A stretch of 64,000 bases of DNA from Bacteroidaceae bacterium (GTDB taxonomy: Bacteria > Bacteroidota > Bacteroidia > Bacteroidales > Bacteroidaceae), in contig JAFSAT010000024.1 of the NCBI GenBank assembly GCA_017442185.1, positions 124,001-188,000 on the forward strand. The letters run 5' to 3'. This document shows, piece by piece, positions 1-64,000 of this stretch. The translations under genes were made by a program, and so were the position numbers. The notes below the pieces were generated by a model. The model did not search any database, was not told the DNA's origin, and saw only the letters and a program-made list of their open reading frames with translations. Every line of letters begins with the position of its first letter. Position 1 is the stretch's first letter.

Positions 1-502
1 AAAGGTCGGCGCGATATATTTTGTTGCATGCGTAGCAGTGCATGTAGCCTTTGCGTTTTATCCAGTCTCTGAAGATACTCTCGCTTCCTGTGATTTTTTG
101 TGGAGAAAACGATACGACATTGCTTTGCGGTGTTTCGTAGTGCTCTGTCACGGGATATTCGAGTATGTCGATGTCCGGATTTGACAGGAGTATGCGCATG
201 TTGTAGTAGTATGTCCCTGATGCTACTGTGTCGTCGCCATCTACAAATGTTATGTATTCGCCTTGTGCGGCTGCAAGCCCTGCATTGCGTGCCGAGGAGA
301 GGCCTCCGTTTTTCTTGTGTATTACTTTTACCTTGTCGCACTCTTGTGCGTAGCGGTCGCATATAGCTCCGCAGTTGTCGGGGGAACCATCGTCCACAAG
401 TATCAATTCATAATCGGTATATGTTTGTTGGAGTATACTCTCGATGCACCTTTGAAGATGTCGTCTTACTTTGTATACCGGTACTATGATGCTTAGTTTC
501 AT
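1..502 (-). CDS. Family 2 glycosyltransferase, N-terminal part, cut by the window edge
   Basis: An ATG at 502 on the minus strand opens a frame that runs unbroken to base 1, about 167 residues. It starts MKLSIIVPVYK and carries LILVDDGSPD (residues 33-42), SSARNAGL (69-76) and VDGDD (87-91). These are the nucleotide-sugar and metal-binding signatures of GT-A fold family 2 enzymes, which transfer a sugar from a nucleotide donor on the cytoplasmic side of the membrane, usually for capsule, O-antigen or exopolysaccharide. The C-terminal part, which would hint at acceptor choice, lies outside the window. A hairpin at 619-664 separates it from the upstream MFS gene, so it is probably a separate transcription unit. 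Family assignment is firm; substrate is unknown. Confidence 0.9.
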   Translation of the reverse strand, partial: MKLSIIVPVYKVRRHLQRCIESILQQTYTDYELILVDDGSPDNCGAICDRYAQECDKVKVIHKKNGGLSSARNAGLAAAQGEYITFVDGDDTVASGTYYYNMRILLSNPDIDILEYPVTEHYETPQSNVVSFSPQKITGSESIFRDWIKRKGYMHCYACNKIYRADL

Positions 503-618
503 TTTTCTCTTTGGTGTTCCATGCGTAATATTTGCGAAGATACGAAGAACTTGCGTAATAATGGCAGGATTGGGTGAAAATCTGAAAAATTGTTGCCGGT
601 TATTGTTCTTATATATAA

Positions 619-664
619 ATAAGCGGAAGTTGCTTATATGTTTTTTTATGCAACTTCCGCTTAT
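619..664 (-). terminator. Hairpin between the MFS gene and the glycosyltransferase
   Basis: Bases 619-633 and 650-664 are perfect inverted repeats (15 bp, core AAGCGGAAGTTGC) around a 16-base AT-rich loop. It lies 49 bases beyond the stop of the minus-strand MFS gene, the right place to end that operon. No clean T-tract follows on the minus strand, so it could stall transcription or protect a 3' end rather than act as a classic terminator. Confidence 0.6.
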
Positions 665-712
665 GGTATCACTCGAGCTTTTGCCTTGTTTTATTCTGTG
701 ATAAGATTTTTC

Positions 713-2059
713 TTATTCCAATCCATAGTGTTTTTTTGCATCCTCTTTTTTAAGCATTATGGCGATGCAGATGGCAATAATACCGAATAATGCAAAAATG
801 GACATAGGTACGGTGTAGTCGTAGTTTACAACAGCGCCTGTTGCGTCTTTAACCTCGGCATATTTATCAATAACCCAACCTATGAGCAATGGAACCATTG
901 AGAGGCCTATGTTCTGAATATAGAAGATTATCGAGTAGGCCGAACCCAATTGTTTCATGGGAATTATTTTGGGTACTGAGGGCCACATGGCCGAGGGTAC
1001 CAATGAGAATGCAATACCCAAAAGCACCATCACTAATATGGCAAACCAATAGACATTGAAGATGGGTAGTGCAAAAAGTATATGCACAAGAGCCAACATC
1101 ATGGAGCCTATAATCATAAGAGTGGCGCCCTTGCCTTTGCGGTCGTAGAGCGAACCGAACAGGGGTGTCAGCAGTATGGTTCCGAAAGGCAGCATGGCGG
1201 GAATAAGGCCGGCAAGCTCAGGCTCTACTCCATATTTGTATATCATCAGTTTTGTTGCAAATTTAAGGAACGGGAATACTGCCGAATAGAACATCAGGCA
1301 CAGGAAGGTTATAAGCCAGAAGCCTTTGTTCGTGAAAATGAATTTGAGGTCGCTCAGTTTGAATTCCTCTTCTTTATTCTCTTCTTGTGTTACGGTAGAT
1401 GCATCTAATTTGCGATCGAGGATGCAATAGACAAGGTACGATACAAAACCTATACATAGTAGCGCGGCTCCCAGAAGCAGTGGGGCCGATACGTTGCCCA
1501 TTGCTTTTGCCAACGGCAGGCTGCATGCAAGGGCTGCTGCGGTTCCTATGCGTGCCATAGCCACTTGCAGGCCCATGGCAAGTGCCATCTCGTGTCCTGT
1601 GAACCATTTGGCAATCACTTTTGTAACTGTGATACCTGTAATTTCGGCGCCCATTCCGAAGATTGCGAAGCCTAAGGCTGCCACTGCCACCTGCATAGGG
1701 TAGCCCATGAACATTGCATCGCCAAAATTACTGTCGAGAGCATACCACTTGATGAGTGCTCCTGCAAGCATCAGCGAGCAGCTCATTGTACCGGTGATGC
1801 GTATTCCGCATTTGTCGAGTATGATGCCGCCGAAGAAGAGCATAAGCAGGAATACGTTGATATATCCGTATGCTCCCGAAAAGAAACCATATTGGCTGCT
1901 TGTCCAACCAAGGTCGTTGACAAGCATATCTTCGAGGGGTGCCATTACGTCGGTTATAAAATAACCGCACATCATTGTGAACGATACTATGGCAAGTGCT
2001 GTCCAGCGGGCAGCGGCCGAGTCGCTCAATTTTTGTTGAATTTTTTGTTTAACTGTCAT
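713..2059 (-). CDS. Major facilitator superfamily transporter
   Basis: A 448-residue polytopic membrane protein with about twelve hydrophobic segments and a polar central loop near residues 215-235 (TQEENKEEEFK) that splits it into two six-helix halves, as in MFS carriers. FFGGIILDKCGIR after the second helix matches the conserved loop 2-3 motif (G-x-x-x-D-(R/K)), and GSLYDRKGKG repeats the theme in the second half. It would exchange or co-transport a small solute across the inner membrane. Its start lies 18 bases after the S9 peptidase stop, so the two are probably co-transcribed; uptake of peptidase products is a guess from context. MFS subfamily and substrate cannot be told from sequence. 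Confidence 0.85.
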   Translation of the reverse strand: MTVKQKIQQKLSDSAAARWTALAIVSFTMMCGYFITDVMAPLEDMLVNDLGWTSSQYGFFSGAYGYINVFLLMLFFGGIILDKCGIRITGTMSCSLMLAGALIKWYALDSNFGDAMFMGYPMQVAVAALGFAIFGMGAEITGITVTKVIAKWFTGHEMALAMGLQVAMARIGTAAALACSLPLAKAMGNVSAPLLLGAALLCIGFVSYLVYCILDRKLDASTVTQEENKEEEFKLSDLKFIFTNKGFWLITFLCLMFYSAVFPFLKFATKLMIYKYGVEPELAGLIPAMLPFGTILLTPLFGSLYDRKGKGATLMIIGSMMLALVHILFALPIFNVYWFAILVMVLLGIAFSLVPSAMWPSVPKIIPMKQLGSAYSIIFYIQNIGLSMVPLLIGWVIDKYAEVKDATGAVVNYDYTVPMSIFALFGIIAICIAIMLKKEDAKKHYGLE

Positions 2060-2077
2060 ACTTTATTTTGTACTGTT

Positions 2078-4186
2078 TTATTGATTGTTGTTTTTTACCC
2101 ATTTGTCGAGCCATGCAAAGAATGTGCGTTGCCACAATATGCCGTTCTGTGGTTTTAACACCCAGTGATTTTCGTCGGGGAAGAGCAGCAGTTGTGCGGG
2201 CACTCCTTTCAGACGGGCGGCATTAAAGGCTGCCATCGACTGAGACGATAGTATGCGATAGTCGCGGTCGCCGTGTATCAGCAGAATCGGGGTGTCCCAC
2301 TTGTCTACAAACTTGTGTGGCGAATTTGCGTATGATTTTTGTGTCTGTGCGCTCTTTGTGTGTGGTGCACCGCCCAAGTCCCAATTTGTGAACCAGCTCT
2401 CTTCTGTCTCGAAGTATTGTTGTTCCATATTGAAGAATCCGTCATGTGCAATGAATGCTTTGAAGCGCTTTTCGTGGTGTCCTGCCATCCACATGGCTGT
2501 GTAACCACCGAAACTTGCTCCCACGCAGCCCAGGCGGTCGGCATCGACGTATGGTTCTTTTGCAATGTCGTCTATGGCACAGAAAAGGTCTTGCATGCAC
2601 AAGCCGCCATAATCTCCGCTTATTTGTTCGTTCCACTCCATGCCAAAACCGGGAAGACCGCGGCGGTTGGGGGCTATTATTATATAGTCGTTCGCTGCCA
2701 TTATTTGGAAATTCCAACGGTAACTCCAGAATTGGCTGACGGGTGATTGGGGGCCTCCCTCGCAGAAGAGCAGGGTGGGGTATTTCTTCTCGGGATTAAA
2801 ATGTGGGGGGTATATAACCCATGAGTGTAAGTCTTTTCCGTCTACGGTTTTGCACCATCGTGCTTCCACTTTGCCAAACTGCATTTGGTCGTACAGGTGT
2901 TTGTTCTCATAGGTAAGTTGTGTTATTTGAGCATTGGCTTTCGGTTCCATGGCGTAGATTTCGGTGGCCATGCTCATTGATTGTCGTGTTGTTATCAGTT
3001 TGTTGCCGAGAATGGCCACTGAGGTGTAGTCGTAGTCGCCATCGGTGAGCTTTTTAACGTCGCCGGCGAGATTTACATTGTAAATCATTGATGCGCCGTG
3101 CCAAACACCGGTGAAGTAGAGGCTGTTGTTGTCGGCGGCCCAGCAGTAGCTGTCGACATTGCTGTCGAATGTGGCTTCGGTGAGGTATTTTTGCTCTCCG
3201 CTTCTTAAATCCATAACGCACAGACGGTTTTGGTCGCTTTCGTAGCCGTCGCGCTTCATGCTGAGCCATGCAAGGTAGTTTCCGTCCGATGAGAAGCATG
3301 GTGCTGTGTCGTAGCCGTAGTTTGAACGGATGTCGTCTATCTTGCAGAGGTTTTTGGTGGTGTTGCTCTCTGTGTCAAGGAGATATATGTCGGTGTCGGT
3401 GCTTATGCTGTAGTCGCGGCCTGTTTTTTTATTGCAGCTGTATGCTATTTTTTTTGAGTCGTTGCTCCATGCAAGCTGTTCTACACCGCCAAAAGGACGG
3501 TTGGGACAGTCGTATGCCGTTCCTTCGAGAATGTCGCTGCCGCCGCTTATGGTGTTGCCGTCAAATTGGGCAATGAATGGGTGTGGAGCGTCTGTTATCC
3601 ACTCGTCCCAATGTTTATACATCAGGTCGTCTACAATGAAGCCTTGTGCAAGTGGAAGGTCGGGGTGATTGTCGGCTGTGGTGTTTTTTATCTTTACTCG
3701 TTTTATGAGTATTACTTTTGTCTCGTCGGGTGAGAAGAGAAAGCCTTCGATGCTTTTGCCTTCGTTGCTGAGCTGTCGTCGTTCGCTTCCGTCGGGGTTC
3801 ATTTCCCAAACTTCACCGTCGGAGAGGAATGCAATTTTGCTTCCGCCTTTTATCCATGCGGCACCTGTTTCGTTGGCCGAGGTTGTTGTGAGCTGTGTGC
3901 TGTTGCTGCCGTCGGCATCCATGATGTGCAGTGTATGATGGCTTTTGTTCTGTTCAACGCTGTAATAACTTACTCCGTAAACAACGCTGCCTGCATCGGG
4001 CGAAACTGCTACTTCGCCTATGCGTCCCATTGCCCACAGTGCTTCGGGTGTCAGGCGTCCGCTTTCTATCTTCATATCAGACTTGCCGATTATCTCGGCT
4101 TCTTTGTTGCTTTCGTTGCCATCGTTACATCCGCTGACGATGCCCGCCGTTAACATTATTGCCATAATAGCTGATGTTCTTTTCAT
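2078..4186 (-). CDS. S9 family (prolyl oligopeptidase-type) serine peptidase, lipoprotein
   Basis: A 702-residue exopeptidase-type protein of the S9 family (DPP/acylaminoacyl-peptidase group). After a lipoprotein signal ending VSGC (lipid-anchor Cys20), residues of about 45-430 hold WD-like beta-propeller repeats (SPDAGSVVYG, SPDETKVILI, SSDGNYLAWLS). An alpha/beta-hydrolase domain follows with Ser558 in GASFGG, Asp642 in HGDRD and His674 in DENHW as the catalytic triad. The frame stays open upstream to 4264, but I chose 4186: only this ATG starts with a signal peptide, and a promoter -7 box lies at 4242-4249, inside the longer version. It likely trims dipeptides or acylated residues from peptides outside the inner membrane, and it heads an operon with the MFS transporter. 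Confidence 0.9.
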   Translation of the reverse strand: MKRTSAIMAIMLTAGIVSGCNDGNESNKEAEIIGKSDMKIESGRLTPEALWAMGRIGEVAVSPDAGSVVYGVSYYSVEQNKSHHTLHIMDADGSNSTQLTTTSANETGAAWIKGGSKIAFLSDGEVWEMNPDGSERRQLSNEGKSIEGFLFSPDETKVILIKRVKIKNTTADNHPDLPLAQGFIVDDLMYKHWDEWITDAPHPFIAQFDGNTISGGSDILEGTAYDCPNRPFGGVEQLAWSNDSKKIAYSCNKKTGRDYSISTDTDIYLLDTESNTTKNLCKIDDIRSNYGYDTAPCFSSDGNYLAWLSMKRDGYESDQNRLCVMDLRSGEQKYLTEATFDSNVDSYCWAADNNSLYFTGVWHGASMIYNVNLAGDVKKLTDGDYDYTSVAILGNKLITTRQSMSMATEIYAMEPKANAQITQLTYENKHLYDQMQFGKVEARWCKTVDGKDLHSWVIYPPHFNPEKKYPTLLFCEGGPQSPVSQFWSYRWNFQIMAANDYIIIAPNRRGLPGFGMEWNEQISGDYGGLCMQDLFCAIDDIAKEPYVDADRLGCVGASFGGYTAMWMAGHHEKRFKAFIAHDGFFNMEQQYFETEESWFTNWDLGGAPHTKSAQTQKSYANSPHKFVDKWDTPILLIHGDRDYRILSSQSMAAFNAARLKGVPAQLLLFPDENHWVLKPQNGILWQRTFFAWLDKWVKNNNQ

Positions 4187-4241
4187 TCTTTTATTATTTT
4201 TGTGGTGTTTGTCTTGTGTGTTGTATTCTGCAATATATCTG

Positions 4242-4273
4242 CAAAAGTAATCTTTTCCTGTCAATCTGACAAC
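4242..4273 (-). promoter_or_regulatory. Promoter of the S9 peptidase-MFS operon
   Basis: Read on the minus strand, GTTG (4273-4270), a 20-base spacer and TACTTTTG (4249-4242) fit the Bacteroidetes TTTG / TAnnTTTG promoter. Transcription would start near 4235, leaving a leader of about 50 bases before the ATG at 4186. This supports the shorter start of the peptidase. Confidence 0.6.
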
Positions 4274-4507
4274 TTTCGGGTAATGTAACTGTGAAAATGT
4301 TTATTTTATAGATGCCGCAGCGTTTTTATATGTCTGTTGTGGTACTCGTAATGCGAATTTAGCCTTATTCTATTTAGGTGTCAATCTCACCACATGAACA
4401 TGCAAATATATCTAACAAACATTTTTGATATGCTTTTTTGATATGCTTATAATAAAATTTTGAAAATGTGTTTTGCTTTTTTGTGTTTTAAAAATAGAAT
4501 CATTAAA

Positions 4508-4539
4508 TTTGTATAATTTTAGTGTTATCATATTCTTTG
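4508..4539 (+). promoter_or_regulatory. Candidate promoter of the GH2 gene
   Basis: TTTG at 4508-4511, 19 bases, then TATTCTTTG at 4531-4539, which is TAnnTTTG with one extra base inside. It would give a leader of about 115 bases before the ATG at 4661. The non-canonical -7 makes this tentative. Confidence 0.4.
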
Positions 4540-4648
4540 TTTATTTATGATTAGACTTGGTAATGTTTAGAAGTGGTTATGCTTTTGCGGTCTTATTTCT
4601 TAAAGGAAAAGAATGTGGTGGTTTGTCGTGATAATAAAAGGAATTTAA

Positions 4649-9001
<4,353 letters not shown>

Positions 9002-9121
9002 GAAGAGTGACTTTTTAATTGTAAGAGTAAACAAATGCCTGCTGTGTGCCCTGCAAAATAAATAATTGAATTATATTTTAGTTCAATAAAGGAAATAACA
9101 GTATAGATTAACTTCTTATAT

Positions 9122-9170
9122 AAAGGCTATATATCACGTAAGAAAGTGGTGTATAGCCTTATTTTTTCTC
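9122..9170 (+). terminator. Rho-independent terminator after the GH2 gene
   Basis: AAGGCTATA...TCAC pairs with GTGG...TATAGCCTT around a loop of about 8 bases, followed by ATTTTTTCT. It stands 120 bases past the GH2 stop, with nothing recognisable in between apart from AT-rich sequence. Confidence 0.75.
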
Positions 9171-9241
9171 TGTGCTCGAATTTCTTACGCTTTTTTTTGA
9201 AAAAAAAGTGTAAAATGATTAATATATTAAAAAAAAAGCAG

Positions 9242-9249
9242 TACCTTTG
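9242..9249 (+). promoter_or_regulatory. Candidate -7 box of the small lipoprotein gene
   Basis: TACCTTTG matches TAnnTTTG exactly, about 88 bases before the ATG at 9337. No TTTG lies 19-21 bases upstream; that stretch is a run of A. The gap 9002-9336 otherwise holds the terminator at 9122 and no coding frame. Confidence 0.45.
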
Positions 9250-9336
9250 CACCTGATTTTGAGGAAAGAACAAATAAAAGAGGGTGCCGAAACGCTAAAA
9301 AGGGAGTAGGTAAGATTTAAACATTTATTTATTGTT

Positions 9337-9543
9337 ATGAAAAATTTTGTTTATGTGGCAGTTTTGTCACTCATCCTGACTGCTTGTGGTGGTAATGCGA
9401 CTTCTAAAGAGCGTGTAGCTACAGATTGCATTAGTGATTCAGTTGCAACAACTATTGTTCCCCCTGCGGCAACAGATGTACTTCCCGCTGCTGCTCCTGC
9501 TGATTGTGGCAAAGTCGCTACAGATGTAGTTCCTGCTAAGTAA
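9337..9543 (+). CDS. Small lipoprotein, 68 residues, low complexity
   Basis: The first 17 residues form a lipoprotein signal with lipobox LTAC (Cys17). The mature part is only about 51 residues, rich in Ala, Val, Thr, Pro and Asp, with a loosely repeated unit (VATDC, AATDVLPAA, VATDVVPAK). Three further Cys-like positions are few: Cys31 and Cys57 could form a disulfide. It has its own promoter box and ends 8 bases before an unusually long perfect hairpin, so it is a monocistronic, probably abundant or stable message. No family recognised. Similar tiny lipoproteins are common in Bacteroidales but their roles are unknown; the signal peptide is the only firm functional statement. Confidence 0.75.
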   Translation: MKNFVYVAVLSLILTACGGNATSKERVATDCISDSVATTIVPPAATDVLPAAAPADCGKVATDVVPAK

Positions 9544-9551
9544 TATATATA

Positions 9552-9614
9552 GCACATATAAAGGCTTCGCGTTGCAAATTGATAAAATTTGCAACGCGAA
9601 GCCTTTATATGTGC
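9552..9614 (+). terminator. 29-bp perfect hairpin after the small lipoprotein
   Basis: Bases 9552-9580 and 9586-9614 are exact inverted repeats with a 5-base loop (GATAA); the core is GGCTTCGCGTTGC. It is far longer than a typical terminator stem and is followed by TTATACAG rather than a T-run. From here to 9841 I see only the promoter box at 9815. Confidence 0.75.
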
Positions 9615-9814
9615 TTATACAGAATTGTCTGTTTTTATAGCAGAGATATATGAAAAAATGGCTCACTCGCAAAAGTTTATTTATTTGTGTTTGAGGTTTT
9701 TCTATTGAAAAACTTTTTTGGATTTCAGTCTATTGCTATTTGGAAGTTTATAATGGATTTCCTGATTCGGTGATTTTTAATCAATTATACAACCTTTCCT
9801 GTTGTTGGTGATAT

Positions 9815-9822
9815 TATATTTG
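9815..9822 (+). promoter_or_regulatory. Candidate -7 box of the GIY-YIG-like gene
   Basis: TATATTTG fits TAnnTTTG, 20 bases before the ATG at 9842, so the leader would be short. The upstream TTTC at 9795 is a weak -33 at short spacing. Confidence 0.45.
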
Positions 9823-9841
9823 TGATATAAGTTTATTAAAA

Positions 9842-10177
9842 ATGGAATATCATATATATGACTGCGTTAATCTGAGTGCAGATGAGATTATTAATTATCT
9901 TATTGAAATTTATCCCGAATTGCAAGATAGAAGAGCAAGGGCCGGGGTATATATAGGTGCAACAGGGAATATTGCCGATAGGCTTTATCGTCATAATGCA
10001 AAAGATAATCTGCTTTTTTGTGCAAAAGTTGCCAATAGGAGGGTTGCAGCCAGATTTGAGAAAATTGCTTTGGAATCAGGCTTTGAGATTGGTGATGTTA
10101 AACATGGTGGTAATGGAACGAACAGTTATTCCATTTTTGTATATGCTTATGAGATTGATAAGTATACGATAGAATGA
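9842..10177 (+). CDS. Stand-alone GIY-YIG-like domain protein, 111 residues
   Basis: VYIGATGNIADRLYRH (about residues 36-51) matches the second half of the GIY-YIG nuclease signature (YIG, then a short turn, then R...H in the first helix). A candidate for the first strand is YHIYDC at residues 3-8. GIY-YIG domains cut DNA by a single metal-dependent active site in homing enzymes, UvrC and restriction nucleases. Here the spacing between the two halves is longer than usual, and the catalytic Glu and Asn of the classic fold cannot be placed with confidence, though FEKIALESGFE (about 72-82) is a candidate. There is no extra DNA-binding domain. It is a single-gene unit between its own promoter box and a hairpin at 10183. 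It could be an active nuclease, a regulatory remnant or a DNA-structure binder. Confidence 0.6.
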   Translation: MEYHIYDCVNLSADEIINYLIEIYPELQDRRARAGVYIGATGNIADRLYRHNAKDNLLFCAKVANRRVAARFEKIALESGFEIGDVKHGGNGTNSYSIFVYAYEIDKYTIE

Positions 10178-10182
10178 TAATC

Positions 10183-10207
10183 TCCTGCAATTTACTATAT
10201 TGCAGGA
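10183..10207. terminator. Hairpin between convergent genes
   Basis: TCCTGCAAT and ATTGCAGGA (9 bp) flank a 7-base loop just past the GIY-YIG gene and before the convergent GGGtGRT gene. A second short hairpin, GTGAAAA/TTTTCAC, lies at 10285-10302 next to the stop of the minus-strand operon. Neither has a strong T-tract. Confidence 0.5.
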
Positions 10208-10317
10208 TATTTATATATGGTAATTATTGGAAATTGCATAGCTCTTGGCTTTGCCTTGTCAAATAATATGTGAACTTTTTGCGTGTGAAAATAGCTTTTC
10301 ACTCGCTCTCATTCATA

Positions 10318-11328
10318 TTACTTGCTGAGTGCTGTTGCAATATCCACTGCGATGGCAACGGTAGCACCTACCATGGGGTTGTTACCGATACCGAGGAAGC
10401 CCATCATCTCTACGTGTGCGGGAACCGATGAAGAACCTGCAAACTGTGCGTCTGAGTGCATGCGGCCCATTGTGTCGGTCATACCGTAAGATGCGGGGCC
10501 GGCAGCCATGTTGTCGGGATGCAATGTGCGTCCTGTACCGCCACCTGAAGCTACTGAGAAGTAGTTGCGGCCTGCAAGTGTGCGCTCTTTCTTGTATGTA
10601 CCTGCAACGGGGTGCTGGAAACGTGTGGGGTTGGTTGAATTACCTGTGATTGATACGTCAACATCCTCTTTCCACATGATAGCTACACCTTCGCGAACAT
10701 CGTTTGCACCGTAGCAGCGTACTTTTGCACGGGGACCATCGCTGTATGCTATCTCTTGAACAACTTTTAATTCGCCTGTGAAATAGTCAAAGTCGGTTTG
10801 TACGTATGTGAATCCGTTGATGCGTGAGATGATTTGTGCTGCATCTTTGCCCAATCCGTTGAGGATGCAACGGAGGGGTTCTTTGCGCACTTTGTCGGCT
10901 TTTGCTGCAATCTTGATTGCGCCTTCGGCTGCTGCGAATGACTCGTGACCTGCAAGGAATGCGAAGCACTTTGTCTCTTCGCGCAACAGACGTGCTGCAA
11001 GATTACCGTGGCCGATACCTACTTTGCGATCGTCTGCTACGGAACCGGGGATGCAGAATGCTTGAAGACCGAGACCTATTGCTTCTGCTGCGTCGGCTGC
11101 ATTTTTACAACCTTTCTTAATAGCGATGGCTGCACCTACTACGTAGGCCCACTTTGCATTTTCAAAGCAGATGGGCTGTGTCTCTTCACATGTCTTGTAA
11201 GGGTCGATGCCATACTGCTCGCATATTTCGTTCGCCTCTTCGATGCTGGCGATACCGTTCTCGTTCAAAACAGCAAGGATCTGCTTGATGCGACGGTCTT
11301 GACTTTCAAATTTAACTGGTCTTATCAT
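10318..11328 (-). CDS. GGGtGRT family protein, function unknown
   Basis: A 336-residue soluble protein with SVASGGGTGRTLHPDNMA (about residues 260-277), the motif that names the GGGtGRT family, and a Gly/Ala-rich C-terminal region (GFLGIGNNPMVGATVAIAVD). No signal peptide or membrane segment. Several Cys are present (residues about 32, 43, 49 in the first quarter), which would suit a partner of iron-sulfur chemistry. The gene lies 16 bases after a NifU-like gene. To my knowledge this two-gene arrangement is common in anaerobic Firmicutes and Bacteroidetes, but the family has no established activity. Family membership is clear; function is not known and none is proposed. Confidence 0.85.
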   Translation of the reverse strand: MIRPVKFESQDRRIKQILAVLNENGIASIEEANEICEQYGIDPYKTCEETQPICFENAKWAYVVGAAIAIKKGCKNAADAAEAIGLGLQAFCIPGSVADDRKVGIGHGNLAARLLREETKCFAFLAGHESFAAAEGAIKIAAKADKVRKEPLRCILNGLGKDAAQIISRINGFTYVQTDFDYFTGELKVVQEIAYSDGPRAKVRCYGANDVREGVAIMWKEDVDVSITGNSTNPTRFQHPVAGTYKKERTLAGRNYFSVASGGGTGRTLHPDNMAAGPASYGMTDTMGRMHSDAQFAGSSSVPAHVEMMGFLGIGNNPMVGATVAIAVDIATALSK

Positions 11329-11344
11329 AGCTTTTCCTCCTTAA

Positions 11345-12046
11345 TTATTCGTTACGTGGGTCAATGTATTTAACAGCACCTGCTTCTTCTGAGAAGCGAC
11401 CGTATGTCTTGGTGAGCTTCTTTACAGCTTCGTTGGCATCGGTACCTTTCTTAATCTCTTCCATCAACTGACCTAGGTTTACAAATTCGTAACCGCAGAT
11501 TTCGTCGTTCTTGTCAAGTGCAAGACGGGTGATGTAGCCTTCTGCCATTTCGAGGTAACGGGGGCCTTTGGCAAGGGTGCCATAGAGTGTACCTGTCTGG
11601 CTGCGCAGGCCTTTGCCGAGATCCTCAAGACCGGCACCTACAATGAGACCGCCCTCGGAGAATGCCGATTGACTGCGACCGTAAACAATCTGCAGGAACA
11701 ACTCGCGCATTGCTGTGTTGATTGCGTCGCATACAAGGTCGGTGTTAAGCGCTTCGAGAATTGTCTTGCCGGGAAGTATCTCAGAAGCCATGGCTGCTGA
11801 GTGTGTCATACCCGAGCAACCGATTGTCTCTACAAGGGCTTCCTGAATAACGCCCTCTTTTATGTTGAGGGATAACTTGCAGGCACCCTGCTGGGGGGCG
11901 CACCAACCAATACCGTGTGTGAAGCCTGAGATGTCGGCAATCTCTTTGGCCTTAATCCATTTGCCCTCTTCGGGGATGGGGGCGGGGCCGTGATTGGGAC
12001 CTTTCTTCACTACACACATGTTTTCTACTTCGTGTGAATAAACCAT
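11345..12046 (-). CDS. NifU-like iron-sulfur cluster scaffold-type protein
   Basis: A 233-residue protein whose N-terminal half resembles NifU/IscU scaffolds, with Cys in GWCAPQQGACKL (about residues 47-58) and GCSGMTHSAAM (about 76-86). These positions correspond to the cluster-holding cysteines. NifU-type scaffolds build transient [2Fe-2S] or [4Fe-4S] clusters for transfer to apo-enzymes. Here, no IscS-type desulfurase gene is nearby, and the only partner is the GGGtGRT gene 16 bases downstream. This suggests a dedicated role for the pair rather than general cluster assembly (inference). A good promoter lies at 12094-12125. The start MVYSHEVENMC is the first ATG after it. Confidence 0.8.
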   Translation of the reverse strand: MVYSHEVENMCVVKKGPNHGPAPIPEEGKWIKAKEIADISGFTHGIGWCAPQQGACKLSLNIKEGVIQEALVETIGCSGMTHSAAMASEILPGKTILEALNTDLVCDAINTAMRELFLQIVYGRSQSAFSEGGLIVGAGLEDLGKGLRSQTGTLYGTLAKGPRYLEMAEGYITRLALDKNDEICGYEFVNLGQLMEEIKKGTDANEAVKKLTKTYGRFSEEAGAVKYIDPRNE

Positions 12047-12093
12047 AATTTTATGTTTTAGTTTGTGAAATTGGTTTTATACCTTTCAATTGG

Positions 12094-12125
12094 CGAAGAT
12101 ATGAAATTTTATTTTTATTCTCAAA
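12094..12125 (-). promoter_or_regulatory. Promoter of the NifU-like / GGGtGRT operon
   Basis: On the minus strand TTTG (12125-12122), 20 bases, TATCTTCG (12101-12094): the consensus with C for T in the -7 box. The leader would be about 40 bases. Confidence 0.6.
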
Positions 12126-12280
12126 AAAATATGTGAAAAATTATAATGAAAAGTAACCTGTTGTATGCTTTCGGGGCTTTTATTGTGAAATTGAGTGCTA
12201 TATATAAATAATGTAAATAAATATTTGTTTATTTTTTTTGATAATGATAAATTTGTCGATTAATGCTATATTGGAATATT

Positions 12281-12391
12281 AGAAACTGTTTGAATTTATA
12301 TCACCATTTTTTTATATTCAAAAACGGCGAAGTAAAAACAAATAATACAGTTTCTTTTAAGAAAATATTTTAGAAATTTAAACAGCTTCTT
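12281..12391 (+). repeat. Dispersed ~110-bp inverted-repeat element, copy A
   Basis: Begins AGAAACTGTTTGAATTT and ends AAATTTAAACAGCTTCT. Inside are AAAACGGCGAAG, then CAGTTTCTTTTAAGAAAA. The first 8 bases pair with the internal CAGTTTCT. It ends 17 bases before the GH89 start codon at 12408 and therefore forms most of that gene's leader. The gap 12047-12280 holds only the divergent promoter at 12094 and AT-rich sequence. Confidence 0.8.
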
Positions 12392-12407
12392 AATTAAACT
12401 AATGATA

Positions 12408-15400
12408 ATGAAAAAACTATTTTTATTAACAACAATGCTGTTTGCGCTATTCTTGTTTGCTGATGCGCAGACAAATAACCCCAAGGCGGTGGCAGATTTG
12501 CTGAATCGTATTGGTGGTGATGGTGCATCCGACAGGTTTGTAACTGTGTTGGACGAGAATTTACATAGTGCCGATGGTGACGAGGTTTTTGTTATTACCG
12601 CACATGGTGGCAAACCTTGTATCAAAGGCTCAACGCTGTCGGCTTTGACAACGGGAGTAAATTGGTATCTCAATCATCATGCACATATAAATTTGGCATG
12701 GAACAATCCTAAAGCCGACCTTGTTTCTGCGGATCTTCCTGTTCCGTCGGGAGAGGAGGTGCACGAGACTACGGCCGATTATCGCTATTATCTGAACTAT
12801 TGCACCTTTTCCTATTCGATGGCTTTTTGGACGTGGGAGCGTTGGCAGCAGGAGGTTGACTGGATGGCTTTGCATGGCATAAATATGCCGCTTCAGATGG
12901 TTGGCCTTGATGTTGTGTGGAAGGGTGTTCTCGAAGAGCTGGGCTTCTCGGCAGATGATATTGACGCATTTATCGCCGGCCCCGGCTTTCAGGCGTGGTG
13001 GGCCATGAATAACCTCGAAGGGTGGGGTGCCACAATTAATGCCGCAGGTCTTTCCATGAACGGTAATCCCGATTGGTGGTACAAGCGCCAAGAGGAACTT
13101 TGCGGTAATATTCTTGCCCGTATGCGCGAACTTGGCATGAGTCCCGTGCTTCCCGGCTATTGCGGAATGGTGCCTAACAGCATTGGAAATTATAGAAAAG
13201 ATTGGGTTACAATCGATGGTGGTAAATGGGCCGGAGGATTTGATCGTCCTGATATTCTTGACCCACGTGATACGGAAAATTTTAACGAGATGTGCGAGAT
13301 TTATTATCGTCATCTGAAAAGGATAATGGGGACTTCGGAATTTTACTCTATGGATCCATTCCATGAGGCGAGTGTTCCGGCGGGCTACGAGGGAGCCATA
13401 TACAACGGGGTTATGGCAGCGATGGATGATTATGCAATGACTGCCGAGGAAAAGGAGGTGCTTGGCATTGATAATCCCAAATGGATAGTGCAGTATTGGC
13501 AGGGATTGCCTAATACAACAGGCTTTGCTTCGGTTCCGGTGGAGAATCCCGACCGTTTCATTGCGCTCGACCTATTCTCCGATGGTAATCCTAATTGGAG
13601 CGGCTCGCACTATAATGGGCACGACTTTATCTTTTGTCAGTTGAGTAATTTCGGCGGACGCACAGGATTGCACGGACGCATCAAAAAGACAATGGAGGGT
13701 TATTTTGACGCCATAGCCAAGAGTAATATGAAGGGTGTGGGAGCTACACCCGAGGGCATTGAGAACAACCCTGTAATATATGACATGATTTTTGAATTGC
13801 CATGGATTTCAGAAGAGCCCACCCCCGAGGCATGGCTTGCAGAGTATGCATATAGTCGCTACGGAGTGAAAAGCGCTGTTGCCGAGGAGGCATGGAGGCT
13901 ATTGATGAACTCTGTGTATAACTGCACTGTAGCCGGGCAGCAAGGAACGTCGGAGGCTGTTATTCTTGCACGTCCTGCACTGACAGTGAACAGTGTTTCG
14001 TCGTGGAGTAAATCGGCCATTTATTGGGATGTGCAGGATGTGCTCAAGGCTGCCGACCTGCTGCTTTCGCTCACCGGTGTTCCCGAAAAATCAAAACCAA
14101 ACTACGACTATGATGTTGTAGATGTTGTGCGACAGTCAATTGTGGATTTTGCCTATTATCTGCTTGCCGATATTCGTATGGCAAAAGAGAGCGGTGATGC
14201 AGATGAGTATGAGCGTCTCTACAAAATATATTTGCAGTTGATGCTTGATGTAGATGCAATGCTTGCTAATGATTATAACTTCACTCTTGAGCGTTGGACT
14301 GAGATGGCACGCGATGTTACAGATGAGGCCGAAGGTACAAGTCTGAATGATAAAAATTGGATGGAGTGGAATGCACGTACTCAGATTACCGTTTGGGCAA
14401 AAAGTGACGGTAATTTGCACGATTACTCCAATCGCTGTTGGTCGGGGCTTATAAAGGATTTTCACTATGAACGTTGGAAATATTTCTTTGAAAACGGTTG
14501 CAGCGCACCTGCCGGCGGTTGGTACGATGCAATGGAGCGTCCCTGGACTTTGAATTTCGATAAGTCGTATAAAGGTACCACCACGAATGATGACGCGGTA
14601 GAAGTTGCCCGTGCCACATTTGCCAAATATTTTGGAATTTATAAAGCTGGCGATGGAGCTAAGATATTCTTCCCGATGGGAGTGATGCGCGACCTGACGA
14701 AAGAGAAGGATTATTCTGTTTGCGAAATATATCGCGGAAAAGAGAATACACTGCCTCTTACGATAGGTGACAATGTAACAGTAACCGAAATTTGGATTGA
14801 CCTTAATGCCGACCTTGCAAGAACGGATGATGAGGTTCTTGCATGCAACGGCTTGAATGTTTTAATTCCTGCGACTGCAAAAATAGGAGTAACGAATGCC
14901 GAACTGACACTGAGCAATGGGACTGAATTTAAATTCAATGTGGCAATACGCGAGGATATTGTAGAGGCACGCACTGTAAGTGTTACCACAAAAGGTAACG
15001 GCACAGTGAGCATAGATGGCGCAGAGGGTGCATTTGTAACAAACACCGAGGCGGTGACAATTGTGGCAACACCTGCCAACGGATATAATTTCTATCGTTG
15101 GCTGGATGGCGACGGCAATGTGGTGAGCACCGATAATCCTTTTATATACTATGCAAAAGAGGCTGCTGTTTTTGAGGCCGAATTTGTAGAGGATAAATGG
15201 GGTGTGATAGGCGGACAGACAAGCTCATACCCGGATATTGCAACTTACTCTCAATATGTCGATAAAATAACATTTGCTCGATATAATCGCGAGGTAGAGA
15301 CTGTGTACGAGGCTTCGTCGGTTCCCGGGAATATCCACACCACAGTTTCCAAAATTCTGAATGTGGCACGTGGAAGCAGTTTCGATATTACATGGAGCGA

Positions 15401-18400
15401 TCCGGCAGACGGTCTTAAATATACATATCTGCGTGTATATATCGACCTTAATGCCGATGGAGATTTTGATGACGAAGGGGAACTGCTAAAAACCGTAGGT
15501 ACTGTGGGAGGTACGAATAATGCAGTTTGCGCAGGCACGATAAATGTGCTTCTGCCATACGATATGCCGTTAGGGCTGACGCACATGCGTATGCGCTTTG
15601 ACGGTGCATGGGATTCTCCCGAAAGTAAAGGAGCAAAAGACAATTGCATACGTCCGGTGTATGAAGTAATACTCAATGTTACAGATTTCCCCGAGACTTC
15701 ATCGCTCGTGGATATCCACAGTAATAACAATGAGTGGGGCACGGCGGCAATGTTCCTTGACGGGCAGCTTACCACTGAGGGTAACACCGGCGATGATATT
15801 CCCGTAGCTTCGGGATTGCTGATGACACTGAAAGCAACACCTTCGGAGGGTGCCGAATTTGAGGGTTGGTTCGACAGATACGGGCGTATGGTATCAACAG
15901 AACTTGAATACAAAATGTATGCACCCGAGGATACCGAACTTACAGCGGTTTTTTTAAAAACCCTCACACTTGGTGATTGGGAATTTGAATTCCGAGCAGA
16001 TGGAACGAAAATCATACTGACAAAAGTAGTGGCAAGTGCTGAGGGTGATATTGAGATACCCGAGACTGTGAGAATCGGCCAAACTGAATACAGCGTTGTA
16101 GGCTTTGAAAATGGACTTTTCAATAATAATAAGAACATAACAGCAATTTCACTCCCCAAGAGTATTAAATTTTTGAGCAGCAATACTGTATTTGAAACAT
16201 CTGTATACGGCAATGCAACCGAGCAGATTGTAAATTTGAACAGAACGGTGGCAAGCAGTGAAAAATGGAATATAAGCCTTACGGTTGAAGATGGTGGTGG
16301 TAATTATAACCAGTGGGGCTCATGTCTATTGGCCACCGGCACAGCCCCCTTTTCGGGTACCTATCCCAAAGGCTTTCAGTTTTATTTGCAGGCAGGAGGC
16401 AATCTCGTATTTAAGACAGATGTAGACAGCGATGCTGCAAAATTCACCCATCTTGGCGGTTGCAGCACTTTTACATTGGATATTGAATATGATGGAGCAA
16501 CAATTGTGGCAATCTGCACAAATGCCGCAGGTGAGGCTGCCACTCTTTCTGTATCGCAGGATATGGGCGATTTTTCGCAGTTGGTGTGTGCCTTGCCCAA
16601 TGGTGTTAATATAACAAAATTGGAATTGGGAGTGGGCGAGAGGCCTTGCGCTTTCAGCGGCTGTTCCAATCTTGATGCCATAAATGTCGAGGTCGGCAAT
16701 AAATACTATTCGTCAAAGGATGGTTCTCTGTATAATGCCGATGGCAGTGTGCTTTTATGTACCCCCGAGGGTAAAGAGAAAGGGGCCGACCGCCGCAAAC
16801 TCGGTGCACTTATAGAGCAGGTTGCGACACAGATAAATAAACTTGCAGTAGTGACACCTAATGCCGTGAAAACCGAACTCCGGCTACAAACAACAGAACC
16901 CGAAGCCGCGGGCTATCTTTGGACTAATGCACAGGAGGTTAAAGAGGGAGACATCAGTAATCTTATAGATAATGATGGCGGCACTTTCTTTCACACCAAT
17001 TGGTCGGGCACAACTGCTCCCACCGATGGTAACGACCATCATATTACAGTGAATCTTAATGAGAGTGCAGTGAGGGTGTTCGGCTTCGATTATCAGGCTC
17101 GCAGCGGAGGCGGATTAGGCGATTATCCCAAAAAGATTGTTGTTCAAGGAAGCACAGATGGCATTGTTTATGAAACAATCGCTACCATAGAACATACCGG
17201 AACTGTGCCGCAAAATGGTGCGAAATACTCCTCGGAAATTTTGAATTGTGGCAAGGCCTGCAAATATTTGCGCTTTGTGGTGACAGAGACAACCAGCAAT
17301 AGAAATAAAGATGGTCATATATATTGGCATATGGCAGAATTTGACCTGTTCAAATTCTCGGCAAAGGCCGAAATAAAAACCGCATATAAAAGTTCGATAA
17401 CCTCCGAAAAGGTTGTCGATGCTTATGAATGTAATGTAATTGCAAAAGGCGTTTACGACAATGGTACAACGGCTGCCGAGATGCAGGCTGCCTGCAACGA
17501 GCTGATGCTTCACTATAACAATCTGCTTGCCGGGAACTATCCGTTTGAATTTACAACGGAAGAGGGTAGTCCGGTGCTCTATAACATTGTGATAAACCGT
17601 CCGCAAATCAACAATGCCGATGCTGTGTTGCAATATTGGGGCACAGACAATAATCCTCAGTGGCACGATTATAAGTTCAAGCCCGAGGGCTTTGTTCTTG
17701 GAAACGATAAGCAATTGTGGTATTTCACCCGTGCCGAAGAGGGCAAGGTGTATATACATCCTTATGCCGCAGGTGATGGTTGGGCCGTTGGAACAAATGA
17801 ATGGCAAGAGGGTGCAGGAAAGGTTGCTGCAAGGCCGATGGATACAGAGGGATTCTATTTTGCATGGAATGTTGCACCTGTGAGCGAAACAAGCGAATGG
17901 AGCAATATCACCATAGAAAACAATGGAACTGCATACTATTTGAGCAATCATGGAGGTGTTTCAAATGATATGGGATTTTATAATGATGCAAGCGATGGTG
18001 GCTCACAATTTAAATTCGTGAAAGTAGGGCGTCACGTTGCTGTTGTGAGTGGGGCTAAATACTCTACACTTATGTTGGGCTACGATGCTGCAATTCCCGA
18101 GGGTGTCACTGCAAATATTGTCTCATCGGTGGATGGCGAAACGGGAGTGATTACACTCGCCGAAGTTGGCAGCCTGCTACCGGCAAATACTCCTGTGATA
18201 CTTTATAGCGAAACGGCAAAGGAGTATCTGTTCTACAGCGCCGATGCTTCGTCGGTAACCGTTGGCGAAAATTTATTGTGCGGTACTCTGGTGGATACAG
18301 CAGTAAAGTGTGAGGATGGCTACAATTATTATATGCTCATGAACGGTAACTCCGGTGTGAAAATGTATTGGGCTTATGAGGAGTATAATGCTGCTGGTGA

Positions 18401-18665
18401 ACTGTCGAACCCCGGCACAGATGATGGCGGATATATCCTGTGTAAAGCCAATCGTGCATATCTGCCCATAAAGAGCGATGTTGCTAACAGTGTGTCTGCG
18501 TTCTTCTTCCGCCATGGAAATGGTACTACGGCGGTAGAACCTGTTGAAAAGACTCAGAACGATGGCAATCTTAAAGATGTTGTTTATGATCTTAAAGGAT
18601 ATCGTGTAACCAACCCCGAAAAAGGCATATACATTGTGAATGGTAAAAAACATCTTGTAAGATGA
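12408..18665 (+). CDS. Secreted multidomain GH89 alpha-N-acetylglucosaminidase
   Basis: A 2,085-residue secreted enzyme of glycoside hydrolase family 89, which removes terminal alpha-linked GlcNAc from host-type glycans (mucin, heparan-type chains). Order: signal peptide (about 1-20); NAGLU N-terminal domain; TIM barrel (about 115-450) with Glu320 in DPFHEA and Glu449 in TPEGIENNP as likely catalytic pair; helical C-terminal domain to about 745; InlB-like repeats (about 855-928 and 1098-1182); GEVED-like domain (about 956-1094, VYIDLNADGDFDDEGE); a BspA-type leucine-rich stretch split by a lectin-like insertion (about 1185-1460); an F5/8 discoidin-like domain (about 1488-1648); and a tail ending GIYIVNGKKHLVR, a type IX sorting-like end. 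The ATG at 12402 is an alternative start two codons longer. GH89 assignment is firm; accessory domain borders are approximate. Confidence 0.92.
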   Translation: MKKLFLLTTMLFALFLFADAQTNNPKAVADLLNRIGGDGASDRFVTVLDENLHSADGDEVFVITAHGGKPCIKGSTLSALTTGVNWYLNHHAHINLAWNNPKADLVSADLPVPSGEEVHETTADYRYYLNYCTFSYSMAFWTWERWQQEVDWMALHGINMPLQMVGLDVVWKGVLEELGFSADDIDAFIAGPGFQAWWAMNNLEGWGATINAAGLSMNGNPDWWYKRQEELCGNILARMRELGMSPVLPGYCGMVPNSIGNYRKDWVTIDGGKWAGGFDRPDILDPRDTENFNEMCEIYYRHLKRIMGTSEFYSMDPFHEASVPAGYEGAIYNGVMAAMDDYAMTAEEKEVLGIDNPKWIVQYWQGLPNTTGFASVPVENPDRFIALDLFSDGNPNWSGSHYNGHDFIFCQLSNFGGRTGLHGRIKKTMEGYFDAIAKSNMKGVGATPEGIENNPVIYDMIFELPWISEEPTPEAWLAEYAYSRYGVKSAVAEEAWRLLMNSVYNCTVAGQQGTSEAVILARPALTVNSVSSWSKSAIYWDVQDVLKAADLLLSLTGVPEKSKPNYDYDVVDVVRQSIVDFAYYLLADIRMAKESGDADEYERLYKIYLQLMLDVDAMLANDYNFTLERWTEMARDVTDEAEGTSLNDKNWMEWNARTQITVWAKSDGNLHDYSNRCWSGLIKDFHYERWKYFFENGCSAPAGGWYDAMERPWTLNFDKSYKGTTTNDDAVEVARATFAKYFGIYKAGDGAKIFFPMGVMRDLTKEKDYSVCEIYRGKENTLPLTIGDNVTVTEIWIDLNADLARTDDEVLACNGLNVLIPATAKIGVTNAELTLSNGTEFKFNVAIREDIVEARTVSVTTKGNGTVSIDGAEGAFVTNTEAVTIVATPANGYNFYRWLDGDGNVVSTDNPFIYYAKEAAVFEAEFVEDKWGVIGGQTSSYPDIATYSQYVDKITFARYNREVETVYEASSVPGNIHTTVSKILNVARGSSFDITWSDPADGLKYTYLRVYIDLNADGDFDDEGELLKTVGTVGGTNNAVCAGTINVLLPYDMPLGLTHMRMRFDGAWDSPESKGAKDNCIRPVYEVILNVTDFPETSSLVDIHSNNNEWGTAAMFLDGQLTTEGNTGDDIPVASGLLMTLKATPSEGAEFEGWFDRYGRMVSTELEYKMYAPEDTELTAVFLKTLTLGDWEFEFRADGTKIILTKVVASAEGDIEIPETVRIGQTEYSVVGFENGLFNNNKNITAISLPKSIKFLSSNTVFETSVYGNATEQIVNLNRTVASSEKWNISLTVEDGGGNYNQWGSCLLATGTAPFSGTYPKGFQFYLQAGGNLVFKTDVDSDAAKFTHLGGCSTFTLDIEYDGATIVAICTNAAGEAATLSVSQDMGDFSQLVCALPNGVNITKLELGVGERPCAFSGCSNLDAINVEVGNKYYSSKDGSLYNADGSVLLCTPEGKEKGADRRKLGALIEQVATQINKLAVVTPNAVKTELRLQTTEPEAAGYLWTNAQEVKEGDISNLIDNDGGTFFHTNWSGTTAPTDGNDHHITVNLNESAVRVFGFDYQARSGGGLGDYPKKIVVQGSTDGIVYETIATIEHTGTVPQNGAKYSSEILNCGKACKYLRFVVTETTSNRNKDGHIYWHMAEFDLFKFSAKAEIKTAYKSSITSEKVVDAYECNVIAKGVYDNGTTAAEMQAACNELMLHYNNLLAGNYPFEFTTEEGSPVLYNIVINRPQINNADAVLQYWGTDNNPQWHDYKFKPEGFVLGNDKQLWYFTRAEEGKVYIHPYAAGDGWAVGTNEWQEGAGKVAARPMDTEGFYFAWNVAPVSETSEWSNITIENNGTAYYLSNHGGVSNDMGFYNDASDGGSQFKFVKVGRHVAVVSGAKYSTLMLGYDAAIPEGVTANIVSSVDGETGVITLAEVGSLLPANTPVILYSETAKEYLFYSADASSVTVGENLLCGTLVDTAVKCEDGYNYYMLMNGNSGVKMYWAYEEYNAAGELSNPGTDDGGYILCKANRAYLPIKSDVANSVSAFFFRHGNGTTAVEPVEKTQNDGNLKDVVYDLKGYRVTNPEKGIYIVNGKKHLVR

Positions 18666-18698
18666 TGGGGTTTTTGTTGATAAAGTTTGAAAAAAGTG

Positions 18699-18803
18699 AG
18701 AAGCTGTTTTATTTATATCGCTAATTTTTTATAGAGTGAAAATTGCGAAATTTACAAAACAGTTTCTCTTAAGAAAATATTTTTTGAAATTTAAACAGCT
18801 TCT
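18699..18803 (+). repeat. Dispersed inverted-repeat element, copy B
   Basis: AGAAGCTGTTT at the left end pairs perfectly with AAACAGCTTCT at the right end. Inside, TCGCTAATTTT pairs with AAAATTGCGA, and TTTCT-CTTA-AGAAA forms a second hairpin. It sits between the GH89 stop and the start codon of the 52-residue gene at 18813, ten bases away. Confidence 0.85.
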
Positions 18804-18812
18804 GATATAAAT

Positions 18813-18971
18813 ATGAAAAGAGATTATGCAGCCCCATGTGTAGAGGGTATAAACGTAGAAACAGATATAGTGTCGCTCTCTGTCACTTCGGAGCGTGGAA
18901 GTTCATCGGGCGCTCTTACCAATGAACGCAGAGACGAACATTGTGATTGGGACAGAATTTGGAATAACTGA
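18813..18971 (+). CDS. Small protein, 52 residues, unrecognised
   Basis: ATG at 18813 to TGA at 18971. The protein starts MKRDYAAPCVE and ends DEHCDWDRIWNN. This layout (basic start, Tyr-x-x-Pro, acidic middle, Gly/Ser-rich stretch, then charged Trp-containing end) resembles the many short proteins of about 50-60 residues found in Bacteroidales genomes with no known function; that likeness is from memory and not a verified match. There is no lipobox or membrane segment. It follows repeat copy B by 9 bases. Coding is supported by the plausible codon use and by the fit to this pattern; with only 52 codons it remains moderately uncertain. From 18972 to 19281 there is no other gene, only a promoter candidate and a diverged repeat. 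Confidence 0.55.
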   Translation: MKRDYAAPCVEGINVETDIVSLSVTSERGSSSGALTNERRDEHCDWDRIWNN

Positions 18972-19054
18972 CCTCTGTCTTTAGATTTTGCAAAGGCTTT
19001 TTATTTGTTAATTATAGGATAATTTGCAGGTAAAAGGCCTTTTGTTTTTATCTT

Positions 19055-19088
19055 TTTGCATCATTTTGTAATTTTGTTTGTAACTTTG
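19055..19088 (+). promoter_or_regulatory. Candidate promoter of the NigD-like lipoprotein gene
   Basis: TTTG (19055-19058), 22 bases, TAACTTTG (19081-19088). The -7 box is a perfect TAnnTTTG. The leader of about 190 bases would contain the diverged repeat copy C. Confidence 0.5.
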
Positions 19089-19090
19089 CA

Positions 19091-19270
19091 GAGGTTGTTT
19101 GAATTTTTTTCTTAGAACGTTATTTCATTTTTTAATGGCGCATAGTGGCCTGTTTAACGCAAAAAAAAGGAAAAAACAGTCAAACAAAGAGTATGAAAAG
19201 GAAAGTAATATTCACTTATTCATAATATAAACATTATATTTGAAAGAAATTTAATCAGTTTCTTATAATT
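19091..19270 (+). repeat. Diverged copy of the dispersed element, copy C
   Basis: The left part GAGGTTGTTTGAATTT and the right part GAAATTTAATCAGTTTCTTA resemble the element ends, but about 70 unrelated bases lie between. The right end is 11 bases before the ATG at 19282. Weak on its own; included because position and both ends agree with better copies. Confidence 0.4.
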
Positions 19271-19281
19271 AGAGAGGTAAT

Positions 19282-20004
19282 ATGAAGATTATTAAAAAAC
19301 TTATTTCCGTATTTTCTGCAATTTCAATTATTACGGTTGCGCTGATATCGTGCGACGATGCCAACAATACCACCGAAGGTTATATAGAAGGCCTCTATAC
19401 AGTTTGGGGCAAGACAGTAATGCCCGAACTTGAAGATACTTTTTATGTGACAGAGAATGTTGGAACCTTCGGGCTTAAGAGCGGCGACAGGGGTGTGATG
19501 AGAGTGAAATATTTTGTGGATAATGTGCTCGGCCCCAAAAAGGCAGTTTGGGAGATAGATGAGGTTCGCGGACTTGTAGAGACCTACCCTATGACATCGG
19601 CGGCACAGTTGGATTCTGCCGAATATTCCTCCCCGTTTGTAGGTATCACCCCTTTTGCCACATACGGTTCGGCATGGGCTTGGAATAAATTGCAGAATCT
19701 TTATGCAGTATATTATACCGATGGTAGCGATGCACGCTTTGCCATGACACCAACGGGTTTTGCCAAAGACACTTTATCGTTGATGCTCTATGCCGATATT
19801 AATGACGGCGAAACAATGCAGGCACAGCTGCTTACATTCGACCTTGCGTCGGCGTTACCTTTGCTCGATTCCAAGCAGCAGCAGGATGCAATGCAACCCG
19901 ATACCATTGTAACAAAAATGTCGATGCTTTTTTATGATGCCGAGGTCGACTCGGTGATTGTGAGCACAATAATAGGAGGCCGCTGTGCGAATCCTTTCCG
20001 GTAA
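19282..20004 (+). CDS. NigD-like lipoprotein
   Basis: A 240-residue lipoprotein with lipobox LISC (Cys24), followed by an acidic start DDANN. The body has a small beta-rich region with GLKSGDRGVMRVKYFVD (about residues 68-84), which resembles the OB-like N-terminal domain of NigD-type lipoproteins of Bacteroidales, and a longer C-terminal part with alternating hydrophobic strands (VTKMSMLFYDAE). NigD was named from a bacteriocin cluster, but most members are of unknown function. The next gene, a Yip1 membrane protein, starts 14 bases later, so they are likely co-transcribed, followed by smpB 6 bases after that. The family call is tentative; lipoprotein status is clear. Confidence 0.65.
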   Translation: MKIIKKLISVFSAISIITVALISCDDANNTTEGYIEGLYTVWGKTVMPELEDTFYVTENVGTFGLKSGDRGVMRVKYFVDNVLGPKKAVWEIDEVRGLVETYPMTSAAQLDSAEYSSPFVGITPFATYGSAWAWNKLQNLYAVYYTDGSDARFAMTPTGFAKDTLSLMLYADINDGETMQAQLLTFDLASALPLLDSKQQQDAMQPDTIVTKMSMLFYDAEVDSVIVSTIIGGRCANPFR

Positions 20005-20018
20005 TGAAGAAGTAGCGC

Positions 20019-20591
20019 ATGATGAAACTTAAAAAACTGGTCGACGAGGTGCTGATGCTGGTTACACAGCCGGCAAAGGCGTGGAGAATAGTCGCGCGTG
20101 GTGCAACAACAGGCATCATGCTTAGGAATTTTCTATATCCGCTGATAGCCCTGTCGTGTATAATCAACTTCATAGGAAAAATATTCGGAAGCGGCTCGGG
20201 TGGCGAGAGCCTATATCCGGCATTGGTAAAAGTTGCGGTACTGTGCTTTACATTTATATGCACCTATTATATAGTGGCTATAGTGATTAAAAGACTTACT
20301 CCGCGTTATACCACCGAAGAGACCGTATTGCCAAAAGCACACCTGTTTGCCGGGTATTCTATGGTGATAGTGCTGCTGCTCGACCTTTGTTTAGGACTAT
20401 TCCCAAATTTCAGAATAATAGGGTGGATAGCACAATTCTACACTGTAAAGATTGTGTGGGACGGTGCGGCTGTGCTTATGCGTGTTCCCGAAGAGCGCCG
20501 TTTGGGATATACGATGATAGTTTCGGTGATGATAATTTTTGTACCGATAGCGTTAGGCAGAATAATGTCTGTATTGTCGGTTAACCTTTAA
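20019..20591 (+). CDS. Yip1-domain inner-membrane protein
   Basis: A 190-residue protein with about five hydrophobic segments after a short basic N-terminus that contains LVTQPAKAWRIVA (about residues 14-26). The pattern (V-x-x-P-x-x-x-W/F followed by four to five helices) is that of bacterial Yip1-family proteins, whose role in bacteria is not established. It lies between a NigD-like lipoprotein (14 bases upstream) and smpB (6 bases downstream), suggesting a three-gene transcript. ATG codons at 20019 and 20022 are both possible starts. The assignment rests on topology and the N-terminal motif. Confidence 0.7.
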   Translation: MMKLKKLVDEVLMLVTQPAKAWRIVARGATTGIMLRNFLYPLIALSCIINFIGKIFGSGSGGESLYPALVKVAVLCFTFICTYYIVAIVIKRLTPRYTTEETVLPKAHLFAGYSMVIVLLLDLCLGLFPNFRIIGWIAQFYTVKIVWDGAAVLMRVPEERRLGYTMIVSVMIIFVPIALGRIMSVLSVNL

Positions 20592-20597
20592 TTGATT

Positions 20598-21059
20598 ATG
20601 GAGAAGAGAATTTCCAACGTTAATATAAAAAACAGACGCGCAACGTTCGACTATTTGGTGGTCGACACATATACGGCCGGATTAGTACTCACAGGTACCG
20701 AGATAAAATCCATAAGGCAGTCGAGGGCAAGTTTAGTGGACACATATTGCATTTTCATAGGTAACGAATTGTGGGTGAAAAACATGCACATAGCCGAATA
20801 TTTCTATGGCTCATACAACAACCACACAGCTCGGCGCGACAGAAAACTGTTGCTTGAACGTAAAGAACTTCGCAAACTTCAGCAGGATGCCAAAAATCCC
20901 GGTTTTACGATTGTGCCGCTGCGTCTTTTCATAAATGAAAAAGGACTTGCAAAGTTGGTTATTGCGTTGGCACGCGGTAAGCATGAATATGATAAACGTC
21001 AGAGTATCAGAGAACGCGACGATAAGCGCGAAATGGACAGAATAAAGCGTAATTATTAA
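20598..21059 (+). CDS. smpB: SsrA-binding protein SmpB
   Basis: A 153-residue basic protein, the usual SmpB size. SmpB binds tmRNA and brings it to stalled ribosomes for trans-translation. Signature parts are [13 protein letters not shown] at the start, [14 protein letters not shown] (about 35-48), the [13 protein letters not shown] segment (about 76-88), and the basic C-terminal tail [12 protein letters not shown] that inserts into the mRNA channel. I chose the ATG at 20598; the frame is open to a TTG six bases earlier, directly after the Yip1 stop. No tmRNA gene was recognised in the window. A hairpin at 21069 ends the unit. Confidence 0.95.
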
Positions 21060-21068
21060 TGAATATGT

Positions 21069-21094
21069 ATGTGCCGAAATGAAAATTTTGGCAC
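21069..21094 (+). terminator. Hairpin after smpB
   Basis: GTGCC-GAAAT pairs with ATTTT-GGCAC around a short loop 9 bases after the smpB stop. There is no long T-run after it (AGTTTTAGAATT), so efficiency is uncertain. Repeat copy D begins 15 bases on. Confidence 0.5.
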
Positions 21095-21108
21095 ACAGTT
21101 TTAGAATT

Positions 21109-21216
21109 GGAAGCTGTTTAAATTTTATCGCTAAATTTTTTATAAAGTAAAAACGGCGAAACAAACAATGCAGTTTCTCTTAAGAAAATATTTTTATAAA
21201 TATAAACAGCTTCTTA
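21109..21216 (+). repeat. Dispersed inverted-repeat element, copy D
   Basis: GGAAGCTGTTTAAATTTTATCGC at the left (in the full element) mirrors TATAAACAGCTTCT at the right. The interior has AAAACGGCGAAAC and CAGTTTCTCTTAAGAAAA, as in copies A and B. It fills the gap between smpB and metH and ends 9 bases before the metH ATG. Confidence 0.85.
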
Positions 21217-21225
21217 ATAAAGAAT

Positions 21226-24003
21226 ATGAATTTGCTTGAGGCTTTAAAAGATAGAATCTTGGTGCTTGATGGCGCCATGGGAACAATGATACAGCAGTAT
21301 GCTCTGCAAGAAGAGGATTTTCGCGGTACAAGGTTTGCGTCGCATCCGCAACAACTTAAAGGGAATAATGATATTTTAGTGCTTACACGTCCTGATATAG
21401 TGCAAGAGATACACGAGAAGTATCTGAAGGCCGGCGCCGACATTATTGAAACAAGTACATTTAATGCAAATTCCGTCTCTCAGGCCGACTATGCCTGTGA
21501 GGCTGTATGTGACGAAATAAATCGCGAAGCGGTGAGGCTTGCACGTGAAGTAGCTCAAAAATATTCCACACCCGAGAAACCACGCTTCGTGGTGGCTTCT
21601 ATCGGGCCTACAAGCCGCACCTGCTCCATAAGTCCCGACGTCGAGAATCCTGCGTTGCGTAATATAACTTTCGATACTCTGGTCGAGGCATATAAGGCTC
21701 AGATGAGAGTACTTATCGACGAGGGGGTTGATGCGTTATTGTGTGAAACCATTTTCGACACTTTGAATGTAAAGGCTGCTCTGTATGCAGCCGAAGAGGC
21801 AATGCGCATATGCAACAAAGAGGTGCCGGTGATGCTCTCGCTCACTATTGCCGACAATGGCGGGCGCACTCTCTCGGGACAGACTATCGAAGCATTTATG
21901 GCGTCTGTGATGGGATATAAAATATTGTCGGTAGGTTTAAACTGCTCTTTTGGTGCCGAGCAGATGAAACCTTTCCTTAAGCAGCTTGCCGCTATTGCAC
22001 CCTGCTATGTGAGTGTCTACCCCAATGCCGGTCTGCCAAATGCACTTGGGGGGTACGACCAAACACCGGCACAGATGGCCGATATTATGCGCTCTTATAT
22101 TGATGAGGGGCTTGTGAATATCATAGGAGGATGCTGTGGTACCACCGATGAATATATTGCCGAATTCCCTGCGTTGGTTCAGGGCCGCAAGCCGCGTAGC
22201 GTTGTCGAGGCTCATAAGGATTTGTGGCTTTCGGGGCTGGAGCCTTTGGTGGTGAACCGTTCCAAAAATTTTATAAATATAGGTGAGCGTTGCAATGTGG
22301 CGGGTTCGCGTAAATTTTTGCGCCTGATAAGTGAAAAGAATTATTCCGAGGCATTGAAGATTGCCCATCGTCAGGTGGAAGATGGTGCACAGATTCTTGA
22401 TATAAATATGGATGACGGCTTGTTGCAGACTGCCGATGAGATGGTAAATTTCCTAAATCTATTAGGTAGCGAGCCCGAAATAGCGCGTGTGCCTGTTATG
22501 GTGGATTCTTCGGATTGGAGTGTTATAACAGCCGGACTTAAATGTCTGCAAGGAAGAGCCATCGTAAACTCAATATCTCTGAAAGAGGGCGAGGAGGTGT
22601 TTCTCGAACATGCCGCCGAGGCTAAGCGTCTGGGAGCTGCAGTGGTGGTGATGGCTTTTGATGAACAAGGACAGGCTGTTACATTTGAACGTAAAATAGA
22701 AATTTGTGGCAGAGCGTATGATTTGCTTACCAAACATGTAGGGTTCAAACCGCAAGAGATTATTTTCGACCCTAACATATTGGCTGTTGCAACAGGTATA
22801 GAGGAGCATGCAGCATACGCTGCCGACTATATTCGCGCTTGCGCCTGGATTCGTGAGAATCTGCCCGGAACACATATAAGCGGCGGTGTCAGCAATCTTT
22901 CTTTCTCGTTTCGTGGAAACAACTATTTGCGTGAAGCGTTGCATGCTGTCTTTCTCTATCATGCAATTGCAGCCGGAATGGATATGGGGATTGTAAACCC
23001 GCAAACATCGGTGCAATATACAGATATTCCCACAGAGGTGCGCGAGGTGATAGAGGATGTTATTTTTAATCGCACAGCCGATGCCACTGAAAAACTTATA
23101 GCTATTGCCGAAGATTTAAAGGGACGTGACACTCACGCAGTGCACCACAGCGACGACACTTGGCGAAAAACCGAGGTAGAGGAGCGTCTGAGGATAGCAT
23201 TGTTAAAGGGTGTCGGTGATTTTCTTGAAGAAGACCTTGCCGAGGCTGTGAACAAATATGGTACAGCAGTAGAGGTTATCGGCGGCCCGTTGATGGATGG
23301 AATGGGATATGTAGGAGAACTCTTTGGCGAGGGTAAACTGTTCTTGCCACAAGTGGTTAAAACAGCACGTACCATGAAACAGGCAGTGGCAATACTTCAA
23401 CCACTCATCGAAAAACAGAATAGTGGACGCTCGGCTGCCGGCAGAGTACTTATTGCCACTGTGAAAGGTGATGTTCACGATATCGGCAAGAATATTGCAG
23501 GCGTGGTAATGGGATGCAACGGATATGAGATTATTGATTTAGGTGTGATGACTCCACCTGAGAAAATAGTAAACGAGGCACGAGATAAGAATGTGGATAT
23601 GGTTATCCTGAGCGGTCTTATAACCCCGTCTCTCGATGAGATGGTGACGGTGGTTAAATCGCTTAAAGCAGAGGGCATGACCTTACCGGTGCTGATAGCA
23701 GGTGCAACCACAAGTCCCATGCACACTGCACTTAAAATAGCTCCGGAATATGATGGTCTTGTTGTGCATGTTAAGGATGTGTCGCAGAATGTACTTGTGG
23801 CAGCAGAACTTTTGGGCTCGAAAAAGCAGCGTGATACATTTGCCGAGAGAGTGCGCAGCACGCAGCAACAGCTGCGCGATAAGTCTGCTGAGCGCATACA
23901 GGAACCGATGCGTTCATTGCAAGAGGCTCGCAAGAATAAACTCGACCTTTTTTCAAATCAGCAATCGCACAATGAGGGATGTAGCTGCGGACATTGTAAA
24001 TAA
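21226..24003 (+). CDS. metH: Cobalamin-dependent methionine synthase without activation domain
   Basis: A 925-residue MetH: it moves a methyl group from methyltetrahydrofolate to homocysteine through cobalamin. The homocysteine domain (about 1-325) has zinc ligands Cys240 (GLNCS) and Cys303/Cys304 (GGCCG), lining up with Cys247, 310 and 311 of the E. coli enzyme. The pterin domain (about 340-615) has [14 protein letters not shown]. The cobalamin cap and binding domain (about 640-880) has DVHDIG with His751 as the lower cobalt ligand. The E. coli enzyme continues another 330 residues as an AdoMet-binding reactivation domain; here the protein stops after a short tail ending CSCGHCK. Reactivation must come from another protein. 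Upstream is repeat copy D with no room for a cobalamin riboswitch. Confidence 0.95.
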
Positions 24004-24054
24004 ACCGAATATATTGTAAAAAAAAGGTAATAAACCGCAAAATAGGTTTAATTA

Positions 24055-24087
24055 TTTGCCTTTTGCGTTTGGTTTATGTTAATTTTG
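24055..24087 (+). promoter_or_regulatory. Promoter of the calcium ATPase operon
   Basis: TTTG (24055-24058), 21 bases, TAATTTTG (24080-24087), an exact TAnnTTTG, placed 27 bases before the ATG at 24115. Confidence 0.65.
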
Positions 24088-24114
24088 TAAAGAACTATAT
24101 TAAAATATAAGCGG

Positions 24115-26793
24115 ATGAGCGACAAAGAGTACTGTGGGTTAACATCGGATGAAGTTGAAGAACGTCGCGCCAAGTATGGCGCGAATGTATTGACACCACC
24201 CGAAAAAACATCTCTGTGGGTGCGTTTTTTGGAAAAATTCAAAGATCCTATCATCATAATACTTTTGGTGGCATTGGTGTTGTCTTTTGCAATATCGTGC
24301 TTCCACTGTTTCGGACCCGAAAAACAGGGCTTTCAGGCATTTCTCGAACCAATAGGAATATTGGTGGCAGTTCTTATGGCAACCATTATCGGATTTGTGT
24401 TTGAGGTGAAGGCTTCAAATGCTTTCGATAAATTGAATGCGGTGAATGATGAGGTTGATGTTACGGTGATTCGTGACGGTGCGGTGCACCAGATACCTCG
24501 TAGGGATGTGGTAGTTGATGACATTGTGTTGTTGAACACAGGCGATGAGGTGCCGGCCGACGGCATCTTGCTCGAAGCAAATTCGTTACAGATTAATGAG
24601 TCGACGCTGACGGGCGAGCCTGTAATATCAAAAACCACCGTTGTTGCCGATTTCGATGATGAAGCAACATACCCCTCCAATAAAGCCATGCGCAGCACCA
24701 CTGTGGTAGAAGGCAATGGTGTGATGCGAGTGGAAACCGTTGGCGATGCTACTGAGTATGGCAAGGTTAACACCGGCTCGCTCATCGAGAATAATCTTGA
24801 AACGCCTTTGCAGGTGCAGCTTAAGCGTTTGGCAGGAGTGATAAGCAAGGTGGGATATACTGTTGCTATAATAACATTTCTTCTGCTCTCTGTAAAAGGC
24901 TTGTGGAATTGGTCGGAAATGTCACTTGTGGATATAGGTTCAGAGATTCTTTCTAATTTTATGATTGCGGTGACACTTATAGTAGTCTCAGTCCCCGAGG
25001 GCTTGCCGATGAGTGTTACGCTGAGCCTTGCCTTGAGCATGAACAGAATGCTTAAAACAAATAACCTTGTCAGAAAAATGCATGCTTGCGAAACAATGGG
25101 AGCGGCAACGGTGATATGTACGGACAAAACCGGCACTCTCACACAGAATCGCATGCAGGTATATGAGGCCGATTTTTTTGCATTAAAAAACGACGGTTCG
25201 CCCGATGATACACAGAAAATATTGATAAATGAGGGTATTGCTGTTAACTCCACCGCCAATCTTGATAAGGCTTCCGATGGTACGATAAAGACTATTGGCA
25301 ATCCCACCGAGGCCGCGCTTTTATTGTGGCTCGACAAACAGGGTGTCGATTATAATACATTGCGCTCAGAGGCTAAACTGCTCAGTGTGCTTACTTTCTC
25401 AACCGAGCGTAAATATATGGCCACAGTGGTAAGTTCGTCACTCCTGGGTAAGAAAGTGCTTTATGTGAAAGGAGCGCCCGAGATAATATTGTCGCGCTGT
25501 TCAAAAGTAGCATCTGTCAACGGATTGACGAATGTAGACGAGCGTCGAAATGAGATAGAGGCTCAGCTTCTGGAATATCAGAATAAGGCTATGCGCACTT
25601 TGGGTTTTGCATATTGTATTTTGGATGATGATGATAATGATGCGCCTTATGAGAACGGACGATTGACAGATGGCCTTCCACTCATATATTTAGGCATTGT
25701 AGCCATATCCGACCCGGTGCGTGCAGATGTTCCCAAGGCTGTGCAAACGTGCTTGAAGGCGGGCATTGATGTAAAGATAGTTACGGGCGATACTCAAGGA
25801 ACGGCCTCAGAAATCGGACGTCAGATAGGTATCATCAAGCAAGATACTCCGGCGGATTGCATAATAACAGGCCCGGCTTTCGAGGCTCTCTCCGATGAAG
25901 AGGCTGCCAAACGTGTTATGTCGCTTAAGATTATGTGTCGCGCACGTCCCATGGACAAACAGCGATTGGTGAATCTCTTGCAGCAGCAAGGGGCAGTGGT
26001 GGCAGTAACCGGCGATGGTACTAACGATGCTCCTGCGCTGAAGGCTGCACAGGTGGGGCTGTCGATGGGCGACGGAACATCGGTGGCAAAGGAGGCAAGC
26101 GATATTACTATACTTGATAATTCTTTCGGCAGTATAACACGTGCAGTAATGTGGGGGCGTTCGCTATATAAGAATATACAGCGCTTCCTGCTCTTCCAAC
26201 TTACTATAAATGTGGCAGCCTGCTTTATTGTGATGCTTGGCTCGCTGCTTGGAACATCGTCGCCGCTTACCATTACACAGATGCTGTGGGTGAACCTGAT
26301 TATGGATACTTTTGCATCATGTGCGCTCGCTTCGCTCGCGCCAAGTTGGAGTGTGATGAAAGAGCTGCCGCGCAAAAACAGCGACTTCATTGTTACGCAT
26401 GGCATGGCCTATGCAATATTCTCGGTGGCAGCCTGCTTTGTGGCGGCACTAATGGCGATACTTTATCACTATCATGCCGATGGAGGAATGACGCTGCACA
26501 GAATGTCGTGGTTCTTTACCTTTTTTGTGATGCTGCAATGGTGGAACCTTTTCAACGCAAAGTCTTTTATGACAGGCGCCTCGGCTTTCAAGGGTATTCA
26601 TAAGGAGAGGCTGTTTATGTTCATAGCGCTGTTGATATTTATCGGACAGGTGCTTATCGTAACTTATGGCGGAAAGATGTTCAGCGTGGAGCCGTTGACT
26701 GTGAAGGATTGGGTGACAATAACATTGATGACATCTCCGGTGTTGCTTGTAGGTGAATTTATAGCTATATTCAGGGGAAGAAACAGACAATGA
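24115..26793 (+). CDS. Calcium-transporting P-type ATPase (PMCA type)
   Basis: An 892-residue P2-type ATPase that would export Ca2+ from the cytoplasm. Order: N-terminal cation-ATPase domain (LTSDEVEERRAKYGANVL); first transmembrane pair; actuator domain with TLTGEP (about 162-167); helix 4 with VPEGLPM (about 294-300), whose Pro-Glu-Gly-Leu-Pro pattern is the calcium site of PMCA pumps; phosphorylated Asp337 in DKTGTLT; the nucleotide domain with KGAPE; hinge VTGDGTNDAPALK; and six C-terminal helices. No long regulatory C-terminal tail is present. Its last four bases (ATGA) are shared with the CNNM gene start, so the two products are translationally linked. Confidence 0.93.
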   Translation: MSDKEYCGLTSDEVEERRAKYGANVLTPPEKTSLWVRFLEKFKDPIIIILLVALVLSFAISCFHCFGPEKQGFQAFLEPIGILVAVLMATIIGFVFEVKASNAFDKLNAVNDEVDVTVIRDGAVHQIPRRDVVVDDIVLLNTGDEVPADGILLEANSLQINESTLTGEPVISKTTVVADFDDEATYPSNKAMRSTTVVEGNGVMRVETVGDATEYGKVNTGSLIENNLETPLQVQLKRLAGVISKVGYTVAIITFLLLSVKGLWNWSEMSLVDIGSEILSNFMIAVTLIVVSVPEGLPMSVTLSLALSMNRMLKTNNLVRKMHACETMGAATVICTDKTGTLTQNRMQVYEADFFALKNDGSPDDTQKILINEGIAVNSTANLDKASDGTIKTIGNPTEAALLLWLDKQGVDYNTLRSEAKLLSVLTFSTERKYMATVVSSSLLGKKVLYVKGAPEIILSRCSKVASVNGLTNVDERRNEIEAQLLEYQNKAMRTLGFAYCILDDDDNDAPYENGRLTDGLPLIYLGIVAISDPVRADVPKAVQTCLKAGIDVKIVTGDTQGTASEIGRQIGIIKQDTPADCIITGPAFEALSDEEAAKRVMSLKIMCRARPMDKQRLVNLLQQQGAVVAVTGDGTNDAPALKAAQVGLSMGDGTSVAKEASDITILDNSFGSITRAVMWGRSLYKNIQRFLLFQLTINVAACFIVMLGSLLGTSSPLTITQMLWVNLIMDTFASCALASLAPSWSVMKELPRKNSDFIVTHGMAYAIFSVAACFVAALMAILYHYHADGGMTLHRMSWFFTFFVMLQWWNLFNAKSFMTGASAFKGIHKERLFMFIALLIFIGQVLIVTYGGKMFSVEPLTVKDWVTITLMTSPVLLVGEFIAIFRGRNRQ

Positions 26794-28082
26794 ATGAGGT
26801 ATTTATAATTATATTGCTTATACTATTGAACGGAGCCTTTTCCATGGCCGAAATATCTCTTATTTCGGCACGCAGGTCGAGCCTTTCATCGGATGCGAAA
26901 AAAGGGAACAAAGCCGCACGTCTGGCTCTTCGACTTGCCGAGGAGCCCGACCGCTTTCTCTCGACAGTGCAAATAGGAATAACTCTTATTGGAATACTCA
27001 CAGGTATATATTCGGGAAATAAGATTGCCGGCCTGTTTGCGCAAAGTCTTACGGAGATTGGCGTTTCAGCATCGTACGCATCGGAGATTGCACAGATTCT
27101 GATTGTGATTCTTGTAACCTATCTGACGCTTGTTTTTGGCGAATTGCTGCCCAAACGCATAGGGATGAACGCAGCCGAGAATGTGGCTAAAATTATGGCG
27201 CGTCCCATGCAGTGGCTCTCGGCTGTTGCTGCCCCTTTTGTGTGGCTTCTGTCTAAAAGCACAGCGTTGCTGTTCAATCTCTTCGGATTGAAAAACATGG
27301 AGAGCAAGGTGACCGAAGATGAGATAAAATCCATTATAAACGAAGGAAAAGAGGATGGTGAGGTGCAAGAGGTTGAACAGGATATAGTGGAGAGGGTTTT
27401 TCTGATGGGCGACATGAATGTAGGTTCCATAATGACGCACAGACACGACATTGTATGGTTCGACGTAAAGATGACCGCGCAAGAGGTGCGCGATACGATG
27501 GGTGGAGAATTGTATGAACTATACCCCGTGTGCGATGGCGGATTCGATAAACTCTTGGGGCTTGTGTCGATAAAAGACCTTCTGTTCACATTAGGCACCG
27601 TAGAATTTTCTTTGGAAAAGATATTGCGCGAACCAACCTATTTCTATCGCAGCATGAGCGTATACAAGGTGCTGGAAATTATGAAAAAAGAGGGCGTGAG
27701 CCGAGGTATCGTATGCGACGAATTTGGAGTATGCGTGGGCATCGTAACGCTTAAAGATATGATGCATGCCCTTGTGGGTGTGGTGGACGAAGAGGATGAT
27801 GAGAATTTTATCGTAAAACGACAGGATAGGGAAGAGTGGTTGGTTGACGGACGCTGCCCCGTGCACGATTTTCTGCGTTTCTTTGATAGCGAGGAACTTT
27901 ACGAAAATTGCGACTATTCAACAGTGGCAGGATTGTGTCTTGCACAGCTCGACCGTATTCCCTGCGAGGGCGACAGCTTTACGTGGCATAATTTCCGCAT
28001 AGAGATTAGCGATATGGATGGAGCACGTATAGACAAACTTCTTGTATCGCGGGTTGAGCTTACCGATACTGCCGATGTGTGA
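26790..28082 (+). CDS. CNNM/CorB-type membrane protein with CBS pair (hemolysin-like)
   Basis: A 430-residue protein of the family once called TlyC-like hemolysins: an N-terminal DUF21/CNNM membrane domain of four helices (about 1-190, with GAFSMAEISLISARR and FGELLPKRIGM), a cytosolic CBS-domain pair (about 205-340), and a C-terminal CorC-like domain (about 345-430). Characterised relatives export Mg2+ or Co2+ rather than lyse cells. It overlaps the calcium ATPase stop by four bases, which links the two in cation homeostasis (inference). DedA starts 62 bases downstream. A second CNNM-type protein, GldE, is encoded at 50383. Confidence 0.88.
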   Translation: MNEVFIIILLILLNGAFSMAEISLISARRSSLSSDAKKGNKAARLALRLAEEPDRFLSTVQIGITLIGILTGIYSGNKIAGLFAQSLTEIGVSASYASEIAQILIVILVTYLTLVFGELLPKRIGMNAAENVAKIMARPMQWLSAVAAPFVWLLSKSTALLFNLFGLKNMESKVTEDEIKSIINEGKEDGEVQEVEQDIVERVFLMGDMNVGSIMTHRHDIVWFDVKMTAQEVRDTMGGELYELYPVCDGGFDKLLGLVSIKDLLFTLGTVEFSLEKILREPTYFYRSMSVYKVLEIMKKEGVSRGIVCDEFGVCVGIVTLKDMMHALVGVVDEEDDENFIVKRQDREEWLVDGRCPVHDFLRFFDSEELYENCDYSTVAGLCLAQLDRIPCEGDSFTWHNFRIEISDMDGARIDKLLVSRVELTDTADV

Positions 28083-28144
28083 TTTTTTGCAAGCCTGCCA
28101 ATAATTAAATGGCATTTTAGTAACTTTATATATAATTAAGAAAA

Positions 28145-28786
28145 ATGGAATCTGTTGCTTTTATACAGTGGTGTCTCGATCATCTGAACTATTGGACAAT
28201 CACTATTTTAATGACTATCGAGAGTTCTTTTATTCCTTTCCCCTCTGAGGTGGTGGTGCCTCCGGCTGCATACAAGGCGGCTGTAACGGGTGAGATGAAT
28301 GTGGTGCTTGTGGTGCTCTTCGCCACATTGGGTGCAAATTTTGGTGCGCTCATCAACTATTATCTTGCAAAATGGCTGGGTCGTCCTATTGTTTACAAAT
28401 TTGCAAACAGTCGTTTCGGGCATATCTGTCTGATAGATGAGGCCAAGGTGCAGCGTGCCGAGGAGTATTTTGACAAACATGGAGCGCTTTCAACCTTTAT
28501 AGGTCGATTGATACCTGCCGTGCGTCAACTTATCTCAATACCTGCAGGACTTGCGCGTATGAGTATCGGCAAGTTCTTGATATATACCACGCTGGGTGCC
28601 GGTATATGGAATGTGGTGCTTGCAACCATCGGTTATTATCTCTCCACCGTACCGGGTATTGAAACCGAGGAGCAACTTATTGCCAAAGTAACGGAATACA
28701 GCCACGAACTTGGATATATATTTATCGCAGTGGGTGTGTTCATTGTGGGTTACCTCATATATCAAGGAACAAGAAAAGGGAAATAA
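28145..28786 (+). CDS. DedA family membrane protein
   Basis: A 213-residue inner-membrane protein. SSFIPFPSEVVVPPAAY (about residues 28-44) and GRLIPAVRQLISIPAGLARM (about 120-139) are the two signature segments of DedA/VTT proteins, which act as lipid scramblases/flippases (recycling undecaprenyl phosphate or phosphatidylethanolamine in studied cases). The two re-entrant motifs and about four to five helices are all visible and the length is typical. It lies downstream of the ATPase-CNNM pair with a 62-base gap and no terminator in between, and a clear hairpin follows. The family call is firm; which lipid it moves is unknown. Confidence 0.9.
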   Translation: MESVAFIQWCLDHLNYWTITILMTIESSFIPFPSEVVVPPAAYKAAVTGEMNVVLVVLFATLGANFGALINYYLAKWLGRPIVYKFANSRFGHICLIDEAKVQRAEEYFDKHGALSTFIGRLIPAVRQLISIPAGLARMSIGKFLIYTTLGAGIWNVVLATIGYYLSTVPGIETEEQLIAKVTEYSHELGYIFIAVGVFIVGYLIYQGTRKGK

Positions 28787-28819
28787 GAGTATAAAAAAAG
28801 AAACTTTTTATATAATTTT

Positions 28820-28864
28820 AAAGTGAACCTCAAAGTTTGGACAAAAAACTTTGGGGTTCACTTT
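28820..28864 (+). terminator. Terminator after dedA
   Basis: AAAGTGAACC-T-CAAAGTTT pairs with AAACTTTG-G-GGTTCACTTT (18 bp with one mismatch) around 7 bases. It may serve the whole ATPase-CNNM-DedA unit. From 28865 to about 29060 the sequence is AT-rich with nothing further recognised. Confidence 0.75.
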
Positions 28865-29067
28865 ATTTCAAGCAGTTTCTTTTTTTCTGTTACCATCGCA
28901 ATATGCCTTTTAAAGAATAAACAGACATAGTTATTCTGCTCTGTAAAAAACAGACGACGAAAAAATGAAAAACTTCTAAAATGTATACATAAATCCTCTT
29001 TTAAGTGAAATTTTATTTGAAGTTTTGATAGAAAAGTGATTTTTTGATAATTTTTTTCTTTGATTTC

Positions 29068-29099
29068 TTTGCAGTGCTGAAAAAAAAACATTACTTTCG
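29068..29099 (+). promoter_or_regulatory. Promoter of the ilv operon
   Basis: TTTG (29068-29071), 20 bases, TACTTTCG (29092-29099), a TAnnTTTG box with C for T. Transcription would start at about 29105, 15 bases before the leader peptide ATG. Confidence 0.65.
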
Positions 29100-29120
29100 C
29101 GAAGTAATAATAAATGGAAT

Positions 29121-29186
29121 ATGTGCAGGCAGCATTTAACTTCACAAAGTATTATAAATATTGTGATTGTCGTCCTATCCGATTAA
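29121..29186 (+). CDS. ilv leader peptide, 21 residues
   Basis: ATG at 29121, TAA at 29184-29186. The peptide contains IINIVIVVL (codons 11-19), eight of nine codons for isoleucine, valine or leucine, the three end products of the operon that follows. This is the classic make-up of a branched-chain amino acid attenuator leader: a ribosome starved of any of the three would stall here. The reading frame lies just after a good promoter and 42 bases before a terminator, with a competing RNA pairing in between. An overlapping frame from 29114 gives a 26-residue peptide without such enrichment. Chance occurrence of this run of codons is unlikely, but translation has not been shown. Confidence 0.8.
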   Translation: MCRQHLTSQSIINIVIVVLSD

Positions 29187-29261
29187 TGGGATGAGATTGG
29201 CTGTGTAATATATAAATAAAATCAAGGTGCCTTTCTCAATGTTTCGAGGAGGGCGTTTTTT
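29187..29261 (+). promoter_or_regulatory. Attenuator: antiterminator and terminator before ilvD
   Basis: Terminator: TGCCTTTCTC (29228-29237) pairs with GAGGAGGGCG (29246-29255, three G-U pairs), followed by a run of six T (29256-29261), 25 bases before the ilvD ATG. Antiterminator: TGAGA-TT-GGC (29192-29201) can pair with GCC-TT-TCTCA (29229-29238), which includes nearly the whole left arm of the terminator, so the two folds exclude each other. A ribosome stalled on the Ile/Val/Leu codons would leave 29192-29201 free and allow read-through into ilvD. Confidence 0.75.
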
Positions 29262-29286
29262 ATTGTTTGAGAATATTATTTGAATT

Positions 29287-31089
29287 ATGAAAATAAAGTT
29301 AAGAAGTGCACAATGTACCGAAGGGCGCCGTATGGCCGGAGCACGCGCTCTTTGGATTGCCAACGGCATGAAACGCGAAATGTTCGGCAAGCCTATCATA
29401 GGTATTGCAAACTCTTTTACGCAGCTTGTGCCCGGACATACGCATCTGCATGAAGCAGGCCAGATAGTGAAGCAAGAGATTGAGAAGCTCGGTTGCTATG
29501 CAGCCGAATTTAATACAATAGCAATTGACGACGGTATTGCCATGGGGCACGATGGAATGCTCTATTCGTTGCCGTCGCGCGATATTATTGCCGACAGCGT
29601 GGAGTATATGTGCAATGCACACAAAGTGGATGCACTTGTTTGTATATCCAACTGCGACAAGATTACCCCGGGAATGTTAATGGCGACAATGCGTTTGAAT
29701 ATACCCACAGTGTTTGTCTCCGGCGGCCCGATGGAAAAAGGCACATTCAAAGGCGAGAACCTCGACCTTATCTCGGCAATGGTGAAAGCGGCCGATACTT
29801 CTGTGAGCGATGAAGAACTAGCCGAGGTTGAAAAGCGTTCATGCCCCGGATGCGGATGCTGCTCGGGAATGTTTACCGCAAATTCCATGAATTCGCTAAC
29901 CGAAGCAATAGGACTGTCACTCCCCGGCAACGGCACAATTCTTGCAACCCACGTAAATCGTGTGCAACTGCTCAAGGATGCCGCAAAGCAGATTGTCGCC
30001 AATGCAATGAAATATTACGAAGAGGGCGACGAGAGTGTGCTTCCGCTCAGTATAGCAGTGCGTGGAGCATTCCTCAATGCAATGACGCTGGATATAGCCA
30101 TGGGCGGCTCCACAAATACGATACTTCACCTGCTTGCCGTGGCGCAAGAGGCCGGAGTAGACTTTAAAATGGAGGATATCGACAAACTGAGCCGTTCGGT
30201 TCCCTGCTTGTGCAAACTGGCTCCCAACAGCGCAAAATACAGCGTGCAGGATTGCGGTCGTGCAGGAGGCATAATAGGCATAATGGCAGAACTTGCAAAA
30301 GGCGGATTGCTCGACACCTCCCTCAAACGTGTTAACGGTGCCACCCTTGCCGAAGATATTGAGAAATACAGTATAACAGGAGCAGCAATAGATGCCGAGG
30401 CAAAGCGTATATACAGCACAGCTCCCGCAAACGTTTTTTGTAATCGAATGGGAGCACAGAGCGAGGTCTATGAGACACTCGATTGCGACCGCGAACAAGG
30501 CTGCATACGCGACCTTGAGCACGCCTACACAAAGGATGGAGGTCTTGCCATTCTATTTGGCAATATAGCAAAAGATGGTTGCGTGGTAAAAACAGCCGGA
30601 GTAGACGAGAGTATCTGGAAATTCACAGGCAAGGCAAAAGTGTTCGATTCACAAGATGCTGCGGTCGAGGGTATTCTCAACGGCAGCGTGCAGGCCGGCG
30701 ATGTGGTGGTTATTGTATATGAGGGTCCAAAAGGCGGCCCCGGTATGCAAGAGATGTTATACCCCACGTCATATATAAAATCGCGTCACTTAGGCAAAGA
30801 GTGCGCTCTTATCACCGACGGACGTTTCAGTGGCGGAACATCAGGGTTGAGCATAGGACATATATCACCCGAAGCAGCCGCCGGAGGTAACATAGGCAAG
30901 CTGCGCGATGGCGATATTATTGAGATAGATATTCCCAATCGCAGTATAAATGTAAGGCTCAGCGATGAAGAACTTGCCTCGCGCGAGATGTTCCCGCTGA
31001 CACGTGAACGAGTAGTCTCCAAGAGCCTCAGAGCATACGCCAATATGGTAAGCTCTGCCGATAAAGGCGGTGTGAGAATTATAGAGTAA
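29287..31089 (+). CDS. ilvD: Dihydroxy-acid dehydratase
   Basis: A 600-residue enzyme that dehydrates dihydroxy-acids to the keto acids of valine, leucine and isoleucine; it carries an iron-sulfur cluster. [15 protein letters not shown] (about residues 118-132) and [17 protein letters not shown] (about 190-206) hold the cluster cysteines, and the C-terminal [13 protein letters not shown] and [21 protein letters not shown] are diagnostic. The length fits the long-form, E. coli-like IlvD. It is the first structural gene after the attenuator, and ilvB begins 33 bases later. Confidence 0.97.
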
Positions 31090-31122
31090 GAACAGGTCAT
31101 ACGACACAATACAAGATAACCG

Positions 31123-32814
31123 ATGAAAGATATTATAACAGGAGCAGAAGCACTGATGCGTGCTCTGATGAACGAAGGAGTAGATACCATATTCGGCTAT
31201 CCGGGTGGTTCCATTATGCCGGTGTTCGATGCCATGTACGACCATAGAAGCGATTTTAATCAAGTGGTTGTACGTCACGAACAAGGTGCGGCACATGCAG
31301 CGCAAGGTTATGCCCGCACCTCGGGCAAAGTAGGCGTTTGCATTGTGACAAGCGGCCCCGGTGCCACAAACACACTTACAGGAATAAGCGATGCAATACT
31401 CGACAGCACACCTATTGTGGTGATAGCAGGACAGGTGCCATCGACAGTGTTAGGAACCGATGCTTTTCAAGAGATAGACTTGGTGGGTGTTACGCAGCCC
31501 ATCACCAAATGGAGCTACCAGATACGTCGTGCCGAAGATGTGGCATGGGCTGTTGCACGTGCATTTTATATTGCCCGCACAGGTCGTCCCGGCCCCGTGG
31601 TGCTCGACTTTACCAAGAATGCCCAAACGTCGACCGTAGCTTTTGAACCGCAACCGGTTGACCACATTCGCAGCTATGTTCCTTATCCTAAGCCGGATAT
31701 GGACGCCATAAAAGCTGCTGCCGACCTCATAAGCCGTGCACAACGCCCCTTGGCACTCGTGGGTCAGGGCGTAGAGCTTGGAGAAGCACATGAAGAGCTT
31801 AAGGCATTTCTTGAAAAGGGTAATATACCCGCAGCAAGAACACTCATGGGCTTATCGGCACTCCCAACAGATTATCCGCTCACCATGGGCATGTTGGGTA
31901 TGCACGGCAATTACAGCTGCAATGTCAATACCAACCAATGCGATGTGCTTATAGCCATAGGCATGCGATTCAGCGACCGCGTAACAGGCAATATTGCAAC
32001 ATACGCCAAGCAGGCCAAGGTTATCCATCTTGATATAGACCGCTCCGAGATTGATAAAAATGTAAAGGCAGACATTGCGGTTATCGGAGATTGCAAAGAG
32101 ACACTGCCGCTTATAACCTCTCTTATGACAGAGGGTTGCCACAAAGAGTGGATAGAGAGCTTCTCGGAATATGATGTAATAGAGAATGAAAAAGTTATAG
32201 AGAAGGCTATAAATCCAAAAGAAGGACACTTGAAGATGGGCGAAGTGGCACGCAAGGTGAGCGAGGCTACGGGCAACAGTGCAGTACTTGTTACAGATGT
32301 AGGGCAGAATCAGATGCTCTCGTGCCGATACTTTAAGTTTACGAAACCTCACAGTGTGCTGACATCAGGAGGATTGGGAACAATGGGCTACGGACTTCCG
32401 GCAGCAATAGGTGCAACCATAGGTGTCCCCGAAAGAACAGTGTGCGCATTCATGGGCGACGGAGGCTTCCAAATGAACATTCAAGAACTCGGTACCATAA
32501 TGGAACAGAAGTGTCCGGTGAAAATGATACTTCTGAATAACAACTATTTGGGAAATGTACGTCAATGGCAAGAACTGTTTTTCAATCATCGCTATTCGTG
32601 TACTCCCATGATGAACCCCGATTATAATATGATAGCTTCGGCTTATGGAATCCCCTCGCGCCTTGTTGTGGAACGCTCGGAACTTGACGATGCGATACGA
32701 GAGATGCTTGAAACACCCGGTGCATTCTTGCTGCATGTGGCTGTTGAAGAGGAGGATAATGTAATGCCTATGACCCCTCCGGGAGCAACTGTGAGCGATA
32801 TGATTTTTGAATGA
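31123..32814 (+). CDS. ilvB: Acetolactate synthase large subunit
   Basis: A 563-residue thiamine-diphosphate enzyme that joins two pyruvates, or pyruvate and 2-oxobutyrate, as the first common step to Val/Leu/Ile. TIFGYPGGSIMPVFDA (about 20-35) and the catalytic Glu in VVRHEQGAAHAAQGYAR (about 49-65) open the pyrimidine-binding domain; the central FAD-type domain follows; and MGDGGFQMNIQELGT with LLNNNYLGNVRQWQ is the TPP/Mg2+ motif (GDG...N about 30 residues later). Length and all motifs are complete. The regulatory subunit gene begins 18 bases downstream. Confidence 0.97.
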   Translation: MKDIITGAEALMRALMNEGVDTIFGYPGGSIMPVFDAMYDHRSDFNQVVVRHEQGAAHAAQGYARTSGKVGVCIVTSGPGATNTLTGISDAILDSTPIVVIAGQVPSTVLGTDAFQEIDLVGVTQPITKWSYQIRRAEDVAWAVARAFYIARTGRPGPVVLDFTKNAQTSTVAFEPQPVDHIRSYVPYPKPDMDAIKAAADLISRAQRPLALVGQGVELGEAHEELKAFLEKGNIPAARTLMGLSALPTDYPLTMGMLGMHGNYSCNVNTNQCDVLIAIGMRFSDRVTGNIATYAKQAKVIHLDIDRSEIDKNVKADIAVIGDCKETLPLITSLMTEGCHKEWIESFSEYDVIENEKVIEKAINPKEGHLKMGEVARKVSEATGNSAVLVTDVGQNQMLSCRYFKFTKPHSVLTSGGLGTMGYGLPAAIGATIGVPERTVCAFMGDGGFQMNIQELGTIMEQKCPVKMILLNNNYLGNVRQWQELFFNHRYSCTPMMNPDYNMIASAYGIPSRLVVERSELDDAIREMLETPGAFLLHVAVEEEDNVMPMTPPGATVSDMIFE

Positions 32815-32832
32815 CCTCTCAAGAGAAATTTT

Positions 32833-33381
32833 ATGGAAAAACAACTTTATACGGTGATAATATATTCGGAGAATCTTGCAGGTGTGCTCAATCAGGTAAC
32901 AGCCGAATTTACACGCAGGCAGATGAATATTGAAACGCTTAACGTATCATCATCCTCGATAGAGGGCGTGCATCGCTATACAGTATCGCTATGGAGCGAA
33001 GAGGAGGTGATAAAAAAGGTGGTTAAGCGTCTCGAAAAGAAAATAGATGTATTGCGAGCAAGCTATTATACCGAGGATGAGATTTTTGTTCAAGAGGTGG
33101 CTCTGTACAAAATATCAACACCTAAACTGCTTGCCAACAAACATATCTCAAAAATAATACGTCACAATAATGCACGTGTGATAGAGATAAATACCACATA
33201 TACGGTGGTTGAACTTACCGGCAAAACTGAGACAATAATAAAGCTCTACAAGGAATTTGTGGCAGAGGGATGTGTCTTGCAATTTGTGAAGTCGGGGCAT
33301 ATTGCTGTCACACGTGATGTAGTGGAACATCTCACCGAACAACTTTTTGACGAGGATGCGTTGAGAACTGCAACCAAATAA
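32833..33381 (+). CDS. ilvN: Acetolactate synthase small (regulatory) subunit
   Basis: A 182-residue regulatory subunit: an ACT domain (about 5-75, YTVIIYSENLAGVLNQVTAEFTRRQ is the ligand-binding loop) and a C-terminal acetolactate synthase small-subunit domain (about 85-170). It binds valine and confers feedback inhibition on the large subunit, whose gene ends 18 bases upstream. The name could equally be ilvH; length is closer to IlvH than to the short E. coli IlvN. A 127-base gap separates it from ilvC, with no terminator that I would trust. Confidence 0.94.
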   Translation: MEKQLYTVIIYSENLAGVLNQVTAEFTRRQMNIETLNVSSSSIEGVHRYTVSLWSEEEVIKKVVKRLEKKIDVLRASYYTEDEIFVQEVALYKISTPKLLANKHISKIIRHNNARVIEINTTYTVVELTGKTETIIKLYKEFVAEGCVLQFVKSGHIAVTRDVVEHLTEQLFDEDALRTATK

Positions 33382-33508
33382 GTGGCTGTTTATATTGGTT
33401 TTTCATGGTACGAAAAACATACCTTATAGAAAATGAACGAGAAAAAGGCTTCATAAATGTATATACAAAAGAATAAGTGAATTTTAAATCATTAATATAA
33501 TAATAACT

Positions 33509-34558
33509 ATGGCAGAAATGAATTTTGGCGGAGTGACAGAGAATGTAATCACTCCCAAAGAGTTTTCTTTGGAGAAAGCTCGTGAGATTTTAAAGGATGA
33601 GACAATTGCAGTGCTCGGATATGGCGTGCAAGGCCCCGGACAGGCTTGCAACCTTCGTGACAATGGCTTTAATGTGATTGTCGGACAGCGTGAGGGTAAA
33701 ACCTATGATAAGGCTGTGAGCGACGGCTGGGTTCCGGGAGAGACACTCTTCTCGCTTGAAGAGGCTGCACAAAAAGGAACCATCGTGTGTATGTTGCTCT
33801 CTGATGCTGCACAGATTGCAGTGTGGCCTAAAGTCCTTCCCTATCTTACAGCAGGCAAAGCTCTTTATTTCTCGCATGGATTTGGTATCACATGGAACGA
33901 TAGAACAGGTATCGTTCCCCCCACAGATGTAGATGTTATCATGGTTGCTCCCAAGGGTTCGGGAACCTCTCTGCGCACTATGTTCCTCGAAGGACGCGGG
34001 CTTAATTCTTCCTATGCAATCTATCAGGATGCAACAGGCAAGGCAATGGACAGAGTGTTGGCTTTCGGTATCGGAATAGGCTCGGGTTATCTGTTTGAAA
34101 CTACTTTCCAACGTGAGGCTACAAGTGACCTTACCGGTGAGCGCGGCTCTCTCATGGGCGCTATACAGGGATTGCTGCTTGCGCAATACGAGGTGTTGCG
34201 CGAGAATGGACACACTCCCTCAGAGGCATTCAACGAGACGGTAGAGGAACTTACTCAATCGCTTATGCCGCTGTTTGCAGCAAAGGGTATGGATTGGATG
34301 TATGCAAACTGCTCGACAACCGCTCAGCGTGGTGCCCTCGATTGGATGGGGCCTTTCCACGATGCCATCAAACCTGTAATGTATAAGTTATATGAGTCGG
34401 TAAAGAGTGGTAACGAAGCACAAATTTCGATAGACTCTAATTCTCAGCCCGATTATCGCGAAAAATTGAATGATGAGCTTAAGGCTTTGCACGAGAGTGA
34501 GATGTGGCGCACAGCCGAGGTTGTTCGCAGGCTGAGACCCGAGAATGAGGTTAAGTAA
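33509..34558 (+). CDS. ilvC: Ketol-acid reductoisomerase
   Basis: A 349-residue enzyme that rearranges and reduces acetolactate to the dihydroxy-acid used by IlvD, with NAD(P)H. The Rossmann part has VLGYGVQGPGQACNLRDNG (about 32-50); the metal- and substrate-binding helical part has FETTFQREATSDLTGERGSL (about 197-216) and EELTQSLMPLFAAKGMDWMY (about 245-264). The cofactor-specifying loop reads VGQREGKTYDKA instead of the Arg/Ser-rich loop of the common NADPH enzymes. Length is between class I (about 330) and class II. It is the last gene of the ilv cluster and is followed by a terminator. Confidence 0.95.
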   Translation: MAEMNFGGVTENVITPKEFSLEKAREILKDETIAVLGYGVQGPGQACNLRDNGFNVIVGQREGKTYDKAVSDGWVPGETLFSLEEAAQKGTIVCMLLSDAAQIAVWPKVLPYLTAGKALYFSHGFGITWNDRTGIVPPTDVDVIMVAPKGSGTSLRTMFLEGRGLNSSYAIYQDATGKAMDRVLAFGIGIGSGYLFETTFQREATSDLTGERGSLMGAIQGLLLAQYEVLRENGHTPSEAFNETVEELTQSLMPLFAAKGMDWMYANCSTTAQRGALDWMGPFHDAIKPVMYKLYESVKSGNEAQISIDSNSQPDYREKLNDELKALHESEMWRTAEVVRRLRPENEVK

Positions 34559-34620
34559 CTGACTGTAAGAGGTCTGTAATTCTCGATTATCAGATAAGAG
34601 ACTATCAGACTTTTGAGAAA

Positions 34621-34660
34621 AGAGGTGCAGATGTGATAATACTCTGTACCTCTTTATTTT
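34621..34660 (+). terminator. Terminator after ilvC
   Basis: AGAGGTGCAGA pairs with TCTGTACCTCT (one G-U pair) around a loop of 11 bases and is followed by TTATTTTTATT. Confidence 0.8.
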
Positions 34661-35055
34661 TATTATCTGCAGCTCGAAGAGTGCAAACACAATGAACTTA
34701 GGAACTGTTACCGTATTAAAATGGACATATTCCAACCATCATTCTGATGCTTGGTTGTGGAAATATTGATTATGGGGCCTGTGGTTGCATCGTAGGCGGA
34801 ACTTGTATATGAATTCAGTTCAACATTATCTACATTTGTTTCTCTTGCAAAGTTAATGATAATATAGCAACAAATGAGCGAAATAAAATAAACAGTTGCC
34901 AATGGGGCTGTGAGAATCTTTAAAACAGTTTGCTGTTGTTTGTGGACAGATGTGCATGACGCATAAATTAAAGGATTATTCTCGCTTCGGGATGCTTCTT
35001 TTGTATTTCTTTTTTGTAGTCGGATATATATATTTTTTGTATCTTCGCAAAGTTT
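34661..35055. other. Intergenic region before the flippase
   Basis: A gap of 395 bases (497 from the ilvC stop). It holds a promoter candidate at 35013-35047. On the minus strand, a frame is open across most of it without an internal ATG; see findings. No RNA gene or repeat was recognised. Confidence 0.4.
35013..35047 (+). promoter_or_regulatory. Candidate promoter of the flippase-M23 operon
   Basis: TTTG (35013-35016), 23 bases, TATCTTCG (35040-35047), 8 bases before the ATG at 35056. The -7 box has the same TTCG ending as those at 12094 and 29092. Spacing is slightly long, and the transcript would be nearly leaderless. Confidence 0.4.
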
Positions 35056-36576
35056 ATGAGTATCAACGACAATAACTGCAAAAACAAGGGCGAGAGCTAT
35101 GGACGCACAATGAAATATCTTGGGCTGTTCGGCAGTGCGCAAGGCGCTTCAATGCTCTTTGGAATAGTGCGCAATAAACTCACCGTTAAGTTGATTGGCG
35201 CACAGGGTCTCAGTGTGATAGCCTACTTTAACAGGACGGTTCAAATGTTCAGCGATTGTACTAATTTCAGTCTTTCGTTCAGTGCCGTCAAGCGTATGTC
35301 TGAGGCCTACGAAACAGGAGACGCCGAATGTATAGAGCGGTTAGTGAAAGTTGTACGCAGCATTGCTTTGCTAACAGGTTTTGTCGGTATGTTGCTCATG
35401 CTCTTTCTGTCGCCTTTGGTGTCGGATGTTGTATTTAACAGAGAGGGTGTTTATACAGAGCGCATGATGTTACTCTCTCCGGTTGTTCTCTTTATGGCGG
35501 TTTCGGGTGGCGAACTTGCCATTCTGCGTGGTGTTAAACAGCTTCAGAGGGTGGCGGCTTATACATTCTTAATGTCTGTGGTGTCGTTATTCGTATCTGT
35601 GCCGCTCTATTATTTGCTGGGTTTCAGCGGTGTATTTATCTCCATCTTTTTGATAGCATTGTCGCAGATGACGATATTACTCTCATTCTCCCTTCCTTTG
35701 TATGCGTATAAAGCCAAGCCTTTCTCATTTAAAATACTGAAAGAGGGATTGGAGATGGTGAAACTTGGTGCAGGATATATGTATGCCACAATGTTTTCAT
35801 CGCTTGCGGTGTGGCTTGTCTGTGCCATACTCTCGGGATTTGGAGAGAATACAACGGTTGGCTTTTTTACTGCTTGTTTTACTATAATTTATCTTCTGCC
35901 GAGTGTGCTTTTTGCCGCACTCGATTCGGAGTATTTCCCACGTCTTTCTGGAGTGGTGGCAAATGCTGAATTACGTGATGCTACGGTTAATCAACAGCTT
36001 GAGATACAGCAGCTTGTGCAATCTCCTTTGCTCATGGCTTTTGCTGTTGCTTTGCCAATGGTGGTGCCACTGTTTTATGACAGAGAATTTTCGGCGGTTG
36101 TTCCAATGACACAACTTGCAATGTTTGGCATGTTCATGAGAAGCATGGCTTATCCTATCTCCTTTTTACCGCTCTCTTTTGGAGATACACGTGCCTTTGT
36201 CTTTCAAGAAACAATTTATAATATATGTATGGTGTTGTTTGTGACATTGGGGTATTTGCTTATGGGGTTGTTGGGAATAGGTTTGGGATTGGCCGCTGTG
36301 TATACGATAGATTTGCTGGTTGTCTATTTTGTGGCTCGTTATAGGTATGCTTATCGTGTGTCGCATAATGCCATGCTCTGTTTTATTTTGCAGATGCCGC
36401 TGTTTGTGCTCTCGGTGGCAATGATGCTGTTTTTGAAAAATGGTATTATTTATTGGATTGCAGGAGGTGCATGTGTGACGCTGTCTTCGTGCATCTCACT
36501 TTATATGTTGCATAGACATTTGAATTTCTCGGTTTTACATATTAAACGTTTCATAGTAAAGAAAATTAGAAAATGA
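35056..36576 (+). CDS. Oligosaccharide flippase (Wzx/MATE-like)
   Basis: A 506-residue polytopic protein with about twelve to fourteen hydrophobic segments, of the polysaccharide/O-antigen translocase family that moves lipid-linked oligosaccharides to the outer face of the inner membrane. Features include KYLGLFGSAQGASMLFGIVRNK near residue 17 (split here only by its first helix), the FSLSFSAVKRMSEA loop, and SGFGENTTVGFFTACFTIIYL mid-protein. Its stop overlaps the start of the M23 peptidase (ATGA at 36573), so both are made together. No other polysaccharide genes surround it except the partial glycosyltransferase 34 kb away. The cargo is unknown. Confidence 0.82.
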   Translation: MSINDNNCKNKGESYGRTMKYLGLFGSAQGASMLFGIVRNKLTVKLIGAQGLSVIAYFNRTVQMFSDCTNFSLSFSAVKRMSEAYETGDAECIERLVKVVRSIALLTGFVGMLLMLFLSPLVSDVVFNREGVYTERMMLLSPVVLFMAVSGGELAILRGVKQLQRVAAYTFLMSVVSLFVSVPLYYLLGFSGVFISIFLIALSQMTILLSFSLPLYAYKAKPFSFKILKEGLEMVKLGAGYMYATMFSSLAVWLVCAILSGFGENTTVGFFTACFTIIYLLPSVLFAALDSEYFPRLSGVVANAELRDATVNQQLEIQQLVQSPLLMAFAVALPMVVPLFYDREFSAVVPMTQLAMFGMFMRSMAYPISFLPLSFGDTRAFVFQETIYNICMVLFVTLGYLLMGLLGIGLGLAAVYTIDLLVVYFVARYRYAYRVSHNAMLCFILQMPLFVLSVAMMLFLKNGIIYWIAGGACVTLSSCISLYMLHRHLNFSVLHIKRFIVKKIRK

Positions 36577-38249
36577 TGCGTAATGTATTGATATTATTAT
36601 CTCTGTTCTCGATTTTACACTTGCCGGTGCGTGCACAAGACAGCATATCGTTGAGTGCACCATTTGACTTTCCTCTTTTGTTAAGCGGTAATTTCGGCGA
36701 ACTGCGCAGTAATCATTTTCACGCCGGGCTCGACTTTAAGACACAAGGAGTGTCGGGTAAGCCCATATTGGTTCCCTGTGATGGGTATATTTCTCGTGCA
36801 ACAGTGTCGCCCGGAGGCTATGGACGGGCGCTTTACGTGATGCACGATAATGGATATATGACAGTGTACGGACATTTGCATCGTTTTCCCGAAGGGGTGG
36901 CACAACGTGTGCGCGAACAACAATATTCAGGCGAAACATTTGCTGTGGACGTGGAATTTACCCCTCAGGAATTTCCTGTAAAGAGGGGCGAAGTGTTGGC
37001 CTTGGCGGGTAACAGCGGATATTCATTCGGCCCTCATCTGCACTTTGAAGTGCGTGTGGCCGGTGGAAACGAACTTGTCAACCCGATGCGTTTTTATAAA
37101 AATCTCATTAAAGATACTAAAGCTCCCGTGGCACAGGCTGTCACCGTTGCACCCTGCCCCGGTAAAGGAGTGGTTGAGGGGGGTGTGTCGCCGGTTACAC
37201 ATAAAATATCCAATGCAGTTGTGCGCGATACAATATCGGCATGGGGCACGATAGGGCTTTCCATAAAAGCAAAAGATGTGATGAACGATACACATAACAC
37301 CTACGGTGTTTATTCAATAGAGATGTATGTGGATGATTCTCTGCGCTTTAAAAGTAAAATGGATGGTTATGCCCGAGACGAGACACGTTTGATAAACGCA
37401 TGGGCCGACTATGGCCGTTTGCACAGCAAAGGCGATTGGTTTCTGAAGTCGTATATACTCGATAATAATCCACTGCGTATTCTGAATGCCGATGCAAACA
37501 GAGGCTGGATTACCATTGACAGTGAGCGAATATATAATGTAGAGTATCGTCTTGCCGATTATCACGGAAATATCACAGTATGTAATTTTGCTTTGCAGGG
37601 GAGATGCGACACAATACCCCTGCATCCCGACACAGATGCACACTACCTATATTGGTTCCTTAACAACGAAATATCATATCCCGGAATGAGGCTCAGTATA
37701 TCGCGCGGCGAACTGTTTGAGAATGCACTGCTGTCAGTTCATGAAGAGTCGGCACACTCATCACTCTCGCGCAGATACAAAATAACAGGCGAATATCCGC
37801 TGCGGCGCAATGTGCGTTTGTCCATCCAAGTGAACGACAGTTTGGCGACAGATACCTCAAAGTTATATATAAGACGTGTAAAATCAAAAAGTTACTCGTC
37901 TGTTAAAGGCCGATACTCCGCGGGATGGATGGTTGCCGATATTGCACAGTTCGGAACCTACGAAGTGGCAATCGACACACTCGCTCCCCAATTAAAGCCT
38001 ATAAACGAGAAGCGTTGGAAAAGGAACGGAATTATAGCATTTTCAATTGGCGATAAAGAGACGGGGATAAAAGATTTCAAAGGTAGGATTGACGGACACT
38101 TCGTGCTCTTTGAATATAGCAGCAAGAACGGTCGTCTTACATGCGACCTGCGGGCCGAGAAAATCAAACCCGGCAAGCACAAACTGCAACTGTTTGTAAG
38201 CGACCGTGCTGGCAATACAACAACGCTCGAAAAGATAATAATAATCTGA
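36573..38249 (+). CDS. M23 family metallopeptidase (LytM-like), secreted
   Basis: A 558-residue secreted protein: signal peptide (about 1-21, ending VRAQ), then an M23 peptidase domain close to the N-terminus (about 30-175). Zinc ligands appear as HFHAGLDF (His49, Asp53 region) and HLHFE (about 152-156). M23 enzymes cut peptidoglycan cross-links; many relatives serve cell-wall remodelling. The remaining 380 residues are beta-rich with Ig-like repeats (KDTKAPVAQ, IDTLAPQLKPI) and end in EKIIII. It overlaps the flippase stop by four bases. The stop TGA merges with the first base of repeat copy E. The peptidase core is certain; the role in this operon is inferred. Confidence 0.9.
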   Translation: MMRNVLILLSLFSILHLPVRAQDSISLSAPFDFPLLLSGNFGELRSNHFHAGLDFKTQGVSGKPILVPCDGYISRATVSPGGYGRALYVMHDNGYMTVYGHLHRFPEGVAQRVREQQYSGETFAVDVEFTPQEFPVKRGEVLALAGNSGYSFGPHLHFEVRVAGGNELVNPMRFYKNLIKDTKAPVAQAVTVAPCPGKGVVEGGVSPVTHKISNAVVRDTISAWGTIGLSIKAKDVMNDTHNTYGVYSIEMYVDDSLRFKSKMDGYARDETRLINAWADYGRLHSKGDWFLKSYILDNNPLRILNADANRGWITIDSERIYNVEYRLADYHGNITVCNFALQGRCDTIPLHPDTDAHYLYWFLNNEISYPGMRLSISRGELFENALLSVHEESAHSSLSRRYKITGEYPLRRNVRLSIQVNDSLATDTSKLYIRRVKSKSYSSVKGRYSAGWMVADIAQFGTYEVAIDTLAPQLKPINEKRWKRNGIIAFSIGDKETGIKDFKGRIDGHFVLFEYSSKNGRLTCDLRAEKIKPGKHKLQLFVSDRAGNTTTLEKIIII

Positions 38250-38364
38250 GAAGCTGTTTAAGAAACTGTTTGAATTTATATCGCCAATTTTCATAGAACA
38301 AAAATTGTGAAACAAACAACACTGTTTCTATTAAGAAATTTTTTTAGAAATTCAAACAGCTTCT
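38248..38364 (+). repeat. Dispersed inverted-repeat element, copy E (longest)
   Basis: The left side carries both end types in a row: GAGAAGCTGTTTA, then AGAAACTGTTTGAATTT. The right side has CTGTTTCTATTAAGAAA and AAATTCAAACAGCTTCT. AATTC in the right arm matches GAATT in the left arm, where other copies have AATTT, a paired change. It starts inside the stop codon of the M23 gene. Confidence 0.85.
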
Positions 38365-38393
38365 AATTTTTATTGGAAAAGTTTTCTATATAT

Positions 38394-38731
38394 GAGGTAA
38401 ACCTCGAATATAAGTCGGCACTCGCTGCAAAATAATAAAGCAAGCTTTATTTTATTTCGCTCGTTTGTTGCTATATTTGAGATAAATCTCGAATATAAGT
38501 CGGCACTCGCTACAAAATAATAAAGCAAGCTTTATTTTATTTCGCTCGTTTGTTGCTATATTTGAGGTAAATCTCGAATATAAGTCGGCACTCGCTGCAA
38601 AATAATAAAGCAAGCTTTATTTATTTCGCTCGTTTGTTGCTATATTTGAGGTAAACCTCGAATATAAGTCGGCACTCGCTGCAAAATAATAAAGCAAGCT
38701 TTATTTATTTCGCTCGTTTGTTGCTATATTT
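38394..38731 (+). repeat. Tandem array of four 84-85-bp units
   Basis: Units start at 38394, 38479, 38564 and 38648 and differ at only a few bases. Each holds two small dyads, GAGGT-AA-ACCTC (with the sister form GAGAT-AA-ATCTC changed on both arms in one unit) and AATAAAGC-AA-GCTTTATT, plus the 5' half TATATTTG, an exact TAnnTTTG box, at each unit junction. No spacer variation as in CRISPR. It occupies half the 650-base gap before the C69 gene; the remaining 38732-38899 is AT-rich with a small GTCTG/CAGAC hairpin. Confidence 0.9.
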
Positions 38732-38899
38732 GTAGCTAAGTTTCGGCTTCTTTGAGTCTGTTTCAGACATCTGTTCTTTGTTATCTTTTGGAAACAGTCC
38801 GCTATTCCCTGCAATATAACAAAAAAACACTCTAAAGCAGTTCTCAAATAATGCCATAATAAAATTAAACCAGCTTCTAAAACAAACACAATCTTAATT

Positions 38900-40546
38900 A
38901 TGAAAAAATTATTTTTAGTATCAATGTGTCTCGCACTGATTATACAGACAGGAAGTGCCTGCACAAATTTTATTGTCGGAAAAAAAGCATCAAAAGACGG
39001 CTCAGTGTTTATCTCATACAGTGCCGACAGCTTCGGAATGAGTGGCTTTGTAGCCCATTTCCCGGCTGCACAGCATGCCGAAGGTACAATGCGCGAAGTG
39101 TACGATTGGGATAGCGGCAAACTGTTGGGCAGCATACCCGAGGCACGTGTAACATACAATGTAGTGGGCAATATTAACGAACATCAGGTAGCCATTGCCG
39201 AGACAACATTCGGCGGGCGTCCCGAGCTTGTAGACACCACAGGAATAATAGACTACGGAAGCCTTATATATATTGCTCTGCAACGCTCAAAAACCGCACG
39301 CGAGGCCATTAAAGTGATGACAGAACTTACCAACGAATATGGATATTACAGCAGTGGTGAGAGCTTCTCGATAGCAGACCCGAATGAAGCATGGATACTC
39401 GAAATGATTGGTAAAGGCGGAGTAGAGAAGGGCACTGTGTGGGTGGCTGTGCGTATACCCGACGACTGCATATCGGCACACGCCAATCAAGCACGCATAC
39501 GCCACTTCGACATGAAAGACAAAGAGAATGTGATGTACTCCAAAGATGTAATAAAATTTGCTCGCAAACAGGGATATTTCGATGGCGAAGATAAGGACTT
39601 TGATTTTGCCGCAGCCTATTGCCCTGCCGATTTCGGCGGTCTGCGTTATTGCGATGCGCGAGTGTGGAGCTTCTTCAATATGTATGCCGACCTTGATATG
39701 AATGAATATCTCGCATGGGCTTCGGGAGATGCAACGGCAACCCCAATGCCACTATATGTGAAACCTAAAAGCCCACTATCGCTGCAAGATGTAGAGAAAG
39801 GCATGCGCGACCACTACGAAGGCACCCCGTTTGATGTAACACAGGACATCGGAGGAGGAATCTTCAACATGCCCTATCGCCTTTCTCCGTTGAGCTTCAA
39901 GCATGATGGAAAAGAGTATTTCAACGAGCGCCCCATATCCACATTTCAAACAGCATTCACTTTTGTGGCACAGTTGCGCAGTTGGCTGCCCAATCAAATA
40001 GGAGGCGTGATGTGGTTTGGTACCGACGATGCAAATATGGTGGTATATACACCGGTGTATTGCTGCACAACCAAAATCCCAGAATGTTATGCGGCAGAAA
40101 ATTCCGACCCGGTAACTTTCTCATGGAAATCATCATTCTGGGTGTTCAATTGGGTTTCCAATATGATATATCCCAAATATTCACTCGTTGTTGAAGATAT
40201 GAAACGTGTGCAGAGTGAGCTGGAGAACAGAATATATGAGCAAAGTAAAATCGTAGAGACCGAGGCGCTCGCATGTATAAACGAATCGCCCAAATATGCA
40301 GAAAAAATGCTTAACAACTTCACCATTGAAACAGCCGAAACAGCCCTCTCAGAGTGGAAACAGTTTGGCGAATATATCATTGTGAAATATAACGACATGG
40401 TGGTGAAGCCCGAAAAGAATGGAAAATTCATGCGTACACCCACAGGTATAGGTGCTTCGGTGAAGCGTCCCGGTTATCCCGACAGCTACAAACAACAACT
40501 TATAGAGCAGACAGGCGACAAATACCTTGTACCAACCGTAAAATAA
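38900..40546 (+). CDS. C69 family dipeptidase (PepD-like)
   Basis: A 548-residue N-terminal-nucleophile hydrolase of the C69 family, which removes dipeptides from peptide N-termini. Residues 1-20 form a signal peptide, and Cys21 in ACTNFIVGKKAS is the nucleophile exposed by cleavage. Further family marks are GSVFISYSADS (about 33-43), the VGNINEHQVAIAETTFGGRPEL segment (about 89-105 onward) and ESFSIADPNEAWILEMIG (about 153-170). Cys21 preceded by GSA could be mistaken for a lipobox, but the family active site fits better. Own transcription unit after the tandem array. Confidence 0.92.
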   Translation: MKKLFLVSMCLALIIQTGSACTNFIVGKKASKDGSVFISYSADSFGMSGFVAHFPAAQHAEGTMREVYDWDSGKLLGSIPEARVTYNVVGNINEHQVAIAETTFGGRPELVDTTGIIDYGSLIYIALQRSKTAREAIKVMTELTNEYGYYSSGESFSIADPNEAWILEMIGKGGVEKGTVWVAVRIPDDCISAHANQARIRHFDMKDKENVMYSKDVIKFARKQGYFDGEDKDFDFAAAYCPADFGGLRYCDARVWSFFNMYADLDMNEYLAWASGDATATPMPLYVKPKSPLSLQDVEKGMRDHYEGTPFDVTQDIGGGIFNMPYRLSPLSFKHDGKEYFNERPISTFQTAFTFVAQLRSWLPNQIGGVMWFGTDDANMVVYTPVYCCTTKIPECYAAENSDPVTFSWKSSFWVFNWVSNMIYPKYSLVVEDMKRVQSELENRIYEQSKIVETEALACINESPKYAEKMLNNFTIETAETALSEWKQFGEYIIVKYNDMVVKPEKNGKFMRTPTGIGASVKRPGYPDSYKQQLIEQTGDKYLVPTVK

Positions 40547-40687
40547 TGACATTTTCTTGATTTTGTTAAATATAATATATATCTTTACCTAATCAAAAAC
40601 CATAAGAAACGGTTTCTGCATTATAATAATCCGCAGCGAGCCGTTTACTGCTTGTGCGACAAGTATTTACTTATAATATATTTTATT

Positions 40688-42427
40688 ATGGATCAGGAAC
40701 TAATTAAAATGGTAACAGAGAAGGCCGGCGAATGGCTTTCCCCCGCTTACGACGAAGAGACACGCAAAGAGGTGCAGGCAATGCTCGACAATGAGGATAA
40801 AACACCTCTTATAGATGCCTTTTACCGAGAATTGGAATTTGGTACCGGCGGTTTGCGTGGTATCATGGGTGCAGGAAGCAACCGCATGAATATCTACACA
40901 GTGGGTAAAGCCACACAAGGAATGGCCAACTACCTTAACGAATGTTTCAAAGATAAAGAGCAAATATCAGTGGTGGTAGGTCACGACTGTCGCAATAACA
41001 GCCGTCTTTTTGCCGAAGTATCGGCAAACATCTTCTCGGCAAACGGAATCAAGGTATATCTGTTTGAAGACCTGCGTCCCACACCCGAAATATCATTTGC
41101 GATACGTCACCTCGGTTGTCAAAGCGGAGTAAACATAACAGCCAGCCACAATCCCAAAGAGTATAACGGCTACAAAGCCTATTGGGAAGATGGTGCACAA
41201 GTGCTCTCGCCCCACGATACAGCAATCATCGACAATGTAAACAAAGTAAAAGTCGAGGATATAAAATTCCAAGGCAATCCGTCGCTCATCGAAGTAATAG
41301 GTGAAGAGGTAGACAATGCTTTCTTGGAGCAGGTGCGTACACTTATCATAGACCCCGAAGTGATAGAACGTCACAAAGACCTTAAGATAGTATACACCCC
41401 CATACATGGTTGCGGCCGAGTACTCATCCCCGCATCGTTGCGTCGTTGGGGCTTCGAGAATATACACTGTGTTGAGGCGCAGATGACAAAAGACGGCAAT
41501 TTCCCCACAGTCGTATCGCCCAATCCCGAGAACCCCGAGGCAATGACACTCGCAATGAATCTTGCAAAAGAGATAGACGCCGACCTCGTAATGGCTTCCG
41601 ACCCCGATGCCGACCGTTTGGCCATCGCATGCAAGAATACTAAAGGCGAATGGATGATTGTAAACGGTAATCAAACCTGCATGATATTCCTTTACTACAT
41701 TATAACCCAATATACAAAGCTCGGTAAGATGACAGGAAAGGAATTTGTTGTAAAGACAATAGTAACAACAGAGGTCATCAAGAATATCGCACAGAAAAAC
41801 AACCTTAAAATGTATGATTGCTACACCGGCTTTAAATGGATAGCAAAAGTAATACGCGACAACGAAGGTATTGCAAAATATATAGGCGGTGGTGAAGAGA
41901 GCTTTGGCTTCCTGGCCGAAGACTTCTGTCGCGACAAAGATGCAGTGTCGGCATGCAGCCTCATTGCCGAAGTGGCAGCATGGGCAAAAGACAATGGAAA
42001 GAGCCTTTATGAGATGCTAATGGATATATACGTAGAGTATGGCTTCTCAAAAGAGGTGACTGTGAATGTTGTAAAACCCGGTAAAAGCGGCGCCGACGAG
42101 ATACGCCTCATGATGGAAAACTTCCGCTCAAATCCGCCCAAAGAAATTGCAGGCGAAAAAGTTGTGTGTGCAAAAGACTACAAATCCCTTAAACAAACCG
42201 ACGGTGAGGGTAATGTAACCGATATAGATATGCCCGAGACTTCAAATGTGCTTCAGTACTTTACCCAAAGTGGCAATAAAATTTCAGTTCGCCCCTCGGG
42301 AACCGAACCTAAGATAAAGTTCTACATGGAGGCAAAGGGAGTAATGAACAATCGCGACGACTTTGAGGCTGCAACTGCTGCCGCAGATGCACTTATCGCC
42401 CGTATGAAAGAGGCCATGAACATTTGA
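40688..42427 (+). CDS. Phospho-sugar mutase (phosphoglucomutase/phosphomannomutase)
   Basis: A 579-residue enzyme of the alpha-D-phosphohexomutase family that moves a phosphate between C1 and C6 of hexoses, feeding nucleotide-sugar and glycogen pathways. TASHNPKEYNGYK holds the phosphoserine Ser153; DPDADRL is the Mg2+ loop; GGGEESFG the sugar-binding loop; and RPSGTEPKIKFY the phosphate-binding loop. The size matches the long bacterial PGM2-like group, so glucose 1-phosphate is the likely substrate but mannose or pentose phosphates are possible. I chose the ATG at 40688; the frame is open to a TTG at 40652 without family-like sequence. Confidence 0.93.
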   Translation: MDQELIKMVTEKAGEWLSPAYDEETRKEVQAMLDNEDKTPLIDAFYRELEFGTGGLRGIMGAGSNRMNIYTVGKATQGMANYLNECFKDKEQISVVVGHDCRNNSRLFAEVSANIFSANGIKVYLFEDLRPTPEISFAIRHLGCQSGVNITASHNPKEYNGYKAYWEDGAQVLSPHDTAIIDNVNKVKVEDIKFQGNPSLIEVIGEEVDNAFLEQVRTLIIDPEVIERHKDLKIVYTPIHGCGRVLIPASLRRWGFENIHCVEAQMTKDGNFPTVVSPNPENPEAMTLAMNLAKEIDADLVMASDPDADRLAIACKNTKGEWMIVNGNQTCMIFLYYIITQYTKLGKMTGKEFVVKTIVTTEVIKNIAQKNNLKMYDCYTGFKWIAKVIRDNEGIAKYIGGGEESFGFLAEDFCRDKDAVSACSLIAEVAAWAKDNGKSLYEMLMDIYVEYGFSKEVTVNVVKPGKSGADEIRLMMENFRSNPPKEIAGEKVVCAKDYKSLKQTDGEGNVTDIDMPETSNVLQYFTQSGNKISVRPSGTEPKIKFYMEAKGVMNNRDDFEAATAAADALIARMKEAMNI

Positions 42428-42462
42428 TGACAAAAGAGAAAAGTCTCAATAGAACCCAAACG

Positions 42463-42494
42463 AAGAGAATGTGTCCTGCAAGACACATTCTCTT
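42463..42494 (+). terminator. Terminator after the mutase gene
   Basis: AAGAGAATGTGTC and GACACATTCTCTT (13 bp) flank a 6-base loop. The following TGTTAAGG has no long T-run. The gap 42495-42689 is AT-rich with no other feature I trust. Confidence 0.7.
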
Positions 42495-42689
42495 TGTTAA
42501 GGTTATGTAAAGTATATTAATATAGATGTAGTAATTGCGTCGTAATTTAAAAAATTATATATTTTTACCCCAAAAAAATATTTATATTTAAGAACTTGTT
42601 TTATAAACTTTCTAAAAAACTGTTTATATAGGTCATTTTAGAATGTTTTTCATAATACAAAAACAAAAAATATAACAAAACTCTTATAT

Positions 42690-45600
42690 ATGAAACTAAA
42701 GTCATTAAAGAAAAAAATTCTGGCAGCAACATTAATTGCTGTCGGCCTGCCTGTTTCGGCACAGGTCGAGGTAAACTACGAAAAATACCCCGATTATGCG
42801 CCTCCCACAAAAGGCGATGCAAAGTTAATGGTTCGGAGAACCGATAGTAAGAAACAACGTCCGGCTTATGTAAACAATGCCGAGACAAAGTATTTTCCCT
42901 CAATCTTTAACCAAGACGGCGGTTCCTGCGGTTCGGCTTCACGTATTTCGTATATGTTCAATTACGAGATAAACGCCTACCGCGATGCCGATGCTTCACT
43001 CGAAGAGAATATTTATCCCTCACACTTCACATGGCTGCTCACCAATTCCGGCTCTTCAAAGGATGGAATGGCCATTGCAAACGGTATTCCCAATATTGTA
43101 ACATACGGAGGACGCACATATTCTAATCTTTTTGGAAATCAGGATTGTGCCGACAACGATTTTGGCTGGATGCAGGGATATGATAAATGGTACGCAGCCA
43201 TGTTCAACCGTTTGGAGCGCACCACAAACTTCCCACAGTCGGTAGAGACCGAAGAGGGGCGTGAGGCTGTGAAAAATTGGTTGTGGAACCATAATGGTGA
43301 TGAAGATTTTAAAGCCGGAGGTATTTGCGGAATAGGTGTAGCAAGTGGAGGTACATGGCTTAAGATACCAAGAACCGAAAAGAATAGCGAAATAGGTGTA
43401 GTAAACAAATACTATGTAGGCAAATGGGGAGCGCAGGTTGACCATGCGCTAACCATAGTAGGATATGACGACCGCATAGAATTCGACCTCGATGGCAACG
43501 GTATTGCAGGCGAAGTGGAAAAAGATGAGGTGGGCGCATGGATAATTGCCAATTCGTGGGGCGACTGGTGCAACAAAGGCTTCATATACTGTCCTTACAA
43601 AAATGCTGTTACAGTGGGTAACGGTACAGACTACTATTGGCCCGAAGTATATTACATACGCAAGGATTATCGTCCCATACGCACCATGAAGATAAAAATG
43701 GAGCACAAAAAACGTAGTGAAATCCTACTGTCGGCAGGTATTGCATCAGATACATCGGCAACCACACCCGAGAAGATAATAAATTTCGAGCACTTCAAAT
43801 ATGCCGGCGACGGTGATGGCGACGGACAAGACGCACTCACCCCCATGCTTGGACGTTGGAAAGACGGCCTGCACCACGAACCAATGGAATTCGGATACGA
43901 TTTGACCGACCTCTCGGCCAATTTTGACACACGTCGCCCACTCAAGTACTTCTTCATAGTACAAACAAAAGTAAGTGCAACAGGTGCCGGTAAAATACAC
44001 GAATGTTCGGTTATTGATTACGAATTTGACAAAAACGGAGTGGAATTTCCCTGTGACATACCCCAGGATGGCGTCAAAGTGAAGACCTTAGGCGGAAAAA
44101 CCATTATCTCGGTGGTTGTTACCGGTGAGCCCTTGAATGCACCTCGTAACATAGTCCTTGAGGGTAATACTCTTATCTGGGATGCTCCCGTTATGTCCAC
44201 ATACTCACTCTTGGGCTACAATGTATACAGTGCAGGAGAGCTTGTGGCACGTGTGGCTGCCGATGTAACATCGTATACGGCAGAAAACCTCTCGTCCGTA
44301 AAACTTGCCGCAATATATTCAATAGGAGGCAGCGAGAGTGAGTCGGCCTATGTATCTCCTTCTGTATCGGACTATTGCGGTGCTACACCCGAAACAAATG
44401 CCACACGCGGATTCCAATATTCCGGATTTGCCATTGAAGACCTCTTTACAGAACGTTACCCGGCTGCAACAATAGAGTATTGGCTCAAGCCTAACGGTTG
44501 TGTCGATTACAACCAGCAAATAGGACCGGGTTGGGGCAATTTCATGCTGCACACCACCGCAAGAAAAGAACTTTATGTAGGTTGGGACATCGGAAACCGT
44601 ATAACATCGCCCGCAAACACCTTAACACTCAGAAAATGGAACCATATAGCAATTGTTGTTAACGGTAGCACAATGACTGCATACGTCAATGGCGAGAATG
44701 TAGGTGAAATTGCTTCCGGCGGTAACGGCATCGGAGGATTCGGAACACTTACTGTGGGAGGAACAACATCTGCCACCGGCATCAATGGAACAATTGATGA
44801 ATTCCGCGTATGGAAGACTGCACGTTCACAAAAACAGATACAGACAATGATGCACTCCGAGGTGGCCGATCCGCAAAATAACCCCGATTTGTTGGTAGAG
44901 GTTAAAATGGATGTAGATACCAATGACGAACTTATAGATGCCACAGGAAAATATAAAGTAACAAAACTTGCCGGAAGACACATTGCATCCACAGATAATG
45001 CTCTTATGGTGGATAGTCGCGAGCTGTCAGCATCGTTTGTATTGCCCGGCGGGCCTTATTACAATAAATCATCTATAAGAATAAATAATACCTCATCGGC
45101 AAACGCACTGAGATATGAGTGGAATGTCGATGGTAAGAAATACACCGTTGAGCACCCCGAGGTTGTATTTGAAACAGCAGGCGACAAAAAAATCTCACTT
45201 ACCGTATATGATATGAACGGAAAGTCTGTATCATGTGAGCAGAATCTTACTGTAGAAGAACTACCCGCCCCTGTAGCATCGTTCAAGACAGTCGAAACAG
45301 CAGTTGTAGGGCAGCGTGTAAGTTTTGTAAATACAACAGTTCCCTCCGACGGATGTAAATTTAGTTGGAGTATGCCGGGTGCCGAGGTGGAAACAGCCAC
45401 AACTGTAAACGCTTCTGCCACATTTGCCGAGTCGGGTTTCTATACAGTCACACTGAATGCAACAAATGCTGCCGGAACCTCCACTGTGTCGAAGACAATC
45501 ATTGTGGGAGATGTTACACCCGAAGTTGATTTTGAGATAAAACCGGCTACAATTTATAAAGGAGAGATAGTCTCACTCATAGATGCAAGCAAGCATGCTC

Positions 45601-47222
45601 CTAACGCTTGGCATTGGGCTGTATATAACTCGTCTAATCACTTCATCTCCTATGAGCAGAATTGCGAAATGACATTTGATAATCCCGGTATATATAATGT
45701 AGAACTCAGAGCCACAAATATGGTTGGTACCGGAGTAGGCAAAAGAGGAAATGCCATTGTTGTGTGCAATGCCGAATCAAAAACAGGATTGAATTTCCGT
45801 GGTGAGACTACCGAAACAGTAACTTTCGATAACCCGATTAATCTTTCTGTCACACCTACGTTTACTATTGATTGGTGGATGAATCCCAAACGCAACGCAA
45901 CATACTCTCAGGCTATGGGAGGCTCAATGGAGAATATGCTTATTTGTGCCCTTTCCGACGGAACACTCTCTTTCTCAATAGGAGGTTACGTTTATACTTC
46001 GCAACCTTCATTCTATAAACAAGGCGAATGGCATCATTATGCACTTGTATTCGATCGCGGCTTGCTTAAGATGTATCGCGATGGTGAATATTTCCAATCA
46101 ATTGAAACTGTATATACACGTATGTATGGTAAATATCCAAACATGCCCGAGAAGTTTGTTCTTGGAGGTGCAAAAGGTGCAATGAATGCCGTGATTGACG
46201 AATTCAGAATTTGGAACAGTGCACTTACAAACGAAAATATCGTTGATTTTGCAAATTCTCCAATAGAAGATATTGCTGCAGCCGAGAAGAGTCATAAATT
46301 GGCTCTATACTACAACTTTAACCAAAATTCGGGTAATGTGCAGGATGCCACATCTAACGCACTCACTGGTGTGCGTTCAGGTTTTGGCCCCGAAGGTGAT
46401 GCCTGGAGTTCATCATTAGGTGTCTTCTGCTTGAATAATGTAGAGCGTGAGGATATTACCGAGAATTACCTTACAAACTATGAGATGCCTTTCTTGCACT
46501 CAGGAAAGTCTGTGAATGATTATGAGGCCGGACGCTACATGGAAATATTGCAGAATAGTGATAATTCGACATGGGTGGTTGAGAATGCAACTGTTAACGG
46601 TAAAGTTAAAACAGGATTGTATGTCGATGTTAAGAATAACTCGGCACTTGCATTAACTCTTAAGGATTACGATTTTGAAGGTTCGGTTCTAAATCACAAA
46701 CTATATCAAACGGTTAAGTTGCCCGCGGGACATTATGTGTTCAGGGTTGAGGATATATCCGGAATGAATGACGATGAATCATATATTGTCGTTAACGAGG
46801 GCGTAGGATTGCCCGACACAGATGATTTGGAGAAGTCGGCTCTTGCCAGCTCTCTATTGCCATCTAAGATGGTTGAATTTTCTGTGCAGAAAGCTGAAAA
46901 TACGGTATCTTTAGGTCTGCTGATGAATACACGCGGTGCAAGGACTATGCAGATAAAGGGATTCTACTTAGAGAAGAAAAACTCAAACGACGACTTTGTA
47001 TGGGCCGGTGTAGATGAGGTAGTTTCCGAAGAGAATCCTAATGCGGTACAGGTTAATGTGCGTCGCAATGCGGTTGAATTTGTTACTTCGGCACCTCGCA
47101 GGGTTACGGTATTCAACGTTTACGGAGCACCTGTTTACGATGCAGTGGTTGACGGTGTTGCTACGCTCGTATTGCCTAATGGTATCTATGTGATTGAAGG
47201 AAACAAGTTTATGGTAAGATAA
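42690..47222 (+). CDS. Secreted papain-like (C1A) protease with LamG and PKD-like domains
   Basis: A 1,510-residue secreted protein. Signal peptide (about 1-24); papain-type domain (about 60-335) with Cys80 in NQDGGSCGSA, His252 in QVDHALTIVGYD and Asn288 in IIANSWGDW, the full catalytic triad; an Fn3-like stretch; LamG/concanavalin-like domain 1 (about 573-717, ending TIDEFRVWKTA); three PKD-like Ig domains (about 765-1030); LamG 2 (about 1032-1213, VIDEFRIWNSA); and a tail ending LPNGIYVIEGNKFMVR, a type IX sorting-like end. It would digest proteins at the cell surface while the LamG/PKD parts bind glycans or matrix. Binding targets are inferred. Confidence 0.9.
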   Translation: MKLKSLKKKILAATLIAVGLPVSAQVEVNYEKYPDYAPPTKGDAKLMVRRTDSKKQRPAYVNNAETKYFPSIFNQDGGSCGSASRISYMFNYEINAYRDADASLEENIYPSHFTWLLTNSGSSKDGMAIANGIPNIVTYGGRTYSNLFGNQDCADNDFGWMQGYDKWYAAMFNRLERTTNFPQSVETEEGREAVKNWLWNHNGDEDFKAGGICGIGVASGGTWLKIPRTEKNSEIGVVNKYYVGKWGAQVDHALTIVGYDDRIEFDLDGNGIAGEVEKDEVGAWIIANSWGDWCNKGFIYCPYKNAVTVGNGTDYYWPEVYYIRKDYRPIRTMKIKMEHKKRSEILLSAGIASDTSATTPEKIINFEHFKYAGDGDGDGQDALTPMLGRWKDGLHHEPMEFGYDLTDLSANFDTRRPLKYFFIVQTKVSATGAGKIHECSVIDYEFDKNGVEFPCDIPQDGVKVKTLGGKTIISVVVTGEPLNAPRNIVLEGNTLIWDAPVMSTYSLLGYNVYSAGELVARVAADVTSYTAENLSSVKLAAIYSIGGSESESAYVSPSVSDYCGATPETNATRGFQYSGFAIEDLFTERYPAATIEYWLKPNGCVDYNQQIGPGWGNFMLHTTARKELYVGWDIGNRITSPANTLTLRKWNHIAIVVNGSTMTAYVNGENVGEIASGGNGIGGFGTLTVGGTTSATGINGTIDEFRVWKTARSQKQIQTMMHSEVADPQNNPDLLVEVKMDVDTNDELIDATGKYKVTKLAGRHIASTDNALMVDSRELSASFVLPGGPYYNKSSIRINNTSSANALRYEWNVDGKKYTVEHPEVVFETAGDKKISLTVYDMNGKSVSCEQNLTVEELPAPVASFKTVETAVVGQRVSFVNTTVPSDGCKFSWSMPGAEVETATTVNASATFAESGFYTVTLNATNAAGTSTVSKTIIVGDVTPEVDFEIKPATIYKGEIVSLIDASKHAPNAWHWAVYNSSNHFISYEQNCEMTFDNPGIYNVELRATNMVGTGVGKRGNAIVVCNAESKTGLNFRGETTETVTFDNPINLSVTPTFTIDWWMNPKRNATYSQAMGGSMENMLICALSDGTLSFSIGGYVYTSQPSFYKQGEWHHYALVFDRGLLKMYRDGEYFQSIETVYTRMYGKYPNMPEKFVLGGAKGAMNAVIDEFRIWNSALTNENIVDFANSPIEDIAAAEKSHKLALYYNFNQNSGNVQDATSNALTGVRSGFGPEGDAWSSSLGVFCLNNVEREDITENYLTNYEMPFLHSGKSVNDYEAGRYMEILQNSDNSTWVVENATVNGKVKTGLYVDVKNNSALALTLKDYDFEGSVLNHKLYQTVKLPAGHYVFRVEDISGMNDDESYIVVNEGVGLPDTDDLEKSALASSLLPSKMVEFSVQKAENTVSLGLLMNTRGARTMQIKGFYLEKKNSNDDFVWAGVDEVVSEENPNAVQVNVRRNAVEFVTSAPRRVTVFNVYGAPVYDAVVDGVATLVLPNGIYVIEGNKFMVR

Positions 47223-47224
47223 AC

Positions 47225-47317
47225 TGTTTTTGGAAATTTAAGCAGCTTACAAAAGTTTTTGAGACTGTTTGATTTGTGTTCTACGTATAATAATGAATAG
47301 GGTTAAGCAGTCTCTAT
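47225..47317 (+). repeat. Fragments of the dispersed element after the C1A gene
   Basis: TTTTTGGAAATTTAAGCAGCTTA (in part) resembles the element right end; next comes an inverted pair GAGACTGTTTGATTT (47261 on) and TTAAGCAGTCTC (to about 47314). Both arms of this pair changed together from GAAGCTG/CAGCTTC to GAGACTG/CAGTCTC. Confidence 0.45.
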
Positions 47318-47322
47318 TTGAT

Positions 47323-47368
47323 AAATAAAAAGATTGGCGATATTTTTATATCGCCAATCTTTTTATTT
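47323..47368. terminator. 21-bp bidirectional terminator
   Basis: A perfect stem (47323-47343 with 47348-47368; core AGATTGGCGATAT) with a four-base T loop, flanked by A-run and T-run, lies between the convergent C1A protease and RNase G genes and can end both. Confidence 0.88.
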
Positions 47369-47387
47369 ATAAATCTTTTATTGTAGA

Positions 47388-48965
47388 TTATTTTATCTCA
47401 GATTCCTCTTTCATATCTATCTCTTTGCCTGTTGCATCGTAGAATCTGTACTCTAAGAATGCAAGGCTCTGATCGGGTATGATGCGTATTCCGAATCCAT
47501 ATTTCATCTGCCATTTGCGGAGCAGCGAAATGAATCCTTTATTCACGTATGCTGCCACATAAGGGTGTATGTGCAGCTTGAATTTGTGCACACCGGCATT
47601 GTTTACCAGTGTGTCTATCTTACTCTCTAATGTGTCTGTGAACAGAATGGAAGATTGTACTTTGCCTTTGCCGAAGCAGGTGGGACATTTCTCCTCAACC
47701 GGCATATCTATTGCGGGGCGCACTCTTTGACGTGTTATTTGCATAAGGCCGAACTTGCTTAAGGGAAGTATGTTGTGCTTGGCTCTGTCGTTTTCCATGT
47801 TTGATGTCATGCGCTCATATAGCTTTTGGCGGTTTTCCGACTTGTCCATGTCTATAAAGTCTACAACTATAATTCCGCCCATGTCTCGCAGACGCAGTTG
47901 ACGAGACAGTTCGTCTGCTGCGGCCAAATTCACCTCAAGTGCATTGTCTTCTTGATTAGTTGCGTTGTTGCGTGCTCTGTTTCCGCTATTAACGTCAACA
48001 ACGTGTAGTGCTTCGGTGTGTTCTATTACCAAGTAGGCTCCTCCTTTGAATGATACAATTCGGCCAAACGATGATTTTATCTGTTTGGTGATTGCAAAAT
48101 GGTCGAATATGGGTAGTTCGCCTTTGTATAGCTTTACAATGTCGGAACGTTCAGGTGCTATTAGTGTGACGTAGTTTTTTATCTCTTTCCACACTTCGGC
48201 ATCGTTGACATGTATGCTTTCATAGGAGGGGTTGAAGAGGTCGCGCAGAAGGGCTACCGTACGATCGGACTCTTCGTGTACCAATGTCGGTGGTTTTGTG
48301 CTTTTCTGTACTTTTGATACAAGTGTTTCCCAGTTTTCTATAAGATGACGCAGTTCGGCGTCAAGTTCGGCAACTTTTTTCCCTTCGGCAACAGTGCGCA
48401 CTATTATACCGTAGTTTTTGGGTTTTATGCTTTGTAGGAGCTGTTTGAGTCTGGTGCGCTCCTCGGGGGATTTTATTTTTGAAGATACTGATACTTTATC
48501 CTCGAATGGTATTAGTATCAAGAAACGTCCTGCAAAGGATATTTCACCTGTCAGGCGCGGCCCTTTTGTGTTTATGGGTTCTTTTGTTACTTGTACCAAT
48601 ATCTCCTGCCCTGTTTGCAATGCGTCTGATATGTTGCCGTCTTTCCCTTTCTCTTGCTGTATTGCAGCTTTTGACATGGGAAATGTCTTCTTACGGTCAC
48701 TTGTAACTTGTTTGAGATATTTTTGTAGAGAGTAGAATTGTGCTCCTAAATCCAGATAGTGAAGGAATGCGTCTTTGTCGGAACCCACGTCAACGAAGCA
48801 GGCATTCAATCCGGGCATTATTTTTTTTACTCGCCCAAGATAGATATTGCCCACAGAGAATGATGCGGTTTGTTCTTCCCTTTGAAACTCTACCAATTGC
48901 TTGTCTTCTGTGATTGCAATCGAAACGGAGTCGGGTTGAACATTTACAATGAGTTCGCTTGTCAC
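47388..48965 (-). CDS. rng: Ribonuclease G/E family endoribonuclease
   Basis: A 525-residue RNase E/G catalytic protein. An S1 domain near the N-terminus (VGNIYLGRVKKIMPGLNACFVDVG begins at about 38; only its flanks are given here) is followed by the catalytic core with Mg2+ ligands Asp324 in DVNSGN and Asp369 in VDFIDM, and a zinc-link CPTCFG (about 436-441). It matures rRNA and starts mRNA decay in the cytoplasm. There is no long unstructured scaffold tail as in E. coli RNase E, so RNase G is the closer match. It is on the minus strand with the COX24-type and HU genes upstream. Confidence 0.93.
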   Translation of the reverse strand: MTSELIVNVQPDSVSIAITEDKQLVEFQREEQTASFSVGNIYLGRVKKIMPGLNACFVDVGSDKDAFLHYLDLGAQFYSLQKYLKQVTSDRKKTFPMSKAAIQQEKGKDGNISDALQTGQEILVQVTKEPINTKGPRLTGEISFAGRFLILIPFEDKVSVSSKIKSPEERTRLKQLLQSIKPKNYGIIVRTVAEGKKVAELDAELRHLIENWETLVSKVQKSTKPPTLVHEESDRTVALLRDLFNPSYESIHVNDAEVWKEIKNYVTLIAPERSDIVKLYKGELPIFDHFAITKQIKSSFGRIVSFKGGAYLVIEHTEALHVVDVNSGNRARNNATNQEDNALEVNLAAADELSRQLRLRDMGGIIVVDFIDMDKSENRQKLYERMTSNMENDRAKHNILPLSKFGLMQITRQRVRPAIDMPVEEKCPTCFGKGKVQSSILFTDTLESKIDTLVNNAGVHKFKLHIHPYVAAYVNKGFISLLRKWQMKYGFGIRIIPDQSLAFLEYRFYDATGKEIDMKEESEIK

Positions 48966-49028
48966 AATTCTTGTAATTTGTTATTAGGTTATTTTGAAGA
49001 TTAGAATCTTTGTTCTTTTATGTCTCTT

Positions 49029-49212
49029 GGATGCTGTTTGAATTTTATCTCTGAATGTTTCTGTATCAGTGTGTGCGCTTTATTCGTTATCTTGCAGGGA
49101 GTAGCGGGCTGTTGTCTATTGAAAAGAAAGGATGGTTGCCCATATTGGCCTTGGATAACCGAAATTGGCTTTGCTGTAAAAAACATTTCCCATAAAATTT
49201 ATACAGCTTCTT
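49029..49212. repeat. Diverged copy of the dispersed element, copy G
   Basis: GGATGCTGTTTGAATTTTAT at the left mirrors ATAAAATTTATACAGCTTC at the right. The interior is longer (about 140 bases) and does not match the other copies well. It lies in the leader side of rng, upstream of its start on the minus strand. Confidence 0.55.
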
Positions 49213-49220
49213 AATACAAA

Positions 49221-49265
49221 GAACAAACTTGCTGCGTGTTTTTCCAAGTACATGCAAGTTTGTTC
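49221..49265 (-). terminator. Hairpin after the COX24-type gene
   Basis: GAACAAACTTGC (49221-49232) and GCAAGTTTGTTC (49254-49265) are perfect 12-bp inverted repeats with a 21-base loop, just past the stop of the minus-strand 30-residue gene. Confidence 0.6.
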
Positions 49266-49287
49266 CCTGTATTCATGCAGACATTTT

Positions 49288-49380
49288 TTACTTTTTGCTC
49301 TTATGTCTGTTTTTTCTCAGTCTTTTTTTACGCTTGTGCGTAGACATTTTATGTCTTTTTTTCTTCTTACCGCTTGGCAT
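49288..49380 (-). CDS. AURKAIP1/COX24-domain small basic protein, 30 residues
   Basis: ATG at 49380 to TAA at 49288. The peptide MPSGKKKKRHKMSTHKRKKR is followed by LRKNRHKSKK; about 20 of 30 residues are Lys, Arg or His. This sequence pattern (KxRHKM-x-THKRKKRLRKNRHK) is the conserved COX24/AURKAIP1 motif, seen in mitochondrial ribosomal protein mS38 and in tiny Bacteroidetes proteins. A ribosome-bound role is therefore likely but inferred. It lies 32 bases after the HU gene, on the same strand. Too short for usual gene-calling cut-offs, but the motif makes it convincing. Confidence 0.85.
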   Translation of the reverse strand: MPSGKKKKRHKMSTHKRKKRLRKNRHKSKK

Positions 49381-49412
49381 AGTGTTTAAATTTATTGGTT
49401 AATGATTAGGAT

Positions 49413-49688
49413 TTACTTTTTTACTTCTTGAACGAAAGTTTTAGCAGGTTTGAAGGCCGGAATATCATGTGCAGGGATGATTAGTGTTGTCTCCTTGTGT
49501 ATATCTCTTGCAGTCTTCTCTGCTCTTTTCTTTATTATAAAACTTCCGAAGCCGCGCAGATATACGGGCACGTGATTTGATAATGACTCTTTTACTACAT
49601 CCATGAATGCCTCAACGGTTGAGAGAACTACGGTCTTCTCAATACCGGTCTTCTTTGCAATTTCGTTAACAACCTCTGCTTTTGTCAT
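49413..49688 (-). CDS. HU-family DNA-binding protein
   Basis: A 91-residue HU/IHF protein. MTKAEVVNEIAKKTG starts the helical dimer part; RGFGSFIIKKR (about 45-55) is the family signature; and the beta arm that wraps DNA ends with the proline at IPAHDIPAFKPAKTF (about 70-84). It bends and compacts DNA as a homo- or heterodimer. The size is standard. It is divergent from ssb with about 200 bases between, and a -7 box for it lies at 49739-49746. Confidence 0.94.
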   Translation of the reverse strand: MTKAEVVNEIAKKTGIEKTVVLSTVEAFMDVVKESLSNHVPVYLRGFGSFIIKKRAEKTARDIHKETTLIIPAHDIPAFKPAKTFVQEVKK

Positions 49689-49738
49689 TTTTTTAATGAA
49701 TTATATTTGTAAATGAACGTGTGTTAATTTTCGGATGG

Positions 49739-49746
49739 CAAATATA
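49739..49746 (-). promoter_or_regulatory. Candidate -7 box of the HU gene
   Basis: On the minus strand the box reads TATATTTG, an exact TAnnTTTG, 51 bases before the HU ATG. No clear TTTG at the expected distance upstream. Confidence 0.45.
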
Positions 49747-49851
49747 TATCTTTTTTTACTTATGCCGAAATTTAAAAGCCTTTTTTTGCGAAAAAACGTT
49801 GATTTTGTGCCATTACCGTCTGTTTGCAATGTGTATTTTTATTTTTTATTG

Positions 49852-49859
49852 TATCTTTG
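49852..49859 (+). promoter_or_regulatory. Candidate -7 box of the ssb operon
   Basis: TATCTTTG fits TAnnTTTG, 29 bases before the ssb ATG. A TTTG at 49823-49826 is 25 bases away, longer than usual. Confidence 0.5.
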
Positions 49860-49888
49860 CACATACTTAATTTGTTTATATAGTTGTT

Positions 49889-50248
49889 ATGTCTGTAAAT
49901 AAAGTAATTTTAATAGGTAATGTGGGCAAAGAACCCGATGTGAGACATCTTGACAGAAATGTTGCGGTAGCTAACATTGTATTGGCAACCACAGAGCGTG
50001 CCTATACCTTGCAGAATGGAACGCAGGTGCCCGAACGCACAGAATGGCATAATGTTGTGCTGTGGGGAGGGCTTGCCGAGGTGGCCGAGAGATATGTGCA
50101 TAAGGGTGATAGAATATATATAGAGGGGAAGATAAGAACAAATACTTATGAAGACCAAAATGGTATACGTAGGTATCGAACAGAAATTCTCGCAGATGCG
50201 TTGGAGATGCTCTCTTCGCGCGGAACGGTTGCTTCTGACTCCATTTAG
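49889..50248 (+). CDS. ssb: Single-stranded DNA-binding protein without acidic tail
   Basis: A 119-residue protein that is essentially one OB fold: MSVNKVILIGNVGKEPDVR at the start, RTEWHNVVLWGGLAEVAERYVHKGDRIYIEGK (in pieces, about 50-82) and TNTYEDQNGIRRYRTEI. It binds ssDNA during replication and repair. SSBs usually continue with a flexible region and an acidic DDxPF-type end that recruits other proteins; here the protein stops at SRGTVASDSI and has neither. A diverged repeat copy lies 17 bases past the stop. Another full-length SSB may exist elsewhere. gldE is next, 134 bases downstream. Confidence 0.9.
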   Translation: MSVNKVILIGNVGKEPDVRHLDRNVAVANIVLATTERAYTLQNGTQVPERTEWHNVVLWGGLAEVAERYVHKGDRIYIEGKIRTNTYEDQNGIRRYRTEILADALEMLSSRGTVASDSI

Positions 50249-50264
50249 TGAGTGCTCAAATTTG

Positions 50265-50338
50265 GGAGCTGTTCGGATATCTTCTGTATGGCTTTTGAAT
50301 GTTAATTTCATAACGAAAAAACAGTCACAGTTTCTTAA
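50265..50338 (+). repeat. Diverged copy of the dispersed element, copy H
   Basis: GGAGCTGTTCGGATAT at the left and AACAGTCACAGTTTCTTAAT at the right resemble the element ends, with a short interior. It is between the ssb stop and gldE, 45 bases before the gldE start. Confidence 0.4.
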
Positions 50339-50382
50339 TCAATAATAATAATTTAGTAGAATTTTAATAAGTTTCCCGGTAT

Positions 50383-51717
50383 ATGTCTGCCTTAATGCAG
50401 TTCTTTCTATTTACTTTTCCAGAGGTTACATTTAAAGCTCCCGATGAGGGAGCCTTGGCGGCACTCTTTGTTGCAGTGCTTTTTCTTGTGGTATCGGGGT
50501 TTGTGTCGGGGTCGGAGATAGCCTTCTTCTCTTTGTCGCGCACCGAACTTGACCGTGCCACCGATAGTGACGCCGTTTCGTGCAAACGCATTATTGAGAT
50601 GCTTAAAAATCCCGACCGTTTGCTTGCCACCATTCTTATAATGAACGACTTTGTGAATGTGGGCATTGTGATGCTGTTGAACTTTTTCTTTATGTCGGTG
50701 ATAGACTTTGGTGCTCCGTGGTTGGAATTTGTTATGCTCACCATTGTGCTGACCTTCTTATTACTTCTCTTTGGCGAGGTTATGCCTAAATTGTACTCCA
50801 AAAACAATGTGTGGACATTTGCCAATTTTACGTCGGGAGGGTTGTATGTGCTTTATCGCATATTGGCACCGTTCTCGGCAATGTTGGTGCGCTCTGCAAG
50901 TTTCACCGAGAGGCTTGCTTCAAAAGAGAACTATTCGCTGTCGGTAGATGAGCTGGAACAGGCGTTGGAACTTACCGATAAAAAAGAGATTGGAGAGCAA
51001 AAAAACATGCTTGAGGGTATCATACGTTTCGGTGACGAGACGGTGAAAGATATAATGACATCTCGTATGGATATTGTGATGCTTGACATTCGTGCGCCTT
51101 ACTCCGAGGTGTTGCGATGTGCTGCCGAGAATGCTTATTCCCGTATTCCTGTTTATGGAAATACGCAGGATGATATTCGCGGTGTACTTTACATTAAAGA
51201 CCTTATACCATACCTTAACAGAGGCAACAGTTTCCGTTGGCAAACACTGCTGCGTCAGCCCTACTTTGTTCCCGAGACAAAAAAGATAGACGACTTGCTA
51301 TGCGATTTTCAGACGGTGCGCGTGCACATGGCCATCGTAGTGGATGAATTTGGCGGTGTGTCGGGGCTTATCACTCTCGAAGATATTGTTGAAGAGATTG
51401 TGGGCGAGATAAACGATGAATTTGACGAACCGGATTGCTCCTATGAACGTATCGACGAACATACAGTGGAATTTGATGGTCGCACTCTGTTGAGCGACTT
51501 CTATAAGATTATGGAGCTGGATGCCGACGATTTTGAGGATTATGTGGGAGAAGCCGACACCTTGGCCGGGTTGCTCTTGGAACTGAAAGGGGAATTCCCG
51601 GGGCTTCACGAGAAGATAACATGCAACGGAATACTCTTTGAGGTAATACAAAAGGACAAGCACCGTCTGGTAAGAATCAGGGCTGTGATGCCGCGAGTAG
51701 AGGAACCGACTGCTTGA
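50383..51717 (+). CDS. gldE: Gliding-motility-associated protein GldE (CNNM/CBS family)
   Basis: A 444-residue relative of CNNM/CorB proteins: DUF21 membrane domain (about 22-195, with SGSEIAFFSLSRTELDRA and FGEVMPKLYSKN), two CBS domains (about 215-350, MTSRMDIVMLDIRAPYSEV) and a CorC-like C-terminal domain (about 360-437). The GldE subgroup is typical of Bacteroidetes and is named from gliding Flavobacterium, where it accompanies GldD; non-gliding Bacteroidales keep it. The gene order ssb-gldE-phosphopantetheinyl transferase also supports the name. Transport activity is not established for GldE. Confidence 0.85.
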   Translation: MSALMQFFLFTFPEVTFKAPDEGALAALFVAVLFLVVSGFVSGSEIAFFSLSRTELDRATDSDAVSCKRIIEMLKNPDRLLATILIMNDFVNVGIVMLLNFFFMSVIDFGAPWLEFVMLTIVLTFLLLLFGEVMPKLYSKNNVWTFANFTSGGLYVLYRILAPFSAMLVRSASFTERLASKENYSLSVDELEQALELTDKKEIGEQKNMLEGIIRFGDETVKDIMTSRMDIVMLDIRAPYSEVLRCAAENAYSRIPVYGNTQDDIRGVLYIKDLIPYLNRGNSFRWQTLLRQPYFVPETKKIDDLLCDFQTVRVHMAIVVDEFGGVSGLITLEDIVEEIVGEINDEFDEPDCSYERIDEHTVEFDGRTLLSDFYKIMELDADDFEDYVGEADTLAGLLLELKGEFPGLHEKITCNGILFEVIQKDKHRLVRIRAVMPRVEEPTA

Positions 51718-51730
51718 TGATGTTATTATT

Positions 51731-52372
51731 ATGCCTCTTGTCGAGTATCATACAACAGACGATATAATTTTCGGTGTATGGAAAATTACAGAGACCGAAG
51801 AAGAGCTTATTTCAAATTTAAGAGACTGCTCTGTTGACACAAAAACCTTAGACACATTAAAAGGAAACAAACGACGTTTGCAATGGATTGCGTCGCGGTT
51901 GATGGTTCTCAAATTCTGTGGCAACAGCGTGAGAGTGGTTAATCTTCCCGATGGGAAACCTCGTTTGCAGGGCTGCAAGGGCAATATCTCGATATCCCAC
52001 ACAGATGGATATGCCGTTGTTCTGATATCATACTCGCGTGAGATAGGTGTAGACATAGAACTGCGCAGCCGCAATGCGTTGCGCTCATCTGTGCGGTTCA
52101 TAAACGTCGCCGAGATACCCTCATTGCAATGTGACAATGCTTCTCTTGTTGCATTGTTACATTGGTCTGTAAAAGAATCTTTGTTTAAAGTGGTTGGCAA
52201 CATAGGTGGGACATTTAAGGACGACATAATTGTCAGCCCATTCACACTGTCCGAGCAAGGAGACCTTACATTGCATTTGCATAGCCGTAAAACATCCTCA
52301 TGTTTAGAATACAAAGGTTATTATATTTTAAACAAAGATTATCTTGTAACATTTTGTACACAAACAGTGTGA
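51731..52372 (+). CDS. 4'-phosphopantetheinyl transferase superfamily protein
   Basis: A 213-residue Sfp-type enzyme that attaches the phosphopantetheine arm of coenzyme A to a carrier-protein serine. NISISHTDGYAVVLIS (about 85-100), GVDIELRS (about 104-111; Mg2+ ligands Asp and Glu) and LHWSVKESLFKV (about 142-153, WxxKE) are the three family motifs. It starts 13 bases after the gldE stop and is likely co-transcribed with ssb and gldE. The carrier protein it serves (fatty acid ACP or a secondary-metabolite carrier) is not evident here. Confidence 0.92.
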   Translation: MPLVEYHTTDDIIFGVWKITETEEELISNLRDCSVDTKTLDTLKGNKRRLQWIASRLMVLKFCGNSVRVVNLPDGKPRLQGCKGNISISHTDGYAVVLISYSREIGVDIELRSRNALRSSVRFINVAEIPSLQCDNASLVALLHWSVKESLFKVVGNIGGTFKDDIIVSPFTLSEQGDLTLHLHSRKTSSCLEYKGYYILNKDYLVTFCTQTV

Positions 52373-52417
52373 GATTGTGCAAATATTATTCATTTGTTTG
52401 TATTTTTTAATTTTTGT

Positions 52418-52449
52418 TTTGTTTTTTTCATTGAATCTGTATACCTTTG
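52418..52449 (+). promoter_or_regulatory. Promoter of the surface lipoprotein / DUF5723 pair
   Basis: TTTG (52418-52421), 20 bases, TACCTTTG (52442-52449): an exact match to the consensus. The leader would be about 175 bases if translation starts at 52633. Confidence 0.7.
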
Positions 52450-52632
52450 GCAAGGTATGTGCATCTACTTTGTAGTAATAAGTGATTTTAATTTATACCG
52501 TTTGATTTTATAGAGATAGTATAGGAGCTTCATCGAATCTCCACCATTGCACAAATGGGTGGGATGCTCTATGAATTGAGCATAAATAAAAATCCTGATA
52601 ACAAAAACATTACATATAAAGATTTCAAATCA

Positions 52633-54519
52633 ATGAAAAATAGTTCTAACAAAAAAAATAAATGTATGAAAAACACAAGTTTGCTATTAAAGGCAGTAGC
52701 CTATGCTGTTCTGCCTGCGGCCTTGTTTTCTTGTAGTGTAGACAACGCCTATGACCTTTCAAAGGATGTAGACATGACTGTCGCAGTGGGCGATGGGCTG
52801 ACACTGCCTTTGGGCTCAACCGAGAAAATAATGCTTACAGAAATGATAGACCCCGAAGAGAGCGATGTGATACGCGTCGACGAGAATGGCTTTTACTCTC
52901 TTTTTAAAGAAGGTACGATAGATGCCTCTACATTTGAAGTAAGAAATGTGGATATCAATGTAGAACCAATGTCCGATTTTCGCTACTATAATTTTAATGT
53001 AGATACATTGCAATATGAGAATCTCTATGAGCTGCCCGAGGAGATACAGAATGCCATCCTGAGTATGAAGTATCCTCTTGTGATGTCCGAGACAGTGGAT
53101 GCTAATACTGTAAAATATACAATAGACCAGGATGTACCCGACGAGATGAAGCGCCTCTCGCGCATGACATTTACAAAGCCCGTGAAACTTACCGTGGACT
53201 TGGATGTATATGCAAAAGAGAATTCAAAAGCCGCTTTCAACCTCTTCCAAAGTCTTCACTTGAACACCTCAGGCGCTGACGAAAGCGAACACTTCTATGT
53301 AGAGATGCCACCTTATTTGAAGTTTGTCGAAGGTACCCCCATGGGTAGCGGAAACAGACTCTACCTCGAAGGTACTTTGGAGCATAGCGATTCAAAAGGA
53401 CACAAACACTATGTAAACACATTTGAGATAGAGGCTCTCGACTTTTCATATATGGAGAACGGAGGCATCGAGATTAAGGACGGACATCTGTTTATCTCTG
53501 ATGAACTATTGGCAAATGGTGTGATGACATCCGATACTGTAATTCTTGAAGCACGCGACCTTGTCGAAATTCCCGGAGTGTGCGTTGAACCTACCGTGCG
53601 TATGGAAACAATAACGATAGACAGTGTATACGGTATTTTCGAGCCGATAATAGACCCCATACGCGAGAATGTCAAGCTCGACCTTGGCGAAGATATGGAC
53701 TTCATATACGATGCTTATCTCGATTTTACCAACCCCAAAATGTATGTCACCATTCAGAACGACGCACCCATTGCCGTAACAGGTGATGTTGTTATAAACG
53801 GATACAACAAATACAATCAACATATCGACGGGTCGACTGTTCAGACAACGTTGGCAATTCTTCCCGAAAGAGATAATAAATATTACATATCACGCGACGG
53901 TGCGCAACTTGACGATTACACCTCGGTGCAGATTGCCAACCTCAACAACCTGCTGAAAACCGTTCCCGATAATGTGTCTTTCAACATAGATGCACGTGTA
54001 GACAACAGCAGAGGCTTCTCGCACGTGAAATTAGGAAAGAAAATGTCGGTGAAAGGCAGCTACGAACTTGATATACCCCTTGCATTCGATTCTTTCTCTC
54101 TTGAATACACCGAGACTGTGGAGGATGTGCTTGGCGACGACCCCACAGAGGTTACCGATTATGTAACAGATATAAATTCAGTAACAATATCACTTGTGGT
54201 AGATAATACAGTGCCGGCAACATTTACCCCCACAATAGTAGCAAAGGCATACGATGGTACAGTGCTCAACAATGTAACGGCAACGGTCAAAGGCACTATC
54301 AATCCCGGCCACGGCTATGTCAATAACGAACTGACAGCACCGATAGAGTCGTCCATCGAGATAAAACTAAGCACAACAGAAGGCCGGCTTGCCGACCTCA
54401 ACACACTCGATATTGTATTAAAAGGCGAGGGCTCAGGCGTATTTAATGCCAATGAATATATACAGATAAAGAAGATGACTGTAACCATAGACGAACCTAT
54501 AACAGTCGACCTGAATTAA
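52633..54519 (+). CDS. Large lipoprotein of unknown function
   Basis: About 628 residues with lipobox LFSC (Cys34) after a hydrophobic stretch. The frame is open from 52555, but the ATG at 52633 gives a basic start plus signal peptide; the ATG at 52666 (11 residues shorter) is equally possible. The mature part is strand-rich and acidic, with repeated short elements (LPLGSTEKIMLTEMI; DTLQYENLYELPEEI; VTISLVVDNTVPATFTP) and no domain I recognise; the second half has two Ig-like stretches. The DUF5723 barrel gene starts 43 bases downstream, so the two probably form a surface pair (inference). Membrane anchoring is clear; function is not. Confidence 0.8.
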   Translation: MKNSSNKKNKCMKNTSLLLKAVAYAVLPAALFSCSVDNAYDLSKDVDMTVAVGDGLTLPLGSTEKIMLTEMIDPEESDVIRVDENGFYSLFKEGTIDASTFEVRNVDINVEPMSDFRYYNFNVDTLQYENLYELPEEIQNAILSMKYPLVMSETVDANTVKYTIDQDVPDEMKRLSRMTFTKPVKLTVDLDVYAKENSKAAFNLFQSLHLNTSGADESEHFYVEMPPYLKFVEGTPMGSGNRLYLEGTLEHSDSKGHKHYVNTFEIEALDFSYMENGGIEIKDGHLFISDELLANGVMTSDTVILEARDLVEIPGVCVEPTVRMETITIDSVYGIFEPIIDPIRENVKLDLGEDMDFIYDAYLDFTNPKMYVTIQNDAPIAVTGDVVINGYNKYNQHIDGSTVQTTLAILPERDNKYYISRDGAQLDDYTSVQIANLNNLLKTVPDNVSFNIDARVDNSRGFSHVKLGKKMSVKGSYELDIPLAFDSFSLEYTETVEDVLGDDPTEVTDYVTDINSVTISLVVDNTVPATFTPTIVAKAYDGTVLNNVTATVKGTINPGHGYVNNELTAPIESSIEIKLSTTEGRLADLNTLDIVLKGEGSGVFNANEYIQIKKMTVTIDEPITVDLN

Positions 54520-54562
54520 TATAAACAGACGGCAGAATAAATAATTTTTTAACGACAAAATC

Positions 54563-55981
54563 ATGAAAAATATAATATCAAACATAAAAAGGATATTGGC
54601 CGTTGCGGCTATATCTGCGACTGTGCTCTCAACATCGGCACAAGCCTTGCGCACAGGATATTTTCTCGAAGGAAACCTCTTTCGCTACCGTCTGAACCCT
54701 GCTCTTATGAGCGCGCGCGGACACTTCTCGCTGCCTGTGCTTGGAGGCGTTGGGATAAATACAATGGGAAATGTTGGAATGAGCAACTTCCTGTATGAAT
54801 CGCCATTCAACAGCAACGAGCTTGTAACCTTCATGCACCCATCGGTAGACGCATCTGACTTTTTGGGAGGATTGGATAGCGAGAATCGTTTGGCTATGAA
54901 CCTCGATTTGACAGTGTTGTCAACAGCTTTTTATGCTTTTGGCGGATTCAACAGCATCGACCTCACTGTGCGTTCACAGACGGGTATGAACATCCCTTAC
55001 GGAATGTTCCGTTTCATGAAAGAGATGGGGGCCGGCGAGCACTCTTTCTCGGACTTGAGAATGCAGACACGTAATTATGTCGACCTCTCCATAGGACATG
55101 CCAGAGACATCAACGAGCAACTGACAGTGGGTGCACGCATCAAATTCCTCTTTGGATTGGCCTATGCAGATGTGAATTTCGACCGCATGAAAATGACAAT
55201 GGCCGGCGATCAATGGAGAGTGTCGGCTAATGGAACAGCCGATATTGCAATAGGAGGTAAATACACCTATTCCGACAAAAAGACAATCAATGGAAAAACA
55301 ATCATTGATGGTTACGATGATGTCTCGGTAGGATTGCAGGGCTATGGATTAGGCTTTGACATTGGTGCCACTTATGACCTTAGCGATGTTCTTGTAGAGG
55401 GTCTCTCGGCTTCGGCATCACTCACCGATGTGGGTTATATCAAGTGGAGCGATGCTGCGCGTGCCGCTGTTTCTCCCGAGGATGAATATGTGTTTGATGG
55501 ATTCGAAGATATTGAAATTCATGATGGTGACGGCTCGCTCGACAATCAGTTTGAGGATTTAGGTGACGACCTCGAGGATTTCTTTGCACTCGAAGATAAA
55601 GGAGAGGGTAGTGTGAGCACGGGAATAGGAGCAAAGTTCAATATAGGAGCAGAGTATAAGATGCCTTTCTATAATAAGCTGAGTGCAGGATTCCTCTATA
55701 CACATTGCTTTGATGATATGTTTTCTTATGACCAGGCATCACTCATGATAAGTGTATCTCCCCTTAAGGTGCTCGACTTTGCAGTGAGCGGCACAGTTGC
55801 CGATTATGGTGCCGGCTTTGGAGCCATGGCCAATCTGCATTGCACAGGATTCAACTTTTTCATTGGAACAGACTGCTTCATAGGAAAAGTGGGCAAACAG
55901 TTTGTTCCGCTTGAAAGTATGGATGCCAGCGTGACGTTTGGTGTGAATATAGGTTTCGGGCGTCCGAAAGATAGAAACTGA
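54563..55981 (+). CDS. DUF5723 family outer-membrane beta-barrel-like protein
   Basis: A 472-residue protein with signal peptide (about 1-26, STSAQA). The N-terminal LRTGYFLEGNLFRYRLNPAL (about 27-46) is the usual opening of DUF5723 proteins, and the rest alternates polar and hydrophobic residues with many Gly and aromatic residues at strand ends (GYGLGFDIGATYDLSD), ending in VTFGVNIGFGRPKDRN. This fits an outer-membrane barrel of the PorV/FadL-like kind. An acidic loop (about 305-345, DGDGSLDNQFEDLGDDLEDFF) is the only unusual part. Upstream lipoprotein is co-transcribed. No activity is known for the family. Confidence 0.8.
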   Translation: MKNIISNIKRILAVAAISATVLSTSAQALRTGYFLEGNLFRYRLNPALMSARGHFSLPVLGGVGINTMGNVGMSNFLYESPFNSNELVTFMHPSVDASDFLGGLDSENRLAMNLDLTVLSTAFYAFGGFNSIDLTVRSQTGMNIPYGMFRFMKEMGAGEHSFSDLRMQTRNYVDLSIGHARDINEQLTVGARIKFLFGLAYADVNFDRMKMTMAGDQWRVSANGTADIAIGGKYTYSDKKTINGKTIIDGYDDVSVGLQGYGLGFDIGATYDLSDVLVEGLSASASLTDVGYIKWSDAARAAVSPEDEYVFDGFEDIEIHDGDGSLDNQFEDLGDDLEDFFALEDKGEGSVSTGIGAKFNIGAEYKMPFYNKLSAGFLYTHCFDDMFSYDQASLMISVSPLKVLDFAVSGTVADYGAGFGAMANLHCTGFNFFIGTDCFIGKVGKQFVPLESMDASVTFGVNIGFGRPKDRN

Positions 55982-56000
55982 TTTCCTCTTTCATACAACA

Positions 56001-56048
56001 CAATAAGGCGCGTAAAGTGGGTATTTGCCCACTTTACGCGCCTTATTG
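56001..56048 (+). terminator. 21-bp perfect terminator hairpin
   Basis: CAATAAGGCGCG...GTGGG (56001-56021) and its exact complement (56028-56048) flank a 6-base loop, 20 bases after the DUF5723 stop. No T-run after it. Stem length resembles the 29-bp hairpin at 9552. Confidence 0.8.
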
Positions 56049-56071
56049 ATGCAAATATTCCACGAAATGTG

Positions 56072-56120
56072 ATTTTCTCATAAAAAAGTAGCTTTTTTAT
56101 AGATATTTTCTCATAAAAAA
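56072..56120 (+). repeat. Two copies of a 16-base direct repeat
   Basis: ATTTTCTCATAAAAAA occurs at 56072-56087 and 56105-56120, 33 bases apart (about three helix turns), just before the LysE start at 56138. Followed by CAACTTTG (56125-56132), a near -7 box. It could be an operator pair; no regulator gene adjoins it. Confidence 0.6.
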
Positions 56121-56137
56121 ATGGCAACTTTGCAGAT

Positions 56138-56830
56138 ATGAATGAAATTAACGAATTCTTACAGCAGTTAGTCGCCCAAATATCGGTGGTTGAGACCATA
56201 ATAAAGGGATTGATTATTGGCATTGTGGCATCGGCTCCAATGGGGCCGGTGGGTGTGCTCTGTATACAGCGTACACTCAACAAAGGGCGTGCATACGGAC
56301 TTGTAACAGGGTTTGGTGCGGCTCTCAGCGATATTATATATGCTTTGATAACAGGTTACGGTCTGTCATTCATATACGATTTTATACATAACCACAGGAA
56401 TCTTTTTTGGCTTCAGCTTGTCGGTTCGGTAGTGTTGTTTGCATTCGGAATATACACGTATCGCAGCAATCCCGCTCAGAATACTCGTCCCGTCAGTCGA
56501 AATAAAAGCAGCCTTGCTCAAAACTGTGCCACAGGTTTTTTTATCACATTGTCCAACCCTTTGATTATTCTCTTGTTTATGGCAATGTTCACTCCTATGA
56601 AGTTTATGCTTCCCGAACAGCCATATTATCAACAATGTATAGGCTATCTTGCAATCTTTGGCGGTGCCATAGTATGGTGGCTTTTTATAACATATTTAGT
56701 AAATAAATTGCGCACTCGCATAGATGTACGTGGAATTTGGATAATAAATCGTATAATAGGTGCGGTGGTCATGGTGGCATCTTTTGTAAGCGCAGTGCTT
56801 TTGCTTACAGGAATATACTCTTTCCATTAA
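56138..56830 (+). CDS. LysE/RhtB-family exporter
   Basis: A 230-residue membrane protein with six hydrophobic segments. VASAPMGPVGVLCIQRTLNKG (about residues 30-50) is the characteristic first-loop motif (G-P-x-x-x) of LysE-family amino acid exporters, and ATGFFITLSNPLIILLFMAMF (about 131-151) matches the second conserved stretch (NP-in-helix). It would export an amino acid or similar small molecule. The DUF4924 gene follows by 18 bases. The substrate is not predictable. Confidence 0.82.
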   Translation: MNEINEFLQQLVAQISVVETIIKGLIIGIVASAPMGPVGVLCIQRTLNKGRAYGLVTGFGAALSDIIYALITGYGLSFIYDFIHNHRNLFWLQLVGSVVLFAFGIYTYRSNPAQNTRPVSRNKSSLAQNCATGFFITLSNPLIILLFMAMFTPMKFMLPEQPYYQQCIGYLAIFGGAIVWWLFITYLVNKLRTRIDVRGIWIINRIIGAVVMVASFVSAVLLLTGIYSFH

Positions 56831-56848
56831 AATTAAATATTTCAAGCC

Positions 56849-57406
56849 TTGTTTATATCTAAAAAACTTAGAAAAAAGAACATAGCGGAATATCTGCTTT
56901 ATATGTGGCAGGTCGAAGACCTACTGCGTGCCAACGCCTTGTCGATTGATAAGATAAGTGAATCGGTGGTTGCAACCTTCGACATCTCGCAGGAGCAAAA
57001 AGATGAGCTTATCCGCTGGTATTCCGACCTCATAGAAATGATGCGTTACGAAGAGGTTGCAGAGAACGGACATTTGCAAATTAACAACAACATAATAATT
57101 ATGCTTACCGACCTGCATCTGCGCCTTCTGAAGTCCCCGAAAGTTCCGTTTTATACGGCTGCTTACTATAAGGCGTTGCCCTTTATCGTAGAATTTCGCA
57201 CAAAGAGCAACGGACGTGAAAAGCCCGAAATAGAGAACTGCTTCGATGCGTTATATATGCTGTGGATGTTGAAGATGCAGCGTCGCGAGGTGAGTGAACA
57301 AACTCTTGCAGCTGCAAACGAGATAAGCAAATTCATATCCATGCTCTCGCTCTATTTCAAAGAAGAAGAAGAGGGGCGTCTGAACCTCGATGGCGAAGAG
57401 CTTTGA
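56849..57406 (+). CDS. DUF4924 family protein, starts at TTG
   Basis: A 185-residue soluble alpha-helical protein. FISKKLRKKNIAEYLLYMWQ at the start followed by VEDLLRAN is typical of DUF4924 proteins, which are restricted to Bacteroidetes and have no known function. An in-frame stop 15 bases upstream (56834-56836) leaves no ATG before this conserved opening, so translation most likely begins at the TTG at 56849. It lies between the LysE exporter (18 bases) and prfC (35 bases). Confidence 0.82.
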   Translation: MFISKKLRKKNIAEYLLYMWQVEDLLRANALSIDKISESVVATFDISQEQKDELIRWYSDLIEMMRYEEVAENGHLQINNNIIIMLTDLHLRLLKSPKVPFYTAAYYKALPFIVEFRTKSNGREKPEIENCFDALYMLWMLKMQRREVSEQTLAAANEISKFISMLSLYFKEEEEGRLNLDGEEL

Positions 57407-57441
57407 CAGGCAATAAGAATGATTTAAAGAAAAACAGATAG

Positions 57442-59016
57442 ATGAATATTAAAGAAGAAATAGGACGAAGAAGAACCTTCGCGATAGTATCGCACCCCGA
57501 TGCCGGAAAAACAACACTCACCGAGAAGCTACTGCTCTTTGGAGGACAGATACAGGTGGCCGGTGCCGTAAAATCGAACAAAATAAAGAAAACCGCCACA
57601 TCCGACTGGATGGAGATAGAAAAACAGCGCGGAATTTCCGTAACAACCTCTGTGATGGAATTTGATTATGAGGGGTATAAGATAAACATTCTGGATACCC
57701 CCGGTCACCAAGACTTTGCCGAGGATACATTTCGCACACTCACAGCAGTAGACAGTGTGATAATTGTAGTGGACAGTGCAAAAGGAGTAGAAGCGCAAAC
57801 ACGTAAATTGATGTCGGTGTGCCGCATGCGCAGCACCCCTGTGATTGTATTTGTGAATAAAATGGATCGTGAAGGACGCGACCCGTTTGACCTCCTCGAT
57901 GAGCTTGAGAGCGAATTGCAAATATCGGTACGTCCGTTAAGCTGGCCCATAGACCAAGGTGCTCGATTCAAAGGCGTTTACAATATATATGAACACAAAC
58001 TCGACCTGTTTACTCCAAACAAACAGCGTGTAACCGAAAAAATAGAGGTCGACGTAAACAGCGATGCCCTTGACAAGAGTATAGGTGGCGAAGAGGCCAT
58101 GAAGTTACGTGCCGACCTTGAACTTGTCGACGGAGTATATCCCGAATTTGACGTTCAAGAGTATCTCGATGCTCGCGTTGCACCCGTATTCTTCGGCTCG
58201 GCACTCAATAACTTTGGTGTGCAGGAGCTGTTAAATTGCTTTGTGAAGATAGCCCCCTCGCCACGTCCCGTTCAAGCCGTCGAACGCATGGTGAACCCCG
58301 AAGATTCCAAATTTACCGGATTCATCTTCAAAATAACGGCAAACATCGACCCTAATCATCGTTCATGTGTGGCATTCTGCAAAATATGCTCAGGAAAATT
58401 TGTGCGCAATGCTCCCTATCGCCATATACGTTTAGGAAAGGATATACGCTTTTCTTCGCCCACACAATTTATGGCACAGCGCAAGAGCACCATCGACGAG
58501 GCTTATCCGGGAGATATTATAGGTCTGCCCGATACAGGCAATTTTAATATAGGCGACACACTCACCGAAGGAGAACTGTTGCATTTCAAAGGACTGCCCA
58601 GCTTCTCGCCCGAGATGTTCAAATACATAGAAAATGCCGACCCGATGAAGACCAAACAATTGGCAAAGGGGGTAGATCAACTCATGGGCGAAGGTGTGGC
58701 ACAGCTGTTTGTAAACCAGCATAATGGTCGCAAACTGATAGGTACAGTGGGACAACTGCAGTTCGAGGTTATACAATATCGTCTCGAAAATGAGTATAAC
58801 GCCAAGTGTCGTTGGGAACCTGTGAACCTCTATAAAGCCTGTTGGATTGAGAGTGACAATGCCGAGGAACTTGAAAATTTCAAACGTCGCAAATACCAAT
58901 ATATGGCAAAAGACATAGAAGGACGCGATGTCTTCCTTGCCGACAGCAGTTACGTGCTGCAAATGGCACAGAACGATTTTAAGAGCATTAAGTTCCATTT
59001 TACAAGTGAATTTTAA
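57442..59016 (+). CDS. prfC: Peptide chain release factor 3
   Basis: A 524-residue GTPase, the normal size of RF3. [15 protein letters not shown] (about 18-32, P-loop), the [12 protein letters not shown] switch I segment (about 63-75), [12 protein letters not shown] (about 86-97) and NKMDREGRD (about 142-150) are the GTP-binding motifs. RF3 recycles RF1/RF2 from the ribosome after stop-codon release. The TsaC-like gene begins 9 bases later. Confidence 0.96.
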
Positions 59017-59025
59017 GAGAATACA

Positions 59026-59598
59026 ATGGGAACAATAGCAGATGAAGCAAAAAAATGTGTCGAAGTTTTACGCAACGGCGGCGTCATCCTCTATCCCACA
59101 GACACCGTGTGGGGGATAGGATGTGACGCTACGAATGAACAGGCCGTAAAGCGGGTGTATGAAATAAAGCGTCGCGCCGACAATAAGGCCATGTTGCTTC
59201 TTGTCGACAGTGCCGACCGCTTGTCGCGCTATGTGGGTAATGTTCCGTCTGTTGCATGGGACATGATAGAGCTTGCCGACACCCCTCTGACCATAATATA
59301 TGACGGAGCGCGAAACATTGCCGCCGGCCTGATAGCCGAGGATGGCAGCATAGGCATTCGTGTAACATCGGAGCTTTTCTCAAAAGAATTATGCTACCGC
59401 TTCCAAAAGGCCATAGTTTCTACCTCGGCCAACATAAGCGGAGAACCCACGCCACGCTACTTTGCCGAAATTTCACCCGAAATAATAGAGGCTGTCGATT
59501 ATGTGGTAAAATACAAACAGACAGAAAAAGGCAGCCCAAAGGCATCGAGCATAGTAAAACTATCGGCCGATGCAACGGTGAAGATAATAAGAAAATAA
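59026..59598 (+). CDS. L-threonylcarbamoyladenylate synthase (TsaC/Sua5-like)
   Basis: A 190-residue YrdC-domain protein: GGVILYPTDTVWGIGCDATNE (about 18-38) with LVDSADRLSRYV and the SIGIRVTSELFSKELC segment. KRRADNKAMLLLV (about 50-62) is the conserved KxR(...)K/N active-site strand. It makes threonylcarbamoyl-AMP for the t6A modification of tRNA position 37. It has no C-terminal Sua5 extension, so it is the short TsaC/YwlC-like form. prfC lies 9 bases upstream. A 300-base gap with repeat copy I follows. Confidence 0.93.
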   Translation: MGTIADEAKKCVEVLRNGGVILYPTDTVWGIGCDATNEQAVKRVYEIKRRADNKAMLLLVDSADRLSRYVGNVPSVAWDMIELADTPLTIIYDGARNIAAGLIAEDGSIGIRVTSELFSKELCYRFQKAIVSTSANISGEPTPRYFAEISPEIIEAVDYVVKYKQTEKGSPKASSIVKLSADATVKIIRK

Positions 59599-59654
59599 GA
59601 AATCTCTAAAAACTGTTTTAAAATTGTTTTACTTTATATGAGAACTGTTTTTGA

Positions 59655-59834
59655 GAGGCTGTTTAACTTTATCTCCTTGAAATTTTCATAAGCCTTTATC
59701 TGAATGTTTTTTATTTTTTAGGACGTATGGCGGCTATGTAACAGAAAAAAGGAGTGGACAGACATTCTTGAATATGAAAAACGGCGAAACGATAAGGACT
59801 CTATAAGAAAATATTTTAGAAATAAAAACAGCTC
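59655..59834 (+). repeat. Dispersed element with an internal insertion, copy I
   Basis: GAGGCTGTTTAACTTTATC at the left; AAAAACGGCGAAAC, CTATAAGAAAATATTTTAGAA and AAAAACAGCTCC at the right agree closely with copies A and D. About 70 extra bases lie in the middle. A further end-like stretch, AAATTTAAACAGTTCCTAA, occurs at 59864-59882, 17 bases before the ClC start. The gap 59599-59898 is otherwise empty. Confidence 0.7.
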
Positions 59835-59898
59835 CCGAGTATATTTAAAAAACAAATGATATAAATTTAAACAGTTCCTAACATAAAAATACAGACCT

Positions 59899-61683
59899 AT
59901 GGCCGCGACAAAGGAAAAAAATCTGCTCGACCGTTTCATTGAATGGCGCGAGAAGCACATATCACAGAATCAATTTATATTGATTCTAAGTTTTGTTGTA
60001 GGCATTATTTCCTCGCTTGCAGCTTATGCTCTTAAGCATCTTATAGAATTTATACAGCATATGCTTACAAGCGGATTTGACAGGGCATCGTACAATTGGC
60101 TCTATCTTATATATCCTGTGGTAGGTATATTTATCACAGGCCTTTTCATACGCAAGGTGGTGCGCGATGATATAAGCCACGGAGTTACCAAGGTATTATA
60201 CTCTATATCCCGGCGCCAGGGTAAGATTCGCCGACACAACATGTGGTCGTCGCTCATTGCCAGCGGTATAACCATAGGATTCGGTGGCTCTGTCGGAGCC
60301 GAGTCGCCCATCGTGTTCACAGGCTCTGCCATAGGTTCAAACTTGGGCAGTTTCTTCAAGATGGATCACAAAGTGATGATGCTGCTCATAGGTTGCGGTG
60401 CGGCAGGTGCGGTGTCGGGAATTTTTAAGGCGCCGATAGCCGGGCTTGTGTTTACGCTTGAGGTTCTGATGCTCGACCTTACAATGTCATCGTTATTGCC
60501 ACTGCTTATCTCCAGCGTAACGGCTGCCACACTCTCTTATCTGTTGATGGGAACAGATGCTATGTTTCATTTTCAACTCGACGATGCCTTCAGTGTGTCT
60601 CGTGTTCCCTACGTGATGCTTCTTGGGATTATATGCGGGCTTGTATCGCTCTATTTTACACATGTTACAGCTAATGTCGAGAAGTTTTTCCGTCGCTTCC
60701 AAAATCCATATATCAAATTGGCAATCGGAGGTTCGGTGCTCAGTGTGCTTATCTTTCTATTTCCGCCCCTTTATGGCGAGGGTTACGAAATGATAGACCA
60801 TTTGATTAACGGCTCTTCGACCGATGTGATACTCGAAAATTCGCTATTCTACGGTCATGCCAAGCTGTTGTTCCTCTATATGTTCCTGATAATAATATTT
60901 AAAGCCTTTGCTTCGACAGTAACAAATTGCGGTGGCGGATGCGGTGGAATATTTGCTCCCAGCCTGTTTCTTGGTTGTATCTCGGGCTATCTTTTTGCAG
61001 GAATATGCAATCAGTTTGGGATGGGCGAGGTGCTTCCCGATAAGAATTTTGCACTGTTTGGAATGGCTGCACTAATGTCGGGAGTGTTTCATGCTCCGCT
61101 CACAGGTGTTTTTCTTATTGCAGAACTTACCGGCGGTTATGGGTTGTTCCTGCCGCTTATGATAGTTTCGGTATGTTCCTATCTCACAGTACGTGTTTTC
61201 GACAGCAACAATATTTATGCCATACGTCTTGCGCAGCGAGGCGAGCTTATAACACATCACAAAGACCAGGCGGTGCTGACGATTCTTAAGGTTGAGGATG
61301 TGATAGAAAAAAACTTTATGAAAGTAGACCCGGACATGGATTTGGGAGCACTCACAGCAGTGGTGGCAAAGACCAAGCGCAATATCTTTCCGGTTGTAAA
61401 TTCGGCAGATAAACTTGTTGGAATTGTTTATATGGACGATATACGTCACATGATGTTCCGACAAGAGCTGTATCATCGCTTCACGGTTGCAAAACTTATG
61501 CGCGACGTGCCGGTACGTCTCAATATCGAAGAGCCAATGGAAGCTGTGATGCGTAAATTTGAAGAGACCGGTGCCTGGAACCTACCTGTTGAAGATAAAG
61601 AGTATAACTATATTGGCTTTATCTCAAAGTCTGCCATCTTCACTGCATACAGAAAAACCTTGTTGGATTTTACATCTGATTGA
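59899..61683 (+). CDS. ClC-family chloride channel/antiporter with CBS domains
   Basis: A 594-residue ClC protein: about ten membrane-spanning helices (about 20-425), then two CBS domains (about 445-590). GSVGAESP holds the gating Glu135 in the position of E. coli Glu148; GGCGGIFAPSLFLG is the helix-N motif; and SGVFHAPLTGVFLIAELTGGY the pore-lining helices. Glu at the gate suggests proton-coupled exchange rather than a plain channel, but this needs the second glutamate, which I did not place. The fmt gene starts 9 bases later, so these are co-transcribed. Confidence 0.92.
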   Translation: MAATKEKNLLDRFIEWREKHISQNQFILILSFVVGIISSLAAYALKHLIEFIQHMLTSGFDRASYNWLYLIYPVVGIFITGLFIRKVVRDDISHGVTKVLYSISRRQGKIRRHNMWSSLIASGITIGFGGSVGAESPIVFTGSAIGSNLGSFFKMDHKVMMLLIGCGAAGAVSGIFKAPIAGLVFTLEVLMLDLTMSSLLPLLISSVTAATLSYLLMGTDAMFHFQLDDAFSVSRVPYVMLLGIICGLVSLYFTHVTANVEKFFRRFQNPYIKLAIGGSVLSVLIFLFPPLYGEGYEMIDHLINGSSTDVILENSLFYGHAKLLFLYMFLIIIFKAFASTVTNCGGGCGGIFAPSLFLGCISGYLFAGICNQFGMGEVLPDKNFALFGMAALMSGVFHAPLTGVFLIAELTGGYGLFLPLMIVSVCSYLTVRVFDSNNIYAIRLAQRGELITHHKDQAVLTILKVEDVIEKNFMKVDPDMDLGALTAVVAKTKRNIFPVVNSADKLVGIVYMDDIRHMMFRQELYHRFTVAKLMRDVPVRLNIEEPMEAVMRKFEETGAWNLPVEDKEYNYIGFISKSAIFTAYRKTLLDFTSD

Positions 61684-61692
61684 TACAAAATA

Positions 61693-62685
61693 ATGGATAA
61701 GAAACTTAGAATAGTATATCTTGGAACTCCCGAATTTGCAGTGGAGCCGTTGAGACGCCTCGTTGAGAATTGGCGTTCAAATGCAGAGTGTGGTTATGAG
61801 GTGGCAGGCGTGGTTACAATGCCCGATAAAATGATAAACAAACGTGGCACTCAGTTGCTTATGAGTCCTGTAAAACAATATGCAGTGGAGCAGGGATTGC
61901 CACTGCTGCAGCCTGTCTCGCTCAAGGACGAGGCGTTCCTTGCCGACCTTTCAGCATGGAAAGCCGACCTTCAGATAGTTGTTGCCTTTCGTATGCTACC
62001 CGAGAGTGTATGGAATATGCCGCGTTTGGGAACATTCAATCTGCACGCATCGTTGTTGCCACAATATCGCGGAGCTGCTCCCATAAATTGGGCCATAATA
62101 AATGGTGACAAAGAGACCGGTGTAACTACATTCTTCCTTAAGCACGAGATAGATACAGGTGACATTATAATGCAGGATAGAATACCAATCACCTGCGACG
62201 ACAATGCAGCAACGTTGCACGATAAACTTATGTACGCCGGCGGCTCGACAGTGCTTAAAACCGTCGAAGCGATTGTTGCAGGCAACACTGCAGCAATGCC
62301 GCAGGAACGTCTGGTGAGCAATGGCGAAGAACTGCGTCCGGCACCAAAAATATTTCGTGAAACATGTCGAATAGATTGGGATAGGCCAAGCATAGACATA
62401 TATAACCATATTCGCGGCATGTCACCTTATCCGGCTGCATGGACAGAACTTATCGACTCCGATGGAAATACTGTGTCTGTGAAAATATATGAAGCCTCCA
62501 TAGAGGCTGCTTCTCACGATATAGTGTCGGGAACACTGCTGACCGATGGCAAAACTTATGCAAAGGTTGCCTCTGCCGGGGGATATATAAATCTTTTGTC
62601 CTTGCAACTTCCCGGAAAAAAGCGAATGTCCGCAGTAGACTTTATGCGCGGTTATAATTTGAAAGAGGTGAAAATTGTAAAATAA
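61693..62685 (+). CDS. fmt: Methionyl-tRNA formyltransferase
   Basis: A 330-residue enzyme that formylates initiator Met-tRNA with 10-formyl-THF. VYLGTPEFAVEPL (about 8-20), the HASLLPQYRGAAPINWAI motif (about 117-134, containing the catalytic His) and the HEIDTGDII stretch (about 150-158) are the formyltransferase core; the C-terminal domain (about 215-325, with RIDWDRPSIDIYNHIRGMSP) recognises the tRNA. It follows the ClC gene by 9 bases, and a terminator follows at 62716. Confidence 0.96.
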   Translation: MDKKLRIVYLGTPEFAVEPLRRLVENWRSNAECGYEVAGVVTMPDKMINKRGTQLLMSPVKQYAVEQGLPLLQPVSLKDEAFLADLSAWKADLQIVVAFRMLPESVWNMPRLGTFNLHASLLPQYRGAAPINWAIINGDKETGVTTFFLKHEIDTGDIIMQDRIPITCDDNAATLHDKLMYAGGSTVLKTVEAIVAGNTAAMPQERLVSNGEELRPAPKIFRETCRIDWDRPSIDIYNHIRGMSPYPAAWTELIDSDGNTVSVKIYEASIEAASHDIVSGTLLTDGKTYAKVASAGGYINLLSLQLPGKKRMSAVDFMRGYNLKEVKIVK

Positions 62686-62715
62686 TGTCAGATAAAAGGC
62701 CTTTTTAACGTATCG

Positions 62716-62750
62716 GTGTCGATATTATTGTTAATATCGGCACTTTTTTT
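62716..62750 (+). terminator. Terminator after fmt
   Basis: GTG-T-CGATATTA and TAATATCG-G-CAC form a stem of 12 bp (one G-U pair) with a 4-base loop and a run of seven T. Confidence 0.88.
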
Positions 62751-62759
62751 TAAAATAAA

Positions 62760-62791
62760 TTTGGAATAGACGAATTTATTTCTTTTCTTTG
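62760..62791 (+). promoter_or_regulatory. Candidate promoter of the sigma factor gene
   Basis: TTTG (62760-62763), 20 bases, TTTCTTTG (62784-62791), a -7 box with T for A at position 2. The leader would be about 140 bases. Confidence 0.45.
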
Positions 62792-62936
62792 CACTGTTGA
62801 GGGGGGACTTTCATCACAAAAAACTGCGAATGAGAATTTTCGCTTAAGAAATAAGGATATAAAAAGATTCTATAATTAACTTAAATAATATTGCCTATCG
62901 AAAAACTTCTACTCCTAACTATATAAGAAGTACATA

Positions 62937-63530
62937 ATGGAGAAACTTAAGAATATGACCGATGATGCATTGGTCACACTCTATTTAGGAGGCAATAATC
63001 ACGCATTCGATATTTTGTTGGAGCGTTACAGGGATAAGTTATACTACTACATTTTTTTTATAGTACGCTCGCGCGAGGTCGCAGAGGATATTTTTCAAGA
63101 GACTTTCGTGAAAGCTATCGTAACATTGCAGCAAGGTAGATACAAACCCGATGGGAAATTTGCAGCATGGATTACACGTATCGCTCATAATTTGGTTATC
63201 GACCAGTTTCGTTTGGAGCGTAACGAGAATATAATATCGAATGACGAAGCCGAGGTGGATTTGCTCAACAGCACTGCGCTATCCGAAGGTACAATAGAGA
63301 CAAGCATGTTGCGCTCGCAAGTGATGAAAGATATTCGCATGCTCTATTTGCAACTGCCCAAGTGTCAGCGCGAGGTTGTTTTTATGCGTTATTACAATAA
63401 TATGTCATTCAAACAAATTGCAGAAAAAACAGGAGTGAGCATAAACACCGCATTGGGACGCATGCGTTATGCCATTCTTAATATGCGACGCATTGCTGCC
63501 GAGAAAAACGTGAGTCTTGCAATGGAATAA
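62937..63530 (+). CDS. RNA polymerase sigma factor (sigma-70 family, ECF-like)
   Basis: A 197-residue sigma factor with only regions 2 and 4. Region 2 (about 20-90): ILLERYRDKLYYYIFFIVRS, then AEDIFQETFVKAIVTL and WITRIAHNLVIDQFR, the DNA-melting and -10 recognising helices. Region 4 (about 130-185): LPKCQREVVFMRYYNNMSFK and IAEKTGVSINTALGRMRYAI, the helix-turn-helix reading the -35 element. ECF factors usually pair with an anti-sigma factor; no transmembrane anti-sigma gene follows, only a 59-residue protein after a repeat copy. Regulon unknown. Confidence 0.93.
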   Translation: MEKLKNMTDDALVTLYLGGNNHAFDILLERYRDKLYYYIFFIVRSREVAEDIFQETFVKAIVTLQQGRYKPDGKFAAWITRIAHNLVIDQFRLERNENIISNDEAEVDLLNSTALSEGTIETSMLRSQVMKDIRMLYLQLPKCQREVVFMRYYNNMSFKQIAEKTGVSINTALGRMRYAILNMRRIAAEKNVSLAME

Positions 63531-63620
63531 TAGGTAGATTCTGATAAAATATTCAGCTTCATTCATTTATAATTTAGATGTATATTATAATTGCATCCAT
63601 TATTTAGGGGTTGTTTGAGA

Positions 63621-63703
63621 AGAAGTTGTTTAAACTTATATTAAATCTGAGGTTGGTTTTTGCTCAATAACGGGCTGAACAATATAAATTTAAACAGCTT
63701 CTT
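63621..63703 (+). repeat. Dispersed element, short copy J
   Basis: GAAGTTGTTTAAACTTATAT at the left and AAATTTAAACAGCTTC at the right (G-U in the stem). At 83 bases it is shorter than copies A-E. It lies between the sigma factor stop and the small gene at 63760. Confidence 0.65.
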
Positions 63704-63759
63704 ATAATATATATGTGATATTTACGTTATAATAATATCAAACATATAATAGATTGCCT

Positions 63760-63939
63760 ATGAATAAAATCTTTACCTCAGATTCAACATTAGCCGAACA
63801 TTTGTCTGCTTCGGTAAGCGATTGCGATTCTATCTCCGGGCCGAGCAGTAAAACTTTGGAATTTATCAGGAATTTTGCCCATAATTTCCGCATCAATAGA
63901 GCAATAGACGGTAGGGCGCAAGAACTTATTTTAAATTAA
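63760..63939 (+). CDS. Small protein downstream of the sigma factor, 59 residues
   Basis: ATG at 63760 to TAA at 63937-63939 (a TTG two codons earlier also opens the frame). The peptide begins MNKIFTSDSTLAEHLSASVS and has SSKTLEFIRNFAHNFRIN in the second half, a short amphipathic helix. No signal peptide or membrane segment. From memory, short proteins with a similar TLxFIRNFA element follow sigma factor genes in other Bacteroidales, so it may be linked to sigma function, but this match was not checked. A terminator stands just after it. Confidence 0.65.
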   Translation: MNKIFTSDSTLAEHLSASVSDCDSISGPSSKTLEFIRNFAHNFRINRAIDGRAQELILN

Positions 63940-63945
63940 GAGAAC

Positions 63946-63979
63946 AAAAAATCCTCACTATAAATGGTGAGGATTTTTT
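63946..63979 (+). terminator. Terminator after the small gene
   Basis: AAAAAATCCTCAC and GTGAGGATTTTTT form a perfect 13-bp stem with an 8-base loop; the A- and T-runs make it work in both directions. Confidence 0.88.
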
Positions 63980-64000
63980 ATAGTATCGGCCTTATTGTTG

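Follow-up and report, generated by a model that had tools for sequence, protein, structure and literature searches.

A putative ribosome-mediated attenuator with an Ile/Val/Leu-rich leader peptide upstream of ilvDBNC, and its recurrence in Bacteroidales

What controls the branched-chain amino acid genes of this Bacteroidaceae bacterium, and is the short region in front of ilvD a switch that is read by the ribosome? The window (the whole stretch of DNA that was analysed, 64,000 nucleotides) comes from a genome assembly of 2.36 Mb in 50 contigs. It contains ilvD, ilvB, ilvN and ilvC in an operon-like row from 29287 to 34558, encoding four Ile/Val enzymes; a VTT-domain gene (28145-28786) precedes the candidate regulatory region. 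Ribosome-mediated attenuation of ilv operons is textbook knowledge in enterobacteria, and the initial annotation read the region in front of ilvD in that way. Computation supports this reading through the recurrence of the element, its competing strands and its folding at successive ribosome positions, and we consider it very probable that the element controls the ilvDBNC operon by ribosome-mediated attenuation of transcription. The mechanism would be ordinary ribosome-mediated attenuation, that is, of a known kind, without an Rfam match in this window. The features are:

28819-28865, forward strand: strong terminator-like hairpin of 20 pairs, 3′ of the VTT-domain gene
29068-29099, forward strand: promoter-like pair seen in the sequence, TTTG at 29068-29071 and TACTTTCG at 29092-29099
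29121-29186, forward strand: predicted leader peptide MCRQHLTSQSIINIVIVVLSD, 21 sense codons (ATG at 29121, TAA at 29184-29186)
29170-29178, forward strand: strand 1, within Val-Val-Leu-Ser codons; its partner is 29186-29194 (pause/protector hairpin)
29186-29201, forward strand: strand 2, of which 29186-29194 pairs with strand 1 and 29192-29201 with strand 3
29229-29238, forward strand: strand 3, common to antiterminator and terminator
29224-29261, forward strand: predicted intrinsic terminator, strand 4 core 29246-29254, U-tract 29256-29261
29287-31089, forward strand: ilvD, dihydroxy-acid dehydratase (Pfam; NCBIfam TIGR00110, NF009103)
31123-32814, forward strand: ilvB, acetolactate synthase large subunit (Pfam; NCBIfam TIGR00118)
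32833-33381, forward strand: ilvN/H, acetolactate synthase small subunit (Pfam; NCBIfam TIGR00119)
33509-34558, forward strand: ilvC, ketol-acid reductoisomerase (Pfam; NCBIfam TIGR00465)

The four parts that the initial annotation listed are all present, but its list omitted a fifth, the pause/protector hairpin. A promoter-like pair lies exactly where it placed the promoter (29068-29099), and the TACTTTCG box is one base off TAnnTTTG, which we take to be the Bacteroides consensus. The leader carries, as claimed, IINIVIVVL at codons 11-19 (the regulatory codons), with Ile, Leu or Val in 8 of 10 codons. The pause/protector hairpin (29170-29178 with 29186-29194) has 9 pairs; its 5′ arm consists of leader codons, and it has bases in common with the antiterminator. 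The antiterminator, described earlier as 29192-29201 paired with 29229-29238, is an imperfect helix in which 8 of the 10 positions pair, with two internal U.U positions. For the terminator, earlier given as 29228-29261 with a T-run, we find a stem at 29224-29259 (14 pairs, 5 of them G-C) and six T at 29256-29261 (the first T counted in the stem), and strand 3 does serve both helices, as the initial annotation held. The z-score of the whole-leader fold, taken alone, is modest (-2.3). By eye we also observed an overlapping ORF in another frame, MEYVQAAFNFTKYYKYCDCRPIRLMG (29114-29194), with a stop within strand 2 and an ATG at 29114 that is closer to the promoter; this ATG has an A-rich context and its frame lacks an Ile/Leu/Val run (again by eye). 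It could compete for initiation with the leader ATG; the comparative evidence favours 29121 as the probable start.

In the proposed mechanism, RNA polymerase would start a few bases after 29099 and a ribosome would initiate at the A-rich, Shine-Dalgarno-less leader AUG at 29121. When Ile-, Val- or Leu-charged tRNAs run short, the ribosome would stall at codons 11-19 and cover strand 1; strand 2 would then pair with strand 3 ahead of the synthesis of strand 4, and transcription would read through into ilvD. When amino acids are plentiful, the ribosome would reach the stop codon and cover strand 2; with no ribosome, strand 1 would trap strand 2. With strand 2 covered or trapped, strand 3 would pair with strand 4 and transcription would end near 29261. 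Computation shows the parts themselves, that they are conserved and mutually exclusive, and that 2:3 pairing varies with the position of the ribosome; we infer where transcription starts, that the leader is translated, that termination really occurs and that amino-acid supply governs it.

The hairpin at 29224-29259 might instead be unregulated, either simply ending an upstream transcript or forming constitutively in the 5′ region. In five related loci (L005, L006, L121, L126 and L130, by eye), a similar hairpin does follow the promoter at once, and neither a leader nor an antiterminator is apparent; there it is a possible remnant of a lost attenuator. The upstream gene of the window, however, has its own strong hairpin at 28819-28865 (the region 28800-28880 folds with a z-score of -7.6, and 0 of 200 shuffles are equally stable), which probably divides the VTT-domain gene from the ilv transcript, and the competing strand 2 is kept among relatives, as set out below. 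We regard a plain terminator as extremely improbable.

A single locus could carry such an arrangement by chance, and its recurrence was measured on 255 ilvD loci, 254 with the IlvD N-terminus, 245 distinct and 240 with at least 200 nt upstream. The detector required two things in order: an ORF of 10-36 codons starting with ATG, in which 7 or more of 10 codons specify Ile, Leu or Val, and then a terminator. Leader plus terminator was found in 107 of the 240 distinct upstream regions, compared with 23 of 4,800 dinucleotide-preserving shuffles; the runs of Ile, Leu and Val codons that the attenuation reading predicts for related ilvD genes are thus present, and they recur across families. By the leader alone (in both groups with the leader stop at most 200 nt from ilvD), 20 of the 42 congeners scanned and 36 of 98 loci in other genera of the family are positive, the leader being absent or sub-threshold in the other 22 and 62. 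The leader alone is also found in 19 of 26 loci in other families of the order, and in 40 of 64 loci with Bacteroidota-type record titles (36 of the 40 with a terminator); these taxonomic groups overlap, and metagenome-bin titles were accepted as given. The 7-of-10 threshold loses some likely leaders (for example, L131, L132 and L135, at 6/10), and the Bacteroides graminisolvens locus (L024) lacks, by this detector, a terminator with a U-tract. Ten IlvD homologues in records with titles outside Bacteroidota (Desulfobulbaceae, Spirochaetaceae, etc.) reach at most 5/10 Ile/Leu/Val; a locus in a record titled Fibrobacter (L047), also at 5/10, stands outside both the Bacteroidota and the control counts. 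A class-level ilvD search gave 7 matches in 197 genomes, all within the order, and since its strict cut-off excludes other IlvD types, it says nothing on other orders. From these counts the attenuator appears to be widespread in its order; Phocaeicola faecalis (L014) and Odoribacter laneus (L067) are examples of cultured organisms with the element.

The amino acids encoded by the leaders follow the pathway of the gene downstream. Set to His codons, the detector finds 21 of 30 hisG upstream regions (30 of 43 matches were used) versus 1 of 240 for ilvD; set to Ile/Leu/Val, it finds 107 of 240 for ilvD, 9 of 29 for leuA and 0 of 30 for hisG. The leuA set comprises the 29 usable of 30 regions fetched, from 34 matches over the family cut-off (one without an open frame was dropped). 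The double contrast between hisG and ilvD is, in our judgement, the strongest single argument that these ORFs are leaders read for their codons. In the same genome as the window, the region before hisG (L288, 1185-1311, on G000:C12) contains the putative His leader MKVTLLHHHRHLHSIFL and then a terminator-like hairpin. It resembles the ilvD leader in being short, in carrying codons of its pathway and in the hairpin that follows, and differs in its His codons and in the hairpin sequence. Before leuA, Leu/Ile/Val-rich leader ORFs were seen in L289, L290, L292, L296, L302, L303, L310, L312 and L313, and the leuA gene of the window's own genome (L305) has, by eye, just a promoter-like box and a short hairpin.

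These results also bear on whether ilvD could be controlled by a riboswitch, a T-box or a protein-binding leader, with the small ORF incidental. A structured leader with a terminator is riboswitch anatomy too. Nevertheless, the window has no Rfam match at gathering scores, to T-box or to other cis-regulatory families, and in a relaxed scan just a chance-level SNORD102 match (E 4.4) reaches to the promoter, the rest lying at the upstream hairpin. Furthermore, RNA conservation is low outside the competing strands and the leader end, yet the Ile/Leu/Val run recurs, with a His run in its place at hisG. We therefore consider control of this type highly improbable.

Attenuation also predicts that strands 2 and 3 be kept as partners. 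In each of the 107 loci, we asked how well strand 3 pairs with the stretch between the leader end and the terminator, relative to 200 shuffles. The antiterminator duplex outperforms 198 or more of the shuffles in 61 loci and 190 or more in 90, with a median z of -3. In the window it beats 195, with 5 of 200 as good. The distance from the start of strand 2 to the downstream end of the ORF is exactly 4 nt in 44 of the 107 loci. When 19 of the 20 leaders of the genus were aligned (L098 was left out), 98.8% of positions were paired for strands 1 and 2, 79.6% for 2 and 3 and 100% for 3 and 4 (a terminator core of 9 pairs), and the strand 3 core GCCTTTCTC is invariant in these 19 congeners. A second alignment covered Bacteroides-type loci, 30 in number after three of the 33 had been set aside for want of a detected terminator; here pairing is 96.0% for strands 2 and 3 and 94.5% for strands 3 and 4. 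The two mutually exclusive stems are thus kept.

Double changes of the compensatory kind, which the initial annotation also expected, appear only at the level of the order. Among the 19 congeners, no pair in any helix is changed on both sides; among the 30 Bacteroides-type loci, double changes number none in 2:3 and one in 3:4, not above shuffles. Strands 2 and 3 each have two partners, which would leave little room for compensation. RNAalifold on the Bacteroides-type alignment returns the terminator and a 4-pair helix, and no strand 1 hairpin of the window's kind. Across the order, paired double changes are present in a gapless alignment, chiefly in the outer pairs of 2:3, and true strand 2 and strand 3 partners pair at 9.48 of 12 positions versus 9.04 ± 0.07 for shuffled partners (0 of 2,000 as good; 97 distinct triples). 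In this test each strand was aligned gapless to a consensus, which some rows fit poorly.

We folded the RNA that a ribosome leaves uncovered on its 3′ side, stopping short of strand 4, and found that 2:3 pairing depends on the position of the ribosome. In the window, the probability of 2:3 is 0.10 without a ribosome (when the strand 1 hairpin has 0.88) and 0.81-0.97 with the P site at codons 9-19; codon 20 still gives 0.87, and with the P site at codon 21 or the stop the value drops to 0.36, which is low, not zero. Averaged over 105 loci, the probability is 0.91 for the most favourable stall codon and 0.07 with the ribosome at the stop, and 99 loci fall on the expected sides of 0.5 (a stall frees the antiterminator, the stop blocks it), the six others being L004, L009, L030, L055, L074 and L136; the search region for strand 2 had been defined relative to the leader stop, and masking at the stop is therefore partly built into this result. 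Two loci, L147 and L221, were dropped from the folding, promoter and selection counts since the leader picked was too far upstream (by eye, L221 has a plausible leader). At full length, including strand 4, the terminator is favoured at every ribosome position tested in the window, the stalled ones too; since it is the equilibrium form, antitermination must be kinetic, with trapping assumed.

Without a ribosome, the loci divide. The probability of 2:3 is below 0.5 in 48 of 105. In 16 of the 20 leaders of the genus (L001 and L085-L099) it is at most 0.19, and in the other four it ranges over 0.17-0.83 (L004 0.51, L138 0.25, L143 0.17, L148 0.83); it is above 0.7 in 16 of 29 Bacteroides-type loci (L173, one of the 30 aligned, scores 6/10 and so lies outside the folding set). 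Without translation, transcription would accordingly stop at the terminator in the window and continue past it in many of the relatives, though not in all.

Promoter-like boxes also recur before the 105 leaders. An exact TAnnTTTG box occurs in the roughly 110 nt that precede the leader ATG in 91 of them, compared with 8.5% expected from mononucleotide shuffles, at a median of 30 nt from the ATG; in 86 of these 91, a second element lies 18-24 nt upstream of the box and agrees with TTTG at three or four positions, a figure without a chance control. The window's own box, a one-mismatch variant, is among the 14 loci with no exact match. A simple pattern for Shine-Dalgarno-like sites 4-20 nt upstream finds none before the 105 leaders and 6 before the 105 ilvD genes, and the 20 nt preceding the leaders are 49% A. 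Selection was estimated from pairs of equal-length leaders that differ by no more than 35%, using only codons with a single change or none: pN/pS comes to 0.32 at Ile/Leu/Val codons and 0.49 elsewhere, over 79 pairs that are not independent, and 0.68 for whole leaders among congeners with every change counted. The peptide thus appears to be under moderate purifying selection. Replacements of one of Ile, Leu and Val by another make up 56 of 143 non-synonymous changes versus 47.4 expected, a slight excess, so that class conservation between close pairs is not demonstrated by replacements.

Could the leader act mainly on translation of ilvD, or encode a peptide that acts in trans? A trans-acting leader peptide, peTrpL, is indeed known. 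Against this, the predicted terminator with its U-tract sits between the leader and ilvD, the first structural gene (as read from sequence), and the peptide differs widely between clades beyond its Ile/Leu/Val run; we give such a role hardly any credence, and retain transcriptional attenuation.

The enterobacterial ilvGMEDA and ilvBN attenuators (with IlvL and IvbL), likened here in their general plan, are similar in their Ile/Val/Leu-rich leader, their alternative antiterminator and terminator and the ilv genes downstream; here, by contrast, there is no Shine-Dalgarno-like site, the promoter boxes are of Bacteroidota type and ilvD comes first. The Bacteroid-trp RNA (RF01692), which we take to be linked to trp attenuation, has no covariance-model match in the window nor, under strict filters, in its own genome; with these filters, 4 of 79 Bacteroidales genomes gave a match, which exceeded the cut-off in 3. 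The genome-wide searches, with this model and with our own, used stricter filters, by which weak matches are lost. Bacteroid-trp is listed as a cis-regulatory RNA motif of Bacteroidetes (PMC2864571). Main-text portions of two other studies of the phylum suggest leader-peptide attenuation: in Flavobacterium psychrophilum, there are clues for it upstream of amino-acid operons, with a conserved 5′ element before hisG (PMC9723704), and 5′ UTRs of B. thetaiotaomicron contain sORFs reminiscent of leader peptides (PMC7366714); in those portions, no ilv leader is named and no alternative strands are shown. The word "leader" is absent from the main text of a paper on his genes of Bacteroidota (PMC8305728). 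Such leaders may already be predicted in a study that compared attenuation across bacteria (Lopatovskaya et al., 2010, as cited in PMC4833913). The open-licence literature, in the portions available, yielded no description of an ilv leader in Bacteroidales; this fits the statement of the initial annotation that such leaders are much less studied there, although Bacteroid-trp and F. psychrophilum provide precedents in the phylum.

The element would add a proposed regulatory layer to branched-chain amino-acid synthesis in Bacteroidales, and it flags leader ORFs below the usual gene-caller length upstream of ilv, his and leu operons. The switch would work only if the ribosome closely follows the polymerase, so the element tests transcription-translation coupling, and it offers a conserved test case for this and for initiation on short leaders in a phylum lacking Shine-Dalgarno initiation.

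Not all relatives keep the element. In L008, L013, L015, L016 and L021 the promoter is directly before ilvD (by eye); the congeners L107 and L112 have decayed leaders, and L111 and L149 have a short Val run only. A covariance model built from the 19 aligned leaders finds matches, partly weak ones, in 34 of 44 congeners; several have a second site (those in G011, G012 and G042 were left out of the locus comparison). Five second sites (L345, L346, L348, L351 and L352) precede an ilvB homologue 56-58% identical to that of the window, with a leader such as MYNSLYILNNLSLVVLCR that by eye resembles the ilvD leader of the Alistipes-titled L053 and L061. In these same five genomes the native ilvD leader is non-canonical (L139, L113, L144, L146 and L149), and the second ilvB operon may have been transferred together with its Alistipes-like switch.

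A broader proposal is that leader-peptide attenuation is an old, general control of ilv, his and leu in Bacteroidales, operating without Shine-Dalgarno sites and in two wirings (default off in most leaders of the genus, 16 of 20; default on in 16 of 29 Bacteroides-type loci, which would thereby sense translation itself), the native leader having decayed in some congeners that have a second ilvB with an Alistipes-like attenuator. We put this forward tentatively, as possible but rather doubtful in its full extent.

Two further covariance-model matches in congeners (L347 and L349) have no ilvB, ilvN or ilvD match within the locus. In addition, one congener assembly (G035, with 7% contamination) contains two ilvD copies, each 89% identical to that of the window, and one of the two may be foreign.
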